The position numbers and the translations under genes are program-made. 64,000 nucleotides of DNA from the IMG/VR virus record IMGVR_UViG_3300004807_000018, positions 18,170 to 82,169 of that record. One strand, 5' to 3'. The notes below the pieces were generated by a model that searched no databases, was not told the origin of the DNA, and worked only from the letters and a program-made list of their open reading frames with translations. Position 1 is the first letter of the stretch. Every line of letters begins with the position of its first letter. Shown in pieces: positions 1 through 64,000 of this stretch. The stretch comes from a virus.

Positions 1-575
1 AGCCTTCGAGGTGCCACCTGTCTTCCGTCCGTCACGTCTGTGACCAGCATCATCGGCCCAGTGAAGTTGAAGTAGAACCGCGACCAGCAAGCCTTGTCGT
101 AGATCCTGCGAGCGCGTACGTCTACAGCCTCTTGTGTCTGAAGCTTAAAGTCGACGACCTCGATCGGCACCGCATGGCCAAAGTATTCGGGGGAACTGCC
201 GTCCGGGAAGTGAGGATTCGTGTCTGGAAGGTTGAAGAAGTTGCACGAATCGACTTTGTAGATGGTCCGTGTGATGAGTCCGGCATCCTGGAAGCCAGCC
301 TTCGAAGCGTTCTCCGCGACAGCCCCACCTGTGACGATGACAACGTTGCCTTCTGCCGCGTCGCGAGCAGTTACGACCGTGCCAGCTTGTACAAATCCAT
401 GCTGGATGACCTGGTCGCCGACCTTCGTCGTTCCGTAGGCAGCGCACCACTGAGGCACCCTTTCCTGCCCATCCATCGCGAGCAAGGTGGGGTGATCAAT
501 CTCGAAGATGGCCAGGTTGTTGTAGGGTGGACGCTTTTGCTCAAGCATCCGCAGTACGCCGGTGGGAGTAGGCAT
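1..575 (-). CDS. Late virion protein, N-terminal part, cut by window edge
   Basis: The frame is open from ATG at 575 to the window edge (191 codons), so the C-terminus is missing. The ATG overlaps the stop of the upstream 674-residue gene by one base (TAATG), which places it in the same late operon. I recognise no domain. The N-terminus (MPTPTGVLRMLEQKRPPYNN) is followed by a mixed alpha/beta-looking, Asn/Asp-rich stretch without signal peptide or membrane segment. By position, distal to the tape measure and next to another large unknown tail-side protein, a minor tail or baseplate protein is likely. That function is inferred from gene order only. Confidence 0.8.
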   Translation of the reverse strand, partial: MPTPTGVLRMLEQKRPPYNNLAIFEIDHPTLLAMDGQERVPQWCAAYGTTKVGDQVIQHGFVQAGTVVTARDAAEGNVVIVTGGAVAENASKAGFQDAGLITRTIYKVDSCNFFNLPDTNPHFPDGSSPEYFGHAVPIEVVDFKLQTQEAVDVRARRIYDKACWSRFYFNFTGPMMLVTDVTDGRQVAPRR

Positions 576-2599
576 TAGCTTGCCGCCTCGTCAAAAAGCA
601 TGTAGCCGCCCGTGAAGTCGGCGCACATCTCAGACATGATGTCGATCATCTGGGTGCCGAACTCAGCGACGTATGCGTCGCCGTCTGCCGAGAACAGTTG
701 AACGTCGAGGTCTGGCACATCGACCATCCATGAGGGGTAGATCGTCGAAGCGCAGATCCGAATGACGTCGGTCGCCTTGAATGGCTGGCCCGTGACCGGA
801 TTGGTCCACGTCCTGAAGTTCGGCACTCGCACCTGTGCAGCCCTTGACCACTCGCCGTCGCATTGAAGGGTGTATTCGCTCCAGTCGGTCGCCGGGTACA
901 CCTGGAACGGGCTTGAGCGGTGGATCTTGCGCGAAGCTGTACGGATGTAGCCACGGAACAGGCACGCAACGTTGCCATGCGAGTCGTACGTCGTCCAGAT
1001 TGCGATTGGCAGGCGGTTGACTTCCTGGATGTACTGGAGTTCGTTCAGGTAGTCAGCCACCACCACCGTGGCGCTCTCGGCACCAGGATCGGCTTGCTGA
1101 GGGGTGATCGTAATCGACTCGACAGCGTTTTTGAGAAGTGCTGGCAGGCTGCCCCGGGCAGAAGGAATCGTGACGGGGGTAACCGGACTCGCGCCGGCGT
1201 AAACAACCGTGCGATCGACTTCGTAGCCCGTGATCGTCGGAGTTTGAGAGAAGTCGGAGTTCGAATTAAGCGTGAACTCCAGTTGAATGTATCGCTGGCC
1301 GACTCCGGAGATCGTCGTGGGCACAAAGGAGATCGTTGCGACCTGGCCTGTCTTTGTGTTGGTCGTCGTCAGTCCCGAATTGACGGCGAGCATTGTGCCG
1401 TTCTCGTCGTAGGCTTTGACGTTCCAAGACGTACCGGATGGAAGGACGCCCGAAAGGTACACATAGATCGGCTCGTCGGTCGTGATCGCGTGCTGGAAGC
1501 ACAGGTAGTCGTCGCGAATGGTCGCGCTTGCGTAATAGATATGGCGCGAAACCTGGATAGATGCTCTGCAGTCGCGAGCAAGATCTACTCGAATCGGAAC
1601 CTTGGTCGTCGGCTGGTCCGAGAGGCGCGGAACGTTGTAGGTCGGCACGTCTCCAGTCGCAGTCTTGATCGCCGCGTGAGCTAGGCCCACCATGGCGTCG
1701 ATGGTGCCGTAATGGCCGGGAGTGACCGTCCAACCCGCCTGGTTGAACGTGATACGGTCACCCTGGTAGTTCTCGTGGGCGTCCTGCCACATTCGCGACT
1801 TGACGCAGATTCGTTCAACTCCCCATGAGACAGCGTTGGCGTTATAGCGCCAGGGGAAGCTAAACCGCTTCTTCCACGTTTGGTTGTTGAGCAGCTCGTA
1901 AACGTAGGCCTTTCCGTCGCCTCGAATCTTGGCGCAGTAGTCGCCCGTGCCAAGAAGGCCAGAATCGTTGACCGCTGCCTGATCGGATCCCGCAGGACCC
2001 ATAAAGTAAAGGTTCGCTAGTGTGGACCTAGGCGAGATCGCCGATCCAGGAGCGATAAACAGGAACGTGATATCGTCCCACGGGTTCACCGCGGACGTTG
2101 AGGAAACCAACACTCGGTCAAGCGGGACAAGGTCCTCTGAAGGGTTAGGGCCAGGAAACGCCGCCTGGTCGCTCGACATCGCATTGTTGCCCCAGTTGGT
2201 CTCAGACGTCGGGTAGCGTGCCGTGAGGTACGGTGCGCCCGTTGTCTGTACGCCCGAGCCGTACGACATCCCAGGGATCGTCTCCTGCGTGAATGCCGGA
2301 GCTTCGAACATGTAGCTCCCAGCCGACGCGTTGCCCGCAGCGGGAGTGAGCACGCCTGACTGAGCAGCAGTCAGCCACGTCGCGGATCCTGGGTCAAGCT
2401 GGTAGGAAGCAATTTGCCAGCCAATTCGAGGAGCCAGAATCGCGTCACTGATGACTGCGGCATTCGAGTGGCACATCTGGTCCGCATCGCGCTGAATGCT
2501 CACCCACGGCTGTAGAGTGCCCGGAAGGTAGTCACCAAACACGACGTAGGTCGTGCGATCGGCAAAGGTGCCAATGGGGGACACAAGAGGCGTTGGCAT
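575..2599 (-). CDS. Large distal tail / virion protein, 674 aa
   Basis: A 674-residue protein with a long run of beta-rich sequence, many Tyr/Trp/Thr residues, no signal peptide and no membrane helix. The middle third (about residues 330-470) reads like jelly-roll or carbohydrate-binding modules (alternating hydrophobic strands, YIQLEFTLNS-type segments). The C-terminal 150 residues resemble a separate globular domain ending in EMCADFTGGYMLFDE. No catalytic motif was recognised. It lies downstream of the tape-measure gene but is separated from it by the cargo island, and a strong leftward terminator sits just upstream of its ATG. A tail tip, baseplate or receptor-binding role is inferred from position and composition. 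Confidence 0.85.
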   Translation of the reverse strand: MPTPLVSPIGTFADRTTYVVFGDYLPGTLQPWVSIQRDADQMCHSNAAVISDAILAPRIGWQIASYQLDPGSATWLTAAQSGVLTPAAGNASAGSYMFEAPAFTQETIPGMSYGSGVQTTGAPYLTARYPTSETNWGNNAMSSDQAAFPGPNPSEDLVPLDRVLVSSTSAVNPWDDITFLFIAPGSAISPRSTLANLYFMGPAGSDQAAVNDSGLLGTGDYCAKIRGDGKAYVYELLNNQTWKKRFSFPWRYNANAVSWGVERICVKSRMWQDAHENYQGDRITFNQAGWTVTPGHYGTIDAMVGLAHAAIKTATGDVPTYNVPRLSDQPTTKVPIRVDLARDCRASIQVSRHIYYASATIRDDYLCFQHAITTDEPIYVYLSGVLPSGTSWNVKAYDENGTMLAVNSGLTTTNTKTGQVATISFVPTTISGVGQRYIQLEFTLNSNSDFSQTPTITGYEVDRTVVYAGASPVTPVTIPSARGSLPALLKNAVESITITPQQADPGAESATVVVADYLNELQYIQEVNRLPIAIWTTYDSHGNVACLFRGYIRTASRKIHRSSPFQVYPATDWSEYTLQCDGEWSRAAQVRVPNFRTWTNPVTGQPFKATDVIRICASTIYPSWMVDVPDLDVQLFSADGDAYVAEFGTQMIDIMSEMCADFTGGYMLFDEAAS

Positions 2600-2615
2600 G
2601 GCGGTCGAAATGAAA

Positions 2616-2645
2616 AAGGCCCACGCCGTTTAGGGCATGGGCCTT
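2616..2645 (-). terminator. Rho-independent terminator, leftward
   Basis: Two 12-nt arms (2616-2627 and 2634-2645) pair with one mismatch around a 6-nt loop. On the minus strand the hairpin is followed at once by five T (2613-2617 region), the classic intrinsic terminator form. It ends leftward transcripts from the cargo island before the 674-residue tail gene. Late transcripts that read through must be antiterminated, or the tail genes must have their own promoter. Confidence 0.8.
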
Positions 2646-2672
2646 GTCGATAGATGTGCGGGCTAGTGGACT

Positions 2673-2852
2673 CTAGTCAAGAATTTCGGATGCCAGAGCG
2701 GCTATCCCTTTCAGGATGAGCGGAGTGTCCGGGTTCGTGGCCCGTCGCTGCGCTTCTCTCATGAGCGCCACCATACGGGGATTGCTTTTGAGCTTTTGGC
2801 AAGCATCCTGATATGCGGCTTCGGACATCGGCTCCAAACTAATACTGTTCAT
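2673..2852 (-). CDS. Small hypothetical protein, 59 aa
   Basis: A 60-codon frame from ATG 2852 to TAG 2675-2673. The product is helical and charged (starts MNSISLEPMSEAAYQDACQK, ends ILKGIAALASEILD) with no membrane segment. It sits between the 173-residue gene and the terminator at 2616-2645. No strong Shine-Dalgarno sequence is visible. Function unknown; it is part of the cargo island. Confidence 0.55.
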   Translation of the reverse strand: MNSISLEPMSEAAYQDACQKLKSNPRMVALMREAQRRATNPDTPLILKGIAALASEILD

Positions 2853-2891
2853 CGGGGTCTCGTCAGGGTCTTTTGATCGTCCGATTAGGAT

Positions 2892-3413
2892 CTATGAATT
2901 CTTGATAACGTAGATCCTCGCCGCGTTAACAGACTTTCTAAGCTTCCGGTTTTCCTCGGTAAGTTCGCTAATTCGATCTGCCAAGCGGTTGTTTTCTTTT
3001 ATGACGTCGAGATAAAGCGCGTGCGAACTATCAAGATCAAACATGATGTCCCGAGCGATATTTGACCCATCAGCTTCGCCTGTGGCGACTCCTTCCACCT
3101 CTCTGGCTGGAATCGTCTCACACTTTTCATTAGTTTCGCTGTATCCCGCCAATCGGATCCATAATGCGATTTTCTCGGGGTTTGGTAAGGATTCTAAGCT
3201 GTGAAATCGACGCCACAAAGAATCTTGTAACCTGTGAAGTCGACGATAAAGACTTGGGCTAGTCCAGTATTCAAGGACTGCAGATTTGATTGTTGTGTAT
3301 TCAGATTTAGGGATTTTTCCGGAGTAGCTCGCAAACACAAAAGAAGCTTCTTCGTCCAAGCTCCTAAATTGGCGACGGTTGAACTGAGTGTCATGGTAGT
3401 TGATTCTTAGCAT
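2892..3413 (-). CDS. Hypothetical protein with C-terminal coiled coil, 173 aa
   Basis: A 173-residue soluble protein. The first 85 residues are rich in Arg, Tyr and Ser; the last 45 (LYLDVIKENNRLADRISELT onward) show heptad spacing of hydrophobic residues typical of a coiled coil. The DNA is clearly poorer in GC than the neighbouring structural genes, a sign of separate origin. It overlaps the upstream 66-residue gene by 7 bases, so the two are probably co-translated. No family recognised. Confidence 0.75.
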   Translation of the reverse strand: MLRINYHDTQFNRRQFRSLDEEASFVFASYSGKIPKSEYTTIKSAVLEYWTSPSLYRRLHRLQDSLWRRFHSLESLPNPEKIALWIRLAGYSETNEKCETIPAREVEGVATGEADGSNIARDIMFDLDSSHALYLDVIKENNRLADRISELTEENRKLRKSVNAARIYVIKNS

Positions 3414-3607
3414 ACTAATCGCATCCCGTTGCTTATCCCGTCCATCGTCTCTCCCTGCTCGCTGGCCGCGCTGTTATCATAAAAAAGGCTTATCGGAAAG
3501 GTTCCCGCGCCTTCTTGAGGACTTGTGACGACCTTATCGACGGCGCACCCTTTCTTCGCTCCGCACGATAAGCAAACGTTATGAAACACCGCTTTTAACC
3601 AGTTCAT
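3407..3607 (-). CDS. Small Cys-containing protein, 66 aa
   Basis: Start chosen at ATG 3607 because GGAG lies six bases upstream. An ATG at 3619 would remove that spacing. The product begins MNWLKAVFHNVCLSCGAKKG and has a CxxC pair with further Cys at residues about 25 and at the C-terminus, which could bind a metal or form disulfides. No domain recognised. It overlaps the start of the 173-residue gene. Confidence 0.6.
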   Translation of the reverse strand: MNWLKAVFHNVCLSCGAKKGCAVDKVVTSPQEGAGTFPISLFYDNSAASEQGETMDGISNGMRLVC

Positions 3608-3686
3608 AGGAGTCTCCATGCGCCAAGCGTTTTCGTGCGCTTCGCGCGGTCGCCCTAAAGGGCTGAAATCTGAGGATTGGCTTTGC

Positions 3687-3719
3687 CGCCCTTCACTTCT
3701 AGTCCAGAAGTGAAGGGCG
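3687..3719. terminator. Perfect 14-bp hairpin between cargo genes
   Basis: Arms 3687-3700 and 3706-3719 are exact reverse complements with a 5-nt loop (AGTCC). There is no T-run on either side, so it may act as an RNA processing or stability element or as a weak terminator rather than a full intrinsic terminator. It follows the stop of the 149-residue gene (leftward). Confidence 0.5.
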
Positions 3720-3728
3720 TCTAGCAGA

Positions 3729-4178
3729 CTACGAGAAGGGCAAAACTTCGACTTCGAGCGCGTTCCGCGCGTCCGTGGCTACGTCCACCCTGCACGGGTA
3801 GCCAGGCGGATACCCGGCGACTGAAAGCCAGCCTTCGACAAGTTGTCCAGGGATGTCAGCCCCGATGCACTCTTCGAGCAAGTAGCCCTTGCGAGCCGTG
3901 AGGGTGAAATGTCCACCGTACGACAGATCGCGCAGCGTCCAGTTGTGGACCTTCCGGTCGTCAAACCAAACCTCAAGGGTCGCTTCTGTCTGGCTTACGT
4001 CGACATGCCCTTCGAGTCTGATCTTCGACTGGTCGAATCTGTAGGTTCGGTCAAGAACTCGACTCAGCGATGCCTGGACTTCAGGGAACCGCACGAGGTC
4101 GATCTCGTTGCCCCGTGCGGGGCGATGACAATTCACATATGGGCTCGAGATTTTCTTTCTCGGCTTTTTCTCGCTCAC
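3729..4178 (-). CDS. Cargo-island paralog A, 149 aa
   Basis: GTG start at 4178 with AAGGAG seven bases upstream. The product is 149 residues, exactly the length of the second copy at 5590-6039. The two align end to end: both share GEIDL/NEIDL near residue 25, EAQASL/EVQASL, ATLEVWF/ADLEVWF, HNWTLRDLSYGG/HYWNLKDLAYGG and GYPPGYPCRVDV/GYPAGYPCRIDV. No signal peptide or membrane segment. The fold looks like an alpha/beta protein with several predicted strands. The antirepressor gene lies directly upstream. A TATACT hexamer on the minus strand near 4215 may give it its own promoter. Function unknown. Confidence 0.8.
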   Translation of the reverse strand: MSEKKPRKKISSPYVNCHRPARGNEIDLVRFPEVQASLSRVLDRTYRFDQSKIRLEGHVDVSQTEATLEVWFDDRKVHNWTLRDLSYGGHFTLTARKGYLLEECIGADIPGQLVEGWLSVAGYPPGYPCRVDVATDARNALEVEVLPFS

Positions 4179-4232
4179 GTAATATCTCCTTCAACAGGTA
4201 CCTTCCTGTTGGTGAGATTAGTATACAAACTT

Positions 4233-5063
4233 CTACTTGTTTTGGAGTCCGATTTCAACGGCGTCTTTCTCTGACCACTTCTTCTGCAGCCAGATGAGGC
4301 CCTTGCCCGTAACAAGGGTTCGGCAGTAAACGTGCGTTTCACCTGTCTTAGCGTGCTTGTAGGACTTTTCCACAACCCGGAAGTAGCCACGCTCCACATA
4401 CTCTTGCTTCGGCACCCAAGAGCGCCCTTCCATCATCACGATGCCTTGCGCCTGAAGGAACTTCCACAACCGCTGCTCGCCGGTCTTCAGCACCTTGGCA
4501 ACCTCGTTAACCACCTGAGCCTCGACTGCGCCCGCTACGTGGTCATGGAACTCCACGACAGGAGCAAGCGCCTTCATCTTCATCTCTAGCGCCTCTTTGG
4601 CCTCCAGTTCGGCGGCATAAGCTCGCAGCGCCTCAGGCAGAGACTTCGGCAGATCGGTCTTGAGCTCCGCCTCACGGGTCTTAATCGCGAAGTAGGTTTG
4701 AGCGGCTGCAATCTCGGGCTTGCGAGGATCGCCGTTCATCGCCACGAGGTAAGCAGCGTAGCGGGTCAGGTGGAAATCGGCTACGGGTATCTGTATCCCG
4801 CCGTGTCGATTGCGACTGTCCTTGATTTTCGTGGCGTCACGAAAAGCTAGAACTACATCTTGTCCAACGTTCGAGGCGGCTGCCCTTGCGCGGTCGATGC
4901 TCTCGGAGAAGTTTTCCCACCGGTCGTACCCAAGAATGGGCATCAAGTCTCGAGCGCTCCAATACTCGGAGCCGTCTTCTCGCACTTTCCGAATCAAGTC
5001 AAACGGAGACGTAATGGCGGAGGATTGACCTCCTGTGGCAAGATAGGTTTCTTTTGTGTTCAT
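4233..5063 (-). CDS. Phage antirepressor: BRO/DinD-like N-domain plus KilAC domain
   Basis: Start chosen at ATG 5063, preceded by GAGGGGGT at good spacing; a GTG at 5114 would add 17 residues without support. The N-terminal domain (about residues 18-120) has the DinD/BRO-N signature: SEYWSARDLMPILGYDRWENF, later LTRYAAYLVAMNGDPRKPEI and AAAQTYFA. The C-terminal 120 residues (VEFHDHVAGAVEAQVVNEVA, LWKFLQAQGIVMMEGRSWVP, VTGKGLIWLQKKW) match phage antirepressor KilAC (ANT). Such proteins bind and inactivate a phage repressor or act on DNA. The repressor here appears unable to self-cleave, so this is a plausible inducer. The segment that usually reads DHFxxxxKM(V/I) is diverged here. Confidence 0.88.
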   Translation of the reverse strand: MNTKETYLATGGQSSAITSPFDLIRKVREDGSEYWSARDLMPILGYDRWENFSESIDRARAAASNVGQDVVLAFRDATKIKDSRNRHGGIQIPVADFHLTRYAAYLVAMNGDPRKPEIAAAQTYFAIKTREAELKTDLPKSLPEALRAYAAELEAKEALEMKMKALAPVVEFHDHVAGAVEAQVVNEVAKVLKTGEQRLWKFLQAQGIVMMEGRSWVPKQEYVERGYFRVVEKSYKHAKTGETHVYCRTLVTGKGLIWLQKKWSEKDAVEIGLQNK

Positions 5064-5096
5064 GGCTGTTACCCCCTCGTACGGGTATTGGCTCAC

Positions 5097-5119
5097 GGGC
5101 GGTGGTAACGACACCGCCC
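5097..5119. repeat. GC-rich hairpin upstream of antirepressor
   Basis: Arms 5097-5104 and 5112-5119 are perfect 8-nt reverse complements with a 7-nt loop. The hairpin lies 34 bases upstream of the antirepressor start, in what would be its 5' leader. It could be an attenuator or regulator site; no T-run follows. Confidence 0.4.
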
Positions 5120-5442
5120 GCTTTGTTCTAGAACCAGGGCCGAGCCTAGGCCCAAATCATGAGTGCTCGTTAAAAGGCGCTACGTCGATCGACATGCAAT
5201 TTCGTGCTCCCCGATATTGGGGACCTCAAATCTTCATAGTCGACGCTCAGGACGTACTCGGTTCTGACTCCTCGATTTCCCGCTCCCCGATTTTGGGGAG
5301 CGGTGTCCTCATATGTCGCATAGCCAGCGCCGTCCACAAAACCGTATTGATGGAACCGATCTCGTGGCGAACGATTGCCGAGTTTAAGATGTGATTGCTC
5401 AAAATTGTCCTCGCAAATAGAACGACAAAAATGCCCAAAAGG

Positions 5443-5486
5443 GGCACCAGATCATTTTCCCGGCGCCGGGAAAATGATCTGGTGCC
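5443..5486. repeat. Perfect 44-bp palindrome encoding a DinD-like decapeptide
   Basis: Arms 5443-5464 and 5465-5486 are exact reverse complements of 22 bases with no loop. The central 30 bases translate as DHFPGAGKMI on both strands. That decapeptide resembles a conserved DHFxxxxKM(I/V) segment of DinD-family proteins, the family of the antirepressor next door. As DNA it could be a binding site, a mobile palindromic element or a relic of a DinD gene. Confidence 0.75.
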
Positions 5487-5509
5487 AGTCGCCGAGCCTG
5501 TCCGTGGCG

Positions 5510-5539
5510 GATCATCTTGCTGGTGTCAGCAAGATGATC
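5510..5539. repeat. 13-bp inverted repeat, second DinD-like motif
   Basis: Arms 5510-5522 and 5527-5539 are perfect reverse complements around GTGT. The 30 bases translate as DHLAGVSKMI (plus) and DHLADTSKMI (minus), the same peptide pattern as the 44-bp palindrome 24 bases away. The two elements share GATCAT arm ends. Confidence 0.65.
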
Positions 5540-5589
5540 GCCATCCTCGATGACCAAGTCTTTCGCGTGTGTGTTCATCGTCGTCAGCG

Positions 5590-6039
5590 CTAGTTGAAGG
5601 GAGCTACGTCGATCGACATGCCGTTCTTGGCGTCTACAGACACGTCGATTCGGCAGGGATAACCTGCGGGATATCCCGACACTTCTAGCCACTCATTGGC
5701 GAATCGGTCTGGCAGATTGCGCTTTGCGCTTGCATCTAGCGACCTTCCGGGGCGAGCGATCACGACAAAGTCGCCACCGTAAGCGAGGTCCTTTAGGTTC
5801 CAGTAGTGGACTCTTCTTTCTCCAAACCAGACTTCAAGATCGGCTTCGGTTTCGCCAGGGTTGACGATCCCGCTGATCTTCAAATCGTCAAGATTGAATC
5901 CGTAGGTCTTTTCCAAGATTCGCTTTAGCGATGCTTGTGCCTCTGGATAATGGGCAAGGTCAATTTCTCCGACCGTGACCGGGCGTCCGATTTTGACGAA
6001 AGGACTAATACTCTTTGCCTTGGCTGTTACACTCTTCAT
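5590..6039 (-). CDS. Cargo-island paralog B, 149 aa
   Basis: Start set at ATG 6039 because the product is then 149 residues, the same length as paralog A, and the two align from the first residue (MKSVTAKAKSISPF with MSEKKPRKKISSPY). An ATG at 6087 would add 16 unmatched residues. Conserved blocks: GEIDLAHYPEAQASLKRILE, ADLEVWFGERRVHYWNLKDL, SGYPAGYPCRIDVSVDA. It is transcribed leftward from the divergent promoter at 6119-6156. Function unknown. Two diverged copies flanking an antirepressor suggest duplication of a module rather than recent copying, since identity is only moderate. Confidence 0.78.
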   Translation of the reverse strand: MKSVTAKAKSISPFVKIGRPVTVGEIDLAHYPEAQASLKRILEKTYGFNLDDLKISGIVNPGETEADLEVWFGERRVHYWNLKDLAYGGDFVVIARPGRSLDASAKRNLPDRFANEWLEVSGYPAGYPCRIDVSVDAKNGMSIDVAPFN

Positions 6040-6118
6040 GTGCTTGCGCTCAGTTCGCAGGCATCGCGCCTCGGGATGGTCGAGCATCGCCGGGGCTTTT
6101 CTTTGCCTGACTGATCGT

Positions 6119-6156
6119 ATTATACACGTATATAAACGTATTCATGCGTGTATAAT
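6119..6156. promoter_or_regulatory. Symmetric divergent promoter/operator
   Basis: Perfect 10-bp inverted repeats ATTATACACG (6119-6128) and CGTGTATAAT (6147-6156), 18 bases apart. Each arm contains a TATAAT -10 box preceded by TG (extended -10), one firing left toward paralog B and one right toward the RHH gene at 6163. The right -10 ends six bases before the ATG, so that transcript would be leaderless. The same element recurs at 61235-61258. Confidence 0.75.
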
Positions 6157-6162
6157 GCTTTT

Positions 6163-6384
6163 ATGAGCGATATGACGCTAAAATCATCCATGCCTCGGAA
6201 GGCCACGGGAATCAAGCGAAAGCCAGTCACTGTCACCCTAGACACGGACACAAGAACCAAGCTTGAATTTGTCGCCTCCGAATACGGGTATAGCTTGAGT
6301 CTGTTCCTTGAACGAGCCGGCTTGTGGTACGCCAAAGAGATCGAAAAGGACCCTTCTAAACTGCGCCAGCCTGCGGAAGACTGA
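6163..6384 (+). CDS. Small ribbon-helix-helix-like regulator, 73 aa, leaderless
   Basis: ATG 6163 lies six bases after TATAAT (6151-6156), so translation probably begins at the transcript's first base. An in-frame upstream start would precede the promoter. The product has a basic N-tail (MPRKATGIKRKP), then VTVTLDTDTRTKLEFVASEY and SLSLFLERAGLWYAKE, a strand followed by two helices as in RHH DNA-binding proteins. It could bind its own inverted-repeat promoter and the matching site at 61 kb. DNA binding is inferred, not shown. Confidence 0.75.
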   Translation: MSDMTLKSSMPRKATGIKRKPVTVTLDTDTRTKLEFVASEYGYSLSLFLERAGLWYAKEIEKDPSKLRQPAED

Positions 6385-6405
6385 CTCGTGGCGTAAAATG
6401 CCGTC

Positions 6406-7197
6406 GTGCTTCAACAAGCAAAGTACTGCGCTCGTTGCCGTTCTGCATGCCATCCATCAATGGCTTTTTGTCCTCAGTGCGGGCAACCTTTCGCGGTTGC
6501 GCAACCGACCTATGCGCCGGTCCAGCCTGCAGCAGCGATTCCACGAACGACCAAAGATCCGGTCGAGTGGAGGTTGTCTGTCGTGTGGCACTGGATCTTT
6601 CTCACGATTGCCACTCTTGCGGCTATCGTGACACTTCAGTACGTCTGCGGGACTTTTCAGGCGTTCTACGCTGAGCGATCGACCGGTGTCAGCAATTCGT
6701 TTGCTGACTGGTTCATCTCAAGAATGGCTTGGATCGCAGCGCTTGGTTTCGTGGTCTCATGCGCGGCTGTCACCTTCATAGGCACGCGCCTAAGGCGACT
6801 CTACGTCTATGAAGCGCCTTATTATTCGGAGTGGAAGAACGCTTTCTGCGGCTACGCTTTTGCGCTCTTTGTGTTTGTTGTTGGAGACGGCCTGCTGACC
6901 CACACCCTTGGAGGCCTTACCCCTTCCTCTGATGGTCAAGGATTCAAACAGGGAATGTCCGAACAAGAAGTGATGAGGGCATTTCCAGATCAGTCGCTCA
7001 CGCCTCGCTCGTATCCTCCAAACAGCCAGATCGAAACCTACGGCGTGTTTGTTGGAACTGGAGACGAGTCGATCGCGGCTGACCTATCGTCGAAGAAGAC
7101 TGCCATGTTTGTGTTTTCTCAAGGGCGTCTTGTTTCAGAGTCGGTTTGCACCTTTACTGACGGCTCAAATATGCCTACCGTCGAACGAGTCTTTTAG
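6406..7197 (+). CDS. Zinc-ribbon membrane protein, 263 aa
   Basis: GTG start at 6406. TAAAAT (6394-6399) ends six bases upstream, so this may be another leaderless gene. Residues 8-25 form a zinc ribbon (CxxC...CPQC). After a Pro/Ala-rich linker come three or four hydrophobic helices (about 58-82, 105-128, 145-165). The C-terminal 80 residues are outside or inside the membrane and contain GMSEQEVMRAFPDQ, reminiscent of SmpA/BamE-type 'G-x-s-x-x-e-V' repeats. It reads against the late operon and its stop overlaps the end of the tape-measure gene. A cargo gene of unknown role, perhaps acting on the host envelope. Confidence 0.8.
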   Translation: MLQQAKYCARCRSACHPSMAFCPQCGQPFAVAQPTYAPVQPAAAIPRTTKDPVEWRLSVVWHWIFLTIATLAAIVTLQYVCGTFQAFYAERSTGVSNSFADWFISRMAWIAALGFVVSCAAVTFIGTRLRRLYVYEAPYYSEWKNAFCGYAFALFVFVVGDGLLTHTLGGLTPSSDGQGFKQGMSEQEVMRAFPDQSLTPRSYPPNSQIETYGVFVGTGDESIAADLSSKKTAMFVFSQGRLVSESVCTFTDGSNMPTVERVF

Positions 7198-8855
7198 AGG
7201 ATCCCCCAGCTTGCCGACTGCCATCCTGGCGTCAGCCCAGGAATTACCTTCCCTGGCATTGAACTACTTGCTCGCGGCCCTCCTCCGAATTGTCCTTCTC
7301 GCACGGCATTGTTCAGGCGGTTCACTGCATCAGTGTTCTTTTCGACTGCTTCCTTATGGCTGTCGAGCGGTAGGTGAAGCGCCGTCCTGATGTTGTCAAC
7401 GATATTGTTGACCGCACTTAGGATGTTGCCATAGATCCGAGAAACAAAGGACAGAATGAGCTGTCCGGCCTGAATGAACGGGTCAATGATCGGCTTGACA
7501 AGAAGGTCGTAGCCTCCAATCACAAACTTCTGAATGGCATCGCCAAGCGTCTGGAACATCCTGCCAACCGTTTTCAGCGTTGGCCCGAATGTATCGCTCA
7601 ACCACTCCGACGTGGTCTTAATAGCGGTGTTTAGCGTGCTAATGAAGTACGCGAACTGCTTCATGTCGTTGCCAAACAGGATGACAATGAAGTCCTTGAT
7701 GCCTTGAGCGGCCACGGCCATGCTCGCAGAGAAATCTGCTGCAGCCCTCATGTTTTCAAAGGAGCCTGATCCTTGTCTCTGATTGCGCATCACGTCGTAG
7801 ACCGGTTGAGACAAGAAGTAGGCACCGGCCGCATCGGGCGAACCAGCCATCTCTGCGCGCTTTCTTGACTGGTTCAAGTCTTTTGAGTTGCGGATCCAGT
7901 CGAGAACCTTGAGTCCCTTGGTGTTGTAGTTGTTGTCACCGAACGGGCCGCCGAGCGGATTGACGCCTGCACCGGCAGCAGCGATCGGCCCAAATCCACT
8001 TAGCAAGTTGCTACCAAGCCCCGCGACATCAATTCCTAGAGCTGCCCCAAATAGGTTTGCCGACCGAGCTTCGCCAACAGTGCCTCCGCCCCGTACAAGC
8101 GACGTGCGCACTTCATTCAACGTGCTGACCGTTGATTTCATGGCCATTGCAAGCGCCAGGGATTGTGCAGCAGCAGCAGCAAACGGCGCTGCAACCCCAG
8201 CAGCAGTTCCCGCCAGACCAGCAGTTCCCCCGGCAGCACTCGCGGATCCCGCCAGGTTCAGAATGCCGCCGATGGTTGGGTTCATGCCCATCGAAAGCAT
8301 GTGCCCAAATATAGGCATGAGTTGCAATTTCCCGTTGGGACCGATTGCGGCCCTGCTGTTGTTGATCAGCTTCCTGATTGGGTCCACTACTGGCGGAGCT
8401 TTGGGAGAAGACTTTTTGATCAGATTGTTGTAGGCAGTGTTCACCTGCTGCTGCGCAATCTTCGTCGCATAAGGATCTCCCGCAACACGAGCGTCATGTA
8501 GTGCCCCGTAAGCCTTTCGAAGGTTGGAATAAATCGGCAGGTTAAGTGGGCCATTGTAGCCTGAACCACCACCCGAGCCTCTCCTACCTCCGCCACTCCC
8601 CCCTGAGGATCCTCCAGAGGAAATCTTCGGGATTTTGATTCCCTGCATGCCGCCGATCGAGGCGACCATTTTTTGAAAGGCAGTCGCGACCTCATTGGCC
8701 AGGAACTTTGTGTTCGCAAGGGAGATGTTCAGCTTGTGAATTCCAGCGTTCACATCACTCGTCGACTTCTTGACCGCCTCCATACTGGATTGAAGGCTTC
8801 GAATCGCCGCAAAGGCGGTTTGATCCTTGATTTTTGCATCGACAATAATCGCCAT
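7194..8855 (-). CDS. Tape-measure-like tail protein, 553 aa
   Basis: A 553-residue protein lying directly after the tail chaperone genes, the standard place of the tape measure. Residues 1-80 are helical (MAIIVDAKIKDQTAFAAIRS...), followed by a Gly/Ser/Arg linker (about 85-102). An Ala/Gly-rich hydrophobic stretch (about 200-245) is typical of tape-measure membrane segments, and further helices near 400-490 include FIQAGQLILSFVSRIYGNIL. It is short for a siphovirus tape measure, which implies a short tail (about 80 nm if the usual 1.5 angstrom per residue applies) or a split gene. Assignment rests on gene order and composition. Confidence 0.75.
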   Translation of the reverse strand: MAIIVDAKIKDQTAFAAIRSLQSSMEAVKKSTSDVNAGIHKLNISLANTKFLANEVATAFQKMVASIGGMQGIKIPKISSGGSSGGSGGGRRGSGGGSGYNGPLNLPIYSNLRKAYGALHDARVAGDPYATKIAQQQVNTAYNNLIKKSSPKAPPVVDPIRKLINNSRAAIGPNGKLQLMPIFGHMLSMGMNPTIGGILNLAGSASAAGGTAGLAGTAAGVAAPFAAAAAQSLALAMAMKSTVSTLNEVRTSLVRGGGTVGEARSANLFGAALGIDVAGLGSNLLSGFGPIAAAGAGVNPLGGPFGDNNYNTKGLKVLDWIRNSKDLNQSRKRAEMAGSPDAAGAYFLSQPVYDVMRNQRQGSGSFENMRAAADFSASMAVAAQGIKDFIVILFGNDMKQFAYFISTLNTAIKTTSEWLSDTFGPTLKTVGRMFQTLGDAIQKFVIGGYDLLVKPIIDPFIQAGQLILSFVSRIYGNILSAVNNIVDNIRTALHLPLDSHKEAVEKNTDAVNRLNNAVREGQFGGGPRASSSMPGKVIPGLTPGWQSASWGIL

Positions 8856-8857
8856 CG

Positions 8858-9100
8858 CTAGTTCATTCCTTCTGGAAGCTCAGGTTCGGGTTGCTGAATG
8901 GGCCGTGTCGTACGGCGACCGTTCTCGGGGAATTCCTGCTCTGCCAGTTCGAGAGCATCTTCGAGCAATTCGCTCACAGAGCACTGATCAAGATCAATAC
9001 CGCAGGGCTCAGAGCCAAGCTTTTCACAGAGGGATCCGAGCCGTGCGTTTATGGAGTAAAGAGCATCCAGTTGATACGCTAGGACAGAGGGGTGGCCCAT
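8858..9100 (-). CDS. Tail assembly chaperone, frameshift-expressed C-terminal part
   Basis: An 80-residue frame from ATG 9100. In the -1 frame it is open upstream past the stop of the preceding chaperone gene. A ribosome slipping at 9145-9151 would therefore make a fusion of 143 + 15 + 80 = 238 residues. The sequence is acidic (ENGRRTTRPIQQPEPELPEG at the C-end). This mirrors lambda G/GT. Independent initiation at ATG 9100 with AAGG upstream is also possible. Confidence 0.7.
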   Translation of the reverse strand: MGHPSVLAYQLDALYSINARLGSLCEKLGSEPCGIDLDQCSVSELLEDALELAEQEFPENGRRTTRPIQQPEPELPEGMN

Positions 9101-9123
9101 TCCCTTATAAAGGAAATAGGCAA

Positions 9124-9573
9124 TTACCCCTGTCCGGAAATCTCTTTTGGGTCCTTTTTAAGCGCCTTCTGGGGGAGCTCGTTGTAGAGCGCCATCATCT
9201 GGGCCAGGATGAGCGGGTCAGTCATGAACAGCACAATCTCTTCCCATGTGTACCGGTCTTCATCTGGGCAGCTTTGCGCTCTGTACAGAGCCGCAGCGAT
9301 TTCAGCGGCATCTCGCGACACGAGTACGGGCTCAGCGTTCAGCATCAGCGTCTGAGGTGGCTGATAATCTGGGCTTCCTTTGATGCCAACGCCCGTGCTG
9401 TACTCGGCTAGCTTTTGCTCCCTCATGTCTTTGACGTTTAGGTACTCGGTCGGCGTGAGGTGCCGCACATGCATCGAAAAAGTGACCGACCCGTCTTCAG
9501 AAGTGAAGACAGGGTCGGGGGTGACGAACGTGCGCTCTCGCGCGGTCAGCGACTGTGGAGTAACTTTCGGCAT
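9124..9573 (-). CDS. Tail assembly chaperone (lambda G analogue), 149 aa
   Basis: Start at ATG 9573, whose A overlaps the stop of the tail-tube gene (TAATG). The 149-residue product contains VRHLTPTEYLNVKDMREQKL and a helical, acidic middle (DEDRYTWEEIVLFMTDPLIL), and ends in KKDPKEISGQG. Its place between tail tube and tape measure, and the slippery heptamer near its 3' end, mark it as the chaperone that coats the tape measure during tail assembly. An upstream extension of the frame to 9735 has no support. Confidence 0.78.
   Translation of the reverse strand: MPKVTPQSLTARERTFVTPDPVFTSEDGSVTFSMHVRHLTPTEYLNVKDMREQKLAEYSTGVGIKGSPDYQPPQTLMLNAEPVLVSRDAAEIAAALYRAQSCPDEDRYTWEEIVLFMTDPLILAQMMALYNELPQKALKKDPKEISGQG
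9145..9151 (-). promoter_or_regulatory. -1 ribosomal frameshift slippery site C CCA AAA
   Basis: On the minus strand the heptamer CCCAAAA is in the correct zero-frame phase (GAC CCA AAA GAG), matching X XXY YYZ. It lies 19 bases before the zero-frame stop (9126-9124). The -1 frame has a stop (TAA) 12 bases before the site and none after it until the end of the 80-residue gene, so the fusion frame begins just before the heptamer. Confidence 0.72.
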
Positions 9574-10085
9574 TAGGTGTACGCAACGGAGTATTGGAGC
9601 GTGCCGAAATCGGCAGGCCCGAGACTGAGAGTGGATTCCTGAGCGCCTCGGCCCTGGCCGCCATCGCGGAAGGCTCCTCGGTGTCCTAGGAACGTGTGTG
9701 TCTGGATCGATCCAGCGTTGGTGCCGGTCACCCAAACGACCTTGATGTAGTCGTAGGTGGTTGCTCCGGCTACACCTTGGAACACGGTGTAAAGCGGGTT
9801 GGGATCAGAACCGTTGTTGACTTTGTAGATGGTGATCTCGGCAGACCAACCATCGGCGATTGGCACCTCGTTGTGACGCGTGGTGTGCATCGCGTTGACT
9901 TCTGGCGCTTCGACGTCGATCGAGAACTGAATACCCATCAGCTCTCCCACGGGTACGCCCCCGGTAACTGCAGCAAGGCTTACGCCTGTGCCCCAAGTTA
10001 CGGTGCCATCGCCAGCGACGGTGCCCGGATAGATCAGGCACGACGTTGTATGCCGACCAAACATCGGCATTGGGATTTTTGACAT
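9573..10085 (-). CDS. Probable major tail tube protein, 170 aa
   Basis: A 170-residue, Gly/Thr/Val-rich beta protein with no membrane segment. It includes a region resembling the Ig-like or tube fold (QFSIDVEAPEVNAMHTTRHN, WSAEITIYKVNNGSDPNPLY). It ends immediately before the chaperone gene (1-base overlap) and follows three neck-type genes, the usual tail-tube position. The residues ADGWSAEITIYK and final LGPADFGTLQYSVAYT fit a beta-sandwich. No motif is decisive; the call is by order and composition. Confidence 0.7.
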   Translation of the reverse strand: MSKIPMPMFGRHTTSCLIYPGTVAGDGTVTWGTGVSLAAVTGGVPVGELMGIQFSIDVEAPEVNAMHTTRHNEVPIADGWSAEITIYKVNNGSDPNPLYTVFQGVAGATTYDYIKVVWVTGTNAGSIQTHTFLGHRGAFRDGGQGRGAQESTLSLGPADFGTLQYSVAYT

Positions 10086-10095
10086 TTAGAGACCC

Positions 10096-10587
10096 TCAGA
10101 GGACGATGTCGCGTCTCTCGAATGCGGCTAGGGCGCTTTCGATATGCGACTCAATCAGTGGTTCGCCGAGAGCTTCAAGCTCGTCGTCTATGGGACGGCG
10201 CACCATTTTGCTACGAGGCCGGTTTTTGCCTGCCAGGTAATCAGCCACGGGCGAAGCGTTGATAAGGCTTGCCGTGATTCCTTCAGAGGTCGTGATCATG
10301 GGATCGACCTTCCAAAACGAAATGAACCCGCTAGGGCTATGGGTGTTGATAATCGCGGGATCGAGCATCGGAACGCTTGGGTTCACGTACTCGTTTGGCA
10401 TCCGAAGTTTCCAAACGCTCGCCCCGCTCACATGACGCGTCGCGTACGGGTGACCCATCGCCGCAAGCTGAGCAAGGCTGTATCCTCCGCTCGATAGCCC
10501 TACGGCTACCTGCTTCATCTCGTCCATCCCGGAGGACAGACCGAGTTTGAAGGCGGTCTCTAGCTCGTCGCCAAGATCAATGTCCAT
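10096..10587 (-). CDS. Head-tail joining (neck) protein candidate, 163 aa
   Basis: A 163-residue protein in the position of HK97 gp10-like tail-completion proteins. It begins MDIDLGDELETAFKLGLSSG, a helical N-terminus, followed by a mixed region (HSPSGFISFWKVDPMI) and a helical, charged C-terminus (IESHIESALAAFERRD). Its start abuts the stop of the upstream 175-residue gene. No motif identified; function inferred from synteny. Confidence 0.7.
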   Translation of the reverse strand: MDIDLGDELETAFKLGLSSGMDEMKQVAVGLSSGGYSLAQLAAMGHPYATRHVSGASVWKLRMPNEYVNPSVPMLDPAIINTHSPSGFISFWKVDPMITTSEGITASLINASPVADYLAGKNRPRSKMVRRPIDDELEALGEPLIESHIESALAAFERRDIVL

Positions 10588-11114
10588 CAGTACATCTGGG
10601 TGAGGAGGCCTGGGCTGTATTTGAGTGAGCAGCCGTACACGTTGGTCTGTGAGACGCTAAAGATCGCGTGAATCAGTGGGTCAGAAAGCGTGCTGTTGAC
10701 CACTCCCTGCTCCCACACGGTGAAGGTATTGAAAACTGCGCTGGGGCTGTCCATGGCCGCCCTCATCAGGTTGCCAAAGTTGTCGTTGGACTCCTGAGTG
10801 CCAACGGTTGAAGATTGGCCCCACTCTTCGAGGTAGTAGGCTTTGAAAGGCCTGCGGCATAGTCCGACAGCGGACATGAGCAACTCGCCATCTGCCGATG
10901 GAACAGCCTCCCCGATCTCGAGGAGAATGCAGGGGAACGAAAGGTTTGGATCCGACGAGCGAAGTTGCTCAATAAGCGACTCTTTGGCACCCTCGGTGTT
11001 CGTGAAGACGTTGACTCTTCCCGAAGGTGGTTCAGGCAAGCTGACAGCCGCCGAAAGCACCGCGGTAAGTTCCGCCCGCATGTCGGCAAAGTTTGTGGTG
11101 GGAACAAAAGGCAT
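10587..11114 (-). CDS. Tail terminator candidate, 175 aa
   Basis: A 175-residue protein in the slot usually held by the tail terminator, between the connector genes and the tail tube. Features: N-terminal helix FADMRAELTAVLSAAVSLPE, central LSFPCILLEIGEAVPS, and a C-terminal strand-rich part that includes FSVSQTNVYGCSLKYSPG. This fits the alpha/beta fold of lambda gpU-like proteins only loosely. No direct family match is claimed. Confidence 0.68.
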   Translation of the reverse strand: MPFVPTTNFADMRAELTAVLSAAVSLPEPPSGRVNVFTNTEGAKESLIEQLRSSDPNLSFPCILLEIGEAVPSADGELLMSAVGLCRRPFKAYYLEEWGQSSTVGTQESNDNFGNLMRAAMDSPSAVFNTFTVWEQGVVNSTLSDPLIHAIFSVSQTNVYGCSLKYSPGLLTQMY

Positions 11115-11115
11115 A

Positions 11116-11529
11116 TCAGATCAGGGTCTTGGGTGGCTCGACGGGCACGGTGTAGAAGAACGCATGAGGCAACTTCACTGGGCGCTTGGGCTCGCCTTGC
11201 GGTGCACCCCACTCCGTGTCGCCGTTACGGGTTGTGTAGTGCACCAAATCTCCGCTCTTTACAGGGATCACATACTGGCAGTCCGTCTTGTTGGCGGTGA
11301 GGAGGGTGTTTTCCTTCGCGATGAACGAGTCGGCCATTCCCGTGTTGTAGTTGGGCGTCCGGTGCAGGTTGCAAGGGACGTTCTCTAGAGGCGTAGGGTC
11401 ATCGGGCGACAATGGGCGAATCGTGTAGCCAATGACCGTGAGCGTCCCGGACTTGTAGACGGGCATATAGACCGTCATCGAGTCCAAATACCTTCGGATC
11501 TCGCGCGGGGTCAGTGGTGGAAGTGCCAT
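11116..11529 (-). CDS. Head-closure-like neck protein, 137 aa
   Basis: ATG 11529 overlaps the TGA of the upstream connector gene (TGATG); a longer frame to 11727 is not needed. The 137-residue product starts MALPPLTPREIRRYLDSMTV and is rich in Pro and Thr with beta character (GTLTVIGYTIRPLSPDDPTP). Short beta-barrel head-closure (stopper) proteins of siphoviruses look like this and sit in this position. Assignment is positional. Confidence 0.68.
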   Translation of the reverse strand: MALPPLTPREIRRYLDSMTVYMPVYKSGTLTVIGYTIRPLSPDDPTPLENVPCNLHRTPNYNTGMADSFIAKENTLLTANKTDCQYVIPVKSGDLVHYTTRNGDTEWGAPQGEPKRPVKLPHAFFYTVPVEPPKTLI

Positions 11530-12215
11530 CAGTAGGAGTGCTCGAGCCTGTACCTGTATAGGTAACGCTCTGCTTGGCCCCGAACGCCTCGGCCCATGCG
11601 AAGCAGCAGGGCAGGGTCGTACTCGTCGGATTGGTCGATGTCGGTGATCTTGATCAGCCCGGCCATCAGCCCCTCTCGAACTGCCGCAAGCGTGTTGGCC
11701 ACAGCGAGAAGGAGGATTCCCTCCCACGCGCCATCGGGGATCGTGCCAGTGCAGTAGCCCCAGACGCCTGTCACAATGATCGACTGAGGTTGCCCGCGCT
11801 GGACGTAGGCAAACATGATTGAGGTGTAGGGTGGGGCTGGCACCACATTGGGGTCGAGGGCCGGTTCAAGCCAGTAATCGGCTCCCTGAATGAGAGTGCT
11901 TCCACCTAGGCCCGTCGAGGGGTCGACGCCAGTCACGACCGACGTGCACGAAAGCAGTCCGTTGGTGAGCAGAAGTTGGCAGTCTCCACCCACAAAGCCG
12001 CCAAGCCTATCTGGCCCCGGTGGGTTGAATGGAATTGACTGAGCAGTACTGCTTGTCTGAAAGAAGGGCCGGTAGCCTGTCCGCTGGTTCCAGTCATCAA
12101 TCGCTGCTGAAAGCCTCGACGCGACGTCAAAGCCTCCAGGAACGCTGATGGGAGTGGGCAGATTGGCCAGATAACTGGTCACATCTGATACCGTGGGCAG
12201 GCTACCGTGGCTCAT
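11529..12215 (-). CDS. Head-tail connector protein, 228 aa
   Basis: A 228-residue protein immediately downstream of capsid-region genes. The N-terminal third (LPTVSDVTSYLANLPTPISV, then ASRLSAAIDDWNQRTGYRPF) matches the pattern of gp6/adaptor-type connectors: a short helix, then a helix with W-x-x-R-T-G-Y/F. The C-terminal half contains helices (WEGILLLAVANTLAAVREGL). It would form the ring between portal and tail. Assignment is from order and this N-terminal pattern. Confidence 0.72.
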   Translation of the reverse strand: MSHGSLPTVSDVTSYLANLPTPISVPGGFDVASRLSAAIDDWNQRTGYRPFFQTSSTAQSIPFNPPGPDRLGGFVGGDCQLLLTNGLLSCTSVVTGVDPSTGLGGSTLIQGADYWLEPALDPNVVPAPPYTSIMFAYVQRGQPQSIIVTGVWGYCTGTIPDGAWEGILLLAVANTLAAVREGLMAGLIKITDIDQSDEYDPALLLRMGRGVRGQAERYLYRYRLEHSY

Positions 12216-12644
12216 TTACTTGCTCTTTGCGGCGGCCAGCGTAGGCTGTGCAGCCGGTGCAACTCCAAGCTCACTCTTGAGGGCCGCGATTTCGTCGCGA
12301 AGCTCTTTGAGTTCGGATGCTTGGCTTGCGCTCGTCTGGGTCAGCGCACTTACCACTTGCTGGTTGCTAATCACCAGTTGGCGGATCATGTCCGCTAGAG
12401 GAGCAAAGTCGGCGCTTCCGGCAGTTGGTTTGCCTGCAACAACGGGCTCGGACTGCTTCTTGAGCTCGAACCACTCGTTGGTGGTCACGAACATCACGTT
12501 GGTGTCTTTCTGAAGGATTGCGAGTTCCCGGTCAGTAAGCACCTGCCTGGTGCCGTCGCTGAAACAGACGCCTGTTCGGTCCTGGAACCGGTCCAGCTTT
12601 ACGGCGACCTTCTTGCCTTCTGCAATTGCGAGCTGTGCGTTCAT
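12216..12644 (-). CDS. Hypothetical capsid-region protein with coiled coil, 142 aa
   Basis: A 142-residue protein. The N-terminal half is compact (KKVAVKLDRFQDRTGVCFSD and LTDRELAILQKDTNVMFV). The C-terminal half is a probable coiled coil (IRQLVISNQQVVSALTQTSA..., ELKELRDEIAALKSELG) with an Ala/Pro/Lys tail. It overlaps the start of the next gene upstream by four bases (ATGA). The upstream neighbour begins with a similar small domain (LLATGETVRLDDAGLDRL versus SDGTRQVLTDRELAIL), so the two may share a fold. Function unknown. Confidence 0.7.
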   Translation of the reverse strand: MNAQLAIAEGKKVAVKLDRFQDRTGVCFSDGTRQVLTDRELAILQKDTNVMFVTTNEWFELKKQSEPVVAGKPTAGSADFAPLADMIRQLVISNQQVVSALTQTSASQASELKELRDEIAALKSELGVAPAAQPTLAAAKSK

Positions 12645-12991
12645 GATCTAGCCTCTGTGCTCTCAGGAGTCTCTTCAGCTGCAGGCTCTGCTGCGGCCTC
12701 AGATACGGGTGTGTTGCGAGCCTCAGATTCAGCGTGCTCGCGTCCGTCTGGGTCTTCGGCGACCTCGGCGACCTCTTCGGTCGCAGGGATGTCAGCCTTA
12801 AATTGAAGGGAGTGGGATGCTTTGCTCGAGGACTTCTCGCGCAGACTCAGCTCGGCAAGCACGAACTCTTCGTCGCTTCGGAGCCTATCCAGTCCAGCAT
12901 CATCCAAACGTACAGTCTCGCCCGTGGCAAGGAGCACGTTGTGCTTTCCCTGGTCGCGGCCAAGAACCTGGAATTTATGTTCTGTAATCAT
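12641..12991 (-). CDS. Hypothetical capsid-region protein, acidic tail, 116 aa
   Basis: A 116-residue protein. Residues 1-50 form a small domain (FQVLGRDQGKHNVLLATGET, DDAGLDRLRSDEEFVLAELS). The rest is a low-complexity Ala/Glu/Pro/Ser tail. No membrane or signal sequence. A head accessory or decoration-related role is possible from its position between capsid and connector genes, but nothing in the sequence is specific. Confidence 0.68.
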   Translation of the reverse strand: MITEHKFQVLGRDQGKHNVLLATGETVRLDDAGLDRLRSDEEFVLAELSLREKSSSKASHSLQFKADIPATEEVAEVAEDPDGREHAESEARNTPVSEAAAEPAAEETPESTEARS

Positions 12992-13006
12992 GGGTTTGAA
13001 GGGCGT

Positions 13007-13231
13007 TCAGGCAGTGGGCGTGAACGTGTGAGAGGCCTTCGTCGTGACCTTTTCTAAGGCTTTGCTCACTTTGGCGATGGTGTATTGCCCAGTCTTGAGG
13101 TTTGGCAGCTTAGCGTCGGGCACAAAGAAGGTTTGGGTGGAGAGGGTGTTGCCGTTGGCGTCTTGTGAATCGATGCCGACGAGGTTCTGCCCGTTCTCGC
13201 GCCCGAGAGTTCGAAATGGTTGAGCAGGCAT
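13007..13231 (-). CDS. Small capsid-region protein, 74 aa
   Basis: A 74-residue beta-type protein (QNLVGIDSQDANGNTLSTQT, FFVPDAKLPNLKTGQYTIAK) ending in KASHTFTPTA. It follows the strong palindrome at 13244-13265, so its expression is probably separated from the capsid-gene transcript. It could be a decoration or head accessory protein. No family recognised. Confidence 0.65.
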   Translation of the reverse strand: MPAQPFRTLGRENGQNLVGIDSQDANGNTLSTQTFFVPDAKLPNLKTGQYTIAKVSKALEKVTTKASHTFTPTA

Positions 13232-13243
13232 GATGTTGAAAGT

Positions 13244-13265
13244 GGCCCGGGGGATCCCCCGGGCC
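13244..13265. terminator. Perfect 22-bp GC palindrome
   Basis: The sequence from 13244 to 13265 equals its own reverse complement (arms of GGCCCGGGGGA and its complement). It forms a very stable hairpin between the 167-residue and 74-residue genes. No T-run follows on the minus strand, so it may be a partial terminator or an RNA-processing barrier that sets capsid protein stoichiometry. Confidence 0.5.
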
Positions 13266-13276
13266 GTAAGCGATCC

Positions 13277-13780
13277 TTACGAAGTCGACAGACTTGGGTT
13301 GCTCGCTCTGTCGTAGCCTGGAGTCGACGTGAGAGTCGAGTGGGTAGCGACGCCGCTTGGAACGACCGCGCCAACGATCGAGGCGTAGCGGAATGCCACA
13401 GCGCCCGTGATGACCACGTTGGCCGTAGCGCGAACGATCTGTCCTCTGACATAGCTCACCAGGGGCTTGAAGATGTCAATGAACAGAAGCGTTGCGGAGT
13501 CTCCGGTCGTGGCCTGAGCCTGAACCGTGTTGCCGGAATCGACGTGCTGGAAGAGTCCAATGGTGCCAGCGCCATATGTGCCGGACGTGTTGGAGCCCTT
13601 CGCCTGCAGAGTCGCCGTGCCGGTTGCGGTGATCGTGCCAATCAGCGCAAGGAAGAAAACTCCGTTGTACTGCTGACTCATCGAAACCTCGGTGAAGGTT
13701 TGAGTGTCGGTTGTACCCGCAGCCACCGCGCCAAGCGCGAGGATTGGGTCAAGGTCGGTTGTCGGTTGGTGGAAGAACAT
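13277..13780 (-). CDS. Capsid-associated beta protein, 167 aa
   Basis: A 167-residue protein directly after the major capsid gene. It is rich in Ala/Thr/Gly/Val with regular strands (FFLALIGTITATGTATLQAK, VSYVRGQIVRATANVVITGA) and has no Cys pairs. Composition and position fit a decoration or head-stabilising protein. It is followed by the 22-bp palindrome. No motif proves the role. Confidence 0.72.
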   Translation of the reverse strand: MFFHQPTTDLDPILALGAVAAGTTDTQTFTEVSMSQQYNGVFFLALIGTITATGTATLQAKGSNTSGTYGAGTIGLFQHVDSGNTVQAQATTGDSATLLFIDIFKPLVSYVRGQIVRATANVVITGAVAFRYASIVGAVVPSGVATHSTLTSTPGYDRASNPSLSTS

Positions 13781-13846
13781 TGTTTAACCTCGTGTGAAGT
13801 GGGCTCCGGAAGACCCGAAGCCCGTGACCCGCGCTACGAAAGCGCC

Positions 13847-15304
13847 TTAGCTCTGCTGTCCGATGTGGACGGCGCGGCTCTGAACGGTCTGTCCACCGCA
13901 GCGGAATCGGAAGTTCCAACCGAGGGCGTTCTTCTGGATCATCGAGCGGTCTTGAGTACCGTAGGTCTCGATGGTCATGCCAACGCGCTGGCAGAAGATG
14001 TACGCATCCTTCGGATCACCGAAAGCGACGACATTGTTTCCTGCGCCGGTGTTGGGCATGAACGGCGAGAAGATCACGTCAAAGCCAAGAAGCTTGTGAA
14101 CGCGCTTGCTTGCCAGACCCTCAGGACCCTGCGATCGAGCCAGACCAAAGATGAGCTGGCCAGAACCGTCAGTGATCTGCGAGAACGTCGCCCAGGCGTT
14201 GATCTTGTTCATCAGCGCCACAGTCGTGTCAGAATCGGTGTACTGCGGAGGCATGCCCTCAACAAGGTTGATAAGGCCTGCAGCCGTGACCGGGTTACCG
14301 CAGTTGACCACTGGGCAGTAGTCGCCCGCGCCGCCCGCGTTGGTCAGAAGTCCGACGGGCTGGTTGATGCCGGTACCCGACACCAGAGCGTTGTCGAGAC
14401 CGAGATCGTAGGCCTGGCCACCGAGCTTGCCGATCACCATCGAAAGAGGAATCTGAGAGTCCTCCAGGAGGTTGCGCGAGCACTCGATGAAGAACTGGCC
14501 GGTGTGGATCTCAACCGTCACGTTGCCGAAGTTCGGGTCAGCCTGACTTGGCGTGGGGCCCTTTTCGCCAATCCACTGGATTCGCGGGCTGTTTGCCACG
14601 TAGATGTCGGCCGTATCCGAGTCGTTGTTGATTCGGGGCCAGATCACCTGGTCAGCCGAGCACGGAACCGTCTCGACATAGCTCATGAGCCGTGTCGGGT
14701 GAGGCTTGCGCTGAATGAGCTGAGCAATGTACTGCGGAGGAACGAAGAAGCCTCCGCCGCTGTCCGCGCCCTCAGAAAGGGTTTTCGCGTCCATCAGGAC
14801 TTGGAAGTCGGCCTTGTCGAGCGCGTCTTGTCCCTTTCGAGCGTAGATCTCGAACGCCCGCATGTAGGTGGGCTCCTGGATTGCCTTCAGGGTTCGGTCG
14901 GAGAGAACCGCACCGTCGCCCTCGATCGGCACCATCTTGCCCGTGATGGGATCGACGCCATAGGTCTCGTGACCGCTCTTGCCTTCCCATGTCGTGCGCT
15001 GGCCCATGGCCTTTTGAGCTGCATTCTGGATGGCTGCAAGTTCTGCCTTAGCAACCGCACCGATCGGCATGAGATTCGCGTTGCCCATAAGTCCCTTTGC
15101 GGACTGCATGCTCTTCTCAAGCTCGATTGCGGACTGAAGGTTGGCCTCAGCCTCCTTGAGTCTTTGGGGATACTCCCTCAGAAGTTTCAACTCGTCGGGG
15201 GACCAATTGCCCTTGGCCTGAAGCGTCTCGCACTCCGACACGATGCCCTCGAAGGCATCACGCTGCGCCTTGATCAGCGCATTCTCTTGATATGCTGTTG
15301 CCAC
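13847..15304 (-). CDS. Major capsid protein, HK97 fold, 485 aa
   Basis: A 485-residue protein of the HK97 capsid family. The first 75 residues are a coiled-coil delta domain (ALIKAQRDAFEGIVSECETL, LKEAEANLQSAIELEKSMQS) that would be removed by the protease encoded upstream. The mature part has typical blocks: GGGFFVPPQYIAQLIQRKPH, SRNLLEDSQIPLSMVIGKLG, LDNALVSGTGINQPVGLLTN, then GLARSQGPEGLASKRVHKLL and a C-terminal P-domain/E-loop region FGDPKDAYIFCQRVGMTIET. Length is ordinary for unprocessed HK97-type subunits. It lies right after the protease gene, as in HK97-like phages. Confidence 0.93.
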   Translation of the reverse strand: MATAYQENALIKAQRDAFEGIVSECETLQAKGNWSPDELKLLREYPQRLKEAEANLQSAIELEKSMQSAKGLMGNANLMPIGAVAKAELAAIQNAAQKAMGQRTTWEGKSGHETYGVDPITGKMVPIEGDGAVLSDRTLKAIQEPTYMRAFEIYARKGQDALDKADFQVLMDAKTLSEGADSGGGFFVPPQYIAQLIQRKPHPTRLMSYVETVPCSADQVIWPRINNDSDTADIYVANSPRIQWIGEKGPTPSQADPNFGNVTVEIHTGQFFIECSRNLLEDSQIPLSMVIGKLGGQAYDLGLDNALVSGTGINQPVGLLTNAGGAGDYCPVVNCGNPVTAAGLINLVEGMPPQYTDSDTTVALMNKINAWATFSQITDGSGQLIFGLARSQGPEGLASKRVHKLLGFDVIFSPFMPNTGAGNNVVAFGDPKDAYIFCQRVGMTIETYGTQDRSMIQKNALGWNFRFRCGGQTVQSRAVHIGQQS

Positions 15305-15316
15305 TGAAATACCTCG

Positions 15317-16786
15317 CTAAGTGGTGGTCGTAGCAGCCTGTCCCTCTTTCAGGGAGGCAAGCATCTGCTTGGCGCTTGCGAGACTCTCCTCAACCGCCTT
15401 TGCCGCGGACTGATCCACGGTTGGGGGAATGAGAGCCTGCAGAGCGTCCATAGACGTCTTGCATGCGTTAGCTGCCTGGTTCAGGAGGTCAATGGCAACA
15501 GCACCAAGGTCCGCGCCCCCCTCTTGTCTAAGTGCTTTGATCGCCTTGAATCTGGCGTGAGTCAAATCGCACTCGGTCTGCAGGTCGTCAGCAAGGGTCA
15601 AGACCCTCGCAACCTGCTCAGACGTCCGAAGCCCACGGGCATCAGGCGTCTGCAATCCTTTCAGGTGCAAATACTTGGATCCGCACGAATGAAGGTCTCT
15701 GGACATCAGCCCCTCGTCGAGGGAGTCCAAATAGCTCTTGAGGTGATTCTCAAAATGAGACTTGAGTTCACCGTGCTCTGCTCGGTTTACGATTCCGTGC
15801 GTGAGCATGTGATCTGCGCCGGCATTGTGGCAGCGGGTCAGGACGGCATGAAGCGCGTCGCCAACAGTCTTGAGGTGCTCTCCGAGGCCCTTGTAGTCGA
15901 GGTCGTACGCGTCCCACTCATCGAGGTTGCGCTGCGAGACATCGTCATTTAGGCCTGTGTGGTACTGATAGACCGTATCGCCCCACTTTGTGGAGATGTC
16001 CTTGTACTCGGCTGGGCTGATCGTCCGATTGCGGAAAAGCGACTTGACGAGCCCATCGTGCTCGGCTGCCATCTTGGCGCACATCGAATGCCCAACCATG
16101 GGCTTCACCGGATACACGTAGTCGCCAACCTTAGGGTCGGTGAGAACCGAAGACCCTTCAGCCTCAACCTGCATGCCTTCCGTGAGTGACTTCAAAGAAG
16201 GAGCGGATCCGAAGTCGTATGACTTGAGCGGCATAATGTCTTGCCTTGTGCGGGGTTCGCACGGAGTCGGAGTCAAAGACGCGTCGATGCCGAGAGGCCA
16301 CTTGGTGATCTTCGTGGCGATCACCGTTCCGTCAGCCGCCTTTACGGGCTCTCTTTCCACGAGGTGCGATGCGGTGCCAGAGCTGGCCCCGATCTTCTTA
16401 CGGTCCTTCTTGGAGAGGTCGGCAATCTGCTTGGCGTAGCTGTTCGCTTTGTCAAGCTGGTAGTCCATCCACACGCCCTTGGCGTCAGCCTTGAGCGTGC
16501 ATGTCCCGATCTCTTCTTTGCGAACGTCGGGATCTAGTCCGTGGTGCCAGTACACCGGGGATGTCTTGTGAGATCCGAAATCGGTCTCGGAAGTGAAGAA
16601 CTCCTTGGCAAGGTCGGGATCGTCCTGAGTCGAGAAGAGGACCAGGTAACAACCGCCCTTGAAGGGATCTTTTGCGTCGACCTTGATTTCAGCGGTCGAG
16701 AAGGCAATTTCGGTCACAGAAACTTCCTGTGACTTCACAGCGCTTGACGCGCCCTGTCTTAGTGCGTTGATCGCCTGGCTTGGCAT
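15317..16786 (-). CDS. Prohead protease with long C-terminal extension, 489 aa
   Basis: Residues 22-200 match the HK97-type prohead protease (peptidase family U35/S78). His81/His82 lies in SPVYWHHGLD and Ser135/136 in KKIGASSGTA, followed by KITKWPLGIDASLTPTPCEP. The remaining 280 residues are extra: they are helical with Lys/His-rich parts (HTGLNDDVSQRNLDEWDAYD, LTRCHNAGADHMLTHGIVNR) and end in an Ala/Thr tail. Such an extension may serve as scaffold or core protein cleaved during maturation. The gene lies between the ferritin-like gene and the major capsid gene. Confidence 0.88.
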   Translation of the reverse strand: MPSQAINALRQGASSAVKSQEVSVTEIAFSTAEIKVDAKDPFKGGCYLVLFSTQDDPDLAKEFFTSETDFGSHKTSPVYWHHGLDPDVRKEEIGTCTLKADAKGVWMDYQLDKANSYAKQIADLSKKDRKKIGASSGTASHLVEREPVKAADGTVIATKITKWPLGIDASLTPTPCEPRTRQDIMPLKSYDFGSAPSLKSLTEGMQVEAEGSSVLTDPKVGDYVYPVKPMVGHSMCAKMAAEHDGLVKSLFRNRTISPAEYKDISTKWGDTVYQYHTGLNDDVSQRNLDEWDAYDLDYKGLGEHLKTVGDALHAVLTRCHNAGADHMLTHGIVNRAEHGELKSHFENHLKSYLDSLDEGLMSRDLHSCGSKYLHLKGLQTPDARGLRTSEQVARVLTLADDLQTECDLTHARFKAIKALRQEGGADLGAVAIDLLNQAANACKTSMDALQALIPPTVDQSAAKAVEESLASAKQMLASLKEGQAATTTT

Positions 16787-16789
16787 GGC

Positions 16790-17266
16790 TTACTCCCTGT
16801 CCCTGTCCCAAATCAGAAGGGCCGCCTGATCGCCACCGATTTGGCTTAGCCGCTTCAGGTGCCTGTTCAGCGTCTTGATGAGGACGATGTTTTCATCGAG
16901 GTACCGGTCGCAAAACTCCTCAAGTGCTTTAGTCGGACCGGCAGAGGCGGAAACGCTTTGCCAGCCTTCTTGGGCCTCTTGAACGGCAGACATGATCTGC
17001 TGGTAGCAGTCCTCAAGGCTGGTCGCGGTGCAGGGGCAGTCGGCTACGCCAGGCACCGATACGGGCATAGCAGCGTAGTCGGCAATGAACTTGCAGACTC
17101 CCTTGACGTGCTTGCGGCATTCCTTGGAAAACCGACCAAGCCACTTGTGGGAGCCTTGCCACTCTTCGGTTTTTGCCCACAGGGACAGTGCGAGGCCAAG
17201 CGAATGGGCCCGCATCTCGATTTCGGCTTGTCGCCTTAGCAATGCGCTTTGTTCGGGGGTGATCAT
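16790..17266 (-). CDS. Ferritin-like four-helix protein, 158 aa
   Basis: The helix pattern and spacing follow ferritin. Helix A has E17 in IEMRAHSLGLALSLW. Helix B has E49 and H53 in GRFSKECRKHVKGV, where ferritins have EExxH. Helix C has E97 in SAVQEAQEGWQSV. Helix D has RYLDENIVLIKTLNRHLKRL (ferritin YLxEQ; here E125-N126), and the end reads GGDQAALLIWDRD. Two ferroxidase ligands are changed (E62 to Cys, Q141 to Asn by the usual numbering), so iron oxidation is uncertain. It may be a Dps/ferritin-fold structural protein. It is four bases upstream of the protease gene in the head operon, an unusual place for such a fold. Family call is by eye. Confidence 0.6.
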   Translation of the reverse strand: MITPEQSALLRRQAEIEMRAHSLGLALSLWAKTEEWQGSHKWLGRFSKECRKHVKGVCKFIADYAAMPVSVPGVADCPCTATSLEDCYQQIMSAVQEAQEGWQSVSASAGPTKALEEFCDRYLDENIVLIKTLNRHLKRLSQIGGDQAALLIWDRDRE

Positions 17267-17290
17267 GATCGTGAGGGAGCAAAATGAGCA

Positions 17291-17320
17291 GGGGTCCGAA
17301 GCGGTATTGCTTCGGACCCC
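17291..17320 (-). terminator. Perfect 12-bp hairpin, leftward
   Basis: Arms 17291-17302 and 17309-17320 are exact reverse complements with a 6-nt loop. On the minus strand the hairpin is followed within seven bases by TTTT. It lies between the 83-residue gene and the ferritin-like gene and could terminate or attenuate upstream late transcripts. Confidence 0.6.
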
Positions 17321-17349
17321 TGGGGGTGTGATCAGAGCTAAGCTTTGGG

Positions 17350-17601
17350 TCAGCCGGTCGTAACCGGACCTGGGGCAAGAGGAATGCTTCCGCTTCCAGA
17401 CTTGTCGCCCTTCACCATCATCGACGCGGCAATCAGAGTGGTCGCCAGCGCCTCAGCAGAGGACGGAGAGATCGGGATGTCGAGCTTCTGGTCGTCCCAC
17501 TCGACAACTACGTGGACGTTGTGGTCGCTGGCCGTAAGGACCAGGATCTTGACGTCGCTAACCCGGTTCTTTGGCGATAGGTGTTCGTGCGGTACAAGCA
17601 T
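17350..17601 (-). CDS. Small hypothetical protein, 83 aa
   Basis: An 83-residue soluble protein with strand-rich centre (VSDVKILVLTASDHNVHVVV, EWDDQKLDIPISPSSAEALA) followed by a helix and a Gly/Pro tail. Its ATG touches the stop of the upstream 79-residue gene. It precedes the hairpin at 17291-17320. No family recognised. Confidence 0.7.
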   Translation of the reverse strand: MLVPHEHLSPKNRVSDVKILVLTASDHNVHVVVEWDDQKLDIPISPSSAEALATTLIAASMMVKGDKSGSGSIPLAPGPVTTG

Positions 17602-17840
17602 CAGTAAACTTTTCCTCTGGCCGTCTGGCCCATCACCACGTCACGGACGTAGACGTCTTGGCTGTCGCCGTGGTCTTCGATCTTCATGACCCAGGACCAA
17701 ACGTCGTTGACAAAACAGCGCTCGCCTTCCCTGGTGTGCTTTGTCGGCCAGTCCTCTAGGACCATCAAGGGAGTGAGAGGCGGATCGCCTTCTTCAAGCT
17801 GCGGTGGGTCGTTGTCCCAGTAGCGAATGGTGCAGGGCAT
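17601..17840 (-). CDS. Small hypothetical protein, 79 aa
   Basis: Start at ATG 17840, overlapping the TGA of the upstream gene (TGATG); a longer frame to 17900 is unsupported. The acidic, Trp-containing product (MPCTIRYWDNDPPQLEEGDP, then CFVNDVWSWVMKIEDHGDSQ) is rich in beta strands. No known motif. It belongs to a run of four small unknown genes between portal and ferritin-like genes. Confidence 0.68.
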   Translation of the reverse strand: MPCTIRYWDNDPPQLEEGDPPLTPLMVLEDWPTKHTREGERCFVNDVWSWVMKIEDHGDSQDVYVRDVVMGQTARGKVY

Positions 17841-18286
17841 CAGGCCCGCGCCTTCCGTTTTTTCAGGGTGTAGGCAACCTGCCACAACCCATGTACGCAA
17901 CGGTAGTCGTGGTCAAGGACGCCGACTTTGGTAAACCAAGCGAATAGCCCAACCCATAAGAAACTGGCGCACCAAACAAGGGTGAGCCAGACCGAAAGCC
18001 GCAACGCATTGAGATTGCCCTCGCAATAGATCGAGTTGCACAAGAGCAGCCGCGAACAGGCACTTACGTTTGCTGGAAGTGGAACTTTTACGAAAGCGTG
18101 TGGAACAATGCCTTGGCCCTCTAGCTCTCTGCTCACCGCAATCGGAAGCCAGCGCCATCCGCCGTCTTCATAGGTCAGATGCTTTTGGTGCGGGTCAAAC
18201 CGACAAATACGAGACCTGACCGAAAACGCGCCAATTGGGATGCGCGAACAGGTGTACGCGCGATTGACGTGGATTGTACTGGCCAT
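17840..18286 (-). CDS. Membrane protein, 148 aa
   Basis: A 148-residue protein with about 90 soluble residues (Arg-rich, Cys-containing). A hydrophobic segment follows, LSVWLTLVWCASFLWVGLFA (about residues 98-120), and then a His/Lys tail. Its start overlaps the stop of the upstream 322-residue gene. No family recognised. A membrane protein within the head operon is unusual; superinfection exclusion or a role at lysis are possible but unsupported. Confidence 0.68.
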   Translation of the reverse strand: MASTIHVNRAYTCSRIPIGAFSVRSRICRFDPHQKHLTYEDGGWRWLPIAVSRELEGQGIVPHAFVKVPLPANVSACSRLLLCNSIYCEGNLNALRLSVWLTLVWCASFLWVGLFAWFTKVGVLDHDYRCVHGLWQVAYTLKKRKARA

Positions 18287-19254
18287 CAGTTGCTCTGAAC
18301 GAAGCCTGAACGTGAAGGCTCAGGGACTGCGGAATGAAGCAAGTCAATGATTGGCGTCCAGTTTAGAGTGAGCGAAATTCCGTGCTCTTTCAGATGCTTG
18401 CACAGCAGACTATGTCGCTCGGCTCCCGAGAGTGAGGCTAGCAGCGTCTTAGCAAACTCCACGAACCACACGCCTGAGTCCGAAACTCCATGGCAATACA
18501 CCCTGACCCTGTCGCCCAGGTCGTCCAACTCAAACTTCGGTTTTTGGTCAGAGCTCTCGCCAGTTGAAACAACAGGCTTGCCCAGTTTTGCTAGTTTTGT
18601 CTGCGCTGCAAGTACCGCTAGTTCAACCAAATCTGCGACAACTTTCATCTCCTCGCGTCCAGCAGCGCCCGGGCCTTTATTTTCCTGGCAGAACTTGCGG
18701 ATCTGATCTGCGCCGGTGATCCGTAGGTCCGCATTGAGTTCGAAACCGGTGATCTTTGAGTGTTTAAGCCCAGATACAAAGACCCTGGCCAATTCATCTG
18801 CGATGATGCTGTATTCACACCGGATGTAGCTGTACGGCGAGTTGGGGTCTGGTTTAAGCTTATGAACACCTACTTGCGCAGCGATGTCCGAAATATATCC
18901 AGCGGGTTGCGTGGGGCTGACACTCTCATAGCATTTGAGGAACTGGTCCTCAGTCAGCACTGACAACGGGCGATAGTGCCCTCGCATCAGCAAAAGATAG
19001 TCGCCTGGCTTGCCCTGGTAGTTGGTCCCGCAAATCCTGAGAAAACGCCCTTGACCATCAAAAGCCGCTTCAACAACATATTCCAACTGGCGCTTCGACC
19101 AGTCAAACAAACTTTGAAGGAATTCAGGCGTGATTAAGTCGTGCGCCGGAATTTGAACCGCTTCAAACTTCTCAGTTTCGCGCACTACTTGGATCTCAAG
19201 TCCACTCGTTGAAGGCGTTACGCCGTTGCCGACAGATGCTTGGTTTTCGCTCAT
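18286..19254 (-). CDS. Hypothetical protein, 322 aa
   Basis: A 322-residue soluble protein immediately downstream of the portal gene. It has a mixed alpha/beta character: PAHDLITPEFLQSLFDWSKR, a region FLRICGTNYQGKPGDYLLLM, helix KVVADLVELAVLAAQTKLAK, then VWFVEFAKTLLASLSGAERH. GC is lower than in the portal gene, so it may be acquired cargo. No catalytic motif or known domain. Hairpins at 19266-19317 separate it from the portal gene. Confidence 0.72.
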   Translation of the reverse strand: MSENQASVGNGVTPSTSGLEIQVVRETEKFEAVQIPAHDLITPEFLQSLFDWSKRQLEYVVEAAFDGQGRFLRICGTNYQGKPGDYLLLMRGHYRPLSVLTEDQFLKCYESVSPTQPAGYISDIAAQVGVHKLKPDPNSPYSYIRCEYSIIADELARVFVSGLKHSKITGFELNADLRITGADQIRKFCQENKGPGAAGREEMKVVADLVELAVLAAQTKLAKLGKPVVSTGESSDQKPKFELDDLGDRVRVYCHGVSDSGVWFVEFAKTLLASLSGAERHSLLCKHLKEHGISLTLNWTPIIDLLHSAVPEPSRSGFVQSN

Positions 19255-19265
19255 GGTTTATCGGG

Positions 19266-19317
19266 AAAGAGCGAGGAAGTACTCGCCGCTCTTTGGGTCA
19301 GGTCCCTTGTGAGGGAC
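19266..19317 (-). terminator. Two hairpins between portal and 322-aa gene
   Basis: Arms 19266-19273/19287-19294 (AAAGAGCG/CGCTCTTT) and 19302-19307/19312-19317 (GTCCCT/AGGGAC). On the minus strand the first hairpin ends in TTT. Together they look like an attenuator below the portal gene. Moderate strength only. Confidence 0.4.
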
Positions 19318-19320
19318 AAG

Positions 19321-20745
19321 TTAGTCGTCTTGGTCCGCGAGCACTCCCTCGCCTGGACCGGCCAGTTGATTGCCATCGCCGTTGTCGACCATCGCCGTGG
19401 TCGGATCCTTTGGCGCTTCTGCTGCTTGCCGCTGAGTGCCTTCCGCTTGGCCCATGGGGCGCGTTCCCTTTGGCACCTGAATCTGGTCTCCGCCGTCGAC
19501 CTTGCCCATGCCGATCCTTGCGCGTCCCTCGTCGGGGGTAAGGGGAGGCACACCGCAGAGCACTGCGATTTCCTTGAGCAAGATGTCCTTGAGGGCCTCG
19601 ATCTTGGACTCGTCGTACATGATCACTTGGCCGTTTTTGCCAAGCTCAGGAATCAGGTTGCTTGTAAGCTGCCGAGCCCGCCTTCTGGCGTAGGGGATCA
19701 CGAACGAACGGAACGTTAGATCGATCGCGGCTTCGATCGACGCGCGATTGTTGGACTCTCTGAGCCCGGTGCCCATGCCAACCACGACTGGCTGAATGCC
19801 AAACACGGCGCAAAGCCTCTGCTCTGCTTTCCCGGTCGTGTATTCGAGCCCGAGGGACTTGGGATCAAACTGAAGCTGCCCGACCTCAAGCGGAATGTTC
19901 GAGACGAGAACCGACCCTTTGCCGTCGCGCGTGAGCTGCTGTCTAAACCGGTTTTCGAGTTGCTTTGCTTGACCAGGCCCAAACTCGAAGATCGGCTGGA
20001 AGCTGTCTTCCGCGGTGTAGTTGCTCGGATACTGTTTAGGTGTGATCAGCGCCGACGCGACTGCCCCGTTCGCAAGGATCGCCGCCTCGTGGCGGGCTGC
20101 CAGCATGTCCGATGCTAGTTCAGGGATCGCCGCGTAAAGCGGAGACATCCCGTAGACCGGCCAAACCGGATCCATCATGTACCGCATGTGCAGGATGTCG
20201 CACGGAGGAATGCGGTAGTAGCCGTTGACCGTGCTGACCCGGTACTCGGAAACGAACTCACCCGTTCCAGGCCAGGTGTAGGGATAGCACGAGTTTTCAG
20301 GAAGAAACTCAAGTGCGATCACCTTATTGGTGCGCGGATGCCTGTGCTTGTAGGCGTAGCTGTTGCCCCAAGCCATCTCCGTGAACACGGAAAGCTGGCT
20401 TAGGTCCGTGCCGTCGTACCACGGGTTTGGCCGCTCCAGGAGCACCGTGGCCGGATGGTGCTCGATGAGCTCGTACTTGTTGCCGCCAAGATCCCAATAC
20501 GTTTCGAGCGGGATTGCCTCGATCTGCCGAACCGCGAACGAGATGATGGAAAAGACGATCGACGAGTTGTAACGAAGGCTTGTTGCCTCGTTCCAGTCGA
20601 TTCCTCCGGCCAGGGTCTGCTGGTACTGCCCGAAGTAGGTGCCTGCTCCGTAAGAACCGCCCGTAATGCTTGCGACCGTGTTGCCACGCCTTGCCGCACT
20701 GACCAGCGCACTGGCGAACTGGCTGACCCTTTGTCCAATGCTCAT
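19321..20745 (-). CDS. Portal protein, HK97 type, 474 aa
   Basis: A 474-residue HK97-family portal. Recognisable blocks are ATSLRYNSSIVFSIISFAVR near residue 60, then EHHPATVLLERPNPWYDGTD, FTEMAWGNSYAYKHRHPRTN, DILHMRYMMDPVWPVYGMSP, ANGAVASALITPKQYPSNYT, and GLRESNNRASIEAAIDLTFR in the C-terminal stem. The Gly/Gln/Asp-rich tail is normal. It forms the dodecameric DNA channel at the capsid vertex and docks the terminase. Its ATG overlaps the stop of the 51-residue gene that separates it from terminase (ATGA). Confidence 0.93.
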   Translation of the reverse strand: MSIGQRVSQFASALVSAARRGNTVASITGGSYGAGTYFGQYQQTLAGGIDWNEATSLRYNSSIVFSIISFAVRQIEAIPLETYWDLGGNKYELIEHHPATVLLERPNPWYDGTDLSQLSVFTEMAWGNSYAYKHRHPRTNKVIALEFLPENSCYPYTWPGTGEFVSEYRVSTVNGYYRIPPCDILHMRYMMDPVWPVYGMSPLYAAIPELASDMLAARHEAAILANGAVASALITPKQYPSNYTAEDSFQPIFEFGPGQAKQLENRFRQQLTRDGKGSVLVSNIPLEVGQLQFDPKSLGLEYTTGKAEQRLCAVFGIQPVVVGMGTGLRESNNRASIEAAIDLTFRSFVIPYARRRARQLTSNLIPELGKNGQVIMYDESKIEALKDILLKEIAVLCGVPPLTPDEGRARIGMGKVDGGDQIQVPKGTRPMGQAEGTQRQAAEAPKDPTTAMVDNGDGNQLAGPGEGVLADQDD

Positions 20746-20897
20746 TTTTGCGGTTCATCCTGCCCAGCGATAATGCCGTCCACGACCTTGGTGAAAAACC
20801 GGTGTGCGAGAACGGATCCAATGACCACCGGGGCCAGCGCAAGCAGTCCGGCCGCTACGCCAAGCAGCACGCCGAACACGGGGAGAAAAGTTGTCAT
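20742..20897 (-). CDS. Small membrane protein, 51 aa
   Basis: Found as a 52-codon frame coupled at both ends: its ATG overlaps the terminase stop (TGATG) and its TGA overlaps the portal ATG. One hydrophobic helix (LPVFGVLLGVAAGLLALAPV) at the N-terminus is followed by a charged tail (RFFTKVVDGIIAGQDEPQK). Small single-helix proteins of unknown role are seen in phage head operons. A holin or antiholin part is possible but not supported. Confidence 0.65.
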   Translation of the reverse strand: MTTFLPVFGVLLGVAAGLLALAPVVIGSVLAHRFFTKVVDGIIAGQDEPQK

Positions 20898-22342
20898 CAG
20901 TAGACGCCGATCTTCTTGCGGGTTGGTGCGGTGCGCTCAGCCATCGCGTCGGCCAAAGCGTCTACCCAGTCGTCGTTGCGTCCTCTCGGGAACGCGCGAA
21001 GTTCTTCAATGAAGTCTTTCGCGTACTTGGAGTTTAGTAGCTTCAAATTGCCAGCGTTGACCTGCGCTGCTGAGGGCTCGGCTCTTAGTTCCTTGTCTCC
21101 GGAGACAGGAAGCACGACCACGCTGTAACCAGCGTGCAGAGCAAGGAACTTCTGGGCCGACTCCTTGCCCGCTGCGCCTGGATCCTGAGGACCACGGATG
21201 CGCGAAGGCTTTCGAAGGTCGGCTTCCTGCCGGATGCGCCTGTTGCGCTTATTCGGCTCGTGCTGGAAGCGCACGACGTCCGCATAGAAGATCCCGTCTG
21301 AATCCGGCCCGAAAAGCTCGACACCAGCAGTCCAGTCTCCGTCGTCCTCTGTCGCGCCAAGGTCCCACGCAAGGCAGCTTTTAAGCCCTGCGGGTATCGC
21401 CTCGACGATCTCAATCTTGTCCGGATGGAATAGCGATCCTTCTGGAGGAGTCGGGTTGCCCTGGAACAAGGCTTCAAACTTATGGGCGCCCGCGTCCTTG
21501 AGCTGCTGAAGAATGAACTTCTTCGGTTTTTGCTCTGGCCACAGCGGCTCGCCGACTTCTCTGCCGAGAACGTCGCCTTCCACGGCAAGAGCCGGGAAGT
21601 TGATGACGGTCCAGCCGTGATCAGGCTGGGCGGTCAGCCGCCCAATGAGGTCGTCTTCGTGCCAGCGCGTGGCAATAATAACGACGATCGTGTCCGGCCA
21701 GAACCGCTGGACGATTGCGCCGGTGTACCACTCCCAAATGTTCTCCCGAATGGTTTCGGAAGAAGCTTCCTCCCAGCTCTTGATCGGGTCATCAATGATG
21801 ATCAGCCGGAGCCTAGGGATACCGGTAGGAGGCGTTCCAACACCCCGAACCGAGACCGTCCCGCCAGTGGTGAAGGACCACTCATCGAGCGCTGTCGCGT
21901 CCGAAGAGAGAATGCCACGCTCGTGCGCCAGGTCCCTTGCAGGTTTGCTAAGCTGCTTTTCGGCAAACCGCTGGTTGTATCCCGTGAGAAGCGCGTTCTC
22001 GCCCGGGAAGTGCTCGCCCCAGTAGACCGGCAAGCGTCGGGTGATCGTGTCAGACTTGGCGTGCTGCGGAGGCATCGAGAGGATGACCCGCTGCAGACGA
22101 CCCTCGATGATCTCTTGGACTACCTCCTCGCACAGCCAATCAATGTGGTGCGGAACGAGGTAGTAGCTGGGAATCGTGGTGTCGTACCACTTCCTGTAGG
22201 TTGGCCTTGTGCTAGCTTTCGCCAGAACCTTAGCCTGAATCTGCTCCTTGATCGGGATCCCGCGCCGGGCCGCTTCCGCGAGCCTCTCGGACAAAGGAAT
22301 CGCATTGAGGGGAATTCGCGAGCTCCTGCCAAATCGACTCAA
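20897..22342 (-). CDS. terL: Terminase large subunit, 481 aa
   Basis: Motor and nuclease of DNA packaging. The Walker A-like loop PPQHAKSD lies at residues 91-98, Walker B LIIIDDP at 180-186 and the coupling motif ATRWHEDD at 224-231. The C-terminal RNase H-like nuclease begins CLAWDLGATEDDGDWTAGVE and ends with DDWVDALADAM near residue 460. Length is normal for the family. The start ATG lies 113 bases inside the small subunit gene, a larger overlap than elsewhere, but no later ATG fits. Confidence 0.93.
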   Translation of the reverse strand: MSRFGRSSRIPLNAIPLSERLAEAARRGIPIKEQIQAKVLAKASTRPTYRKWYDTTIPSYYLVPHHIDWLCEEVVQEIIEGRLQRVILSMPPQHAKSDTITRRLPVYWGEHFPGENALLTGYNQRFAEKQLSKPARDLAHERGILSSDATALDEWSFTTGGTVSVRGVGTPPTGIPRLRLIIIDDPIKSWEEASSETIRENIWEWYTGAIVQRFWPDTIVVIIATRWHEDDLIGRLTAQPDHGWTVINFPALAVEGDVLGREVGEPLWPEQKPKKFILQQLKDAGAHKFEALFQGNPTPPEGSLFHPDKIEIVEAIPAGLKSCLAWDLGATEDDGDWTAGVELFGPDSDGIFYADVVRFQHEPNKRNRRIRQEADLRKPSRIRGPQDPGAAGKESAQKFLALHAGYSVVVLPVSGDKELRAEPSAAQVNAGNLKLLNSKYAKDFIEELRAFPRGRNDDWVDALADAMAERTAPTRKKIGVY

Positions 22343-22799
22343 TGAGAGCCTCGTCCGTTGTATCGTTTAGGGTCAAATCGACCTTGGAAGTGTTGGAGAA
22401 TTTGCCTCCCACGAGTTGGGCCGCTGTCTCGACTGCATTGAGCAGCAAAGCGTGGTCGCCAGCTTCCCTTGCCTTGTTGGCTATCCCTTGGATTTCGAGA
22501 AGTTGGCCCTCCAGCGTGGCAATCGGGATGATCTTGATGTCCTGCTCAAGGTGCTGCTTTCGCACACGCTCAAACCGCTCAAGGAGCACTTTTCGAGCCC
22601 TGGAACCGTTGACTTGAATGTCGAACTTGATCGCAGGGTTGTCGAAATTGAGGGCGCTGATTGAGGATCGGACTGGAGTCGTCGTTCCAGGGAATACCGA
22701 TTGCCAGGATTCACGAATGTCCTTTGCAGACTGAAACACCGCAAAGGCATCGACGATGTAGTGAAGCTGGCGCGTTGAAAAGCCGGGGCCTTTGCTCAT
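22230..22799 (-). CDS. Terminase small subunit-like protein, 189 aa
   Basis: Positioned directly before the large terminase. The N-terminal helical part (FSTRQLHYIVDAFAVFQSAK) could be the DNA-binding HTH. The central helices, VNGSRARKVLLERFERVRKQ and EGQLLEIQGIANKAREAGDH, follow the pattern of small terminase oligomerisation regions. The last 37 residues overlap the large-subunit gene in another frame. It would bind pac or cos DNA and start packaging. Confidence 0.75.
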   Translation of the reverse strand: MSKGPGFSTRQLHYIVDAFAVFQSAKDIRESWQSVFPGTTTPVRSSISALNFDNPAIKFDIQVNGSRARKVLLERFERVRKQHLEQDIKIIPIATLEGQLLEIQGIANKAREAGDHALLLNAVETAAQLVGGKFSNTSKVDLTLNDTTDEALIESIWQELANSPQCDSFVREARGSGPARDPDQGADSG

Positions 22800-23449
22800 T
22801 AGATCCGCGCACCGCAGCCGCAGTACGCCTCCAGTTCGCCTCGCTTAAATCTGGGAGGCCTATTTAGCGCGTCGCCAAACTCTGCAAGCTGTCCGTTCCA
22901 AGCGCCGTAGCGACGAACGACGCCGGCGAACTCTTCAATATCGTGAGCGCGAGTGCACCAGACAGGGCTACCGTTCCGAAGAACCGGCATGCCGTACTCG
23001 GTCATCTCTTGCCCGCAGTGGTAAAGCTCGTGCTCGATGACTGCGCAGCGGCTCACGATGTCCGCATCGTAGAACCACGGGGCATTAAGCGTAATCAGGA
23101 AGTCCGGCCAGTTGTCCTGCGGATCCCAGGATTCCCTGCGTGCCCAACTCTGGATCAGTTCTGTCGATCGCCCTTGCGACCACTTTGCAACCTGTCCTTG
23201 CGGGACTTCGGCCTGTCCGGCGAGGATCTTTCCCTTTTCTTTCGCGCCATAGCTTGCCCACACGAACAGAATCTTCGCTTCGAGCAAATGCTGGTGGTCT
23301 TCGTTGTAGTACTGCGGGACGTCGCCCGTGATGAACATCTCTTCGGCCCATCTCCGAACTTCGGGGGCAGGCTCGAAGTGAATGCCGGAGCTTAAAACCG
23401 AGGCAGGAATAACCGGGAACTCAAGCTCAGACCCGCTACGCTTAGCCAC
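22799..23449 (-). CDS. Putative phage metallopeptidase, 216 aa
   Basis: Contains HELYHC (HExxH zinc protease motif) in AVIEHELYHCGQEMTEYG, preceded by PDFLITLNAPWFYDADIVSR and an aspartate-rich region. This arrangement matches the 'putative phage metallopeptidase' family often encoded beside terminase. The third ligand may be H or E in ARAHDIEEFAGVVRRYG. The N-terminal third has IPASVLSSGIHFEPAPEVRR. Role unknown in general; host-protein processing or virion maturation have been suggested for the family. It overlaps the small terminase gene by one base. Confidence 0.82.
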   Translation of the reverse strand: MAKRSGSELEFPVIPASVLSSGIHFEPAPEVRRWAEEMFITGDVPQYYNEDHQHLLEAKILFVWASYGAKEKGKILAGQAEVPQGQVAKWSQGRSTELIQSWARRESWDPQDNWPDFLITLNAPWFYDADIVSRCAVIEHELYHCGQEMTEYGMPVLRNGSPVWCTRAHDIEEFAGVVRRYGAWNGQLAEFGDALNRPPRFKRGELEAYCGCGARI

Positions 23450-23458
23450 CTCGCACCT

Positions 23459-23680
23459 TTAGTCGTTGCGGCTTACGCTTTCTCGCGCAAAAAACATGAG
23501 CGCAATGCAAATCGACACGGTCGAGACAAGCAGTTCTTGCTTAATCGATGCTTGATCCAAAGATTGCCCCGAAATCATCCACAGAGCGCAGCAGATCAGC
23601 ACCGATATCCCAAAGCTGAGCAGCAGAAAACAGGCGACCATTCCGACAAACGCGAAACAGTCGCCCAGGAACTTCCACAT
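23459..23680 (-). CDS. Two-helix membrane protein, 73 aa
   Basis: A 73-residue product with two hydrophobic helices: FAFVGMVACFLLLSFGISVL with the following LICCALW, and ELLVSTVSICIALMFFARES. It ends in a charged tail. It is one of several small membrane proteins between the lysis region and terminase and is a possible holin. Its ATG abuts the stop of the lipoprotein gene. Confidence 0.7.
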   Translation of the reverse strand: MWKFLGDCFAFVGMVACFLLLSFGISVLICCALWMISGQSLDQASIKQELLVSTVSICIALMFFARESVSRND

Positions 23681-24156
23681 TAGAATCCCCAGCTTCCGCC
23701 GACGATCAGCCCCGCGTTCGTAAGCGAGAGCTGATTGATCTGGAATGCTTTCGAGAGGTCCGCTTTCTCGCCGATCCCGCCGAAGAGGGAGAAATTGGAA
23801 TTGAAGTGGTATCGAACAACACCAGCAAAACCAGCGACGGCGCTTTCGTCCTTGACGTCATAACCCCCGAATAGATCGAAACCGACCGTGAGATTCGGTA
23901 CTTGACCAAAATTGAATCCCAGAAAGGACCACCCTTTTGCCAGAGGAGCGTAACTCTTGACCTCGTTGAGTGCGATTACGGCATCGTGGCCGCGCTGGAT
24001 GAACTCAGCGCCAGACCACGGGCCAGCGAACGGGTTAGATGTCGGTGCGGTTGCTTGCAGGCTCACCGCAAGAACTGGCTTTAGGGTTGGGGCACTGTCC
24101 GCAAACGAGCAGGCAGAAAGCACGGCGAGAAGGGCAAGACTAAGGAAGTGTTTCAT
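23680..24156 (-). CDS. Lipoprotein, 158 aa
   Basis: Start at ATG 24156 with GGAG upstream. This start exposes a clean lipoprotein signal: MKHFLSLALLAVLSAC with lipobox LSAC (Cys16), while the longer frame would bury it. The mature part is Gly/Phe-rich with amphipathic strands (WSFLGFNFGQVPNLTVGFDL, VRYHFNSNFSLFGGIGEKAD). It ends in Phe (GGSWGF), as outer-membrane barrels do. It may alter the host surface (exclusion) or act at lysis. The start overlaps the stop of the 90-residue gene (ATGA). Confidence 0.75.
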   Translation of the reverse strand: MKHFLSLALLAVLSACSFADSAPTLKPVLAVSLQATAPTSNPFAGPWSGAEFIQRGHDAVIALNEVKSYAPLAKGWSFLGFNFGQVPNLTVGFDLFGGYDVKDESAVAGFAGVVRYHFNSNFSLFGGIGEKADLSKAFQINQLSLTNAGLIVGGSWGF

Positions 24157-24425
24157 AGATGCTCCGCAGCTTTTCGAAGCTGCTTGGTAAACCGCGAAGG
24201 CTTTCGCCTGCGGCAATTCCTGGTCATGTCGATCGGCACGGACGGTTCTTTAGCGAGTGCAGAGCCTGGCAAGCGCCAAGTCGGGGCCTCTACGCTTGGG
24301 ATGCATTCACCGGAGACGACTTCTTGCCCCTGCAAGGCTGGGCATGTGCAGACCGACAACCGCCTGGTGATCGTGTCGGACATGCCATGCCGTGCGGGCA
24401 TCAAAACGAAGCTGCTTGGCCCCAT
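24153..24425 (-). CDS. Small Cys/Arg-containing protein, 90 aa
   Basis: A 90-residue frame coupled at both ends (ATG 24425 overlaps an upstream TAA; its TGA overlaps the lipoprotein ATG). It has CTC and a later Cys in the middle and a basic C-terminus (TRNCRRRKPSRFTKQLRKAA). No domain recognised. The coupling, not the content, is the main support. Confidence 0.6.
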   Translation of the reverse strand: MGPSSFVLMPARHGMSDTITRRLSVCTCPALQGQEVVSGECIPSVEAPTWRLPGSALAKEPSVPIDMTRNCRRRKPSRFTKQLRKAAEHL

Positions 24426-24775
24426 TAGGCGCTGCGAACGATCGACAGATCGGCAACGAACTCAAGGCCTGCGTACTCGGCAAGGTCCGCGCCACGGCGA
24501 ACAAGGTAGGAGGCCTTCGAAAGGTCGATCGCCTCGACGAGATCGGCGGGAAGACCCTTGACGTTGTCGGTGATCGTCAGAGCGAGTTGCTCAGCGTCCT
24601 TTGCGCCCTGAACCTTGGCGGTCGCCTCGACGTTGATGCCGCTTCCGACTTCGAGGGAAACGACCTGATCGGGAAAGCTGGTGAGGGTTACCGGGTGACT
24701 GGCAAGGTGAAACACCTTGAGCTTGGTGTTTCCTTCGACGACGTACAGATCAGCGGTTGCGGTGTAGCTTGACAT
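24425..24775 (-). CDS. Hypothetical protein, 116 aa
   Basis: ATG 24775 has AGGAAC upstream. The 116-residue product alternates strands and short helices (TATADLYVVEGNTKLKVFHL, VVSLEVGSGINVEATAKVQG, YAGLEFVADLSIVRSA). No signal peptide, membrane segment or motif. It is part of the late-operon block between lysis genes and terminase. Confidence 0.7.
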   Translation of the reverse strand: MSSYTATADLYVVEGNTKLKVFHLASHPVTLTSFPDQVVSLEVGSGINVEATAKVQGAKDAEQLALTITDNVKGLPADLVEAIDLSKASYLVRRGADLAEYAGLEFVADLSIVRSA

Positions 24776-24822
24776 GTTTGTTCCTTGGGGCTAGGCCCCG
24801 AATCCTAAAATCGTTTGGATGG

Positions 24823-25116
24823 CTAACGTCTGCGCCTGCCCGGTGACGCTGAGTCTCGAGCCTGCGCAATCTGTTCGATCTGCTTGTTGAGCGCCGAGAT
24901 CTCGGCCCTTGGTGAAATCAGATCGCCTTCTGCTTTGAGATCCGCATAGGGCTTGAGTGCACGCACAAGGACCACCGCTTCATACAGCGGGTCTTTGTGC
25001 CGAGTGCCGACGCAAAGCGAGCGAGACCACGCGGGATCACACTGGCGCGGATACTTGTCAAATTCACCCTCCGGCATGGGGGCGCATCTGACACGCTTGT
25101 CGATGACTTCGTTCAT
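24823..25116 (-). CDS. Hypothetical protein, 97 aa
   Basis: ATG 25116 with AGGA about ten bases upstream is preferred over a TTG at 25182. The product begins MNEVIDKRVRCAPMPEGEFD, has three Cys, and ends with a coiled-coil-like, Arg-rich tail (ISALNKQIEQIAQARDSASP). No family recognised. Confidence 0.62.
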   Translation of the reverse strand: MNEVIDKRVRCAPMPEGEFDKYPRQCDPAWSRSLCVGTRHKDPLYEAVVLVRALKPYADLKAEGDLISPRAEISALNKQIEQIAQARDSASPGRRRR

Positions 25117-25253
25117 TGAGCGCGAGTCCTGATTGAATTGACTGTGGGCAGCTTTTGCGCTAGTCGCCGTAGCGCCGAACAACGTCCCCTAAACGTAGCT
25201 GCGAGTCGGTGGTCTCAGGGGACAATCTCCCACATGGGCCACAGTCAAACTGG

Positions 25254-25466
25254 TTAGAGAATGTCTCCCGTGAGCATTTCAGCAGGCAAATAGGCAGTCA
25301 TAAAGCGCATGCCTTCCTCGATCTTGACGGCCTGCTCGTCCTTGACAAACGTGCATTCAAGGGGCACACCGCGAACGTTCGTTGACCGAATGATAAACAG
25401 TCCCAACTCGTAGATCGGGCCATCTTTGCCCATTTGGATCTTTTCTGGAAGGCGCTTGCTTGCCAT
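25254..25466 (-). CDS. Small hypothetical protein, 70 aa
   Basis: ATG 25466 follows the stop of the 85-residue gene by two bases; a TTG six bases earlier is less likely. The product (MASKRLPEKIQMGKDGPIYE..., ERMRFMTAYLP-like C-end) is strand-rich. The junction sequence GGCCAGTTGACCATG before it is also found before the 85-residue gene. No family recognised. Confidence 0.65.
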   Translation of the reverse strand: MASKRLPEKIQMGKDGPIYELGLFIIRSTNVRGVPLECTFVKDEQAVKIEEGMRFMTAYLPAEMLTGDIL

Positions 25467-25468
25467 GG

Positions 25469-25726
25469 TCAACTGGCCTCGGCTGGAAGACAGATTTCGA
25501 CCTGACCGAAAACTTTGGCCGTGACGGGTTTGTTTTGGTCTTTAAGGAACAAGCAAGGAACCTGCGTCTTTGCCCCTGCAAGCAGGATCAACACTTCGAC
25601 CCACCCTTCTTCGTCGTTTGCAGACTTCGTTATGTGGGTAACGTCTTGGCCGTTGACTTTGACAACGATATCCCTGTGCTTGCCATTCGGAAACTCTGCC
25701 CGTACGGTTTTAGCGTCAATAAACAT
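25469..25726 (-). CDS. Small hypothetical protein, 85 aa
   Basis: ATG 25726 lies two bases after the DNase II stop, inside the repeated junction GGCCAGTTGACCATG. The 85-residue product (MFIDAKTVRAEFPNGKHRDI, VVKVNGQDVTHITKSANDEE, GWVEVLILLAGAKTQVPCLF) is a beta-type protein. The frame extends to 25858 but that part overlaps DNase II. It and the 70-residue neighbour may share a fold. Function unknown. Confidence 0.68.
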   Translation of the reverse strand: MFIDAKTVRAEFPNGKHRDIVVKVNGQDVTHITKSANDEEGWVEVLILLAGAKTQVPCLFLKDQNKPVTAKVFGQVEICLPAEAS

Positions 25727-25728
25727 GG

Positions 25729-26784
25729 TCAACTGGCCTTTTTGTGGCTGGTCTTGATGTGCGCGTGAGTCTCGTGTGTAGACATGCCCGGAGCCGCGAT
25801 CACAAGGCCCATTCTTGAAAGAGCATTGTGCAGACGTGGGTTCTGGAACCCTACGCAACCGCCGCCACGCTTGCGCTGCGAGACCATTCGGTTGATGTCA
25901 CCCACCAAAACCCAGGGGCTTGCAGCGTCGGCCGAGATTGCCCACTTCGCGTGATCGTGCGCTTCAGAGAAGGTGTAGGGCATGCCAACAGGCTGCATGC
26001 TCACGAACTTAATGTCAGCAACGCGGTGAATGCCGTCCTTGTCCGCGGTGGGAGCGATCTCACCACGGATCCACGTCTCGACGTCAAGGTCGACGCCAAG
26101 AGCACTGCCCACGCCGTCGTTCCAGAAATCGCCTCCCCACTCGCGGTTCTTGGCGAACAACTTGAACGGCATGCCGCCCAGCGTGGTGAGATCCAGCACG
26201 TCAAACGCGGGGTGCGGATGAGGCGTGAGATCCTTATGCCAAAGATCAAAAAGCGATTGTGGAACGTCCACGGTCACGGGCTCGACGCCGCCAGCAGAGT
26301 AAACCTGCGGCTCTTGGTGGCACAGCATCTGAGCAGCGATCAGCCCAAGAGTGTCCAGCGAGAGCGAAAGGCACAGGAACGTCTGCCCGTAAATCGGAGT
26401 TGGTGCAGCCTTCCCGCCAGGCACCGGAAACTTAGGCCACGAGTGAACCAGCAGGAACCCGGTCTTGCTCGCCGTATCCCAGCAGATCACGCCCTTGGTG
26501 TGGCCTAGCGATTCGTCGTCCGGGCCACCAGGCGTGCCGTCTGGCTTCTCGTCGTTGTACAGGATAAAGCTGGACCCAGTCACCCCAACTTGCGCGAGTG
26601 TCTCGTGAACTGCGCCCGAACCCTGGTCAAGCCTGTGAGGCGAAGCCGAAGGCACATCGCTTAGCGAGTCTGCATAGGCATACTCGTAGCCGCTGGCTCC
26701 GTTTTCACCCGCTAGCCGAGCGACCTTGTAGGCGAAAAACCAGTCGACAGGCTGGCCAGATTCATTGAGTGCTTGAATAGGCAT
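25729..26784 (-). CDS. DNase II-family endonuclease, 351 aa
   Basis: Matches deoxyribonuclease II. The N-terminus reads LNESGQPVDWFFAYKVAR. The first HxxxK motif lies in LLVHSWPKFP (His114, Lys118), with TPIYGQTFLCLSLS after it. The second lies in AHDHAKWAIS (His278, Lys280), followed by WVLVGDINRMVSQRKRGGGC. DNase II cuts DNA without metal, using this PLD-like HxK pair. No signal peptide is seen, unlike the eukaryotic lysosomal enzymes. It sits among lysis genes and could degrade host DNA late or act on DNA released at lysis. Bacterial homologues are known; I know of few in phages. Confidence 0.85.
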   Translation of the reverse strand: MPIQALNESGQPVDWFFAYKVARLAGENGASGYEYAYADSLSDVPSASPHRLDQGSGAVHETLAQVGVTGSSFILYNDEKPDGTPGGPDDESLGHTKGVICWDTASKTGFLLVHSWPKFPVPGGKAAPTPIYGQTFLCLSLSLDTLGLIAAQMLCHQEPQVYSAGGVEPVTVDVPQSLFDLWHKDLTPHPHPAFDVLDLTTLGGMPFKLFAKNREWGGDFWNDGVGSALGVDLDVETWIRGEIAPTADKDGIHRVADIKFVSMQPVGMPYTFSEAHDHAKWAISADAASPWVLVGDINRMVSQRKRGGGCVGFQNPRLHNALSRMGLVIAAPGMSTHETHAHIKTSHKKAS

Positions 26785-26790
26785 GGCGGT

Positions 26791-26907
26791 TCACAAGGCA
26801 AATCTCGGGAGCAAAACCCAGAACAGAACGAAGCTCGTTACACTGCAGCCGACGAGGAACCCAATTACGAACGTGACCCAAGGGCATTTGAGGTCGAGTC
26901 GGAACAT
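26791..26907 (-). CDS. Single-helix membrane peptide, 38 aa
   Basis: A 38-residue frame (MFRLDLKCPWVTFVIGFLVG, then CSVTSFVLFWVLLPRFAL) that is almost all membrane helix. It overlaps the end of the 109-residue gene and ends seven bases before the DNase II start. Small membrane peptides in this setting can be holin or release proteins. Existence is moderately supported. Confidence 0.5.
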   Translation of the reverse strand: MFRLDLKCPWVTFVIGFLVGCSVTSFVLFWVLLPRFAL

Positions 26908-27194
26908 GGCATCACGGGTTCCAATCCTCTCGCGCACGAGTCGCAGCGCCGACGCCTGTTGTAATACTTGCGGCCACCCCAAACACGGATCTTCTGCTCG
27001 TGTCCGCATTCAAGTTCCTCAAGATCCGGCTCAGGCACGTTCTGGAACCTGGGGCTCACGTTGATGTGCCGCCCGTGCTCGTCTCCGATGATCGATGGGT
27101 TTTCAAGCCAGAACGAAGTGGCCGGGCAGTCAAACGGTCTCGATCCTTCCACTAGCCAGATGTAGGCTGTGACTCGTCGGAGAACTTGAGCCAT
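26865..27194 (-). CDS. Zinc-finger-like protein, 109 aa
   Basis: Start taken at ATG 27194, overlapping the end of the 144-residue membrane gene by 43 bases. The C-terminal half has ELECGHEQKIRVWGGRKYYN and RRRRCDSCARGLEPV, a possible Cys/His zinc site. The N-terminal half contains FWLENPSIIGDEHGRHINVS. No family recognised. Confidence 0.55.
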   Translation of the reverse strand: MAQVLRRVTAYIWLVEGSRPFDCPATSFWLENPSIIGDEHGRHINVSPRFQNVPEPDLEELECGHEQKIRVWGGRKYYNRRRRCDSCARGLEPVMPCSDSTSNALGSRS

Positions 27195-27586
27195 GAGAAA
27201 CCGAGGATCCAGCGCAAAGCCGCAACGCAAAACATGAGCACTGCCGCAAACAAGAAGCCGTCCTTCTCCATCGCGCGTCCTCGTAGGACGCTGAACACGC
27301 AGTAGGTTGCTAGGCCAGCGTAGACGTCGCCGCACAACTCGTTTGCGTCCATTCTGGATTTGCAAAATGTGCAGCCGCCTATCTCGTGCGTGCATCGCTC
27401 TCGCGGAGTGCGGACGCCCCAGATAAGCAGGATGCCGAGGATAAACGCAAAGTTGCACCAGAACGCATCCCAAAACTCGCTGGTTCTACCAACCAGGCTG
27501 AGCACAAATGCATCGAGCTTGGCCGCGACCACGGAGCACACCACAATCACGAGTGCGGTGAGCGCTTGCGCAAGGAGCGTCTTCAT
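27152..27586 (-). CDS. Multi-pass membrane protein, 144 aa
   Basis: A 144-residue protein with about four hydrophobic segments: LLAQALTALVIVVCSVVAAK, FWDAFWCNFAFILGILLIWG, AGLATYCVFSVL and FLFAAVLMFCVAALRWILGF. A short Cys/His loop (THEIGGCTFCKSR) lies between. It begins seven bases after the 63-residue membrane gene. Part of the presumed lysis cassette; holin or holin-partner role possible. Confidence 0.72.
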   Translation of the reverse strand: MKTLLAQALTALVIVVCSVVAAKLDAFVLSLVGRTSEFWDAFWCNFAFILGILLIWGVRTPRERCTHEIGGCTFCKSRMDANELCGDVYAGLATYCVFSVLRGRAMEKDGFLFAAVLMFCVAALRWILGFSWLKFSDESQPTSG

Positions 27587-27592
27587 GGTCTG

Positions 27593-27784
27593 TTAGGCGC
27601 TTGGCCCCTTCCGAAACTGAACGAACGTCGGGATGAGCGTTGAGGCGAACGAGATCATTGCCGTCCAGAACTCAAGGTGCGCCGAGTCAGCTCGCGCCAC
27701 CTGGTGCAGGATCCGGCTCAGGAGCCACACCACAAGCGCGAAAGCAATGCACTTGAGCACGTAGCCAAAGAAGTGCGCGTTCAC
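27593..27784 (-). CDS. Holin candidate, two-helix membrane protein, 63 aa
   Basis: GTG start at 27784, four bases after the previous stop. Two hydrophobic helices (YVLKCIAFALVVWLLSRILH and FWTAMISFASTLIPTFVQFR) with a short loop and a basic C-end (RKGPSA). Size, topology and place next to a lysin gene match class II holins. Not proven. Confidence 0.65.
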   Translation of the reverse strand: MNAHFFGYVLKCIAFALVVWLLSRILHQVARADSAHLEFWTAMISFASTLIPTFVQFRKGPSA

Positions 27785-27787
27785 TGC

Positions 27788-28000
27788 TTACTTCTGCCTT
27801 CCCTCGAGGATTCCGAGGATGCGCTCAACCTTGCCGATAAGGTCCTGAAACAGCGTCGTCGACTCCCGTTGCCCAGATTCCAACCGCTCAATGCGCTCGC
27901 CATGCGATTGCTGTTTTGCCCACATACGGACGAGCACTGCTCCACCCGAAACGGCGCAGCCTGCAAGGAAAACGCTGATGGTTTGTTCTGACTGTGTCAT
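27788..28000 (-). CDS. Holin/XhlA-like membrane-anchored coiled coil, 70 aa
   Basis: ATG 28000 overlaps the stop of the 70-residue gene before it (ATGA). N-terminal helix SVFLAGCAVSGGAVLVRMWA, then a charged amphipathic coiled coil (RIERLESGQRESTTLFQDLI GKV...). This anchored coil resembles holin-associated (XhlA-type) or spanin-like proteins. It is likely part of lysis. Confidence 0.65.
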   Translation of the reverse strand: MTQSEQTISVFLAGCAVSGGAVLVRMWAKQQSHGERIERLESGQRESTTLFQDLIGKVERILGILEGRQK

Positions 28001-28209
28001 GGTTCTGGATCGCAGCAAATTTTGTCAATCGCGACTGGCGGGCGAAGAATCTGGACGGTCTCATGACCGATAAACTTTTGATTGGAGTCGAGCTCACTTT
28101 CGGCAACAATTGCGTACCGGCTAGTTCCGGGCTCGCGAAGCACCGCAAAGCCGAACCCATTGCGCTCGACTGCCGCGCGGGCCTCTCGAATCGCAACGTC
28201 CTTGTCCAT
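27997..28209 (-). CDS. Small hypothetical protein, 70 aa
   Basis: ATG 28209 lies four bases after the lysin stop. The 70-residue product reads MDKDVAIREARAAVERNGFG..., with strands GFAVLREPGTSRYAIVAESE and C-terminal ICCDPEP. It lies between the lysin and the coiled-coil gene. No family recognised. Confidence 0.65.
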   Translation of the reverse strand: MDKDVAIREARAAVERNGFGFAVLREPGTSRYAIVAESELDSNQKFIGHETVQILRPPVAIDKICCDPEP

Positions 28210-28213
28210 GGAC

Positions 28214-28833
28214 TCACGCAGTTGGCAGCCAAAGGCCAGCCTGATTAGGATCGGAAGCAGCCGCACCGACGAGCGTGTCGACGTCGACATCGAGCCCCGC
28301 CACAGTTGTGGTCTGGCCCTGGAGAATGACTTCCTTTGCTTCGGCCTTGGATCCAGACCAGCCCATCGACTGGCTCAGCCAACCATAGTGAGCAATCCCG
28401 GCTCCGATCACCTTGTCCATCACCAGGCCAGAGCCGTAGACGGTCACGAGGTAACCCGCTGAAGACAGCTCGTTGTGAACTGCTTTGAAGTAGGCCAGGA
28501 CAGCAGGCAGATCGGACTGAGGCGCGTCGTAGTCCACCGCAAAGCCAATAGCCTTAGCTTTTGGCAGCTTGAGTGCTTGAGCGACCTTGACGGCTTCCCA
28601 GCGTGGACTTTCCCGATCGCAGCAGACATCTCAGAGGCGGTGCCAGCCACCTCCCACACCAGTCCAACCCAAACGCCAAAGCGAGCGCACTCACGGATCT
28701 CAGAGGCGGTGACCCGTTTGTTCGGAAAGCTCGCAGTGTTGGGGCTGACGTAGCGAATAATGCCGGAGACGCCGAGGCCCTTGAGCTTCGCGACCTTGCC
28801 GATGACTGAATTCGGGGTGTCAATGAGCTTCAT
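28214..28833 (-). pseudogene. Glycoside-hydrolase-like (DUF1906) lysin, broken by a frameshift
   Basis: Two consecutive frames together make a DUF1906/Rv2525c-like protein. The N-part starts at ATG 28833 after GAGG (MKLIDTPNSV..., GVSGIIRYVSPNT..., CARFGVWVGLVWEVAG). The C-part continues in another frame (AIGFAVDYDAPQSD, then YGSGLVMDKVIGAG, ILQGQTTTVAGLDVDVDT, GLWLP). The switch lies at about 28591-28597, where AAGCCGTC should read AAGGCCGTC: one G is missing. With it restored the product is 206 residues and uninterrupted. The family has a TIM-barrel with a catalytic Asp (here in AVDYD) and is used by phages as cell-wall lysin. Real mutation, sequencing error and programmed shift cannot be told apart here. 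Confidence 0.8.
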
Positions 28834-29096
28834 GTGAACCTCGATGCTCGATGCAAATTGGTGCTCTCGGAAACAGGCGGCTGATAGGGCGACCATGTAG
28901 GCCCGTCCGCCTGCTCCAAAGCCACGAGTAATACGCCCGTGGCACACGTCCGACTTTCTTGTTGGCGCTCAGATAGCGTGAGCGTGCCGAAACCATCCTG
29001 TTTTCCCCATGTCAGGCCACGGTTACTCACCGCACGGGGTATTCGAAACGCCCCAGGGATCGTAATGTAGGAATTGATTCTCGCGCCAGGGCTCAC
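28830..29096 (-). CDS. Small hypothetical protein at head of late operon, 88 aa
   Basis: GTG start at 29096 with AAGGGAAA upstream; its TGA overlaps the lysin ATG (ATGA), as in true operon pairs. The product (GARINSYITIPGAFRIPRAV..., CATGVLLVALEQADGPTWSP) has no clear domain. It would be the first gene after the terminator at 29117-29141. Coding status is supported mostly by the coupling. Confidence 0.5.
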   Translation of the reverse strand: MSPGARINSYITIPGAFRIPRAVSNRGLTWGKQDGFGTLTLSERQQESRTCATGVLLVALEQADGPTWSPYQPPVSESTNLHRASRFT

Positions 29097-29116
29097 GTGA
29101 GATTTCCCTTCACGTT

Positions 29117-29141
29117 AAAAAGACCTCTTGTTTAAGAGATC
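29117..29141 (-). terminator. Intrinsic terminator between tRNA and late operon
   Basis: Arms 29122-29129 and 29134-29141 pair with one mismatch around GTTT/AAAC. On the minus strand TTTTT follows directly (29121-29117). It would end the tRNA transcript just before the late genes, in the place of lambda tR', so late expression may need antitermination. Confidence 0.72.
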
Positions 29142-29187
29142 CCAGACCGGAGGGTTTGCAACGTGTCTAGTGAGACGCGAGATAGCT

Positions 29188-29264
29188 TGGGAGCAGGGGC
29201 TGGATTCGAACCAGCGAATAGATGGTTATGAGCCATCCGTGATGGACCGCTACACGACCCTGCT
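29188..29264 (-). tRNA. tRNA with anticodon CAT (Met, or Ile2 if lysidine-modified)
   Basis: A full cloverleaf on the minus strand. The acceptor is AGCAGGG/CCCTGCT with CCA encoded, the anticodon arm GATGG-CTCATAA-CCATC, and the T arm GCTGG-TTCGAAT-CCAGC. The D stem has one mismatch. It lacks the three G:C pairs of initiator tRNA, so it is an elongator Met or tRNA-Ile2 type. Its phage role may be to supply a rare codon late in infection. Confidence 0.9.
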
Positions 29265-29521
29265 GCAAATCGGACGCAATATTCCCTGCAAATATGATCA
29301 CACACGCAAAGTGAAAAATCAAGGGCGTTTATAGCTTAGATATAGCTTTGCTTGCCTTTGCGCTCATTATTGCGCCCAAGTGAGCAATTTATACACCTGT
29401 CGCATTCATATAGATTGCTGCAATTGAGTGCTTCGCCACGAATATGGTGTCATTTTGATATCAATTTGATATATAGTTGTTTCGTGCAAAACTTCAACTA
29501 CTCCATCAAGAGGCGATCACT
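29265..29521. promoter_or_regulatory. AT-rich divergent promoter region
   Basis: About 250 bases without a gene, much richer in AT than its surroundings. The rightward side has TTGATATCAA (palindrome, 29455-29464) followed by TTGATATATAG, resembling the TTGATA...CTATATAG elements at 47060 and 47942, with a -10-like TATATA/TATAGT near 29470-29477. On the minus strand GGTGTATAAAT (near 29390) could drive the tRNA and late leader. Exact start sites are inferred. Confidence 0.5.
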
Positions 29522-29752
29522 GTGAGCGCCTTCAACAAGTGCAAGGACTGCGGAGAAGTCGCCCCGGCTAGTGGTTGGCAGACAAACTCCAAATCGCTGT
29601 GCAAAGCTTGCGCAGCGCAGCGTGCGCCAAAAGCTGAGGCGCAATCGTTCGTGGATCCGAAGCAGGCTGCTTTCAGCGATGCCTCCATGGCGCTAGCGAT
29701 GCTGGCAGGAATGGCAATCGGACGAGGCCGACCACGAGGCTACAGGCAGTGA
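29522..29752 (+). CDS. Zinc-finger protein, 76 aa
   Basis: GTG 29522 preceded by AAGAGGCG at good spacing; a TTG at 29477 would add 15 residues but is too close to the promoter. It starts VSAFNKCKDCGEVAPASGWQ and has CxxC pairs at about residues 7-10 and 28-31 (CKDC...CKAC), a zinc ribbon or knuckle. The C-terminal half is Ala/Gly-rich with a basic end. First gene of the rightward small-gene operon; perhaps a regulator. Confidence 0.75.
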   Translation: MSAFNKCKDCGEVAPASGWQTNSKSLCKACAAQRAPKAEAQSFVDPKQAAFSDASMALAMLAGMAIGRGRPRGYRQ

Positions 29753-29988
29753 GCCTGGAGTCTTACGACATCGAGAACTACCCGCTCGGCTTCGTGAGCA
29801 CTCCAGGGGGCGGAGGCTACCAGAAAGTCAGCTTCCGCACGGCGATGCCCAACCCGTGGAAGTTTCACGCGGCATTCAAGCGCAGTGGTGGCGATCTCAT
29901 GCCGGTTTGGCGCAACGAGATCAGCGGGAGCTTGGCTTTCGGAGATCGTCCACCTGCGCTGAACCCTGACCAGAGGAGGACGAAATGA
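29749..29988 (+). CDS. Small hypothetical protein, 79 aa
   Basis: GTG start overlaps the preceding TGA (GTGA). The 79-residue basic product (SLESYDIENYPLGFVSTPGG, PNPWKFHAAFKRSGGDLMPV) has aromatic and Gly-rich parts and a C-terminal NPDQRRTK. The next gene's ATG overlaps its stop by four bases. No family recognised. Confidence 0.65.
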   Translation: MSLESYDIENYPLGFVSTPGGGGYQKVSFRTAMPNPWKFHAAFKRSGGDLMPVWRNEISGSLAFGDRPPALNPDQRRTK

Positions 29989-31004
29989 CATACAGCGATA
30001 TCGCTAAAGAGAAGATTGCGGAGGCCAAAACACATCTGTCTCCCACCGGCATTAGCCTTCTAGCGGGGCAGCTAGAGTCCGTGTCCGCGAAGCTTGACGA
30101 TCAGTCCGTCGCCTACGCGGGGATGCGCCCTCGTGCAGAAGGGAAAGCCAAGCTTGACGAAGTGACAAAAAGGGCAATCGAGCATGTGTGCAAGGGCATG
30201 GATGACAACTATGCCGTGGCCCTAGGGATCGCTCGCGGCATCGACTTCATGCTGGGAGGGACGGGAGAGGATTTCCTCCAGCAGATAAGGAATGAGGTCA
30301 ACGAGGACCCGGCAGATTCCGAGCCCTTGAATAAGATTCGTACGCAGTCACGCAAGAGTTTTGGATACACCATCTGCGACAACCCGAACTGGGCCGTGAT
30401 TCATACGCGAACAAAGTGGTCTGAACAATCCATGGGGGCTCGTGACAAGCCGTATGCCCGAGACTTCCACGAGCTTGCGAGTGCCCTTCAAGACATTCAC
30501 GGAGTTGTTGACGCCTACGTCAATTGGTACGACGTGCATATCGAGAAGGCTACGGCGTTTTCGTGGGACGAGATCTTTGCGGAAGCTGGCGAAATCATCG
30601 AGTGCGGCGAGAAGCAAATGTCCGGCGATCCAGTGCTGTGCTACGTACGCCATCAATGCGCGTGGTTTACAACCCAAAAGGTTTCTCGGCAATGGGGTGA
30701 CGACTGGGGCGATGCGCCATATGAGACCAACGCTGGAGAGCCCTATGCAGACGAGGCCAAAGATCGCGCGCCGATGTGGAGGCTGTTCAAGGTTCGTTTT
30801 GAAGGAAGCTTCATCGAGCCATTCGACGGGCATTCAAATAGCCCTTACAGCGTCGAAGCCATCAACGCCGGAGTCATACCTTGGCTTAGGTCAGAGTCGG
30901 TAACTCCGCAGATCTGCATCCCTGCCGGGACGCCCTTGAGCAAATTCAAGGAGCTCATCTTGGCAGGTGGCGGGCAAGTTTTTGAGGAATCCGAGGAGAA
31001 CTAG
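29985..31004 (+). CDS. Hypothetical protein with YAGM module, 339 aa
   Basis: Start at ATG 29985 after AGAGGA. Residues about 20-95 contain LESVSAKLDDQSVAYAGMRP and AVALGIARGIDFMLG, a module also found twice in the next gene. The rest has two Cys/His-containing areas (VLCYVRHQCAWFTTQKVSRQ) and an ordered C-terminus (VTPQICIPAGTPLSKFKELI). No catalytic motif known to me. It begins a pair of larger genes in an otherwise small-gene operon. Confidence 0.72.
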   Translation: MTYSDIAKEKIAEAKTHLSPTGISLLAGQLESVSAKLDDQSVAYAGMRPRAEGKAKLDEVTKRAIEHVCKGMDDNYAVALGIARGIDFMLGGTGEDFLQQIRNEVNEDPADSEPLNKIRTQSRKSFGYTICDNPNWAVIHTRTKWSEQSMGARDKPYARDFHELASALQDIHGVVDAYVNWYDVHIEKATAFSWDEIFAEAGEIIECGEKQMSGDPVLCYVRHQCAWFTTQKVSRQWGDDWGDAPYETNAGEPYADEAKDRAPMWRLFKVRFEGSFIEPFDGHSNSPYSVEAINAGVIPWLRSESVTPQICIPAGTPLSKFKELILAGGGQVFEESEEN

Positions 31005-31907
31005 ATGACAAACGCCGAACAACTTTTGCAGAGCATTGAAGAGTGGAGCCAATCCAACAACGTCGCAGCATTCTACGTGAAAGCAGAGCTAGAAAAGTTA
31101 CTCCCTCATATGCGAAAGCTCGACAAATTCGCGGGCATGAAGACACGGCTGCAGATTGAGATCCAAGTGGTACGAGGTGACTCAATCAGGGAGTTTTGCC
31201 GTGGCTGGAACGCAGCTCTGGAGTGGGTTCTTAGTGAAGAGCAGGATGTACCGCAACTCTCGGCGACTTGCGAAGATCGCGAGTCGCCTGACAAGCTCAA
31301 CCAGCAATCACAGGTCCATTGGGCCGGATATCTGAAGCAAGCCGACTTGATTGTCAAAGGGATCGGTCATCTTCCTGAACTCAACCAAATCTGCGCTTTG
31401 AAGGAAGAACTTAGGCATTTTGCCCAGACTTTGGATGACTACGCGGGGATGCAGACGCGGGCACAGGTTGAGGTATTGATGCGGGATCTTGACGACGACG
31501 ACAAAGATTACACAGAAGGGTGGAACAATGCGATTTTGGCAGTCCTGAATTATTTCAAAACACCAGAACCCGCCCCCGAACCAACCCCCGAGTTTGAGCC
31601 GTGCGATGCAGGTACGGAGCCGGTTGAGGGGTTGTACGTGAAAATCAGGAATGAGTATTGCGAACTTAGATGGATCGCTGATCTCTTGACCGCTGGAAAT
31701 TCTGAGGGTTATTGCGCATCAGCAACCACGATCAGTAATCTCCACATCCCCCTCTACCGCCGCGTTTTGCCACCTAAGCCCGTGGTGTGGGAGGAAGAAC
31801 GAACCATCGAAAGGGATGATAACGATGATTCGCTTATATACGTGCCCAGCGGCTCATTTAAGCGCGGAGAACTTGTCAAGATTCGCATTGAGAAGGTGAT
31901 CAAGTGA
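31005..31907 (+). CDS. Hypothetical protein with duplicated YAGM module, 300 aa
   Basis: The ATG follows the previous stop directly. Two copies of a helical module of about 80 residues are visible: copy 1 has RKLDKFAGMKTRLQIEIQVV and GWNAALEWVLS; copy 2 has TLDDYAGMQTRAQVEVLMRD and GWNNAILAVLN. A Pro/Glu linker (PEPAPEPTPE) leads to a C-terminal beta domain with Cys (YVKIRNEYCELRWIADLLTA). The module is shared with the upstream protein, so the two may interact or descend from one gene. Confidence 0.75.
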   Translation: MTNAEQLLQSIEEWSQSNNVAAFYVKAELEKLLPHMRKLDKFAGMKTRLQIEIQVVRGDSIREFCRGWNAALEWVLSEEQDVPQLSATCEDRESPDKLNQQSQVHWAGYLKQADLIVKGIGHLPELNQICALKEELRHFAQTLDDYAGMQTRAQVEVLMRDLDDDDKDYTEGWNNAILAVLNYFKTPEPAPEPTPEFEPCDAGTEPVEGLYVKIRNEYCELRWIADLLTAGNSEGYCASATTISNLHIPLYRRVLPPKPVVWEEERTIERDDNDDSLIYVPSGSFKRGELVKIRIEKVIK

Positions 31908-32056
31908 ACAGGACTCACGCATTAGCCGCACTCGGCATGTATTCGTCAACAAGGGCAAAGCCGCACGGACCAGACAAGAAAGGGTCAGGACGGCTCAAGA
32001 GATCCAGGCGCGCGATGGCTAAGGCTTCGCGTAAAGCGAATAGGGGGAAGCGATGA
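31904..32056 (+). CDS. Small basic protein, 50 aa
   Basis: GTG start overlaps the preceding TGA, and its own TGA overlaps the next ATG. Very basic (many Arg/Lys, e.g. KKGSGRLKRSRRAMAKASRK). Likely binds nucleic acid or ribosomes. Too short to assign. Confidence 0.6.
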   Translation: MNRTHALAALGMYSSTRAKPHGPDKKGSGRLKRSRRAMAKASRKANRGKR

Positions 32057-32472
32057 ACAACGACCTAACCAAACGCGCTCAGGACCTACTTGCGGTTATG
32101 GCCAATTCATACCCTGGGCCGTGGCTTGCGGTCGCAGGAGACTACGGCGAAGAGCCGGGAGACTTCGCGGACATCCTTGCTAATCCATACAAAGCGTCGT
32201 CCACCGAAGACATGCAGCCGATTGCTGAAGATGTGTCGATGCACAACGCGGTCGCCATTGTCCATGCGATGGATCACGCCCCCTTGATCATCGCGGAGCT
32301 ACTGGCCGAAGTCATAAGGCTTCAGAAGGTTGCGGATCAAATGAGAGAACTTGGGGACTTTAACTATTGCGTAGACGACGTGACTTGCGGAAACGAATGG
32401 TTTGACGGAAGTCACTACCCCGAACTGTACGCCGAGCTAACCAAGGAGGCAGACAATGCGGATCGGAGATAG
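32053..32472 (+). CDS. Ead/Ea22-like hypothetical protein, 139 aa
   Basis: ATGA overlap with the previous gene. Contains PGPWLAVAGDYGEEPGDFAD and then HNAVAIVHAMDHAPLIIAEL, a pattern like the 'nAefIAaArtdvPaLlaelerL' core of Ead/Ea22-type phage proteins of unknown role. It ends with an acidic Cys-containing stretch. Function unknown. Confidence 0.65.
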   Translation: MNNDLTKRAQDLLAVMANSYPGPWLAVAGDYGEEPGDFADILANPYKASSTEDMQPIAEDVSMHNAVAIVHAMDHAPLIIAELLAEVIRLQKVADQMRELGDFNYCVDDVTCGNEWFDGSHYPELYAELTKEADNADRR

Positions 32473-32632
32473 GGTCATTGTAATCGGTGGACACTGGGCG
32501 CACTTGCGCGGTTCCGTAGAAGGATTCATCGGGCACTACTTCATTAGCGTCACCCTTGATGCATTAAAAGAGCCGGTGCCGATCCATGTGAGCGATTTGA
32601 ATTTGATTGGGGTGGAAGACAATGCCGGTTGA
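32456..32632 (+). CDS. Small KOW-like beta protein, 58 aa
   Basis: AAGGAGG six bases upstream of ATG 32456 makes this start firm. The product begins MRIGDRVIVIGGHWAHLRGS and looks like a KOW/SH3-type small barrel. It overlaps both neighbours. Possible RNA or protein binding. Confidence 0.65.
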   Translation: MRIGDRVIVIGGHWAHLRGSVEGFIGHYFISVTLDALKEPVPIHVSDLNLIGVEDNAG

Positions 32633-32981
32633 TACGAAACAACTCAGAAAGATGGCACGAGAATCCGAGAGCATTGACTTGTTTGAAGATGCCGAAGCCT
32701 TGACCGCAGCCGCCGACGAGATCGACGCCCTGCGCGAACGAGTTGCGGAGATCCCTTCTTGGCAGGATAAGCCGACGTGCGCAGGCAAGTGGATAGGTGA
32801 GTGGACAGTAAAGGGCAGCAGTCAAAAGGGCATCGAGTGGTTTGAGATTGTAATGGTCGAAGGAGTCTCGCATTTTGTTTGCGAGTTCACCGGAGATTTT
32901 AGGCCAGTCCCGTCTGAGACGTTGGCGTCTAAATGGAAATTCTTTGGCCCGATACCTCTCCTAACTGAAGGGGTCAAGTGA
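32622..32981 (+). CDS. Hypothetical protein, 119 aa
   Basis: ATG 32622 with GGAAG upstream. N-terminal helices ESIDLFEDAEALTAAADEID are typical of phage Ead-type proteins ('LRADAEHLEAAADEID'). The C-terminal half has WIGEWTVKGSSQKGIEWFEI and VEGVSHFVCEFTGDFRPVPS. Unknown function. Confidence 0.65.
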   Translation: MPVDTKQLRKMARESESIDLFEDAEALTAAADEIDALRERVAEIPSWQDKPTCAGKWIGEWTVKGSSQKGIEWFEIVMVEGVSHFVCEFTGDFRPVPSETLASKWKFFGPIPLLTEGVK

Positions 32982-33100
32982 TGCGGATGTTTCCCGTTTT
33001 ATGTTCGTACAAAGATCACAAGCCTGGTGATCCTGGATCAATACCGTGGCCTATTGCCGAACGTGCCTACGACGAATTCAAGAAGGAGAGAGGGATTTGA
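32981..33100 (+). CDS. Small hypothetical protein, 39 aa
   Basis: ATG overlaps the previous TGA by one base, and its TTGA overlaps the next start. Product MRMFPVLCSYKDHKPGDPGS... ERAYDEFKKERGI. A small conserved-looking coupled gene; no function. Confidence 0.5.
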   Translation: MRMFPVLCSYKDHKPGDPGSIPWPIAERAYDEFKKERGI

Positions 33101-33378
33101 GCACCGAGCATGAATCAGAAGTCCAGCCGGTCATCAGAGATCGGGTGAGAGCCGTAGGTATGCGCACCGAGCCGATCTCGGAATCGGTCTCGCACGCTGT
33201 CCGGCAGATTGACCGGATGAACGAGTTTCGAGTCTGGATGTCCGGGCTCAAGTGGTCGCTGTACGAAGAAGGCTCAGGACGCATTGTCGCACTGACGGAC
33301 GAGCAAGTGATTAACTTCCCCTTGCTCCGCAACGCCGAAGCTCGGGCAAGGTTTCTGGACGCGGTGAGCAAGTCATGA
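33097..33378 (+). CDS. Hypothetical protein, 93 aa
   Basis: TTG start at 33097 with AAGGAGAG nine bases upstream, overlapping the previous TGA (TTGA). The 93-residue product (STEHESEVQPVIRDRVRAVG..., MNEFRVWMSGLKWSLYEEGS) is charged and soluble. No family recognised. Confidence 0.62.
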   Translation: MSTEHESEVQPVIRDRVRAVGMRTEPISESVSHAVRQIDRMNEFRVWMSGLKWSLYEEGSGRIVALTDEQVINFPLLRNAEARARFLDAVSKS

Positions 33379-33764
33379 AAACCGGGCCGATCGTATGCGC
33401 CAAGGATCCCGAAGGATATGAGTGGTTCTTCATTTGGAGCCCAAGTGTCGACGCTCCTTTGACTCCAGCGATGACCGAGAAAGAGATCGAGCGCTACGTC
33501 GTTAGCAATTCTGTTGGGCCAGTGCTCAACGGTGGTCCCGCAGTCACGAGGGAGCTGGTCATTGAGGTCAAGCACCAGACAGGCAAAGCGCGAAGGTCCA
33601 TTCAGCGAGCCAGGCGCAACGGTGTGAGCATCTGCGACTACGAGAAGACCACATGGCGCGATTACGTTCGGAACAACCGAGCCGGATCAAATGAATCTTG
33701 CCTGGATCCCGACGAGCTGCTTCGAGAACTCGTTGAAGCCCGACAAGAAGGGACCACAGCATGA
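33375..33764 (+). CDS. Hypothetical protein, 129 aa
   Basis: ATGA overlap with the previous gene. Contains DPEGYEWFFIWSPSVDAPLT and a basic helix (KHQTGKARRSIQRARRNGVS). It ends acidic. Possibly nucleic-acid-binding; unknown. Confidence 0.65.
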   Translation: MKTGPIVCAKDPEGYEWFFIWSPSVDAPLTPAMTEKEIERYVVSNSVGPVLNGGPAVTRELVIEVKHQTGKARRSIQRARRNGVSICDYEKTTWRDYVRNNRAGSNESCLDPDELLRELVEARQEGTTA

Positions 33765-34078
33765 GACTTAGTGAGCACCACCTAGTTGTCCTCGAGGAAG
33801 AGTCCATCGAAATTGCACGCGAAGCAATGGATCTTGGCCAGCGGTGCAGCAAGGCGCTGCGCTTCGGGCTCGATGAGGTCCAGGCTGGCCATGTGCATTC
33901 CAACATCGAACGGATCGAGGTTGAGATCCGCGACCTGGTCACGATCGCTCACCGTCTAGTCCGTGCCGGCGTCCTTAGCCCAGAGTGCCTGACACCATGC
34001 GAGGCGAAGGAACAAAGGATAACCGCAGCCATGGCGTACTCGGCCGAGTGCGGCACGCTTGAGGATGTCGACGCTTGA
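33761..34078 (+). CDS. Conserved phage helical protein, 105 aa
   Basis: ATGA overlap. The helical product reads LVVLEEESIEIAREAMDLGQ then RCSKALRFGLDEVQAGHVHS and NIERIEVEIRDLVTIAHRLV. The pattern 'RasKaLRFGldEvQpGq..tN.eRle.E..Dl.a' is common in phages of unrelated hosts; function unknown (sometimes near nucleotide or replication genes). Confidence 0.75.
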   Translation: MRLSEHHLVVLEEESIEIAREAMDLGQRCSKALRFGLDEVQAGHVHSNIERIEVEIRDLVTIAHRLVRAGVLSPECLTPCEAKEQRITAAMAYSAECGTLEDVDA

Positions 34079-34440
34079 ACACTCCCGAGTCTCGAAGCAG
34101 GATCCTCGCGTTCGAATCCTCGTGCGCAGTTCCACGCGGCGAAAAGTTCCTCAGCGATCAAGAGTTCAAAACGCATGTAGCGTCTAGGCTTTCGGAGCGG
34201 CCAACAGATACCGCGGCTAAATCCGACCGACCCGATATCTCACCTAAAATGAAGCGAATTCCAATCACACTCACGGACTTTGAGCATGCACGGCTCAAGG
34301 CCATCAGCCAGGCTCAAGGCATGTCTATGAACACAATCATGCGCCTGGCTTTCGAGCAGGCCCACCCACTCCAGAAAGAAACGAAAGCGACGGGCGGAAT
34401 TGAAAGCACGATCCGGCGCGAAGAAGAGCTGGCCCATTAG
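34075..34440 (+). CDS. RHH-like small regulator, 121 aa
   Basis: TTG start overlaps the previous TGA (TTGA). An ATG at 34249 would leave a 63-residue core: MKRIPITLTDFEHARLKAIS and MSMNTIMRLAFEQAHPL, a strand-helix-helix RHH pattern. The N-terminal 58 residues look unstructured, so the shorter start is possible. Likely a DNA-binding regulator closing this operon. Confidence 0.6.
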   Translation: MNTPESRSRILAFESSCAVPRGEKFLSDQEFKTHVASRLSERPTDTAAKSDRPDISPKMKRIPITLTDFEHARLKAISQAQGMSMNTIMRLAFEQAHPLQKETKATGGIESTIRREEELAH

Positions 34441-34450
34441 TTTGGGCCGG
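34429..34450. terminator. Hairpin between converging operons
   Basis: CTGGCCCA (34429-34436) pairs with TGGGCCGG (34443-34450) around TTAGTT with one G-U pair. It lies between the ends of the rightward and leftward operons. No long T-run; a bidirectional terminator is likely. Confidence 0.5.
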
Positions 34451-34459
34451 GTCTTGGGC

Positions 34460-34846
34460 TCACCCTCTGCCGTTGATCTGGGCCATCAGCAGACGCATTG
34501 CGCCAGAATTCAGCCGCCAAATAGTGCGATCAAGCACAAAGATAAACCGGCTGCCCGCGCCTTCTATGTCGATCGGTCCGAAAAGTTTGAAGAAGTCAAA
34601 CTGGTTGAGAAAAGATCCTCGGAACTCGAATGCCCGAGTCCATTTTTCGCCGTCAATAACTTGCACACGGTAAAGCGTAAAGCTCCCCACGGTCGAAGTG
34701 CACTTCAAGTCCTTCCGCCATTCAATCTGATCGGGAATCGCAGGGAATACAAAAATGTTACGATCGGACTCTTCTGGAATCTGATTCAGGGCGTTCAGGA
34801 TATCCATCGGTGTCACCTCTCCATTTGGTTCATATTGTGGTGTCAT
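34460..34846 (-). CDS. Hypothetical protein, 128 aa
   Basis: ATG 34846 overlaps the upstream TGA (ATGA); a longer frame to 34912 is not needed. The product (MTPQYEPNGEVTPMDILNAL, FVFPAIPDQIEWRKDLKCTS, FRGSFLNQFDFFKLFGPIDI) is mixed alpha/beta. Last gene of the replication operon. No family recognised. Confidence 0.65.
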   Translation of the reverse strand: MTPQYEPNGEVTPMDILNALNQIPEESDRNIFVFPAIPDQIEWRKDLKCTSTVGSFTLYRVQVIDGEKWTRAFEFRGSFLNQFDFFKLFGPIDIEGAGSRFIFVLDRTIWRLNSGAMRLLMAQINGRG

Positions 34847-35520
34847 TTGAGCTCCTCGGCGTTCTGCACAGATCCCGCGTCCAATCCGATCTCTTTCATT
34901 CTCTTGCGCCACCGGTACGCCTTGCTGTCATGTGGTGACCGGTGCCGAGCTCTCAGCCTTCTCCATTCACGGATGCTCGACTGCACGACTGTAAGGTCTC
35001 TTCGTGAGATCGTGCCGATCTGCTCGGCAAGGTAGTCGATCAGTGTTTGGGCGTCCGCTTCGACTATCCCTTCCCTCCCCTGGCAGGTGAAGACCTTGAA
35101 GCCTGGCTGGTCATTGACCCACTGGGCAACGAACAGTCCCTCGTAAGGCCCGGTCCAGTTGTCGGGGCGAACATCGTACTCCGGAGCGTGCTCAAAGTCG
35201 AGATCTGCGATCGCACGCTCAACCTGGATCACCACAAACGCCATCGGGTGTGGATCGTCTGCTGGCCGAAACTGGCCGCCCTTCGATCCCGAGTACCCGG
35301 GTCCAGACGATGGCATCACGGGATGCACGTTCTTCAGGCGTTCCTCTTCAATCATCATGGAAGGGGTCCTGAAGTCGGTCTCCTTCCAGCGCTTGCGCCG
35401 TTCCTGAGTCGAAAGCTTTTCGATCCTCCGAGGAGCGTCGGGCATACGGGCGTGGCGCTGCTCGGCTGCAATCACAAGCATCGACCGGGCTGCTGAAAGC
35501 AATTCCTTGCTGGGTTTCAT
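34843..35520 (-). CDS. Hypothetical protein, 225 aa
   Basis: A 225-residue soluble protein. It starts MKPSKELLSAARSMLVIAAE, has a Gly/Ser/Pro stretch (MPSSGPGYSGSKGG), an ordered centre (PYEGLFVAQWVNDQPGFKVF) and a basic C-terminal helix (SSIREWRRLRARHRSPHDSK). It overlaps the DnaB stop by four bases. Possibly a replication accessory; no motif. Confidence 0.65.
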   Translation of the reverse strand: MKPSKELLSAARSMLVIAAEQRHARMPDAPRRIEKLSTQERRKRWKETDFRTPSMMIEEERLKNVHPVMPSSGPGYSGSKGGQFRPADDPHPMAFVVIQVERAIADLDFEHAPEYDVRPDNWTGPYEGLFVAQWVNDQPGFKVFTCQGREGIVEADAQTLIDYLAEQIGTISRRDLTVVQSSIREWRRLRARHRSPHDSKAYRWRKRMKEIGLDAGSVQNAEELK

Positions 35521-36881
35521 GATGTGCTCCTTGCTAACGATCGGTAACGGGCAAACGACGGTTGAAATCCAAGCTTCACGGTGCCAACGGGCCCCATGCG
35601 CTGTTTGGCCAGAATCACTTCGGCTTCCTCGACCTCGTGCGGGTTCTCGGACCCACTCCTTTGCTCTTCCTTGGCTTTGTAGTAAGCATCGCGGTACAGG
35701 AACATGATCGAGTCGGCATCGTTCTCGATCGCGCCGGATTCGCGAAGGTCGGCAAGTGTTGGGCGCTTGTCGTCTCGTTGCTCCACCTGACGGTTGAGCT
35801 GCGAGAGCGCAATGACTGGCACTCCCAGTTCCCTAGCCATGCCTTTACAGGCGCTCGATATCGCCGAGACTTCGACCTGGCGGTTCTCCTGCCTGCTGCC
35901 CTTTGGTGCCTTGAGAAGTTGGAGGTAGTCCACCACGATGAGCCCCAGGCCCTTGTCGGACTGCATAGCCCGTGCTGCAGCGAGCATCTCAGGCACCGTA
36001 GTCGTCGGAGACTCCGTGATGCAGATCTGAAGCTCAGAGAGCGTCTCGCAGGCGTTCTGACAGGCGGTATAGACGTCGTCCGTGAGCCTTCCAGTCTTGA
36101 AGAACGAGAGGTTGATTCCCCCAATCATCGACACAAGTCGCCGTGTCATCTGCACCTTGGACATTTCGAGGCTGAACACGAGTACGGGCTTTTCTCTTGC
36201 GACCGTGAGCGCGATGCCTAGCGCGAAACTCGTCTTGCCCATGGCAGGCCTTGCACCGACGATCACGAGGTCACCTGCATGCATGCCGCCCATGAACTGG
36301 TCAAGATCGACAAACCCGGTATCTACGCCTCTGATCGGGATGCCAGTTTCACAAATACTGTCAAGCTGGTCGAAGAACTCAATCGCCATCTCCTTACCGG
36401 TTAAGATCTTCGGACCCAGGCTTCCAGAGCCCACAGACTTCAGGATCTTGTCTGCCTGGGCAAGGGCCTCAGATCCCAGATCGACGTCTGGGTCGTAAAC
36501 AAGCTCGACTATCTTCCTGCCAGCTTTTGCAAGACGCCGCAGTACCGCTTTTTCCTGAACGATCCGCATGTACTCAAGCGCGTTGCTTGCCGATGGGGTG
36601 TAGTTCGCTAGTTGAAGCAGATACTCAGGACCACCTACATCGGAAAGCAATTGGCGTGAAATGAGAGCATCCTCAAGCGTAATCTGGTCAAGTTCTCCGC
36701 CACGGCCAATGATCGTCCGGGCTGATTTGTAGATCTCTCGATGCGCTGGCGAGAAGAAGTCCCCCTCGTCGAGCAGCGCCGCGATGTCTTTGGCTGCACG
36801 GTCCGAGAGCAGCATCGCGCCAAGCACCGACATTTCGGCCTCAGGGCTGTGCAGTGGTCGCTTTTCGTTTTCGGTGGTCAA
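35517..36881 (-). CDS. dnaB: Replicative DNA helicase, DnaB family, 454 aa
   Basis: TTG start at 36881 (GGAGAG upstream, TTGA overlap with the loader candidate). The full DnaB plan is present. The N-domain (HSPEAEMSVLGAMLLSDRAA...) is followed by a linker. The Walker A is GARPAMGKTSFALGIA, Walker B is LGLIVVDYLQLL, and further motifs are ALSQLNRQVEQRDDKRPTLA and ESGAIENDADSIMFLYRD. It unwinds DNA at the phage fork as a hexamer. Upstream initiator and loader genes make a self-contained initiation set. Confidence 0.95.
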   Translation of the reverse strand: MTTENEKRPLHSPEAEMSVLGAMLLSDRAAKDIAALLDEGDFFSPAHREIYKSARTIIGRGGELDQITLEDALISRQLLSDVGGPEYLLQLANYTPSASNALEYMRIVQEKAVLRRLAKAGRKIVELVYDPDVDLGSEALAQADKILKSVGSGSLGPKILTGKEMAIEFFDQLDSICETGIPIRGVDTGFVDLDQFMGGMHAGDLVIVGARPAMGKTSFALGIALTVAREKPVLVFSLEMSKVQMTRRLVSMIGGINLSFFKTGRLTDDVYTACQNACETLSELQICITESPTTTVPEMLAAARAMQSDKGLGLIVVDYLQLLKAPKGSRQENRQVEVSAISSACKGMARELGVPVIALSQLNRQVEQRDDKRPTLADLRESGAIENDADSIMFLYRDAYYKAKEEQRSGSENPHEVEEAEVILAKQRMGPVGTVKLGFQPSFARYRSLARSTS

Positions 36882-37246
36882 GATCTCTCTCCAGATTTGG
36901 CCCGTATTTGCGCCAGGATCGCCGTAGAGACGCCTGAAGGCGCTTCCTGCGGTTCTGAGACGGACCCCATGGGCAAACAATCGCTTTCGCTGTAGGTTTT
37001 TGGCGGTCTGCTGCGGATGATGCTCGCGGCCAGCTCGTGGGGGAACGGGGTGTCGGGACCGAACTCGCCGCACAGCCAACGGTCCACGATCGGCCTGATT
37101 TCGTGCTGCTGGACGCCCTTCAGGCTCAACACCCGGACGTACACGCCGGTCTGTCCCTCGGGCTTACGTCCGTAGGTGTTCAGCCCCGCAAAAAGGTCTT
37201 TCACGGCTGCCGTAACCGCCTCGATGAACTCAATTCCAGGTTCCAT
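36878..37246 (-). CDS. Helicase-loader candidate, 122 aa
   Basis: ATG 37246 has GGAGGGT upstream and lies 16 bases inside the end of the O-like gene. The helical N-part (GIEFIEAVTAAVKDLFAGLN) is followed by VRVLSLKGVQQHEIRPIVDR and FPHELAASIIRSRP. This position between an O-like initiator and DnaB, the small size and the 'W...fP...eL' pattern recall SPP1 G39P-type loaders. Inferred from context. Confidence 0.55.
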   Translation of the reverse strand: MEPGIEFIEAVTAAVKDLFAGLNTYGRKPEGQTGVYVRVLSLKGVQQHEIRPIVDRWLCGEFGPDTPFPHELAASIIRSRPPKTYSESDCLPMGSVSEPQEAPSGVSTAILAQIRAKSGERS

Positions 37247-38078
37247 TGGCGACCCTCCGCTTGATTTCCTCGGCTTCTCGATCAATCACTTCCGCCACCG
37301 AAAGCGCGGTCTCCTTCTGCCGCCTGGAGCCCTTTGCCTGCTCGTCGTTGATCCATTTTTTGGCCCTGGCTTGCCAGTTCGTGATCACCTGGTTCGAGCC
37401 TGTGACCCACTGGCCAAGGTCGTCCCGCTGGCCGTCGAAGTACAAGAAAAACCCGTCAGCGCAGTCCTGGGTAGATCCGAGCATCGCGAACACGGTCCGG
37501 ACATCGGCAAGGCTCGGGGCCGGATGCTTGGCTTTCTTTCCCTCTTCATTCCGTAACGGCGTTACGGGTGCGTTAGCTTTTTCGCTTTTCGACAGGTTGG
37601 TACCAACTATTAACTCACCTACTGTCTCTGTCTTTGTCAATGTCTCTGTCTCCGTCGCGTGACGGGGTAACGCCGTTACGGTGCCGTTACGCGCAGAATT
37701 TGGGGCATTTTCTGGACGATTTGAACCTGAATTCTCCGCCTTACGCTTCTCGCGCCAACTCTTCTGACGGTCTCGATTACTGGCGTCAACCCCCTGGTAG
37801 AGGTCCCAATTTTCGATGATCCACATGTCGTCTTCGTTACGTAACGCTCCAGACGCGTTAGCAGCCGTTACTAACGCCGTTACGGTGTCGTTAGGTATGT
37901 CGTAGCCGCCCGCGAACCGCTCAAGCAGCGGGGCTTTGCAACGGCCACCCGTGCCGTTGACCTTCACATGTGTGATGATCACCGGCCACACGGCTCGGAC
38001 GTGCCAAGGCAGTGCAGCGAGCCATTTCGACTCGTGCCAATCAACGTTAAGCCTTATCCAGCGAGCGTTCTCTGCCAC
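37230..38078 (-). CDS. Replication initiation protein (phage replisome organiser, lambda O-like), 282 aa
   Basis: The N-terminal domain (RWIRLNVDWHESKWLAALPW, then VWPVIITHVKVNGTGGRCK) fits phage replisome organisers with a winged-helix fold. The centre (residues about 90-190) is low-complexity and coded by the repeat cluster. The C-terminus (QWVTGSNQVITNWQARAKKW, ALSVAEVIDREAEEIKRRV) would contact the loader or helicase. The iterons inside the gene suggest it binds its own coding sequence as lambda O does. Confidence 0.78.
   Translation of the reverse strand: MAENARWIRLNVDWHESKWLAALPWHVRAVWPVIITHVKVNGTGGRCKAPLLERFAGGYDIPNDTVTALVTAANASGALRNEDDMWIIENWDLYQGVDASNRDRQKSWREKRKAENSGSNRPENAPNSARNGTVTALPRHATETETLTKTETVGELIVGTNLSKSEKANAPVTPLRNEEGKKAKHPAPSLADVRTVFAMLGSTQDCADGFFLYFDGQRDDLGQWVTGSNQVITNWQARAKKWINDEQAKGSRRQKETALSVAEVIDREAEEIKRRVANGTWN
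37551..37892. repeat. CGTTAC iterons within the O-like gene: probable replication origin
   Basis: Many copies of CGTTA(C/G) occur in both orientations. They include the 17-bp inverted repeat 37551-37567 (CCGTAACG/CGTTACGG), GTAACG-C-CGTTAC at 37667-37679, CCGTTACG at 37684, the 12-bp palindrome CGTTACGTAACG at 37835-37846, and copies at 37855, 37865, 37877 and 37888. A stretch poorer in GC lies between at about 37570-37655. Confidence 0.7.
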
Positions 38079-38080
38079 GG

Positions 38081-38722
38081 TTATTCCTCAGTCAACTCGT
38101 CCGGGAAGCGCCTGACCTTCTGCGATACTCGTGACTTTCTATCTCCTAAATCGGCGGGCTTTTTCTTGTATTCCTTCGCACAATTGGCCAAAACAATGTA
38201 CTTGTCCATAAATGTCTCGCCACCTTTCCCAGCGTCTTCCCCGTATTCCAGGATGATGTGCAGCGCCGATTTCCCCTTGTGCTGCTCCTGCGTTGTTAGC
38301 GGGATGAACTCGCCCCACTTCACGTACTTGTACGAGTCATTCTTTAGGAGTCCCGAGTCCACAATGCCGTCAATGTGAGGCTTGAGGCATGCAATCGCGT
38401 TCTGCTCGTCATGGGGCCTAGCATGAATAGGATTGGGCTCCTTTAGCTTTGGCAAACCGTCCCTTTTGCGCCTAGCGTTACTGGATCTGATCTGGTCAAT
38501 CGAGTCTAGTCGCGCCTGCTCAAAGGGACTGTAGCCCATGAACCAGACGTGATGAATGATGCATCTGCCCTGAATCTGACCACCAGCCATGTGCGGAAGA
38601 GCAGCGACTCTCGCGAGTTCTCGGATGTCCCTAACCACCTTTTCCTTGCCTCCATGGGCACGCTTATTGACGTTGCAAGACGTCCTCCATGGAGGCAGTG
38701 GCAATTCAATAACGATCTGCAT
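38081..38722 (-). CDS. RusA-like Holliday junction resolvase candidate, 213 aa
   Basis: Starts MQIVIELPLPPWRTSCNVNK, like the N-terminal strand of RusA-type proteins. The key block DEQNAIACLKPHIDGIVDSG then LLKNDSYKYVKWGEF fits the RusA 'D..N..K...DgL...G...DD..' active site, with acidic residues able to bind Mg. The C-terminal 50 residues are an added basic tail. It would resolve branched DNA before packaging. Longer than E. coli RusA (120). Confidence 0.65.
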   Translation of the reverse strand: MQIVIELPLPPWRTSCNVNKRAHGGKEKVVRDIRELARVAALPHMAGGQIQGRCIIHHVWFMGYSPFEQARLDSIDQIRSSNARRKRDGLPKLKEPNPIHARPHDEQNAIACLKPHIDGIVDSGLLKNDSYKYVKWGEFIPLTTQEQHKGKSALHIILEYGEDAGKGGETFMDKYIVLANCAKEYKKKPADLGDRKSRVSQKVRRFPDELTEE

Positions 38723-38723
38723 T

Positions 38724-40139
38724 TCAGGGCCTCTTGTTTGAACTCGCAGTCAGCTTTCGCAGCCAATCTTGAATGAAGTCGTTCTTCTTGAATTGAAGGT
38801 TCTTGCTCTGGAACTCGACGAACATCTCGCTGTACGTGTCCCTGATCCACCTGACGCCATCCTTGTCCAGCCGGAACCGGAGGCGCAGTTCGTGAGCCAT
38901 GGCACCTTCTGCAATCGCCCTAAATGCCGCGATGAACTCGGCAGGTTTGAGGTCCTTCGGGTCTACGGAAATGAAAGGTTCGGTTTCCTCTTCCTGGATG
39001 GCCGGTTTGGGCTCGTCCTTTGGCTTTGGTTCCTCGGCTTCGGGGGCCTTCTGCTCGAGTTGTGCAGGGGATCTCAGCAGCGAGACGAGAAGCATCTCAT
39101 CCTGAGCGCTGCGCACGTTTCGCCCAGATCGCAGCACGATGGCCTTCAGTTGCTTGTCAAGCAGTTTGTACTTATCCCTGGTCGCAGCCAGACTGTTTCG
39201 CATGTAGAAGTCGGCAATGGCCAGATCTGAACCTGAAGGAGGACTCCCACTGCTATCGGTCCGAAACATCTTGATTGCACGGCCGAGTTCGGCAACCTCG
39301 ATTCCGAAGTGGTCGGTCGTGGACTCCGTCTGATGTGTCTGGTGGTAGTCGAAGATCTTGCGGTACAGCTCTCTCGTTTCCTCAAGGGCTTTTGCGCCTG
39401 GCTTCGGCTTCTCCTCTGCCGGAGTGTCTGTTTCCTCTTGCTTGGGCTCTGAAGTAGAGGGTGAAACAAGGCCTAGGCTGATTGCGGTTTCAGCCAGTTC
39501 GCCCGCTAGCATCGTGTCGATCGCCGCATTGTCCGATTCTTCGGGCAACTCCTCGACCGAAATTGAGATTGCTTCGGGTGAGTCACCTACCCTGAAGTCT
39601 TTCCATGGCTCTGGCAAGTGTTGCTCACCAACAAAGGGCATCGGTGGTACGATCGGTCGTGCCGGTGCAGTTTGACTATCCTGTCCGGCGATGCCCGCTT
39701 CTGACTCTCGGTGATTCTTCACATAGAGCGGTAGCCGGGGCCTTGGCTCATCGTGCCTTGCGCTCTTGTGCCTTCGAGGACTCTCGGCTTTTGGGCGTGC
39801 GTCGATCAGGAATGACCGCTCCCCGCAGAATGAGACGCTAAAGTTCTCTCCTGGAACAGCTCTGCTCGCGCACACTTGCCGGAGCGCCCCGAGCAGCCCG
39901 CAGCAGGTGGCCTTAGTCCACCTTCGCACGATGTTGTGCCCTATCTCGCCGACCGTGCAGCGGATAAAGCCAGCGTCGGCATCTTCACCGATCTCGATGA
40001 ACAGTTGGCCTTTGCCTCGCTCGGGCAGAAGGACCGCGCTGAGCGAGTCGGACAAACTGACCGCGGACTTGCCGTAGGTGACTTGCAGGACGCCGGAGAG
40101 TGAGTGGACGGGCGATCCGTCGTATGGCTTAAATGACAT
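38724..40139 (-). CDS. Hypothetical protein with charged linkers, 471 aa
   Basis: A 471-residue protein with three ordered parts joined by Glu/Pro/Lys-rich linkers: residues 1-115 (SLSGVLQVTYGKSAVSLSDS..., FIEIGEDADAGFIRCTVGEI), a helical middle (ELYRKIFDYHQTHQTESTTD, KYKLLDKQLKAIVL) and a C-terminal domain (FIAAFRAIAEGAMAHELRLR). No catalytic motif recognised. Between the methyltransferases and the RusA-like gene, so possibly a replication or recombination partner. Confidence 0.7.
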   Translation of the reverse strand: MSFKPYDGSPVHSLSGVLQVTYGKSAVSLSDSLSAVLLPERGKGQLFIEIGEDADAGFIRCTVGEIGHNIVRRWTKATCCGLLGALRQVCASRAVPGENFSVSFCGERSFLIDARPKAESPRRHKSARHDEPRPRLPLYVKNHRESEAGIAGQDSQTAPARPIVPPMPFVGEQHLPEPWKDFRVGDSPEAISISVEELPEESDNAAIDTMLAGELAETAISLGLVSPSTSEPKQEETDTPAEEKPKPGAKALEETRELYRKIFDYHQTHQTESTTDHFGIEVAELGRAIKMFRTDSSGSPPSGSDLAIADFYMRNSLAATRDKYKLLDKQLKAIVLRSGRNVRSAQDEMLLVSLLRSPAQLEQKAPEAEEPKPKDEPKPAIQEEETEPFISVDPKDLKPAEFIAAFRAIAEGAMAHELRLRFRLDKDGVRWIRDTYSEMFVEFQSKNLQFKKNDFIQDWLRKLTASSNKRP

Positions 40140-40344
40140 TGTAGAAAACCTCCATCTGGGCTTGCTCGATTGCGGTGAGCTGTCGTAAGTGATTGCGGAC
40201 GAAAAATGGGCTCACCAGGTGCGACTTTTGGTCGCGGCCGTCGAGCCACGAAAGCGTTTCGTTTGCGAGTTGCACGGGCGTCCCCTTAGGCGGGAACCTC
40301 AAATCGTCGTGAGCCAGGTGCACGATGTGCGTCAGCCGGATCAC
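40129..40344 (-). CDS. Small hypothetical protein, 71 aa
   Basis: GTG 40344 overlaps the TGA of the methyltransferase before it (GTGA). The product (IRLTHIVHLAHDDLRFPPKG, SWLDGRDQKSHLVSPFFVRN) is compact and charged. No family recognised. Confidence 0.6.
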   Translation of the reverse strand: MIRLTHIVHLAHDDLRFPPKGTPVQLANETLSWLDGRDQKSHLVSPFFVRNHLRQLTAIEQAQMEVFYNVI

Positions 40345-41471
40345 GCTGGAACCCCGTTGCGCTGGTGACGGGCCCACCCTATGCGCTCCCGAGCGATTTC
40401 CATGGCGATGGGATTGCTGTCGCAGCCAGCGAAATTGACCCCCTCAAGCACGGCTGCCACCCCAGTGGTTCCGCTGCCAAGGAAGGGGTCGACGATCAGT
40501 GCACCAGGGGGGGCAACGAGACGGATAAGCCAGCGCATGAGCGCGATCGGTTTCACCGTTGGCCAGGGGTTCTTGGCGCTTTCCTTCGTCCCCTCAGACT
40601 GAAAGCCGCCCATCCCACCATGGCCCCATTTCAGAAGCCTTTCCGGGAGCTGCTCGCATCCGAGGTCTCGCTCGCGCCGGGACGCCTTAGCGCAGTAAAA
40701 GAACCGCGAAGCTCCGCCAGCGTCTTCTAGTCTCAGTGATGAGCATTCCTTCTGGCCCTCGAACGGCCTGGAGGTGTTCTTGTGCTTCGCGGACGCTCGT
40801 CTTCTTGGGTTCGCGCCGGACTTCAGAACGCCCGTCTGCTCATCAAGCATCGCCGCAGCGGTCTCGTCGAGCGCCACATTAGCAGGCCACCGCCCAATGT
40901 CACTTGCCGAACCTCCACCCGTGCGAATATCGGTGACGGATCCGGTCTCGCGGGTACCTGAATGGCCTCGATCTCTGGAGCAGTTCGCGGAGTACTGCGC
41001 GTCCGACACTGGGATCCGAGCAGCGTCGATGTGCAACGCTCCACAGCCGTGACCTAGAAGGTTTTCCCGAACCGTGCCGGCGAGTGGCCGACGCGCAACG
41101 GTGATTGGCTCCCATCCAGGTTTCAACGCAGTGCCCCATCCAAGCCACCGGCCATGCTGGTTGTGCGACTTGGGATAGCCCTGCCCGTACAGCCATGTGA
41201 TGTGGTCAAGAACCTCGAAACCCGCATCCTCGATCCTGCACACCTGACGGTGGAAGGTCCGGGTACCACCGAACGCGAGCAGGTAGCCGCCTGGCTTTAG
41301 GGTCTGCAGCGCTTCGGCCCAAACCTCGACGCTTGGAATCTGCGCGTCCCACTCGCTGTCCATGAACGAGAGCCCGTAAGGCGGATCGGTCACGATTGCG
41401 TGAGCCGAGTTGGGCGTCAGGGAGCTCAAAAACGACAAGGCATCCTGGTCACGCAGAATTACATCAGGCAT
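40341..41471 (-). CDS. DNA N4-cytosine/N6-adenine methyltransferase (beta group), 376 aa
   Basis: ATG 41471 after GGGAGG. Catalytic motif IV TDPPYGLSFMD comes first (about residue 28), and the AdoMet-binding FxGxG motif is late (IVDPFLGSGTTGVAAVLEG), the beta arrangement. PTVKP before it (PWPTVKPIALMRWLIRLV) is also typical. The ~150-residue insert between them is the target recognition region. DPPY suggests N6-adenine, but N4-cytosine cannot be excluded. One of four modification genes in a row with no restriction partner visible. Confidence 0.88.
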   Translation of the reverse strand: MPDVILRDQDALSFLSSLTPNSAHAIVTDPPYGLSFMDSEWDAQIPSVEVWAEALQTLKPGGYLLAFGGTRTFHRQVCRIEDAGFEVLDHITWLYGQGYPKSHNQHGRWLGWGTALKPGWEPITVARRPLAGTVRENLLGHGCGALHIDAARIPVSDAQYSANCSRDRGHSGTRETGSVTDIRTGGGSASDIGRWPANVALDETAAAMLDEQTGVLKSGANPRRRASAKHKNTSRPFEGQKECSSLRLEDAGGASRFFYCAKASRRERDLGCEQLPERLLKWGHGGMGGFQSEGTKESAKNPWPTVKPIALMRWLIRLVAPPGALIVDPFLGSGTTGVAAVLEGVNFAGCDSNPIAMEIARERIGWARHQRNGVPA

Positions 41472-42693
41472 GCTTGGCCTCCCAGATGTCGAGGGCTGGC
41501 GTGACACGCGAGCACCTGGCCCGAATCATCTCGCAATACTGTGGATTGGCTTCGATCCCCCAGGCCTCGTGACCTAACTCGATCGCTTGCTCGAGTGTCG
41601 TTCCCGATCCCGCGAAGAGATCCAAAACCCGTCCGTGGGGGGGGGTAGTCGCCAGAATGCATGTGCGCGGGATCTCTCTCGGGAACGTCGCGAAGTGAGC
41701 GCCTTTGTAGGGGCTCGTGCTGATTTCCCACACCGTGCGCTTGTTGCGCGTACCGGTTGAAAAGGTGTCCTTGCGGTCTGGCCTGTGGCTTGCGTTGGTA
41801 TGGCCCGGGACTAGGACATGAAGCTGCTTGCCCGACTCTCTCTTGAAGGAATCGCGAGACCGCTTGGCATAGCCGGATAGCCCCGACTTGGTTCTGAACT
41901 GCCCTTCGATGTCCAGCCCGTACTTACCGTGATCCACGTTTCCGGGAGGTCCTCCGACAGCCTTTTCTGCGATGGCCGCGCAGTCGTAGAAGTATCTGCT
42001 CGACTTCGTCAGATGAAAAATGTATTCGTGAGCCCGGGTGCAACGATCCTTGACACTCTCAGGAAGGGGCGCAGGCTTTGCCCAAATGATGTCGTTGCGG
42101 ATGATCCACCCTCGCTCATGGAGTGCAAGTGCCACTCTCCACGGAATCCCGATCAGGCTCTTCTTGGGAATGCCTTTGAGTGGCATGCGGTTAGGCTGCT
42201 GGTCAGGACCGCAATGAGCCCAACGGTCTCCTTGATGTCCACCTCCTGCATGCTTGCCAATGCGGCCGGCGCCGGTGGCATACGAGTCACCGAGATTCAG
42301 CCAGACCGATCCGTCTTTGCGCAGGACCCGCCAGACTTCGTCGAAGATGCTGACCAGATGCTCAACGTAGAGGTTTGGATGTGGCTCAAGTCCAAGACAT
42401 CCGAGCCAGCCGCCGCACTTACAGCAGACTGCCGACTTACTGACTTTGCGCGTCGCGGAGTGGACGTTCTTGGTGCATCCGACCATCGACGTGCTCCCGT
42501 TCTTCGCAGGCAGCACCGTCTCTTCGAACTCATGGGCGCAATCAGGGTCACCGCCCCAGAACGATGGCTGTATTCCATAGTTTCTGAGTCCGTAGTAAGG
42601 AGGGCTGGTCACCACGGTGTGGAAGAAGTTGTCCGGCAGGCTCTTCACCTGCTCTTGCGCAAACCCCGGAAGGATGTGGAGGCGGTCATTCAT
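41464..42693 (-). CDS. DNA methyltransferase, TSPPY type (beta group), 409 aa
   Basis: ATG 42693 overlaps the preceding TGA (ATGA). Motif IV is TSPPYYGLRNYG near residue 32, the form common in N4-cytosine methyltransferases. A zinc-like CCKCGGWLGCLG insert follows, then WLNLGDSYATG. The C-terminal AdoMet site is VLDLFAGSGTTLEQAIELGH. The target region contains Lys/Arg-rich loops (YAKRSRDSFKRESGKQLHVL). It probably protects phage DNA from host restriction. Confidence 0.88.
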   Translation of the reverse strand: MNDRLHILPGFAQEQVKSLPDNFFHTVVTSPPYYGLRNYGIQPSFWGGDPDCAHEFEETVLPAKNGSTSMVGCTKNVHSATRKVSKSAVCCKCGGWLGCLGLEPHPNLYVEHLVSIFDEVWRVLRKDGSVWLNLGDSYATGAGRIGKHAGGGHQGDRWAHCGPDQQPNRMPLKGIPKKSLIGIPWRVALALHERGWIIRNDIIWAKPAPLPESVKDRCTRAHEYIFHLTKSSRYFYDCAAIAEKAVGGPPGNVDHGKYGLDIEGQFRTKSGLSGYAKRSRDSFKRESGKQLHVLVPGHTNASHRPDRKDTFSTGTRNKRTVWEISTSPYKGAHFATFPREIPRTCILATTPPHGRVLDLFAGSGTTLEQAIELGHEAWGIEANPQYCEMIRARCSRVTPALDIWEAKHA

Positions 42694-43430
42694 GCCGCAC
42701 CGCCAAAGTCGAAGCACATCTGCCCGTTAGTCGCCTTCGTTGGGGTCAGCGAGTCCAGCAGAGCGCTGATGTTCGAGACAATTTCTGTGATGGCCGAACG
42801 CCTGGGCGCTTGCGCCAGGCCCCAGAAAGGGTTCACCCTGGTTGCCCACGTTTCAGTGGTCAGCGCGTTGCCATGAATCACCGTGGCAGGGATGCCCCAG
42901 AGCGTCAGGTTTACGTAACACATGTCGCATGCCAGGGAGCTGATGTCTGTGCAAACCGCTCTCATGTTCAGCGGGCTGTAGCCGCGATCCACAAGTGCCT
43001 CTGCGATCGAAAGCACCATGGCTCCGGATCCGCACGCAGCCTCCTCGACGTCCAGTGGCCGGTCATCGGGGATATCTTTCACAGTGAGTTGGGCCATCAC
43101 CCGGCAGATGTCCATTGGGGTGTAGAACTCACCGCGGTGCGCGGCATCGCTCCTGGAACTCCACTCCATGTGCACCGGCCCGAGGACGTCCGTGAACGGT
43201 CTCTCCTGCATCTCGGAAATCAGTGCGCCGAGCGCGACGGCAAATTCCTGCATGTGCTCGGGCTGCCACCGCTTGGCTTCCTCGAGGTAGTCGGCTTCCC
43301 TCCGCCCCGCCGAGGCAGCGCATGCCGCGAGGTAAACGAACGCGCGAAACACTTCGTGCGAATAGCGTCCGCTCGCCGTAGCGATGCGCTCCAAGACCTT
43401 CGTTGTTGAGGGTAAGTCCTGTGGCTTCAC
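42690..43430 (-). CDS. N6-adenine-methylase-like protein, catalytic motif not seen, 246 aa
   Basis: Resembles the AdoMet-binding half of HsdM/Eco57I-type N6 methylases: HRGEFYTPMDICRVMAQLTV, then DVEEAACGSGAMVLSIAEAL, CTDISSLACDMCYVNLTLWG and VIHGNAL. The catalytic NPP(F/Y) is not evident; the nearest is VNPFWGLAQA. It may be inactive, use a variant loop, or work with another subunit. It overlaps both flanking methyltransferase genes by four bases. Confidence 0.72.
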   Translation of the reverse strand: MKPQDLPSTTKVLERIATASGRYSHEVFRAFVYLAACAASAGRREADYLEEAKRWQPEHMQEFAVALGALISEMQERPFTDVLGPVHMEWSSRSDAAHRGEFYTPMDICRVMAQLTVKDIPDDRPLDVEEAACGSGAMVLSIAEALVDRGYSPLNMRAVCTDISSLACDMCYVNLTLWGIPATVIHGNALTTETWATRVNPFWGLAQAPRRSAITEIVSNISALLDSLTPTKATNGQMCFDFGGAA

Positions 43431-45892
43431 GCTGCGACTGCCTCCGCATCGAGCCCGAACGCTTTGGCGAGCGCGTCGTAAATTGCCTCAGATGGTCTTG
43501 CCATCATGTGGGCACAGTTGGCGCGGATCATCGCCCGAGCTGGCCACGGGCTGACCGAGTTGCCGCACATGTGGACCTGCTCTGTCGCAGTCAGCTTTCG
43601 GCCGTCAGCACCGCGGTCAATCACGTAAGTGTCTGGGAACCCCTGGCAGCGGAAAAGCTCGCGAGGCGTGAGCATTCGCATGCGGATGTCACTCACGACG
43701 TACCTAGTCCAGCCGATCCACTTCTCGACAAACTGGCCTTTTGTGGATCCCGGGAACCACTTTTCCAGCAGAGCAGCGACGAGGGCAGCCTTACCGTTTC
43801 CGGTGCCCGTAATCGTGGGTGACGGTAACTGGAGCGAGGCCCCGACCGAATTGCCGAAGTCACGCTGCATGAACGCACATGTCACGTTGTGCCGGGCACC
43901 ATCCGCCACGATGGTGTGAAGGGGATCTTTCCCTGATGAACATGGGTTCCAGCCCGTGTTGTTGTGATGGAAGTAGACGCCAGCAAGCATCTGCTGAGAT
44001 CCAGTCGTCAGAGTGCTCGATGGATCGTGCGCCAGGGCCCCTTGATGCCCTCGGCTCTCTGTCAGGATCGTGCCGAGCGGATCACGCAAGGATCGACCTT
44101 TGGCACTGTAGAAGCCACCAAAAGCGTGGTCTAGCCAGACTCCAACCACGGAATGGTTGGCCCCCTTGCCCGTGATCGTCGAAACCGGCGCTCCAAGGTG
44201 CTTGCCGTTGCCTGAATTGTCGATCGCATACCCGCCGACGTTCGTCGCGAGGAACGATGCGACCACAGATGCATGGTCCCTCGTCGTGACTGTGGGCAAT
44301 GGTCGGTCAATCCGCGCCGCTTGGGGAGTGCCATAGTACAAATCAAGGCTCATCGCCGTCAGGGCAAACCTATTCTCTGTGCTTTGGGTCCTCAGAGGCT
44401 CGCCGATCTCGCATGATCGAGGAGCGCCACCGTAGTACTGCGAAAGAAACGCTGAGGCGAGCCCTCCGCCATTGCCATCGCAGACCACCGCAGGATACGG
44501 ATCACCGATCGAGCGCGTCCGCATCGCTTGCCCAGGCCTTTCCCCGTATCGAGGAATGAACCAGGACATCGACAGGGCAAGATCGTTCGATCCCGTGACC
44601 GAAGCCAGTGGACGAGCGACTTCCTTGCTTCCGTGCCCCCACCTCTTCGATCGGGCTCCGCCCTCTGAGTGAGCGGTATGGACAAAACAAGGGGACGCGA
44701 TAACCGTGTCAGCCTTAGCCGTGATCGTCGCAAATGGTTCCTCAAGAGAACGTTCGGGCGACTGCCCAGCCCGCCCGCCGCAGCCCGCTGTGTAAGAGGC
44801 AGAAGCCACCGCAAAGCCATTACTCGTGGTGACAGTGCGCAGCGGATCCGAAACGCTCCAATGGTTTGGATCTCTGCCCGTGGTCTTCGAGTTGGCCACG
44901 TTCGCGATGATCGGAGAAGCGACCGCGATTTCACCGCGGTGAGCGGAGGTGATTGTGGGGAACGGCTCGTGAGTCGCTGGGCAACGGCGCGAACCCTGAT
45001 GAGTGATCGGAACAAAGAATGGAGATGCAGATTCGAGAACGTGAATCTTTAGCCCTCGAGCTAGGCGTCCGAACGTGTTGTCAGCCAAAGGCCTGATCGG
45101 GCACTGTTTGCCGTGCTCTTTCGCCCATGCTTTCGCCTCGTCCTTCGTGGCAAACACGGAGCACATCGGGAGCGACCAGTCGATGCACTCGGCTGCAGTC
45201 CGCCAAGGCTTGAGCGCTCCGCTACGTACGGCCGCAGACTTCGGATCTCCGTGTGTGGGTTCGGGCCAAACGATCTGCTCCCCATCGCAGCGAGCGATGC
45301 AGAACCAGCGCTTTCGGATGGTTGGAGCGCCATAGTCACAGGCCCTGAGTTCGCGCCACTCAACCTTGTATCCTTCCTGGCGCAGAGAGCGAACGAACTT
45401 CTTAAAGGTTCTGCCCGCCCGCCCCTTATGAGGTCTAAGGTTGCCGTCCTTTCCACGAAGAGGGCCCCACTTCACGATTTCCTCGACGTTTTCCATCATG
45501 ATTACGCGAGGCTTGACCGTTGCGGCCCACCACTTGACAACCCAAGCGAGCGAACGCCGACGCCTCAAGTTGTCTCGAATAGGCTTTCCGCCACGGGCTT
45601 TTGAGAAAAACGTGCAATCGGGGCTCGCCCACAATAAGCCCACAGGACGCCCGCCGCTGGCTTCTCTTGGGCTCACCTCAAACACGTCAGCCTTGTAGTG
45701 CTCCGTGAGTGGATGGTTGGCCTGGTGCATCGCGACGGCAGACGCGTCGTGATTGACAGCTACGTCTACGGGCTGGCCAGTGGCCATTTCATAGGCCAAG
45801 CTCGACCCTCCGCCACCCGCGAAGAGCACCACGCAAATCTCACGGAACAAGTCAGGTGGATTGGTCAGCGATCGCTCAAAAAGGGACGACAT
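43427..45892 (-). CDS. C5-cytosine DNA methyltransferase with long repeat-type recognition region, 821 aa
   Basis: Motif I is VVLFAGGGGSSLAYEMATG. Catalytic Cys93 lies in LLWASPDCTFFSKARGG (ASPDC instead of the common PCQ), motif VI is MMENVEEIV (134-140) and the motif VIII region is APTIRKRWFCIARC. About residues 290-720 are a chain of repeats with a core like [ED]PLxTITTx...A: SHEPFPTITSAHRG, DPLRTVTTSNGFAV, EPFATITAKADTV, RPLPTVTTRDHASV, APVSTITGKGANHS, DPLGTILTESRGHQ and more. The C-terminus restores motifs IX-X (MLTPRELFRCQGFPDTYVID, MCGNSVSPW). Such repeats may give several target specificities. Confidence 0.9.
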   Translation of the reverse strand: MSSLFERSLTNPPDLFREICVVLFAGGGGSSLAYEMATGQPVDVAVNHDASAVAMHQANHPLTEHYKADVFEVSPREASGGRPVGLLWASPDCTFFSKARGGKPIRDNLRRRRSLAWVVKWWAATVKPRVIMMENVEEIVKWGPLRGKDGNLRPHKGRAGRTFKKFVRSLRQEGYKVEWRELRACDYGAPTIRKRWFCIARCDGEQIVWPEPTHGDPKSAAVRSGALKPWRTAAECIDWSLPMCSVFATKDEAKAWAKEHGKQCPIRPLADNTFGRLARGLKIHVLESASPFFVPITHQGSRRCPATHEPFPTITSAHRGEIAVASPIIANVANSKTTGRDPNHWSVSDPLRTVTTSNGFAVASASYTAGCGGRAGQSPERSLEEPFATITAKADTVIASPCFVHTAHSEGGARSKRWGHGSKEVARPLASVTGSNDLALSMSWFIPRYGERPGQAMRTRSIGDPYPAVVCDGNGGGLASAFLSQYYGGAPRSCEIGEPLRTQSTENRFALTAMSLDLYYGTPQAARIDRPLPTVTTRDHASVVASFLATNVGGYAIDNSGNGKHLGAPVSTITGKGANHSVVGVWLDHAFGGFYSAKGRSLRDPLGTILTESRGHQGALAHDPSSTLTTGSQQMLAGVYFHHNNTGWNPCSSGKDPLHTIVADGARHNVTCAFMQRDFGNSVGASLQLPSPTITGTGNGKAALVAALLEKWFPGSTKGQFVEKWIGWTRYVVSDIRMRMLTPRELFRCQGFPDTYVIDRGADGRKLTATEQVHMCGNSVSPWPARAMIRANCAHMMARPSEAIYDALAKAFGLDAEAVAA

Positions 45893-46606
45893 TTACATCC
45901 CTCCTTTCGCAGCGGCCTTGCGCTCGGCATACGGCACAGCTCTACGCTTCGAATGCCCAATCGGATCGAACTCGTGCCGGTGCTCTTCGATGTGCTCACT
46001 GCGAGTCAGACACTCAAGATTCTCAAGAGCGTCGTTCAGTGGGTTGCGATCTTTGTGATGAATGACGCAGCCACGCGGCAGAGGTCCGTTCTCCTTCTCC
46101 CAGACGTGGACCGCGAGTTGCCTCCACTTGTTGGGCTCAGCAATCTTGATCCAAGCCCTAACGACGCCAAACTTATCAGTGCGATGAGTAATAGAGTCAA
46201 CGGGCAAGTAATTGCGCGGAAGAGACCCCGGTGCAAATTCGGTCGCTTGTGATCGCCTTTCACCCGGCTGGAATCTCCGTTGCTTGCTCAGACATCCACA
46301 CGACCTTCTGCGCCCACCCGTTAGGGCGTCCGATCGAAGGTCAATTTGACCGCCGCACTCACAAGCACACCGGAAAACCGCTAATCGCTTACGGTTGATG
46401 CCTAGCAAGCAGATCACCGTCAATTGCCCAAACTTTTGGCCCGACAAATCCCTAATCTTGCGCGTGGGAGCCTTCAGCTTACGGGGAGGCTTTTGGGCCC
46501 CTGCTCCAAAATGAACGCAAGGAGGGCTATCGTAGATGGCTTCCAACGAACTCGGGTTCAAGCCGGACGGCATAACAGCCTTTGATCCTTCGACGAAAGC
46601 AGACAT
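45893..46606 (-). CDS. HNH endonuclease, 237 aa
   Basis: The C-terminal HNH domain has GCVIHHKDRNPLNDALENLE CLTRSEH: His-His-x-D and N...L. The central zinc-type region, FRCACECGG...SCGCL, preceded by KFGQLTVICLLG, is typical of phage HNH/AP2-linked DNA-binding modules. It directly precedes the C5 methyltransferase with no gap (TAA then ATG). It could be a free-standing homing endonuclease that targets a related phage, or a partner of the methylases. I favour homing-type. Confidence 0.85.
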   Translation of the reverse strand: MSAFVEGSKAVMPSGLNPSSLEAIYDSPPCVHFGAGAQKPPRKLKAPTRKIRDLSGQKFGQLTVICLLGINRKRLAVFRCACECGGQIDLRSDALTGGRRRSCGCLSKQRRFQPGERRSQATEFAPGSLPRNYLPVDSITHRTDKFGVVRAWIKIAEPNKWRQLAVHVWEKENGPLPRGCVIHHKDRNPLNDALENLECLTRSEHIEEHRHEFDPIGHSKRRAVPYAERKAAAKGGM

Positions 46607-46756
46607 CTACCGTACGCTCCCTGAACCCGCGCAAGATTCGATCTTTGGTACCCCTGCTGTACAAGTCACCCAATAACTTGACTTGCATGTTTTTGCTATC
46701 TCAAGAGCATTTACAGGATTCAATGACCAATTATTAAAACTGTATCGTTTACTCAT
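46607..46756 (-). CDS. Small hypothetical protein, 49 aa
   Basis: ATG 46756 with GGAGGG seven bases upstream, a strong ribosome site. Its TAG is followed at once by the HNH start (TAGATG). The product starts MSKRYSFNNWSLNPVNALEI and has a CTxGVPKIESC pair. Lower GC than its neighbours. Unknown. Confidence 0.55.
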   Translation of the reverse strand: MSKRYSFNNWSLNPVNALEIAKTCKSSYWVTCTAGVPKIESCAGSGSVR

Positions 46757-46810
46757 TAGTCCCTCCATGGGAGATTGACAGGTGACCAAATGCAGTTAAA
46801 CCTAACGGAC

Positions 46811-47026
46811 CTAACCCGCCTGGGATTGCTTGCAACGCTGGAGGTCAGCGATAACTTCAGGGCTCGATCGCTCAAGGCGCTCAAACGCTCGCATGGCTCG
46901 CTGGTGGCAGGGCCAAGACAACGTCTCGGCTATCTCACGCCAGCTCATTCCATCGCTGATCCGCAATCTGGCGATCAACCGCTGTGTCTCTATAGTCGGG
47001 CCCTTCGGCCCCCTCGGTCTGGCCAT
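46811..47026 (-). CDS. HTH protein, Cro-like position, 71 aa
   Basis: ATG 47026, close behind a leftward -10 (TATAGT, 47036-47041). Contains TIETQRLIARLRISDGMSWR and EIAETLSWPCHQRAMRAFER, a helix-turn-helix of the 'sWreIAe.Lgw.' type. First gene of the leftward early operon and divergent from the repressor, the place of cro. It may regulate the switch or control replication and methylase genes. Confidence 0.7.
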   Translation of the reverse strand: MARPRGPKGPTIETQRLIARLRISDGMSWREIAETLSWPCHQRAMRAFERLERSSPEVIADLQRCKQSQAG

Positions 47027-47180
47027 ATCGAGGACACTATACACCGTAACTTGCACCGATTGATAGCAAACTATATAGCCGCTATAAAATTTGAGGGGGA
47101 GAATTCAAATTCTAGCAACTTTTGCAACACGTACGATGAGCCCAACAGGTTCGCCACCAGGCTGCCTGATAGGAGACATC
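47027..47180. promoter_or_regulatory. Immunity-region promoters and operators
   Basis: The rightward promoter for the repressor is TTGATA (47060-47065), a 17-base spacer, then TATAAA (47083-47088), with CTATATAG (47071-47078) in the spacer and TTGCACCG at 47051-47058. The leftward -10 TATAGT serves the HTH gene. TTGCACCG and CTATATAG recur at 47914-47970, so they are probably operator half-sites. Between 47091 and 47180 lies a purine-rich leader. Confidence 0.65.
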
Positions 47181-47885
47181 GTGAAGAAAGCTGTTTTAAT
47201 GACGGGCGACCAGATCCGAAGCGAGATCGCTGCCAGGGGTCTCAGTTATCCACAGGTGGCGCAACTGCTCAACGCCGCAGGGTTCACACGCAGCCGTGGT
47301 GGAGCGTGGTCAGATGACGCTATTTCTCAGGTGGTCTCAGGCCATCTCAAGCCGACGCCAGAGTTCATCAAGGGGTTATCACAGGTGCTCGATATTCGAG
47401 ATCTGCCACAACCAGCAATTCCAAGTTTCTTGGCAGTCAAAGAATCGACCGCTGAATATAAGCCAGGCATGGCTAAAGCGATCCTGGTGGGCTCTATCGG
47501 GCAAGGAGGCCTAAACGCACAGATGGAGAATCGAAAAGTAGCACGGGTACCAGAATTCGCTGCACACTGCGTCTGCAGCCAAATCCTCGACAACGACTTC
47601 GCCCCGATTTTCGAGACCGGTGATGTCGTCCTCATTAACATGTCGGTCGCAGTCCCTTTGACGGGCAAGGCGTACGCACTGCTCGACACAACGGACGGCA
47701 AAGGACTTTACGGCATCGTGGTCAGAGAGAAAGGTGTGGCAAGTTTCAAATTGACTGATGGGACAATCAAAGAGCTATCGTCCGTGACGATCGAGGGCCG
47801 CATTGACGGGATAATGCCGCAATGGGTTGAAGGCGCGGTCAACGTGCGATTTAATGATCAAGGATACGATTTCGATAACTGGTAA
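47181..47885 (+). CDS. CI-like repressor with diverged S24 domain, 234 aa
   Basis: GTG 47181 with AGGAG five bases upstream; longer and shorter starts (47091, 47199) are less supported. The N-terminal HTH has DQIRSEIAARGLSYPQVAQL and AISQVVSGHLKPTPEF. The C-terminal domain aligns with S24/LexA-type repressors (VCSQILDNDFAPIFETGDVV, LINMSVAVPLTGKAYALLDT), but the place of the catalytic Ser (usually GDSM) reads NDF, and the Lys is not clear. It would thus dimerise but not self-cleave. Induction may rely on the antirepressor at 4233-5063. Confidence 0.8.
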   Translation: MKKAVLMTGDQIRSEIAARGLSYPQVAQLLNAAGFTRSRGGAWSDDAISQVVSGHLKPTPEFIKGLSQVLDIRDLPQPAIPSFLAVKESTAEYKPGMAKAILVGSIGQGGLNAQMENRKVARVPEFAAHCVCSQILDNDFAPIFETGDVVLINMSVAVPLTGKAYALLDTTDGKGLYGIVVREKGVASFKLTDGTIKELSSVTIEGRIDGIMPQWVEGAVNVRFNDQGYDFDNW

Positions 47886-47913
47886 ATTTACTTGCTATCA
47901 GTTCCTATCATAT

Positions 47914-47970
47914 AAATTTGCACCAAAATTTGCACCGCATATTGATATTTCCTATATAGCGTCCTATAAT
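47914..47970 (+). promoter_or_regulatory. Promoter/operators of recombination-integration operon
   Basis: Direct repeats AAATTTGCACC at 47914-47924 and 47926-47936. Then TTGATA (47942-47947), a 17-base spacer and TATAAT (47965-47970). CTATATAG (47952-47959) lies in the spacer at nearly the same place as in the repressor promoter. Confidence 0.72.
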
Positions 47971-48002
47971 AATTGCATCCACTCCGAGAGGGGGATGCAT
48001 CT

Positions 48003-48251
48003 ATGGGACACACAGTCACTGCAACCGTCACCCTATACGTTCTGATCGCACTTGCGATCGAAGCGCTGATCTTCAAGGCGATCTGCCTGGTCGTCCTTGC
48101 GAGGCATTTCAAATCCAGGCACGTCGCCCGCAGACAGACAGTCAAGTGGCGACGATCTGAACTGTTTCAGCCCCTTGAGACTCGCCCAGGCTACGCCGAG
48201 TACCTGTACGAGGCAGAGTTCGGGGCAATGCCTTACGGAGTGCGGCTGTAA
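48003..48251 (+). CDS. Small membrane protein, 82 aa
   Basis: ATG 48003 with GAGAGGGGG upstream. One N-terminal helix (ATVTLYVLIALAIEALIFKA ICLVVL) and a basic cytoplasmic tail (RHFKSRHVARRQTVKWRRSE). First gene of the rightward operon under the repressor-type promoter. A superinfection or membrane role is possible. Unknown family. Confidence 0.65.
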   Translation: MGHTVTATVTLYVLIALAIEALIFKAICLVVLARHFKSRHVARRQTVKWRRSELFQPLETRPGYAEYLYEAEFGAMPYGVRL

Positions 48252-48541
48252 TGGCCCCACTGCCCACTGCTTCGCCGACCACGGTTTCCGCGTGGCTGGA
48301 CCGGTACGAAGTTAAGCCTGGCGGCACATCCTATGAATCTGCGCTAGGCGAGGCTTGCAGTCTTGCGCTCACAGCCCGCTGCTGCATGTCAGTCGTGTGG
48401 CTTGGCATGCAGCACTGCCCCCAGAAAGGCACCTTTGAGGCGGTCACCGTTCAGGAAGCATACGACTACAACCGTGAGATCGTGGCGGAGTGCTGGCCTG
48501 GTGGCTTCCGCGAGTGGAACGTTTCAGAGGTGGCGGCATGA
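48251..48541 (+). CDS. Hypothetical protein, 96 aa
   Basis: ATG overlaps the previous TAA by one base. It contains several Cys (ACSLALTARCCMSVVWLGMQ HC) and EAYDYNREIVAECWPGGFRE. No domain recognised. Its TGA overlaps the next start. Confidence 0.62.
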   Translation: MAPLPTASPTTVSAWLDRYEVKPGGTSYESALGEACSLALTARCCMSVVWLGMQHCPQKGTFEAVTVQEAYDYNREIVAECWPGGFREWNVSEVAA

Positions 48542-48813
48542 GTCGCCATCTCAACCTGATCGCCGTCAAGGTGATCTACACCGCGTATATCGACCTTGCG
48601 GTGGTCGAACTCTATGACAGCCGACGCATGGCCTGCCGTGGCTTTGCGAACATCAAAACGTTCGGCGAGCACGCATTTGTTCAGGCCCAGCGAGCAGCGG
48701 TCGAGGCTGCTGCCAGCACTGGAGCGTCAGTCAGCGTTCTGTGGCTTGACGAATCGGTTGTGTTCGCAAACGGAAAGTTTCGAGCCCAGTGCGGGTGCAT
48801 GGAGGCGGCATGA
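48538..48813 (+). CDS. Hypothetical protein, 91 aa
   Basis: ATGA overlap. Strand-rich N-part (HLNLIAVKVIYTAYIDLAVV) followed by a helix (EHAFVQAQRAAVEAAASTGA) and a Cys-containing end (CGCMEAA). Unknown function. Confidence 0.62.
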   Translation: MSRHLNLIAVKVIYTAYIDLAVVELYDSRRMACRGFANIKTFGEHAFVQAQRAAVEAAASTGASVSVLWLDESVVFANGKFRAQCGCMEAA

Positions 48814-49181
48814 ACCTCAGTGAAGCCGCTAGCCACGCTGACCGTGTCGCGTCCTCGATTCGCCGCGTCGTCGTGGTGGTGCCTGACATCAAGTCGGGTG
48901 ACTACGCCCTCGCCAGACCCTACGAGGCTTTCTTTGCAAGGCAGACGGTTCTGTACCGCGCAAAGCCCGGGGCTTCGATGCCGCCCTACTTCTCAAACGA
49001 ATCGCTCGATGCTGCTGCCTTCAGAGACGCCGCAGCTCGCGATGCCCAAGACCGAATTCTCGCCATCTGGCACGACTTGAACGCGATCAGGAACGCACTC
49101 GCAGGCTGGATTAAGCCCGCGATCGGTGCGCTGTTTGCGATCACTGCCCTGCTCGTCGTCCTCGCACTTTTTGGAGAGTAA
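48810..49181 (+). CDS. C-tail-anchored membrane protein, 123 aa
   Basis: ATGA overlap with the previous gene. The soluble part (ADRVASSIRRVVVVVPDIKS, RDAQDRILAIWHDLNAIRNA) ends in one C-terminal helix (PAIGALFAITALLVVLALFG). Unknown family; it could tether a partner to the membrane. Confidence 0.65.
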   Translation: MNLSEAASHADRVASSIRRVVVVVPDIKSGDYALARPYEAFFARQTVLYRAKPGASMPPYFSNESLDAAAFRDAAARDAQDRILAIWHDLNAIRNALAGWIKPAIGALFAITALLVVLALFGE

Positions 49182-49183
49182 CC

Positions 49184-49543
49184 ATGAAAACCGTCCTCGT
49201 CCCAACCGCGCGTTTCTGCGCGAAGGCTCCGTCAAACATCGTCGCGGTCGGATACGACTGTGATAACCGAACGCTCGCTGTCGAATTCAAGTCGTCCACG
49301 GGCAGGAAGATCTACCCGTACCTTTCGGTGCCCCTCGAAGTTGCTCAGCAGTTCGTCACTGCTCCATCGCTTGGAGTTTTTCACGCATCGCAGATTAAGG
49401 CGCTTCCGGGCGTCTACGCGACGATCCCGAATGGATACGACGAGAAGTCGATCGCGGAGCGCGTTGCGGACCTCGCTGATTCCGAACCGCTGCCCGAATG
49501 GCTGAGCGTCGTGACCGACCTCCGCGTCCAGGTGCCAGCGTGA
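49184..49543 (+). CDS. KTSC-domain protein, 119 aa
   Basis: Residues 15-70 match the KTSC domain: SNIVAVGYDCDNRTLAVEFK, YPYLSVPLEVAQQFVTAPSL and GVFHASQIKALPG. This small beta domain occurs in many phages and in lysyl-tRNA-synthetase-associated proteins; its role is unknown but often lies near recombination genes. The next start (GTGA) overlaps its stop. Confidence 0.8.
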   Translation: MKTVLVPTARFCAKAPSNIVAVGYDCDNRTLAVEFKSSTGRKIYPYLSVPLEVAQQFVTAPSLGVFHASQIKALPGVYATIPNGYDEKSIAERVADLADSEPLPEWLSVVTDLRVQVPA

Positions 49544-51486
49544 AGCGCGTCATCCTGCACTCGCTGACGCTGGGCCACTTCGCCGGCATCAAGTCGCTTG
49601 AGATCAAGACGGGCGGCATGGATCTATGTCTCCAGGGCATGAACGGCACCGGCAAAAGCACGATCGCATCGGCGCTCATTTGGCTCTGGACCGGCTTTGA
49701 CGTCGAAGGTCAATCGCTCGGCGCGGACATTAAGACGCTGGTGGGCGACACCCCGATGTCGAAGACCGATCACTGGGCAGAAGCGACGCTCACCGTGGAC
49801 GGCGAGTACGTGACCATCAAGAAGGTCTTCCGCGAGATCTGGACCACCAAGCGAGGCTCAGCAAATTCCGAATTCACGGGTCACGAGACCCAGTGCTTCT
49901 ACGACGAGATCCCAGTCAAGGAAAACGACTACCTCGCGCGGCTTGAGCAGATCTGCCCGGCCCGCTGGCTGCGGTTCCTATTGCAGCCAGAGCACTTCAT
50001 GCAGCGCATCAAGAGCGAAGCAATGCGCTCGGTGCTCATCGAAGTCTGCGGCGATGTCTCTGACCTCGATGTCGCAGCATCGGAGGAGCGCTTTGCGCCC
50101 CTGGCGGCGATCCTGTCCAAGCGCTCCATCGACGACCACCGAAAGGTCTTGAAGTCACGCAAGGATCCTCTCGTCGAAGAGAAGAAGGGCATCCCTGCTC
50201 GAATCGATCAGACACAGCGGCTCATGCCTGAGTTCATCGAAGGTGAGCTCGAAACACAACTCGAACTGAGGAACACGAGACTTCGCGACCTCCAGGCCCA
50301 GCGAGCGCAGTCGAGCGCTTCCGGCGCAGTTGGCGATCTTCAAAACCAGATCCGGTTGCTAAGCGGCGAGGCGATCGACATCGTGAACGCTGCTAAGGTT
50401 AAGCGGGATCCGGCCAGGGCCGAGGCCCTCAAGAAGCAGGCAGACCTCGACGGAAAGATCCGTGAGGCCACAAGCAAGGTTGACCACGTTGAGTCACGCC
50501 TTCGCCAAACGGCTGGCGAACTGGGCGGAATCGAGCGCCAGCTTACTGATCTTCGCGCACAGTACAGGCTGATCTCCGCTGAATCCTACAGTGGCGACGG
50601 TATCTGTCCGACGTGCAAACAGTCCATCCCCGAAGCTGAGGTAGCAGCTAGGACCGAGGCGTTCAACACCGCGAGGGCCACAAAGCTCGATGCCAACCAG
50701 AAACAGGGTAGGGCGCTGGCAGCTACCAAGACGGAACTAACTACCAAGACCGAGGCGCTCGGCAAAGAGTTGGAATCCGCGAAGGCTGGACTCGCAGGCC
50801 TCCAGGCGGAGCGCTCGGCACTGGTGATCCCGAGTGAGGTCGTGGTGGACCCGGCACAGGATCCTCGCTACATCGAGATCCAGGAAAAGCTTCAACTCAT
50901 CGAGAAGCAGAAAGCGGACCTACTCGCAGGATCGGGGAGCGCAACTGCCGAGATCGACGCGAAGATTGCTCGTCGCCAAACGGAGATCAACGAAGCTGCT
51001 GCGGCGATTCGCAGCAATCAGGAACGTCTTCGCTACGAGCAAGAGATCGAAAAGCTATCGGAACGAGAGAAAGCGCTAGGCGCAGAACTTGAGACGATCG
51101 ACGCCGAGATTTTCCTTTGCGAGGACTTTGTCCGCGCTAAGGTCCGGCTGCTCACCGAGCGCATCAATAGCCGTTTCTCGCTGTGCAAATTCACCCTGTT
51201 CCAAGACCAGATCAACGGGGGACTGAAGGAAGTTTGCATCGTTGTCAAGAAGAACGGCATTCCACCCAGCCACGGCGAATCCGTGAACTGTGGGCTCGAC
51301 GTCATCAACGCGATTAGCGAGCACGTTGGCGTGAGCCTCCCCATCGTCATCGAGAACTCCGAGGCGGTCAGCGCATTCCTGCGCACAACCGGGCAGCAGA
51401 TCCGGCTGAGACACGACGACTCCATCGAAGAACTCGAAATCCGCACCTTTGACCGAGAGTCAAAGCGCGAACTCCTTTTCGCCTGA
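49540..51486 (+). CDS. Rad50/SbcC-like ATPase with zinc hook, 648 aa
   Basis: GTG 49540 overlaps the KTSC stop. Walker A is GMNGTGKST (residues 33-41). Long coiled coils flank a zinc hook CPTCKQ near residue 356, and the C-terminal ABC part ends in LPIVIENSEAVSAFLRTTGQ QIRL; the usual LDEP-like Walker B is replaced by this IVIEN form. Length is typical of phage SbcC-like AAA proteins. It would act with a nuclease (the MBL-fold protein is a candidate, as no Mre11-type gene is seen) in DNA end processing. Confidence 0.88.
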   Translation: MKRVILHSLTLGHFAGIKSLEIKTGGMDLCLQGMNGTGKSTIASALIWLWTGFDVEGQSLGADIKTLVGDTPMSKTDHWAEATLTVDGEYVTIKKVFREIWTTKRGSANSEFTGHETQCFYDEIPVKENDYLARLEQICPARWLRFLLQPEHFMQRIKSEAMRSVLIEVCGDVSDLDVAASEERFAPLAAILSKRSIDDHRKVLKSRKDPLVEEKKGIPARIDQTQRLMPEFIEGELETQLELRNTRLRDLQAQRAQSSASGAVGDLQNQIRLLSGEAIDIVNAAKVKRDPARAEALKKQADLDGKIREATSKVDHVESRLRQTAGELGGIERQLTDLRAQYRLISAESYSGDGICPTCKQSIPEAEVAARTEAFNTARATKLDANQKQGRALAATKTELTTKTEALGKELESAKAGLAGLQAERSALVIPSEVVVDPAQDPRYIEIQEKLQLIEKQKADLLAGSGSATAEIDAKIARRQTEINEAAAAIRSNQERLRYEQEIEKLSEREKALGAELETIDAEIFLCEDFVRAKVRLLTERINSRFSLCKFTLFQDQINGGLKEVCIVVKKNGIPPSHGESVNCGLDVINAISEHVGVSLPIVIENSEAVSAFLRTTGQQIRLRHDDSIEELEIRTFDRESKRELLFA

Positions 51487-51523
51487 TCTTCAGGCCCAGA
51501 CCATTCCAAGAGAGGAACCACTT

Positions 51524-52579
51524 ATGTCAACAGCAACTCAGACTCGAAGCGCAGCAACAAACAACGGCAGACCAAACGGCGAGACTGCACCTCCCCAGGA
51601 TCCGCAGCAGGTGTCCGAGAGTTCTCGAAGTAGCCGATTCCTAGTCATGGTCGAGCAGCAGTTTTCCGCAGCTAGCGGCTCGGAAGTGCGCTACACCGAT
51701 CAAGAGAAGGCCTTGGCGCTGAACCTCTTTGCCAAGATCGACTTGTCGCTCAAGAAGCTTGAGGCTGACCGGTTATCGAAGAACAGCCAAGCGACGCCTA
51801 TCACCTGGGCAAACATCAACATGGACAGCCTGGCCATGCAGGCGTACGCCTTGGTCAAGCGCAAGGTCGACGCGCTCCAAAAGAACTACGTCCATGTGGT
51901 GCCACGGTGGATCACTTCGCTTCAGAAGTACGAAGTCGAACTTCAACTCGGGTTCATGGGCAGGCTCTTCGTCTGCCAGAAGTACAGCACTCACCCGATC
52001 GACTCGATTACGATCCTGCCGATCCACGAAGGGCAGAGACTGAGGCCCCTATTCAAGAGCCAGTCGAACCCGATCGAGGGCTACGACATTGTCACACCCG
52101 AGGATTTCGACTACCTCAATCCAGGACGAATCGCAGGCGGCATCGGCTACATCTCGTACAACGAGCCAACAAGGAACAGGCTTGTGCTGATCACCATGCG
52201 CGACCTCGAGCGCTCGCGCAAAGCATCTCCTAGCAAAGGGGCCATGTGGGGCGGACTGCTTGAGGATGGCCAGGTCGCACAAAACGAGAGCTACGACAAG
52301 ATGGCTTACAAGACGTTTGTGCACCGCACATGCGATGCCATCGTGCTGGATCCTTCAGTCGTTGCCGATCTGGGCCAGATGATTGGCACTGACGACGTCG
52401 AAGACGTGATTGAGGACGTCCAGGCGAGCGCATCAGCCGAGGCAAACGCCCGCACGATGTCAATCCCTGCCGTGGCCGAAAGTGTCGTCACGATGCCGAG
52501 CGTGCCTGCTGAGCCCGAGAAGGCCCCAGTCGCGTCTGGACAGCCTAGCCTGACAACCGACGAGGATCCAGGCTACTAA
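51524..52579 (+). CDS. recT: RecT-family single-strand annealing protein, 351 aa
   Basis: ATG 51524 with AGAGAGG upstream. The core (TWANINMDSLAMQAYALVKR, NYVHVVPRWITSLQKYEVEL, QLGFMGRLFVCQKYSTHPID) follows RecT/bet-like order, and VEDVIEDVQASASAEAN is the acidic C-tail. It coats single strands and anneals homologous DNA during phage recombination. Neighbours Rad50-like ATPase, MBL protein and PIF1 helicase form one recombination module. Confidence 0.85.
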   Translation: MSTATQTRSAATNNGRPNGETAPPQDPQQVSESSRSSRFLVMVEQQFSAASGSEVRYTDQEKALALNLFAKIDLSLKKLEADRLSKNSQATPITWANINMDSLAMQAYALVKRKVDALQKNYVHVVPRWITSLQKYEVELQLGFMGRLFVCQKYSTHPIDSITILPIHEGQRLRPLFKSQSNPIEGYDIVTPEDFDYLNPGRIAGGIGYISYNEPTRNRLVLITMRDLERSRKASPSKGAMWGGLLEDGQVAQNESYDKMAYKTFVHRTCDAIVLDPSVVADLGQMIGTDDVEDVIEDVQASASAEANARTMSIPAVAESVVTMPSVPAEPEKAPVASGQPSLTTDEDPGY

Positions 52580-53310
52580 TGATCCACTTCGAGCCCCTTG
52601 CGAGCTCGTCCGCAGGATGCGCATACCGCGTGTCCTGCGGATCCCACTCCATCCTTTTGGACGCCGGGATGACGATCAAATCGCTTCAGATTGCGCTTGG
52701 ATTTCGAATCTCGGCGCTATCTGGATGCCTTTTGTCTCACGCGCACGGTGATCACAGCAGGGCCATTTACGCGCTGATGGAGAAGGGACTCGACGTTTAC
52801 GCTCACGAGGGCACATGGAGTTCGATCGCTTCAACCAAACAGGTATCGCAGGTTAGGAAGAAGGTGGTCACCGCGGATCAGCGCTTTTCAGTGGGGGCCT
52901 GGACCGTAAGCGCATTCGAAGCCGTCCATGATTGCCCCGGAACCCTTGGGTTCGTGATCGACAGTCCTGAGGGAGACAGGCTGCTGTATCTCACGGACTC
53001 CGTGTACAGCAAGGTCACGTTCCCAGGGCTCACCCACCTCGCGGTGGAATGCAACCACAGCATCGAGATCGTGCGACGCAACGTAGACCTCGGATTCCTC
53101 GACAAGGAAAGGGCCACGAGGACCCTGCAGACGCACATGTCGATCGAGCGCCTTGAAGATCTGCTTCGCGCAAACGACCTTTCGCGCGTGGAGTCGATCT
53201 GGCTGCTCCACCTGAGCAATGGCAACTCCAACGAAGCGGAGTTCAAGAACCGAATTGTCAAGCTGACCGGAGTTCCGGTCCACGTCGCAGCCGAGAGGGG
53301 GAACTCATGA
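52579..53310 (+). CDS. Metallo-beta-lactamase-fold hydrolase, 243 aa
   Basis: HxHxDH motif in LLSHAHGDHSRAIYALMEKG, later VHDCPGTLGFVIDSPEGDRL, YLTDSVYS and ECNHSIE. This fits the YycJ/WalJ branch of MBL proteins, exonuclease-like enzymes common beside phage recT genes. It is a plausible 5' exonuclease partner that makes single strands for RecT. Its ATG overlaps the recT stop. Confidence 0.88.
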   Translation: MIHFEPLASSSAGCAYRVSCGSHSILLDAGMTIKSLQIALGFRISALSGCLLSHAHGDHSRAIYALMEKGLDVYAHEGTWSSIASTKQVSQVRKKVVTADQRFSVGAWTVSAFEAVHDCPGTLGFVIDSPEGDRLLYLTDSVYSKVTFPGLTHLAVECNHSIEIVRRNVDLGFLDKERATRTLQTHMSIERLEDLLRANDLSRVESIWLLHLSNGNSNEAEFKNRIVKLTGVPVHVAAERGNS

Positions 53311-54632
53311 GCTTTGCGGGTATTCAATCAAGCGTTTCGCTGTCGGCCAGTCAAGCGTCAGCACTGGGGCTCATTCGGCAGAGGATTAAGGAAGGCGAGC
53401 CCTGCGTCATCTTCGTCACGGGCAAAGCTGGCACCGGGAAGAGCACCGTCATCCACGCGATCAAACGGGCTTTCCGTGTGGTCACCGTGGCACCAACGGG
53501 CCTTGCCGCCTTGAACGTTGGCGGCGAAACTCTTCACCGCTTTTTCGCGATACCGATCGGGCTCACAGATCCATTTAAGGCTAAGCCACTGAGGGAAGGC
53601 AGACGCAAGCTGCTGATGGCGATCGACGCTTTGGTCATTGATGAGATTTCAATGGCGCGGGCCGACGTTATCGACGCAGTGTCCGCGGTCATGTCTGCGA
53701 CCCTTCAGGACCCCAGGCCCTTCGGCGGCAAGCCGGTCATCGTGGTGGGCGACATGTGGCAGCTTGAACCCGTCGCGCCCCGCAGTGGCGAAGAATCGTC
53801 CTGGTTCTACGATCTGTACGAGTCCACGTTCTGGTTCGACGCACGGGTGTTCAAAGGCACCCCATCATCGCTTGGGCTCGATACCGTTCAGATCGAAATC
53901 TGCGAGCTGACCGAGATGTTCCGTCAGTCGGACGAGAACTTCAAGGACGCCCTGAACCTTATCCGCATCGGAGATCCTGAGGGCCTCCGGCACATCAACA
54001 GCCGCGCTGGCGCAACCTGGAAGGGCACGCAGCCCATTTGCTTGACGCTCACCAACGCCAAGGCAGACTCCATCAACGAGCAGTGCCTTTCAAGGCTGAC
54101 TGACGAGGCTGAGGTTTTTACGGCCGTAGTCTCCGGAGACTTTCGCGAGTCCGAGTATCCCCTTCCCCTGGAACTGACACTGAAGCAGGGTTCGCGGGTC
54201 ATGGTCGCTCGAAACCTGATGATTGACGGCGCACTTGTGAGCAATGGCTCACTCGGCAAAATCTTGTCGATCGACGGTGACGAGGTGAGAGTTGCGCTTG
54301 ACGATGGAAGGGAGTGCGCAATCAAGCCCGTGGAGTGGGAAAAGACCACCTTTGGGGTCACCGATAGCGGAGAACTCACGAACACGGCGACAGGCAAATT
54401 TAAGCAGATTCCGCTGCGACTCGCGTACGCCGTGACAGGTCACAAGGCTCAGGGGCAGACGCTCGATTCAGCCTATCTCGCACTTGAGAGGCCCACCTTT
54501 GCGCATGGACAGCTTTACGTTTCGCTCTCGCGCGTTCGGACCATCGAGGGGCTGTTCCTCGACCGGAAGCTAACCGCCCGGGACATCGTCGTGAATCCGC
54601 GAGTCGTCGAGTTCGCCGGAGGATTCCTATGA
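53307..54632 (+). CDS. PIF1/RecD-like helicase, 441 aa
   Basis: Walker A is TGKAGTGKSTVIHAIKRA (residues 38-47 core). PIF1-type blocks follow: VAPTGLAALNVGGETLHRFF, Walker B LVIDEISMARADVID, DMWQLEPVAPR and LTEMFRQSDENFKDALNLIR. The C-terminal YAVTGHKAQGQTLDSAYLAL and QLYVSLSRVRTIEGLFL are also present. A 5'-3' helicase for replication or recombination (T4 Dda-like). ATGA overlaps on both sides. Confidence 0.92.
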   Translation: MSFAGIQSSVSLSASQASALGLIRQRIKEGEPCVIFVTGKAGTGKSTVIHAIKRAFRVVTVAPTGLAALNVGGETLHRFFAIPIGLTDPFKAKPLREGRRKLLMAIDALVIDEISMARADVIDAVSAVMSATLQDPRPFGGKPVIVVGDMWQLEPVAPRSGEESSWFYDLYESTFWFDARVFKGTPSSLGLDTVQIEICELTEMFRQSDENFKDALNLIRIGDPEGLRHINSRAGATWKGTQPICLTLTNAKADSINEQCLSRLTDEAEVFTAVVSGDFRESEYPLPLELTLKQGSRVMVARNLMIDGALVSNGSLGKILSIDGDEVRVALDDGRECAIKPVEWEKTTFGVTDSGELTNTATGKFKQIPLRLAYAVTGHKAQGQTLDSAYLALERPTFAHGQLYVSLSRVRTIEGLFLDRKLTARDIVVNPRVVEFAGGFL

Positions 54633-55156
54633 GCGTAGATCTGTCACGGCACGAAGGCCACACGCCCGGCAAGTGGCACTGGACTGGCGATGCCGATCTG
54701 CATTCGCTGCACCTCGGTTCTGACGCATCACGCAGGCCGGTAGTCCTGGCGTTCAGACGCTGGGGCATGGCCCAGGCACAGCCCATATTCAACGTGGGAA
54801 TGCGTCTGGAAGACGCTGCAGACCTCCTGCAGTTTGCGGTTGGCGACCAAAGCGTTCGAGGCTACCAGTCCGCCAAGCGAGACGATTCGGTTTACCGCTA
54901 CACGATCGCGGCGATAGACCACCCGGACGCAAGGCTGATCGAAGATGCTCCACTGCTGAGGGCCGAACTGGTCGCGTTGAGGGAGGAGTACCGGGTGCTC
55001 CACGAAGCGCTGACGAAGCTTGTATTCCACGTCGATTCTGCACTTCCAGCACTTCGCGCTTATCCAGGCACTTTGCCTGAAGCGCAGACCCTGAAATACC
55101 GCGCCAGGCAGGCTTGCGAGGCTGCAGACGAATCCCTGAGGAGGATCAAAGGCTAA
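54629..55156 (+). CDS. Hypothetical protein, 175 aa
   Basis: ATGA overlap. Contains HEGHTPGKWHWTGDADLHSL and HPDARLIEDAPLLRAELVAL, a pattern like 'tPGpW...nArLIaaAPdLLaAL' in many phage proteins of unknown role. The C-terminal half is helical. Next ATG overlaps its stop by one base. Confidence 0.68.
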   Translation: MSVDLSRHEGHTPGKWHWTGDADLHSLHLGSDASRRPVVLAFRRWGMAQAQPIFNVGMRLEDAADLLQFAVGDQSVRGYQSAKRDDSVYRYTIAAIDHPDARLIEDAPLLRAELVALREEYRVLHEALTKLVFHVDSALPALRAYPGTLPEAQTLKYRARQACEAADESLRRIKG

Positions 55157-56337
55157 TGGCCAGCAAATCAAAAATCGAGTGGACGGACTCGACATGGAAT
55201 TCGATTTACGGTTGCTCGAAGGTGTCCGAGGGCTGCCGAAACTGCTACGCGATCCGTGAGGCGCACATGCACGCGGGCCACCCGATCGCAAAGCTAAGCG
55301 ACAGGTTCAAGGGCCTCACCAAACTGATCGGCGGCAAGCCTGAGTGGACAAATCAGGTGAACCTCTGGCCAGGTGGGCTTCTCGCTCCGCTACGGTGGAA
55401 GGATCCGCGCAAGATCTTCGTGAACTCGCAGAGCGACACGTTCCACCCTGACGTGCCGTTCGAGTACATCGACAAGATTTTCGCGGTGATGGCGCTTTGC
55501 CCTCAGCACACATTCCAAGTGCTGACGAAGAGGCCAGAGCGAGCAGCGCAGTATCTGTCAGAGCGAGTGCAGATCAACTATTCGGACCCAAACACAGGTG
55601 CGTCAACTAGACCATCGACGATGACCCGTGGCGAGTGGATCGGGATGCATCTTAGGGGCACCGATGCTGACCCTTACTGGGGCACAAAAGCAGAACGCGA
55701 GAGGATCGTTTCCATCGGGTGCTCGATGCAGTTTGGTGGCCAGAACTGGCCGCTGCCTAACGTGTGGCTTGGGACGAGCTGCGAAAACCAGGCAACAGCG
55801 AACGAGCGGATCCCGCACTTGCTCAGGTGCCCTGCGGCAGTTCGGTTCCTTTCCTGCGAGCCACTTCTAGGGCCGATTGATCTGGACAAATACCTAGTCT
55901 GTAGCACCTGCGAAGGAACTGGCAAGGTCGGGCTCTATTCGGCTGCGGGCCACTTACTTGAAACCGTTGAGTGTGAAACGTGTCTTGGCGGAGATGCGAG
56001 CATCCATTGGGTAATCGCTGGGGGTGAGTCAGGCCCGAAGGCTAGGCCGATGCATCCCGACTGGGTGCGATCGCTCCGTGATCAATGCGGAAGAGCCGGT
56101 GTGCCGTTCCTGTTCAAGCAATGGGGTGAGTGGGCACCAGACAGCGCACTTCCAGACGACTTCGACTCAAACTACTTTCGAACCAAGCTGCCCCGCGAGT
56201 ACGTGACGCCAAAAGGTGAATTTGACGGGCAAGGCATCGAGCCTGGAATCGTAGTCATGAATCGCGTCGGCAAGAAGACTGCCGGTCGCTTGCTCGATGG
56301 GCGCACATGGGACGAGTTCCCAGAGGTGTCGGCATGA
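55156..56337 (+). CDS. Phage Gp37/Gp68-type protein (DUF5131), 393 aa
   Basis: Starts KIEWTDSTWNSIYGCSKVSE then GCRNCYAIREA: the CxxxxxxGCxxCYA cluster and IEWTD start of the Gp37/Gp68 family, which is related to radical-SAM proteins. Later blocks FVNSQSDTFHPDVPFEYIDK, VLTKRPERAAQYL, NVWLGTSCENQATANERIPH and HWVIAGGESGPKARPMHPDW are all family hallmarks. A CSTCEGTGK...CETCLGG zinc-like insert is present. The reaction is unknown; DNA or nucleotide modification has been proposed for the family. Confidence 0.92.
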   Translation: MASKSKIEWTDSTWNSIYGCSKVSEGCRNCYAIREAHMHAGHPIAKLSDRFKGLTKLIGGKPEWTNQVNLWPGGLLAPLRWKDPRKIFVNSQSDTFHPDVPFEYIDKIFAVMALCPQHTFQVLTKRPERAAQYLSERVQINYSDPNTGASTRPSTMTRGEWIGMHLRGTDADPYWGTKAERERIVSIGCSMQFGGQNWPLPNVWLGTSCENQATANERIPHLLRCPAAVRFLSCEPLLGPIDLDKYLVCSTCEGTGKVGLYSAAGHLLETVECETCLGGDASIHWVIAGGESGPKARPMHPDWVRSLRDQCGRAGVPFLFKQWGEWAPDSALPDDFDSNYFRTKLPREYVTPKGEFDGQGIEPGIVVMNRVGKKTAGRLLDGRTWDEFPEVSA

Positions 56338-56558
56338 GCAGCGGTTGGGCGAAGTTTCGATACAAGCAAGACCTCGCGCACGAGCGGGCAATGCAAACGC
56401 CGGAAGCTGTTCTGGCAAAGCAAACGCAGGACGACTTGGACGACTTGGAGGAAGGCGTCGTCAGATGCCCTCACTGCGGCAACGTCAACCTTAACCATTC
56501 AACGGAGCTTTGCTTCTACTGCGGGAAGTTCCCAGACGAGGTGGCCAGTGCCAGCTAA
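56334..56558 (+). CDS. Zinc-ribbon protein, 74 aa
   Basis: ATGA overlap with the previous gene. The helical N-part is followed by CPHCGNVNLNHSTELCFYCG, a four-Cys zinc ribbon. Likely nucleic-acid or protein binding. The next gene's GTG lies 11 bases before its end. Confidence 0.72.
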   Translation: MSSGWAKFRYKQDLAHERAMQTPEAVLAKQTQDDLDDLEEGVVRCPHCGNVNLNHSTELCFYCGKFPDEVASAS

Positions 56559-56799
56559 GAAGCCTTTCCCTGTTTATGACCGAAGCATGGGCTACGTCGA
56601 ATACGAACCGGCACAGACGGTGATCATCGCCGGTAGGCCTCGCCACCAAATCATCTACTGCAACGCAGCCGTAGAGCAGGCCTACATCCACGAAGACCGC
56701 ATCAACGATTCCCTTCGCAAGAAGCGCGAAGAAAGGGCTACAGCGGGAACGACGGCCATGGAGGTCTTTGGCCAGCAGTCCGCAAAGGTGAAAGCATGA
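56548..56799 (+). CDS. Small hypothetical protein, 83 aa
   Basis: GTG start at 56548. The product (MPAKKPFPVYDRSMGYVEYE, VIIAGRPRHQIIYCNAAVEQ) has a beta-rich N-part and a basic helical C-part. Its TGA overlaps the next ATG. No family recognised. Confidence 0.62.
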   Translation: MPAKKPFPVYDRSMGYVEYEPAQTVIIAGRPRHQIIYCNAAVEQAYIHEDRINDSLRKKREERATAGTTAMEVFGQQSAKVKA

Positions 56800-57563
56800 A
56801 CCTGAACGAGATTAAAGAACGCGGGATCCTGATGAGTGCCCCGATGGCGCTCGCGATTGCCGAAGACCGGAAGACGATAACCAGGCGCGTCACGAAGCCG
56901 CAGCCGAAACCAGGTGACTTCAACCATTGAGTCCTCACCAGAGCCTATGACTGGCAGATCGACGATCAGGGATTCCTGCACGGCTTAGTGGCCGGCGATC
57001 ATGGCTACGAACCCACGACGATGAAGTGCCCATACGGCAGACCCGGTGACCACCTGTGGATCAAGGAAACCTGGACGACAGAAGGCGCTGACGCTCGCCG
57101 GAAGTTCATGGAGAGCGGTGCCATCTCTCCGGAGATCTTATACCGTGCGGATACTGAAACGGCGCGAAAGCTGGGCGACACCTGGAAATGGAACTCTGCG
57201 CTGTTCATGCCTCGCTGGGCCGCGCGATCGACGCGCGAGATCGTTGCCATCCGCGTTGAGAGGGTCCAGCAGATCACCGAAGCCGATGCTCTGGCTGAAG
57301 GCATCCAGATGCACGATGGGCGTTATGGGTTCGGCCCTGACTGCCACAAGTACCACTGGTGCTCACCGGTCCTTGCTTACCGCGAGTTGTGGGATTTCAT
57401 CAACGACTGCCGCAAGCCCGTAAAAGGTCTTGATGGGCAGATCAGTCACTACGTCAGCTACCCCTGGGAGGACGTTCAATACACGCTCGACTACAAGGGC
57501 AAGCCCTGGTACGTCGTCGGCAACCCGTGGGTGTGGGTGATCCAGTTCGGGAGGATTTCATGA
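56796..57563 (+). pseudogene. ASCH-like protein gene with in-frame TGA
   Basis: ATG 56796 starts MNLNEIKERGILMSAPMALA and KTITRRVTKPQPK, the start of a common phage ASCH-type protein ('MKERPILFsapMvrAIlaGrKTqTRRv.kpQP'). Codon 45 is TGA (56928-56930), after which the same frame continues without a break: YDWQIDDQGFLHGLVAGDHG, GRPGDHLWIKETW, FMPRWAARSTREIVAIRVER and a final GNPWVWVIQFGRIS. All expected blocks are present on both sides. Either a nonsense mutation (for example from TGG or CGA), a sequencing error or readthrough. TGA is the normal stop elsewhere here. Confidence 0.82.
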
Positions 57564-57955
57564 ACAAGGTTAGTTGGTTTGGTTTTGTAGTCCTGATGCT
57601 TTCCACGGGAGTACTCGGAGGCGTAATTGCTGCCGTGATCATCTTTGCCGGTTTCGATGAAGCGGCAAGTCGTGCGTTTCGCGAAACGGTTGCTGCGAAA
57701 AGCGCTCCAGTAGCGCCAACTAAGCAAACGCGCACCTGGTGGGTTGGCGCGACGATGGATGAGGTGCTTTCGATAGAAGGCACACCGACCGAACAGTTCT
57801 ATTCAGACGGAGAGATGACCGGTTGGAGGTACGGGAATTACCCTCAGTCGGCCTTTGTCGTGTTTAGGAACGGTCGCGTAAATACCTTTGACAACCATGC
57901 GGGCATCCTGCACGTCAAAGCCCCGATTGGATCCACAGCGGGGAGGCACAAGTAA
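57560..57955 (+). CDS. Membrane-anchored SmpA/BamE-like protein, 131 aa
   Basis: ATGA overlap. N-terminal helix FGFVVLMLSTGVLGGVIAAV IIFA, then a periplasmic-type part with WWVGATMDEVLSIEGTPTEQ and WRYGNYPQSAFVVFRNGRVN, the 'G.t.deV...lG.P....W.Yg...v.F.nGrV' pattern of SmpA/OmlA-like domains. Role in phage unknown; it may alter the host envelope. Confidence 0.7.
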   Translation: MNKVSWFGFVVLMLSTGVLGGVIAAVIIFAGFDEAASRAFRETVAAKSAPVAPTKQTRTWWVGATMDEVLSIEGTPTEQFYSDGEMTGWRYGNYPQSAFVVFRNGRVNTFDNHAGILHVKAPIGSTAGRHK

Positions 57956-58296
57956 TGTCGAACCGTACAAAGCTTTTCTGGACCAACGTGTTCATCGCTG
58001 TTGCGGCGACTATCGCCGTCTACAACCTCGTATCGGTGGTCCTGAAGCGCAGCCACGATCCTAACATTGGCCCTTGCTTGATCAGGTCCACGCCTGATGG
58101 CTCGGACATGTCCATCAGCAACTGCGCGATCGAAGTAGTGAAGGGCGCTCCTCAAGGCGAAGTGCGTTACCACCTTGGCAGTACGGATGGCAGCAGTCCC
58201 GTGTCCATCGCGATCGACAGAGCAAACGTCGATATTCTCGATAGCCCCAAAGCGGCTTTACGCGCCGGAGAAACCCTCAGGAGCCTAGAAAAGTGA
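57955..58296 (+). CDS. Membrane-anchored hypothetical protein, 113 aa
   Basis: ATG overlaps the previous TAA. N-terminal helix FWTNVFIAVAATIAVYNLVS VVL then a soluble domain (STPDGSDMSISNCAIEVVKG, GSSPVSIAIDRANVDILDSP). No family recognised. Coupled to the HAD gene by GTGA. Confidence 0.65.
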   Translation: MSNRTKLFWTNVFIAVAATIAVYNLVSVVLKRSHDPNIGPCLIRSTPDGSDMSISNCAIEVVKGAPQGEVRYHLGSTDGSSPVSIAIDRANVDILDSPKAALRAGETLRSLEK

Positions 58297-58976
58297 GCAC
58301 TTCTGGATGGGTTGGGGTGGACCTCGATGGCACGCTTGCGCACTACGGCGGTTGGACTGGTGGGATTGGCGAGCCGATCCAGCCCATGGTCGAACTCGTG
58401 AAGAAGCTACTTGCCGAAGGCACTGAGGTTCGTATCTTCACGGCGCGGGTAGCAGCCACCGGCCTTGACGTCCCTGGAGTGGGCGAGACGCTGTTCAACC
58501 AGGTCGCGGAACAAACCAGGCTGATCCAGGACTGGTGTGAAAAGCACATCGGCCAGCGATTGCATGTCACGGCGACGAAGGATTTCGCGTGCATCCAGAT
58601 CTACGACGACCGAGCGATTCAAGTCGAGTTCAACACGGGACGGATCGTAAACGACGTGGTTGGAACTCAACGCAACGCGTTGCACGAGTTCGTGAATGCT
58701 GCGTCCAGGGCTGCCAAAAGCAACGAACTCAAAGACCTGGTTCGGATGTGGACAGAGCTAGGAATCAAGCATCAGGTTCCATCGATGGTGCTCCGTAAGG
58801 GCCAGATCTGGGTCAGCCGCATTGGTACGGTCAGCATCGAGATCGCAGGCCTAGAGCCCGGGACAAGTGATACGTGGGGCTGCCGGGTGCTGGGATCCGG
58901 TCACATGACGCGAATGTCAGGTGTGTACATCCTGAGCGCCTACAGTTTGAAGCCTAAGGAGAGCGCCACTTGCTGA
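58293..58976 (+). CDS. HAD-like hydrolase, 227 aa
   Basis: GTG start (GTGA overlap). Motif I DLDGTLAHYGG (residues 9-13 core), motif II-like IFTARVAA, and the late acidic motif YDDRAIQVEFNTG. This is the pattern of phage 'HAD hydrolase' proteins that may act as phosphatases on nucleotides. The C-terminal 85 residues (LKDLVRMWTELGIKHQVPSM, VSRIGTVSIEIAGLEPGTSD) are an added domain of unknown use. Confidence 0.82.
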   Translation: MSTSGWVGVDLDGTLAHYGGWTGGIGEPIQPMVELVKKLLAEGTEVRIFTARVAATGLDVPGVGETLFNQVAEQTRLIQDWCEKHIGQRLHVTATKDFACIQIYDDRAIQVEFNTGRIVNDVVGTQRNALHEFVNAASRAAKSNELKDLVRMWTELGIKHQVPSMVLRKGQIWVSRIGTVSIEIAGLEPGTSDTWGCRVLGSGHMTRMSGVYILSAYSLKPKESATC

Positions 58977-59197
58977 CAACGATCACACGGGCGTTCATGT
59001 GGCTGATCCTATGGATCTGGCTTGTGCCTGCCGCCAAAGTCCTTGAGGTCTTTGGGTTCTCAAGTGTTCTTGCCATCGCTTGCGACGTCAGCGACGACGA
59101 CACCGAAACGGCCTACGCCGTCACTGGTCGCGAGCACCTGCTTGTTGAGTTGCTCGAAGAGCAATTGAAAGTCCTAAGACAGGCGGTGAATTCCTGA
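58970..59197 (+). CDS. Small membrane protein, 75 aa
   Basis: TTG start at 58970, inside the end of the HAD gene. N-terminal helix (AFMWLILWIWLVPAAKVLEV FGF) and an acidic tail with a coiled-coil-like end (LLVELLEEQLKVLRQAVNS). Its TGA overlaps the next ATG. Unknown. Confidence 0.58.
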   Translation: MLTTITRAFMWLILWIWLVPAAKVLEVFGFSSVLAIACDVSDDDTETAYAVTGREHLLVELLEEQLKVLRQAVNS

Positions 59198-59316
59198 TGG
59201 CAGCTCCTAACCTCTTCCACGTTGACGAGCGGCTCATTGAGGGTCAAGTCACGATCGACCGCGAGACCGGTCGGTGGGTGCTCGACTGCAAAGGCACGGG
59301 AAGGACATACGCATGA
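59197..59316 (+). CDS. Small hypothetical protein, 39 aa
   Basis: ATG overlaps the previous TGA. Product MAAPNLFHVDERLIEGQVTI then DRETGRWVLDCKGTGRTYA. A short following frame (59313-59363) carries AGGAGG for the next gene and is probably only a leader. Confidence 0.5.
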   Translation: MAAPNLFHVDERLIEGQVTIDRETGRWVLDCKGTGRTYA

Positions 59317-59366
59317 GCAACGCGTGGCCAAAGCTCCCGATGCTCTTTCAGGAGGCTGGTTAGACC

Positions 59367-59765
59367 TTGGGTTCGGTGCCTCCACACGTCGAGGTGCTTG
59401 CGCTTGACCCTGCTGGGGTCAAGCGGGCTCTTTCGTTGCGGTCTGCTGAAGAGGCGCGTAAACTATGGCTCGATCCGACGTTTCCGGGTATCGAGGATGG
59501 TTCGCGCCAACTGGTAGACGCTGACGACCTCAGGGACTGGTGGAAACGGCGAAAGGATCAACTTCGAGCGAAGCGCCATGCCTCCGAAAAAGCCGTCCAA
59601 GCCCCGGAAGCCGAACCTCTCAAGGAAGAACCGCAAAGAGATCAAGCGGTTGGTAACGCTGGCGGACGGCTCGACTATTCGCAAGTCATATTACGGCGAG
59701 ACGGAACAAGAAGCGGAGTCAAAGTGGCGCGAGGAGACAGGGCAGCTTCCGCTACAAGGCGATGA
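59367..59765 (+). CDS. Excisionase-like HTH protein, 132 aa
   Basis: TTG start with AGGAGG 14 bases upstream (59349-59354 region). VKRALSLRSAEEARKLWLDP TFPGIE... RQLVDADDLRDWWKRRKDQL fits a MerR/excisionase-type winged HTH in which the last helix reads 'r.vd.ddL..Ww.r'. The last 60 residues overlap the integrase gene in another frame and may be weakly constrained. Placed just before int, as xis genes often are. Confidence 0.62.
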   Translation: MGSVPPHVEVLALDPAGVKRALSLRSAEEARKLWLDPTFPGIEDGSRQLVDADDLRDWWKRRKDQLRAKRHASEKAVQAPEAEPLKEEPQRDQAVGNAGGRLDYSQVILRRDGTRSGVKVARGDRAASATRR

Positions 59766-60954
59766 CCCAGGCGATATACCCGGCTCGTTCGCTTGGGTCT
59801 TCTTCAACAAGCTGTTTCCCCTCAAAGTTGGGCTTCGAGATCGATCCATCGAAGACATCCAAACCACCCTTCGGCACGTGCTTCCGCTTCTCGGCACCAC
59901 TCAAGTTTCCCAAATCGACGCAGTCGTAGTCGCCACAACCTGCAACGCGATCGGCTCGAAGATGATCCTCAAGAACCCACGGGCCAAAGACCGCGAGAAG
60001 CATCCTGAAAAGTGGGTCCCCATCAGCGCACGGACCGTCAACAAGTGCAGAGCTCTCATCCTTGAGGTGATGGGAGTGGCCGCAGAAGAGTTTCCACAAA
60101 AGGTCAGGCCCATCACCTCAAAGAGGATCAAGACAAAGAAAGATCCCCCAAAGCGCATTACGATCTACACGCCTCAAATGCTGCGGAGGCTCTATCTGCA
60201 CTCACAGGGACGCGTCTGCGCTCCAGCAGTACTGCTCTATGGATTCTGCGGGCTTCGGCTTCGCGAAGGAGCCGCAGCACATTCTTCATCGCTTACGGAA
60301 AGCGGCAACCTCCGTGTGGAGACGCAGCAAGTCAAAGACAAAAAGCAGACCACGAAAGACTTGAAGTCGGCCAGCAGCTACCGTGTGATACCTCTACCTA
60401 GTGGCGTCCACGAAGAGATGAAGAAGTTCGCGGATCCACCCGGTCCCTTGATTCGTTCGCTCGAGCGAAAGAACAATCTAGGAGGGGACCACGTGCGCGC
60501 CGCGGGCATTGCAGCCTCTCTTACAAGGGCGATGGTTTCCGCTGGACTTCCTGTCGTGAGCACGCACAAGTTACGCCATGCGTTCAGCACATGGCTCGAA
60601 TCGAACGGCTGTCCTCGCAGCGTCCGAAGGGAACTCATGGGGCACGGCGAATCTTCGATCGACGACACGTACAATCACCCCGGCGATGCGGTCATTCGCA
60701 TGTGGCTTGACCGGCTTTGGCAAGCCTCGATGGAACCCGACACCCAGACCTACGCAACTCCGACACGCAAGAGACGCAAGATGTCTCGCCCAGCCGCAGA
60801 AAACCCACGCGCAAAACTCTCTCCAGACCAGGTCAAGGAAATCCGCAACCGTATCGGAAACGAGACAATTGGGTCGATTGCGCGGGCCTTCGGAGTCAGC
60901 CCAAAGGCTATCAGAAACATCCGAGACGGCAAGGCTTGGACCAATTTGTCGTAA
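59578..60954 (+). CDS. int: Tyrosine integrase with C-terminal HTH extension, 458 aa
   Basis: The basic N-terminus (MPPKKPSKPRKPNLSRKNRK) precedes an arm-binding-type segment (VTLADGSTIRKSYYGETEQE). The catalytic domain has Arg in YGFCGLRLREGAAA (near residue 226), HKLRHAF (near 329), MGHGESSIDDTYNH with the likely nucleophile Tyr near 364. The last 50 residues (RAKLSPDQVKEIRNRIGNET, FGVSPKAIRNIRDGKAWTNL) form an extra HTH of the kind seen after HNH endonucleases. It recombines attP with a host tRNA-Gly gene, whose 3' copy lies 60 bases downstream. Confidence 0.92.
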   Translation: MPPKKPSKPRKPNLSRKNRKEIKRLVTLADGSTIRKSYYGETEQEAESKWREETGQLPLQGDDPGDIPGSFAWVFFNKLFPLKVGLRDRSIEDIQTTLRHVLPLLGTTQVSQIDAVVVATTCNAIGSKMILKNPRAKDREKHPEKWVPISARTVNKCRALILEVMGVAAEEFPQKVRPITSKRIKTKKDPPKRITIYTPQMLRRLYLHSQGRVCAPAVLLYGFCGLRLREGAAAHSSSLTESGNLRVETQQVKDKKQTTKDLKSASSYRVIPLPSGVHEEMKKFADPPGPLIRSLERKNNLGGDHVRAAGIAASLTRAMVSAGLPVVSTHKLRHAFSTWLESNGCPRSVRRELMGHGESSIDDTYNHPGDAVIRMWLDRLWQASMEPDTQTYATPTRKRRKMSRPAAENPRAKLSPDQVKEIRNRIGNETIGSIARAFGVSPKAIRNIRDGKAWTNLS

Positions 60955-60967
60955 ATGTTTACGACAA
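60946..60967. repeat. Integrase arm-site inverted repeat
   Basis: TTGTCGTAAA-TG-TTTACGACAA, 10-bp perfect arms, overlapping the integrase stop. Its right half TGTTTACGACAA recurs twice at 61144-61168. Such repeats flanking the att core are probably arm-type binding sites. Confidence 0.7.
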
Positions 60968-61016
60968 GCTTGTTGCGAGTCCCTGGCGTTAAGAAAATGC
61001 TCAGGTTCAAAATTGC

Positions 61017-61080
61017 TGGAGCGGGAGACGGGACTCGAACCCGCGACAGCCTGCTTGGGAAGCAGGCAACCGTGCAACTA
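61017..61080 (-). other. attP core: 3' part of a tRNA-Gly (CCC) gene
   Basis: On the minus strand the sequence holds the T arm (GCGGGTTCGAGTCCCG), anticodon arm CTGC-TTCCCAA-GCAG, part of the D arm, the 3' acceptor strand CTCCCGC and TCCA. No matching 5' acceptor strand (GCGGGAG) exists upstream, so it is not a complete tRNA. It is the piece that restores the host gene upon integration. Confidence 0.8.
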
Positions 61081-61143
61081 TTTAGGTTCACTTTGCAGGT
61101 AGACAGACTCGCTCAGTAACCCATTAGCTTGAATCTGAGATGG

Positions 61144-61168
61144 TGTTTACGACAAATGTTTACGACAA
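61144..61168 (+). repeat. Integrase arm-site direct repeats
   Basis: TGTTTACGACAA at 61144-61155 and 61157-61168, 13 bases apart, identical to the right half of the inverted repeat on the other side of the tRNA core (60956-60967). Confidence 0.7.
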
Positions 61169-61234
61169 GCCCTCGGATGGTCCCGGCTAGTTCACCAACT
61201 GACAATTTTGATGCACACACATAAAATTGTGTTA

Positions 61235-61258
61235 ATTATACGCGATATCGTGTATAAT
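61235..61258 (+). promoter_or_regulatory. Inverted-repeat promoter, twin of the one at 6119-6156
   Basis: ATTATACGCG (61235-61244), ATAT, CGTGTATAAT (61249-61258). Arms match except one base and match the cargo-island operator. TATAAT (61253-61258) ends six bases before ATG 61265, as at 6151-6163. Confidence 0.75.
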
Positions 61259-61264
61259 TAGGAC

Positions 61265-61516
61265 ATGGTTTCACCAATCACCCCAGCCACGGGCTCAGGC
61301 CCGCTCTTCCCAGTAGGCACTCTCGTGCTGAACTTTGGCCAACTCGGCAAGGTTGAAGAGGTCTGCGATAACGGTGACCTCATCCTGTGTTCGGTCGGTC
61401 TATCGGGCGACTGGTCAAAGTGGCGGGCATCGGCCAGCAAGTGCGTGGCGTTGCCCAGCGCCGAGACCACCGTTCGCCATGCCGAGGGCCTGGTTGAGTT
61501 TTGGGTGAGCGCGTGA
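61265..61516 (+). CDS. Leaderless small protein, 83 aa
   Basis: ATG 61265 lies six bases after TATAAT, so the mRNA is probably leaderless. The product (FPVGTLVLNFGQLGKVEEVC DN..., LSGDWSKWRASASKCVALPS) looks like a small beta-barrel (KOW/SH3-like). The next gene's GTG overlaps its stop. Unknown role; shares its operator with the RHH gene at 6163. Confidence 0.72.
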   Translation: MVSPITPATGSGPLFPVGTLVLNFGQLGKVEEVCDNGDLILCSVGLSGDWSKWRASASKCVALPSAETTVRHAEGLVEFWVSA

Positions 61517-61836
61517 AGTGCTCAGCCATTCGCCCCGGCGATGTCGTTGATTTTGGGAGCGGGGCCAAGGTCGCGGTATCGCCAGCCCGAATCTTCGTTG
61601 GCAAAGCCTATTCGATGGGGCGTAGGTGGGATGTCTACGGTATCGATCTCACCCTTTCGGAACCCAAGAAGGACAAGCAAGGGCGGTATAAGGTGGACCG
61701 CTGCGGACACGAGCCATACGCCATCCAGTGCGATTTGACGCTAGGCACCGATGAGGTAAGTCCGCACATCAGTGTGAAGCGTGACGGCATCGAGATGAAT
61801 CGCCACGGCTACGCTGATGCGGGAGCCTACATCTAA
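61513..61836 (+). CDS. Hypothetical protein, 107 aa
   Basis: GTG 61513 overlaps the previous TGA (GTGA). Strand-rich product (KCSAIRPGDVVDFGSGAKVA, GRRWDVYGIDLTLSEPKKDK, CDLTLGTDEVSPHISVKRDG). It follows the same beta-barrel theme as its partner. It ends at the bidirectional hairpin. Unknown. Confidence 0.68.
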   Translation: MKCSAIRPGDVVDFGSGAKVAVSPARIFVGKAYSMGRRWDVYGIDLTLSEPKKDKQGRYKVDRCGHEPYAIQCDLTLGTDEVSPHISVKRDGIEMNRHGYADAGAYI

Positions 61837-61842
61837 GGGATG

Positions 61843-61870
61843 GCTCCAGCCAAAAGCTACTGGCTGGAGC
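61843..61870. terminator. Bidirectional hairpin between converging genes
   Basis: GCTCCAGCCA (61843-61852) and TGGCTGGAGC (61861-61870) are perfect 10-bp arms with loop AAAGCTAC. It overlaps the stop of the leftward secreted-protein gene and follows the rightward gene. Confidence 0.62.
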
Positions 61871-62732
61871 GCGTGAGCGTCAGCGTGGCACCTGCCGGAT
61901 AGGTGCCTGTCGCCTCGATCAGAAAGATGGTGATTCGGTCAGTCGGAACTCCCTGGTCACCTCGTTTCAACTTCCCAACGAGTGCCGGCGTCGGGTTCCA
62001 CTCGATCCACCCTTTGCCCGCGAGATTGTTGTTGTCTCGGTCGCGAAGCATGAACGACCCTCGGGTCCAAACCCTGGCACCCTCGAAGGTGTAGGTCTTG
62101 CCAAACACGGTCATCTTGCCCGTCATTGTTCGCCTGGATCGATCGCCCGTCTCGTCGACCACAAGGGAGTCATGGGCATCTGAATAGGTCCCGTTGATGT
62201 TGATCGCAGGCGACTTCCCGATATAGTAGATGTCGTCACGATAAGCAGTCTGTCCACCAGCATTCCGAAGGTTCAGGCTCAGCACTCCTCGCGAAGCGCC
62301 TGGCGTGATCCGCACCTGACCGGTGTCCGACTCGGTCTCGGGCCGTGGAATAAAGGGCAGCGGGAATGCAGTCCCGAGCAGTGTGCAAGTCGTGGGATTG
62401 AACCCCTTTAACTCATTGGCTGAAAGCCACGAAGCACAATCCGCCTGCCGGTCATTCGGCAGGGAGCCATGGCCAAAAGGGTTATTCCACCCGCAGATCA
62501 TGGTCGTGGAGCTGTCGAATAGACCGTAGTAGCCGCCATTGTCGACGGACTGGAGACTAAACAGACTGAAGTGCCTTCCCTTCACTGTCGCCCAGATCTC
62601 GAACGGCGCTGCAATCACGAACGTGTTGTAGTCACGATCAGCCCAAAGTCCGTTGAGCCCCGGATCCATGGGTTGGGGCGTCTGGCACACCACAGCAGCG
62701 GCAAGCATTGCAATCATGTGAAAGTTATACAT
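61857..62732 (-). CDS. Secreted or virion protein with signal peptide, 291 aa
   Basis: The N-terminus MYNFHMIAMLAAAVVCQTPQ looks like a signal peptide or lipoprotein-like leader (start may be Met6). The body is beta-rich with WADRDYNTFVIAAPFEIWAT, GGYYGLFDSSTTMICGWNNP, two Cys near residue 100-115, and a C-terminal TITLTRSS-type strand. No catalytic motif. It overlaps the sulfotransferase stop by one base. It may be a tail-side or surface protein; unknown. Confidence 0.68.
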   Translation of the reverse strand: MYNFHMIAMLAAAVVCQTPQPMDPGLNGLWADRDYNTFVIAAPFEIWATVKGRHFSLFSLQSVDNGGYYGLFDSSTTMICGWNNPFGHGSLPNDRQADCASWLSANELKGFNPTTCTLLGTAFPLPFIPRPETESDTGQVRITPGASRGVLSLNLRNAGGQTAYRDDIYYIGKSPAININGTYSDAHDSLVVDETGDRSRRTMTGKMTVFGKTYTFEGARVWTRGSFMLRDRDNNNLAGKGWIEWNPTPALVGKLKRGDQGVPTDRITIFLIEATGTYPAGATLTLTRSSQ

Positions 62733-63361
62733 CAGCCGAGGTCCTTATTCGAAAAGGGGATGTGGGCAGGAGAAGGAAAATTGTCCAGCGATGCAAGCTG
62801 ATCAAACTCAAGGAATGTCGGATTGAGCCCAGGCGTCCGCTTTATGACAACCTTGGACATTGTGTCTTCCCAACCCTTCGGTAGACCGAGGAACTTCACG
62901 AGAGCGCCTGCAAATCCTAGAGGTTCTCGAATCATGTCTTCGAACCACAGACATCTGACGTTGCGCACGCCTACGCTCCGCATGCATTCCCGCGTAGCGA
63001 GGCCAATGTCCCTCTCAAGAGACCGAACCAGTCTGTCTTGCGTCCCCACAGAGTTGAAAGCCCCTGGAAACGATTGCTGCAGGAAACGCACGTGAGATTG
63101 CGCCTGGATCGTCGCGTTCCGAGTCATGAGGATCACCTGCGACTGAGGCGCAAATTGCAGTCCTGGGCGCTTTTGCGGATCCAAAACCTTGATGGCTTGA
63201 CCGCCGAAGTCTCGAAAGTCGGATCGACCAAGATTCATCTCTTCGGGCTCGAAGTCTGGCCAATCGCCCGCACAAGGGATTCCGACCGAGTGCAGCATCT
63301 GCATCACGCAAGACATACCGCACCGGCCTAGGCCAGCCACTACGATGCTTGGGGCGCTCAT
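62732..63361 (-). CDS. Sulfotransferase-like protein, 209 aa
   Basis: P-loop-like PAPS site IVVAGLGRCGMSCVMQMLHS at the N-terminus ('sG.pRSGTt.l...L'), then PEEMNLGRSDFRDFGGQAIK V ('N..G.yE'), VILMTRNATIQAQSHVRFLQ ('R.P.d...S') and WFEDMIREPLGFAGALVKFL ('yEdl...P......l..flG'). Length and order fit small sulfotransferases or related transferases. In a phage it could modify a virion glycan, host surface or protein. Its ATG overlaps the previous TGA (ATGA). Confidence 0.75.
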   Translation of the reverse strand: MSAPSIVVAGLGRCGMSCVMQMLHSVGIPCAGDWPDFEPEEMNLGRSDFRDFGGQAIKVLDPQKRPGLQFAPQSQVILMTRNATIQAQSHVRFLQQSFPGAFNSVGTQDRLVRSLERDIGLATRECMRSVGVRNVRCLWFEDMIREPLGFAGALVKFLGLPKGWEDTMSKVVIKRTPGLNPTFLEFDQLASLDNFPSPAHIPFSNKDLG

Positions 63362-63651
63362 TGCTGAACTCTCCCGTGGTCGTTGCTGGCAGGCGTCGAC
63401 GGAGCCAACGTAGGCAAACCCGCCGAGGTGACCGAACAGTTCATGAACGCCAGATCCCTTACCGCGAAAACCTTCGCTATGACGCCATTTTGATCGTCTC
63501 TCAAGGCGTACAAGCCGTCCTTGACCTGGTGAACTTCAATAGTGGGATCCTGCCTTCCGTGGATCCGACCTCTCTGTTGCCCAAATGGAAGCAAGTAAGC
63601 CACCAGTCCTGCACACAGCGCGGCAATCGCCGATTGCAATATGCGGTTCAT
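63358..63651 (-). CDS. Membrane-anchored hypothetical protein, 97 aa
   Basis: ATG 63651 overlaps the RHH gene stop (ATGA). N-terminal helix (MNRILQSAIAALCAGLVAYL L) then a basic and strand-rich part (GRIHGRQDPTIEVHQVKDGL, VIAKVFAVRDLAFMNCSVTS). Longer frame to 63891 overlaps the RHH gene. Unknown. Confidence 0.6.
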   Translation of the reverse strand: MNRILQSAIAALCAGLVAYLLPFGQQRGRIHGRQDPTIEVHQVKDGLYALRDDQNGVIAKVFAVRDLAFMNCSVTSAGLPTLAPSTPASNDHGRVQQ

Positions 63652-63839
63652 GCATTCTCCTTTTTCGGGCCCAGGTCGATGCCCTTGCTCGCGGCAAACT
63701 CGGCGACGGCCATGTCTACGAGCTCCGACTGAGTCACGTCCCGGTGCTGCTCGGCGCTGAGAACACGCTTCAGTTGGTTGATCGTCGTCCGGGTCTTTTC
63801 TGTGACCCGGATGAGCATCTGAATGCGCCTGAGACTCAT
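63648..63839 (-). CDS. RHH-like small protein, 63 aa
   Basis: ATG 63839 overlaps the upstream TGA (TGATG). MLIRVTEKTRTTINQLKRVL and VTQSELVDMAVAEFAASKGI form a strand-helix-helix pattern of ribbon-helix-helix regulators. In a late-type operon it may bind DNA or regulate neighbours. Unknown target. Confidence 0.65.
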   Translation of the reverse strand: MSLRRIQMLIRVTEKTRTTINQLKRVLSAEQHRDVTQSELVDMAVAEFAASKGIDLGPKKENA

Positions 63840-64000
63840 CAGGCAATTCCTTCCGTGAACGCCTCAATGAGTTGGGGCAGAGCTGAGTCAAACCCTACAA
63901 CCTGAAGGCAATCCTCGGACTGAGGCATCGAAGTCGTCCGGGATGCAGTCATCGACGCAACCACGCACTTTGCCGAAGGCACGGCACTCTTGTAGCGGGT
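63839..64000 (-). CDS. C-terminal part of a gene cut by right window edge
   Basis: An open frame from the window edge to TGA 63841-63839 (53 residues: ...TRYKSAVPSAKCVVASMTAS, then QSEDCLQVVGFDSALPQLIE A...). The 5' part lies beyond 64000. It overlaps the RHH start, so it belongs to this leftward operon. The frame does not continue directly into the partial gene at position 1-575, so these are not one gene joined at the window ends. Product unknown. Confidence 0.65.
   Translation of the reverse strand, partial: TRYKSAVPSAKCVVASMTASRTTSMPQSEDCLQVVGFDSALPQLIEAFTEGIA

Follow-up and report, generated by a model that had tools for sequence, protein, structure and literature searches.

A bacterial-type DNase II gene in a late-type operon of a tailed bacteriophage and its possible role at lysis

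Background

What might a DNase II be doing in a virus of bacteria? The family is best known from animal lysosomes, occurs also in avipoxviruses, and is rare and thinly scattered in bacteria. Its members are pseudo-dimers that belong mechanistically to the phospholipase-D class and cut DNA through two HxK motifs without a metal ion; a signal peptide is a feature of the animal lysosomal or secreted forms and is not defining for the bacterial ones. The two motifs, variants of HKD, come together in the pseudo-dimer, and the C-terminal one has DHSKW as its core (PMC4148230); the activity is metal-independent, EDTA-resistant, optimal at pH 4.5-5.5, generates 3'-phosphate products and can also cut RNA (PMC4148230, PMC11430429). 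The question is raised by a gene in a 64,000-nucleotide stretch (the window) of an 82,169-base IMG/VR virus record, IMGVR_UViG_3300004807_000018, for which an original prediction had proposed a complete, phage-encoded DNase II-type protein that lacks a signal peptide and sits among lysis genes.

Results and discussion

A complete DNase II encoded by a phage

The gene and its surroundings in the window comprise the following features:

13847..15304, minus strand: major capsid protein (PHROG 10, E=4.9e-39)
19321..20745, minus strand: portal protein (PHROG 2662, E=4.8e-40)
20897..22342, minus strand: terminase large subunit (PHROG 38, E=1.8e-69)
22799..23449, minus strand: phage gene preceding the terminases (PHROG 513, E=4.8e-43; the PHROG label is transposase)
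25469..25726, minus strand: 85-aa protein, its start 2 bases beyond the stop of the DNase II gene
25729..26784, minus strand: DNase II gene (PF03265; sequence and fold match to 5i3e; HxK pairs H95/K97 and H278/K280)
26791..27009, minus strand: small single-span membrane protein, its stop codon 6 bases upstream of the start of the DNase II gene (sequence and hydropathy)
27152..27586, minus strand: 144-aa protein with about three hydrophobic segments (hydropathy)
27593..27784, minus strand: 63-aa small membrane protein, possibly holin-type (hydropathy; no family match)
27788..28018, minus strand: 76-aa protein with one hydrophobic segment and a charged tail, possibly holin-type (hydropathy; no family match)
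28214..28947, minus strand: candidate endolysin of the Rv2525c-like glycoside hydrolase type, broken into two reading frames at about 28540 (matches to halves of PF08924)

The minus strand of 25729-26784 encodes a full-length protein of 351 aa with an ATG start, and the plus-strand reading of the same interval is interrupted by stops. The protein matches the Pfam DNase_II profile PF03265 over positions 3-319 of 326 (E=6.5e-71), and its 239.6 bits against a curated cut-off of 23 exclude a chance match. Its sole significant relative in the Protein Data Bank is the crystallised Burkholderia thailandensis DNase II (5i3e/5unb; phmmer E=6e-93), to which it is about 48% identical over the whole length and with which it shares both HxK motifs. 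The AlphaFold2 model (pLDDT 80, pTM 0.85) likewise recovers 5i3e as the best match in a Foldseek search of the PDB (E=4.9e-36, TM 0.82), followed by PLD-superfamily-like folds with marginal E-values, polyphosphate kinase and tyrosyl-DNA phosphodiesterase among them. Given the concordance of the family profile, the B. thailandensis match and the predicted fold, the identification as a DNase II is strongly supported and we consider it secure; with tailed-phage genes around it, the prediction of a complete, phage-encoded protein holds.

An alignment of 25 homologues was used to locate the active-site residues. The second HxK motif, H278-A-K280 (in DHAKW), lies where it had been predicted and is invariant, as is the first, which had been misplaced: it corresponds to H95-T-K97 (in GHTKG), whose His and Lys are found in all 25 sequences. 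The pair proposed instead, H114/K118, falls in a stretch reading HSWPK, in which the histidine is not invariant and the lysine is replaced in many of the homologues. Loss of the HxK pair in alignment, named beforehand as evidence against the assignment, is thus not observed. The C-terminal GDINR..Q.RGGG block is present as described. Of 127 positions without variation among 14 close bacterial homologues, the phage protein further conserves 100 and differs at 27. That these positions and every HxK residue have been kept on a long branch suggests that the sequence is under constraint.

Hydropathy analysis revealed no signal-like hydrophobic stretch at the N-terminus, in agreement with the predicted lack of a signal peptide. 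The nearest bacterial relatives, including the clade of the B. thailandensis enzyme, are likewise leaderless, so the missing leader is in itself uninformative regarding release at lysis. The B. pseudomallei DNase II is also without a signal peptide (PMC4148230).

Genomic setting

Phage genes of the same contig and strand lie to either side of the DNase II gene, a lysin-like gene upstream and terminase, portal and capsid downstream; DnaB, a PIF1-like helicase, several DNA methylases and an integrase are encoded elsewhere on the record. By its gene content, the record is a genuine tailed-phage genome. In GC content (0.595) and codon use, the DNase II gene lies inside the late-gene range; together with the tight junctions to its neighbors, this indicates that the gene is neither part of a chimera nor a fresh insertion, and its sequence features mark it as a resident of a late-type operon. 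Between the two divergent arms of phage genes lies a minus-strand tRNA-Met (CAT) gene, at window positions 29188-29264.

The placement among lysis genes received moderate support. Upstream, two ORFs that differ in frame (28214-28537 and 28444-28947) correspond to consecutive halves of PF08924, the N-terminal half over profile positions 2-72 (E=1.6e-4) and the C-terminal half over 93-146 (E=1.6e-5), each alone below the curated cut-off. PF08924 is the Rv2525c-like glycoside hydrolase family, which occurs in endolysins. An intact homologue in the Crenobacter oryzisoli locus also matches endolysin PHROGs. The small membrane proteins listed above lie between this candidate lysin and the DNase II and could be holins, although no profile matches them; no profile-confirmed holin or spanin was found near the gene, the frameshifted glycosidase being the only candidate lysis gene recognised. 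It is therefore likely, judging from sequence, that the DNase II gene is placed among lysis genes. The frameshift near 28540 may reflect real inactivation, a programmed shift or an assembly error.

The same phage occurs in a second IMG/VR record, since contig 3300025598_001943 matches it at 99.997% identity across 33 kb; that contig ends inside the portal gene, short of the DNase II region. Two related phages (G005 and G006) share the capsid, and G006 also the portal, at about 46-50%; no cassette comparable to the DNase II/lysis region was seen in either, and no related phage with a DNase II at the same position was found.

Distribution and origin

Among viruses, a tblastn search of 50,697 phage genomes and a search of PHROGs recovered no DNase II, and a fold search of BFVD gave none among the phage entries, fowlpox FPV032 being the only full DNase II match. 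Avipoxviruses are known viral carriers of the family (PMC4148230). Scans of IMG/VR viral contigs with a single protein, two alignments and two DNA patterns, which may miss records close to the genome that holds the window, yielded one further true DNase II; two other apparent viral matches (L057 and L058) were chance. The additional member (3300043447_000768; L031, L037:9956-10948) is of the eukaryotic type and carries a signal-like stretch at its N-terminus; it lies on a contig that looks giant-virus-like by its topoisomerase, ThyX-like and GTPase-like ORFs. FPV032 and this protein resemble the phage enzyme in being virus-encoded, but both belong to eukaryotic viruses; FPV032 is 28% identical in structural alignment and has only 232 aa in the structure library against 351 in the phage protein, and the giant-virus-like form differs from the bacterial-type, leaderless phage protein in its type and its signal-like stretch. 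The phage DNase II is thus a member of a known enzyme family that is unique among phages in the collections searched.

Among bacteria we retrieved 27 DNase II loci. The family was present in one of 398 sampled genomes of the Pseudoduganella phylum, that one being the search centre itself, and in 4 of 296 of the Flavobacterium phylum, again including the search centre. Two trees place the phage protein inside a clade with homologues from Burkholderia, Methylobacter, Flavobacterium and an Acidobacteriota MAG (support 85/99, or 99/97 with the most distant rows omitted), where it forms a separate long branch of about 1.05-1.24 changes per column. The phage enzyme is accordingly of the bacterial type as far as its phylogeny indicates, and the clade names no particular donor. 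In contrast to the chromosomal B. thailandensis gene, the phage copy combines this long branch with a late-type phage operon; native codon use and the long branch suggest either long residence in the phage or fast change.

A possible role at lysis and its alternatives

The enzyme mechanism is well supported by homology, and the role of the gene is what we infer. Our preferred reading, held tentatively at a little under an even chance, is that the DNase II is made late, released at lysis and degrades the DNA of the burst cell, with activity, timing, release and benefit all part of the proposal. Directly supported are the sequence family, the predicted fold, the active-site residues, the phage setting and the gene junctions. 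For a gene placed in a late-type operon whose product has no export signal, release at lysis is the simplest reading. From a late operon between lysis and packaging genes, a leaderless DNase II would be made and would stay in the cytoplasm until the cell bursts and sets it free; it would then degrade host DNA and unpackaged phage DNA while capsids shield the packaged genomes, clearing DNA that would otherwise trap virions or thicken the medium of their release. If its pH optimum is acidic as in animal enzymes, it would be weak in the neutral cytoplasm, and unpackaged phage genomes would be spared before lysis. With such an optimum, which is a trait of the family, little activity might be expected in a neutral lysate. 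The fuller picture of a first known bacteriophage DNase II, metal-independent, built into the lysis programme, destroying released DNA and pH-quiet in the neutral cytoplasm, leans towards the unlikely side when taken as a whole.

Phages commonly use nucleases for host takeover and superinfection exclusion, and the DNase II could instead act inside the infected cell as a weapon that breaks down the host chromosome or the DNA of incoming competitors, nucleotide recycling being a side effect. A leaderless, and so cytoplasmic, enzyme is consistent with this, and the DNA methylases of the phage could in principle mark its own DNA. However, DNase II is sequence non-specific, and we know of no mechanism by which methylation would spare phage DNA from it; moreover, the gene is among late rather than early genes and an acid optimum misfits the cytoplasm. 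This role appears quite unlikely. Recycling is the least favoured of the proposed roles, since DNase II leaves 3'-phosphate ends (PMC4148230), which are poor for direct reuse. A serious rival, albeit an unlikely one, is that the gene is cargo of a temperate phage that helps lysogens, for example by drawing phosphorus from environmental DNA or by loosening biofilms. The integrase on the record and the frequent proximity of bacterial DNase II genes to PF04185 phosphoesterases (10 loci) point in this direction, as do the phage-encoded extracellular DNases of Streptococcus pyogenes (PMC9294136). Against it, a promoter and terminator scan gave no excess over shuffles, the junctions bind the gene to its neighbors in the late-type operon, the protein has no export signal and no prophage relative was found. 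The streptococcal enzymes Spd1, Sda1 and SdaD2 are, like the protein described here, non-specific DNases carried by phages, and have been suggested to liquefy DNA-rich material and so help bacteria and phage particles to disperse (PMC9294136); they differ in belonging to another enzyme family (the Spd1 site being His/Asn/Glu) and in being described as extracellular and virulence-tied, while the phage DNase II has no export signal.

Adjacency to packaging genes would also fit a nuclease carried with the particle and injected into the next cell, and one bacterial DNase II gene lies about 3.5 kb from a contractile-injection-like cluster; yet the phage gene is not near tail or baseplate genes, same-contig linkage to a tail-tube gene occurs in only one of 21 bacterial genomes, and a non-specific DNase co-packaged with the genome would be self-damaging, which makes this highly improbable. 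Also very unlikely is that the acquired enzyme is no longer a nuclease and has either a different role or none at all. The long branch and the 27 changes at otherwise invariant positions would accord with this, and PMC10249883 describes a Trichinella DNase II-like protein without DNase activity, but the protein studied here keeps its full-length fold and every HxK residue, and its gene has native codon use and an unbroken frame.

The phage copy extends the DNase II family to viruses of bacteria, and provides a small, predicted metal-free nuclease whose role at lysis is directly testable. If release at lysis is correct, this would be a virus that adds DNA clean-up to its own exit.

Gene contexts and architectures of bacterial DNase II

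Leaderless DNase IIs are encoded beside PF04185 phosphoesterases in several phyla (L007, L011-L017, L021, L005), possibly constituting an undescribed gene pair. These phosphoesterases also seem to be without export signals, the one in L005 having a long N-terminal extension. In Crenobacter oryzisoli (L018; L055/L056, G703 C23 21477-44977) the DNase II gene is the one near the contractile-injection-like cluster mentioned above, a linkage that, given its rarity, we rejected as a general rule. It also lies beside the intact Rv2525c-like glycosidase; PF08924 glycosidases and DNase II co-occur in two of 13 bacterial genomes, and only here on the same contig. Finally, the DNase IIs of L024, L022 and L004 bear lysine-alanine-rich C-terminal tails that resemble histone H1-like DNA-binding tails, and that of L024 additionally has a large N-terminal extension.
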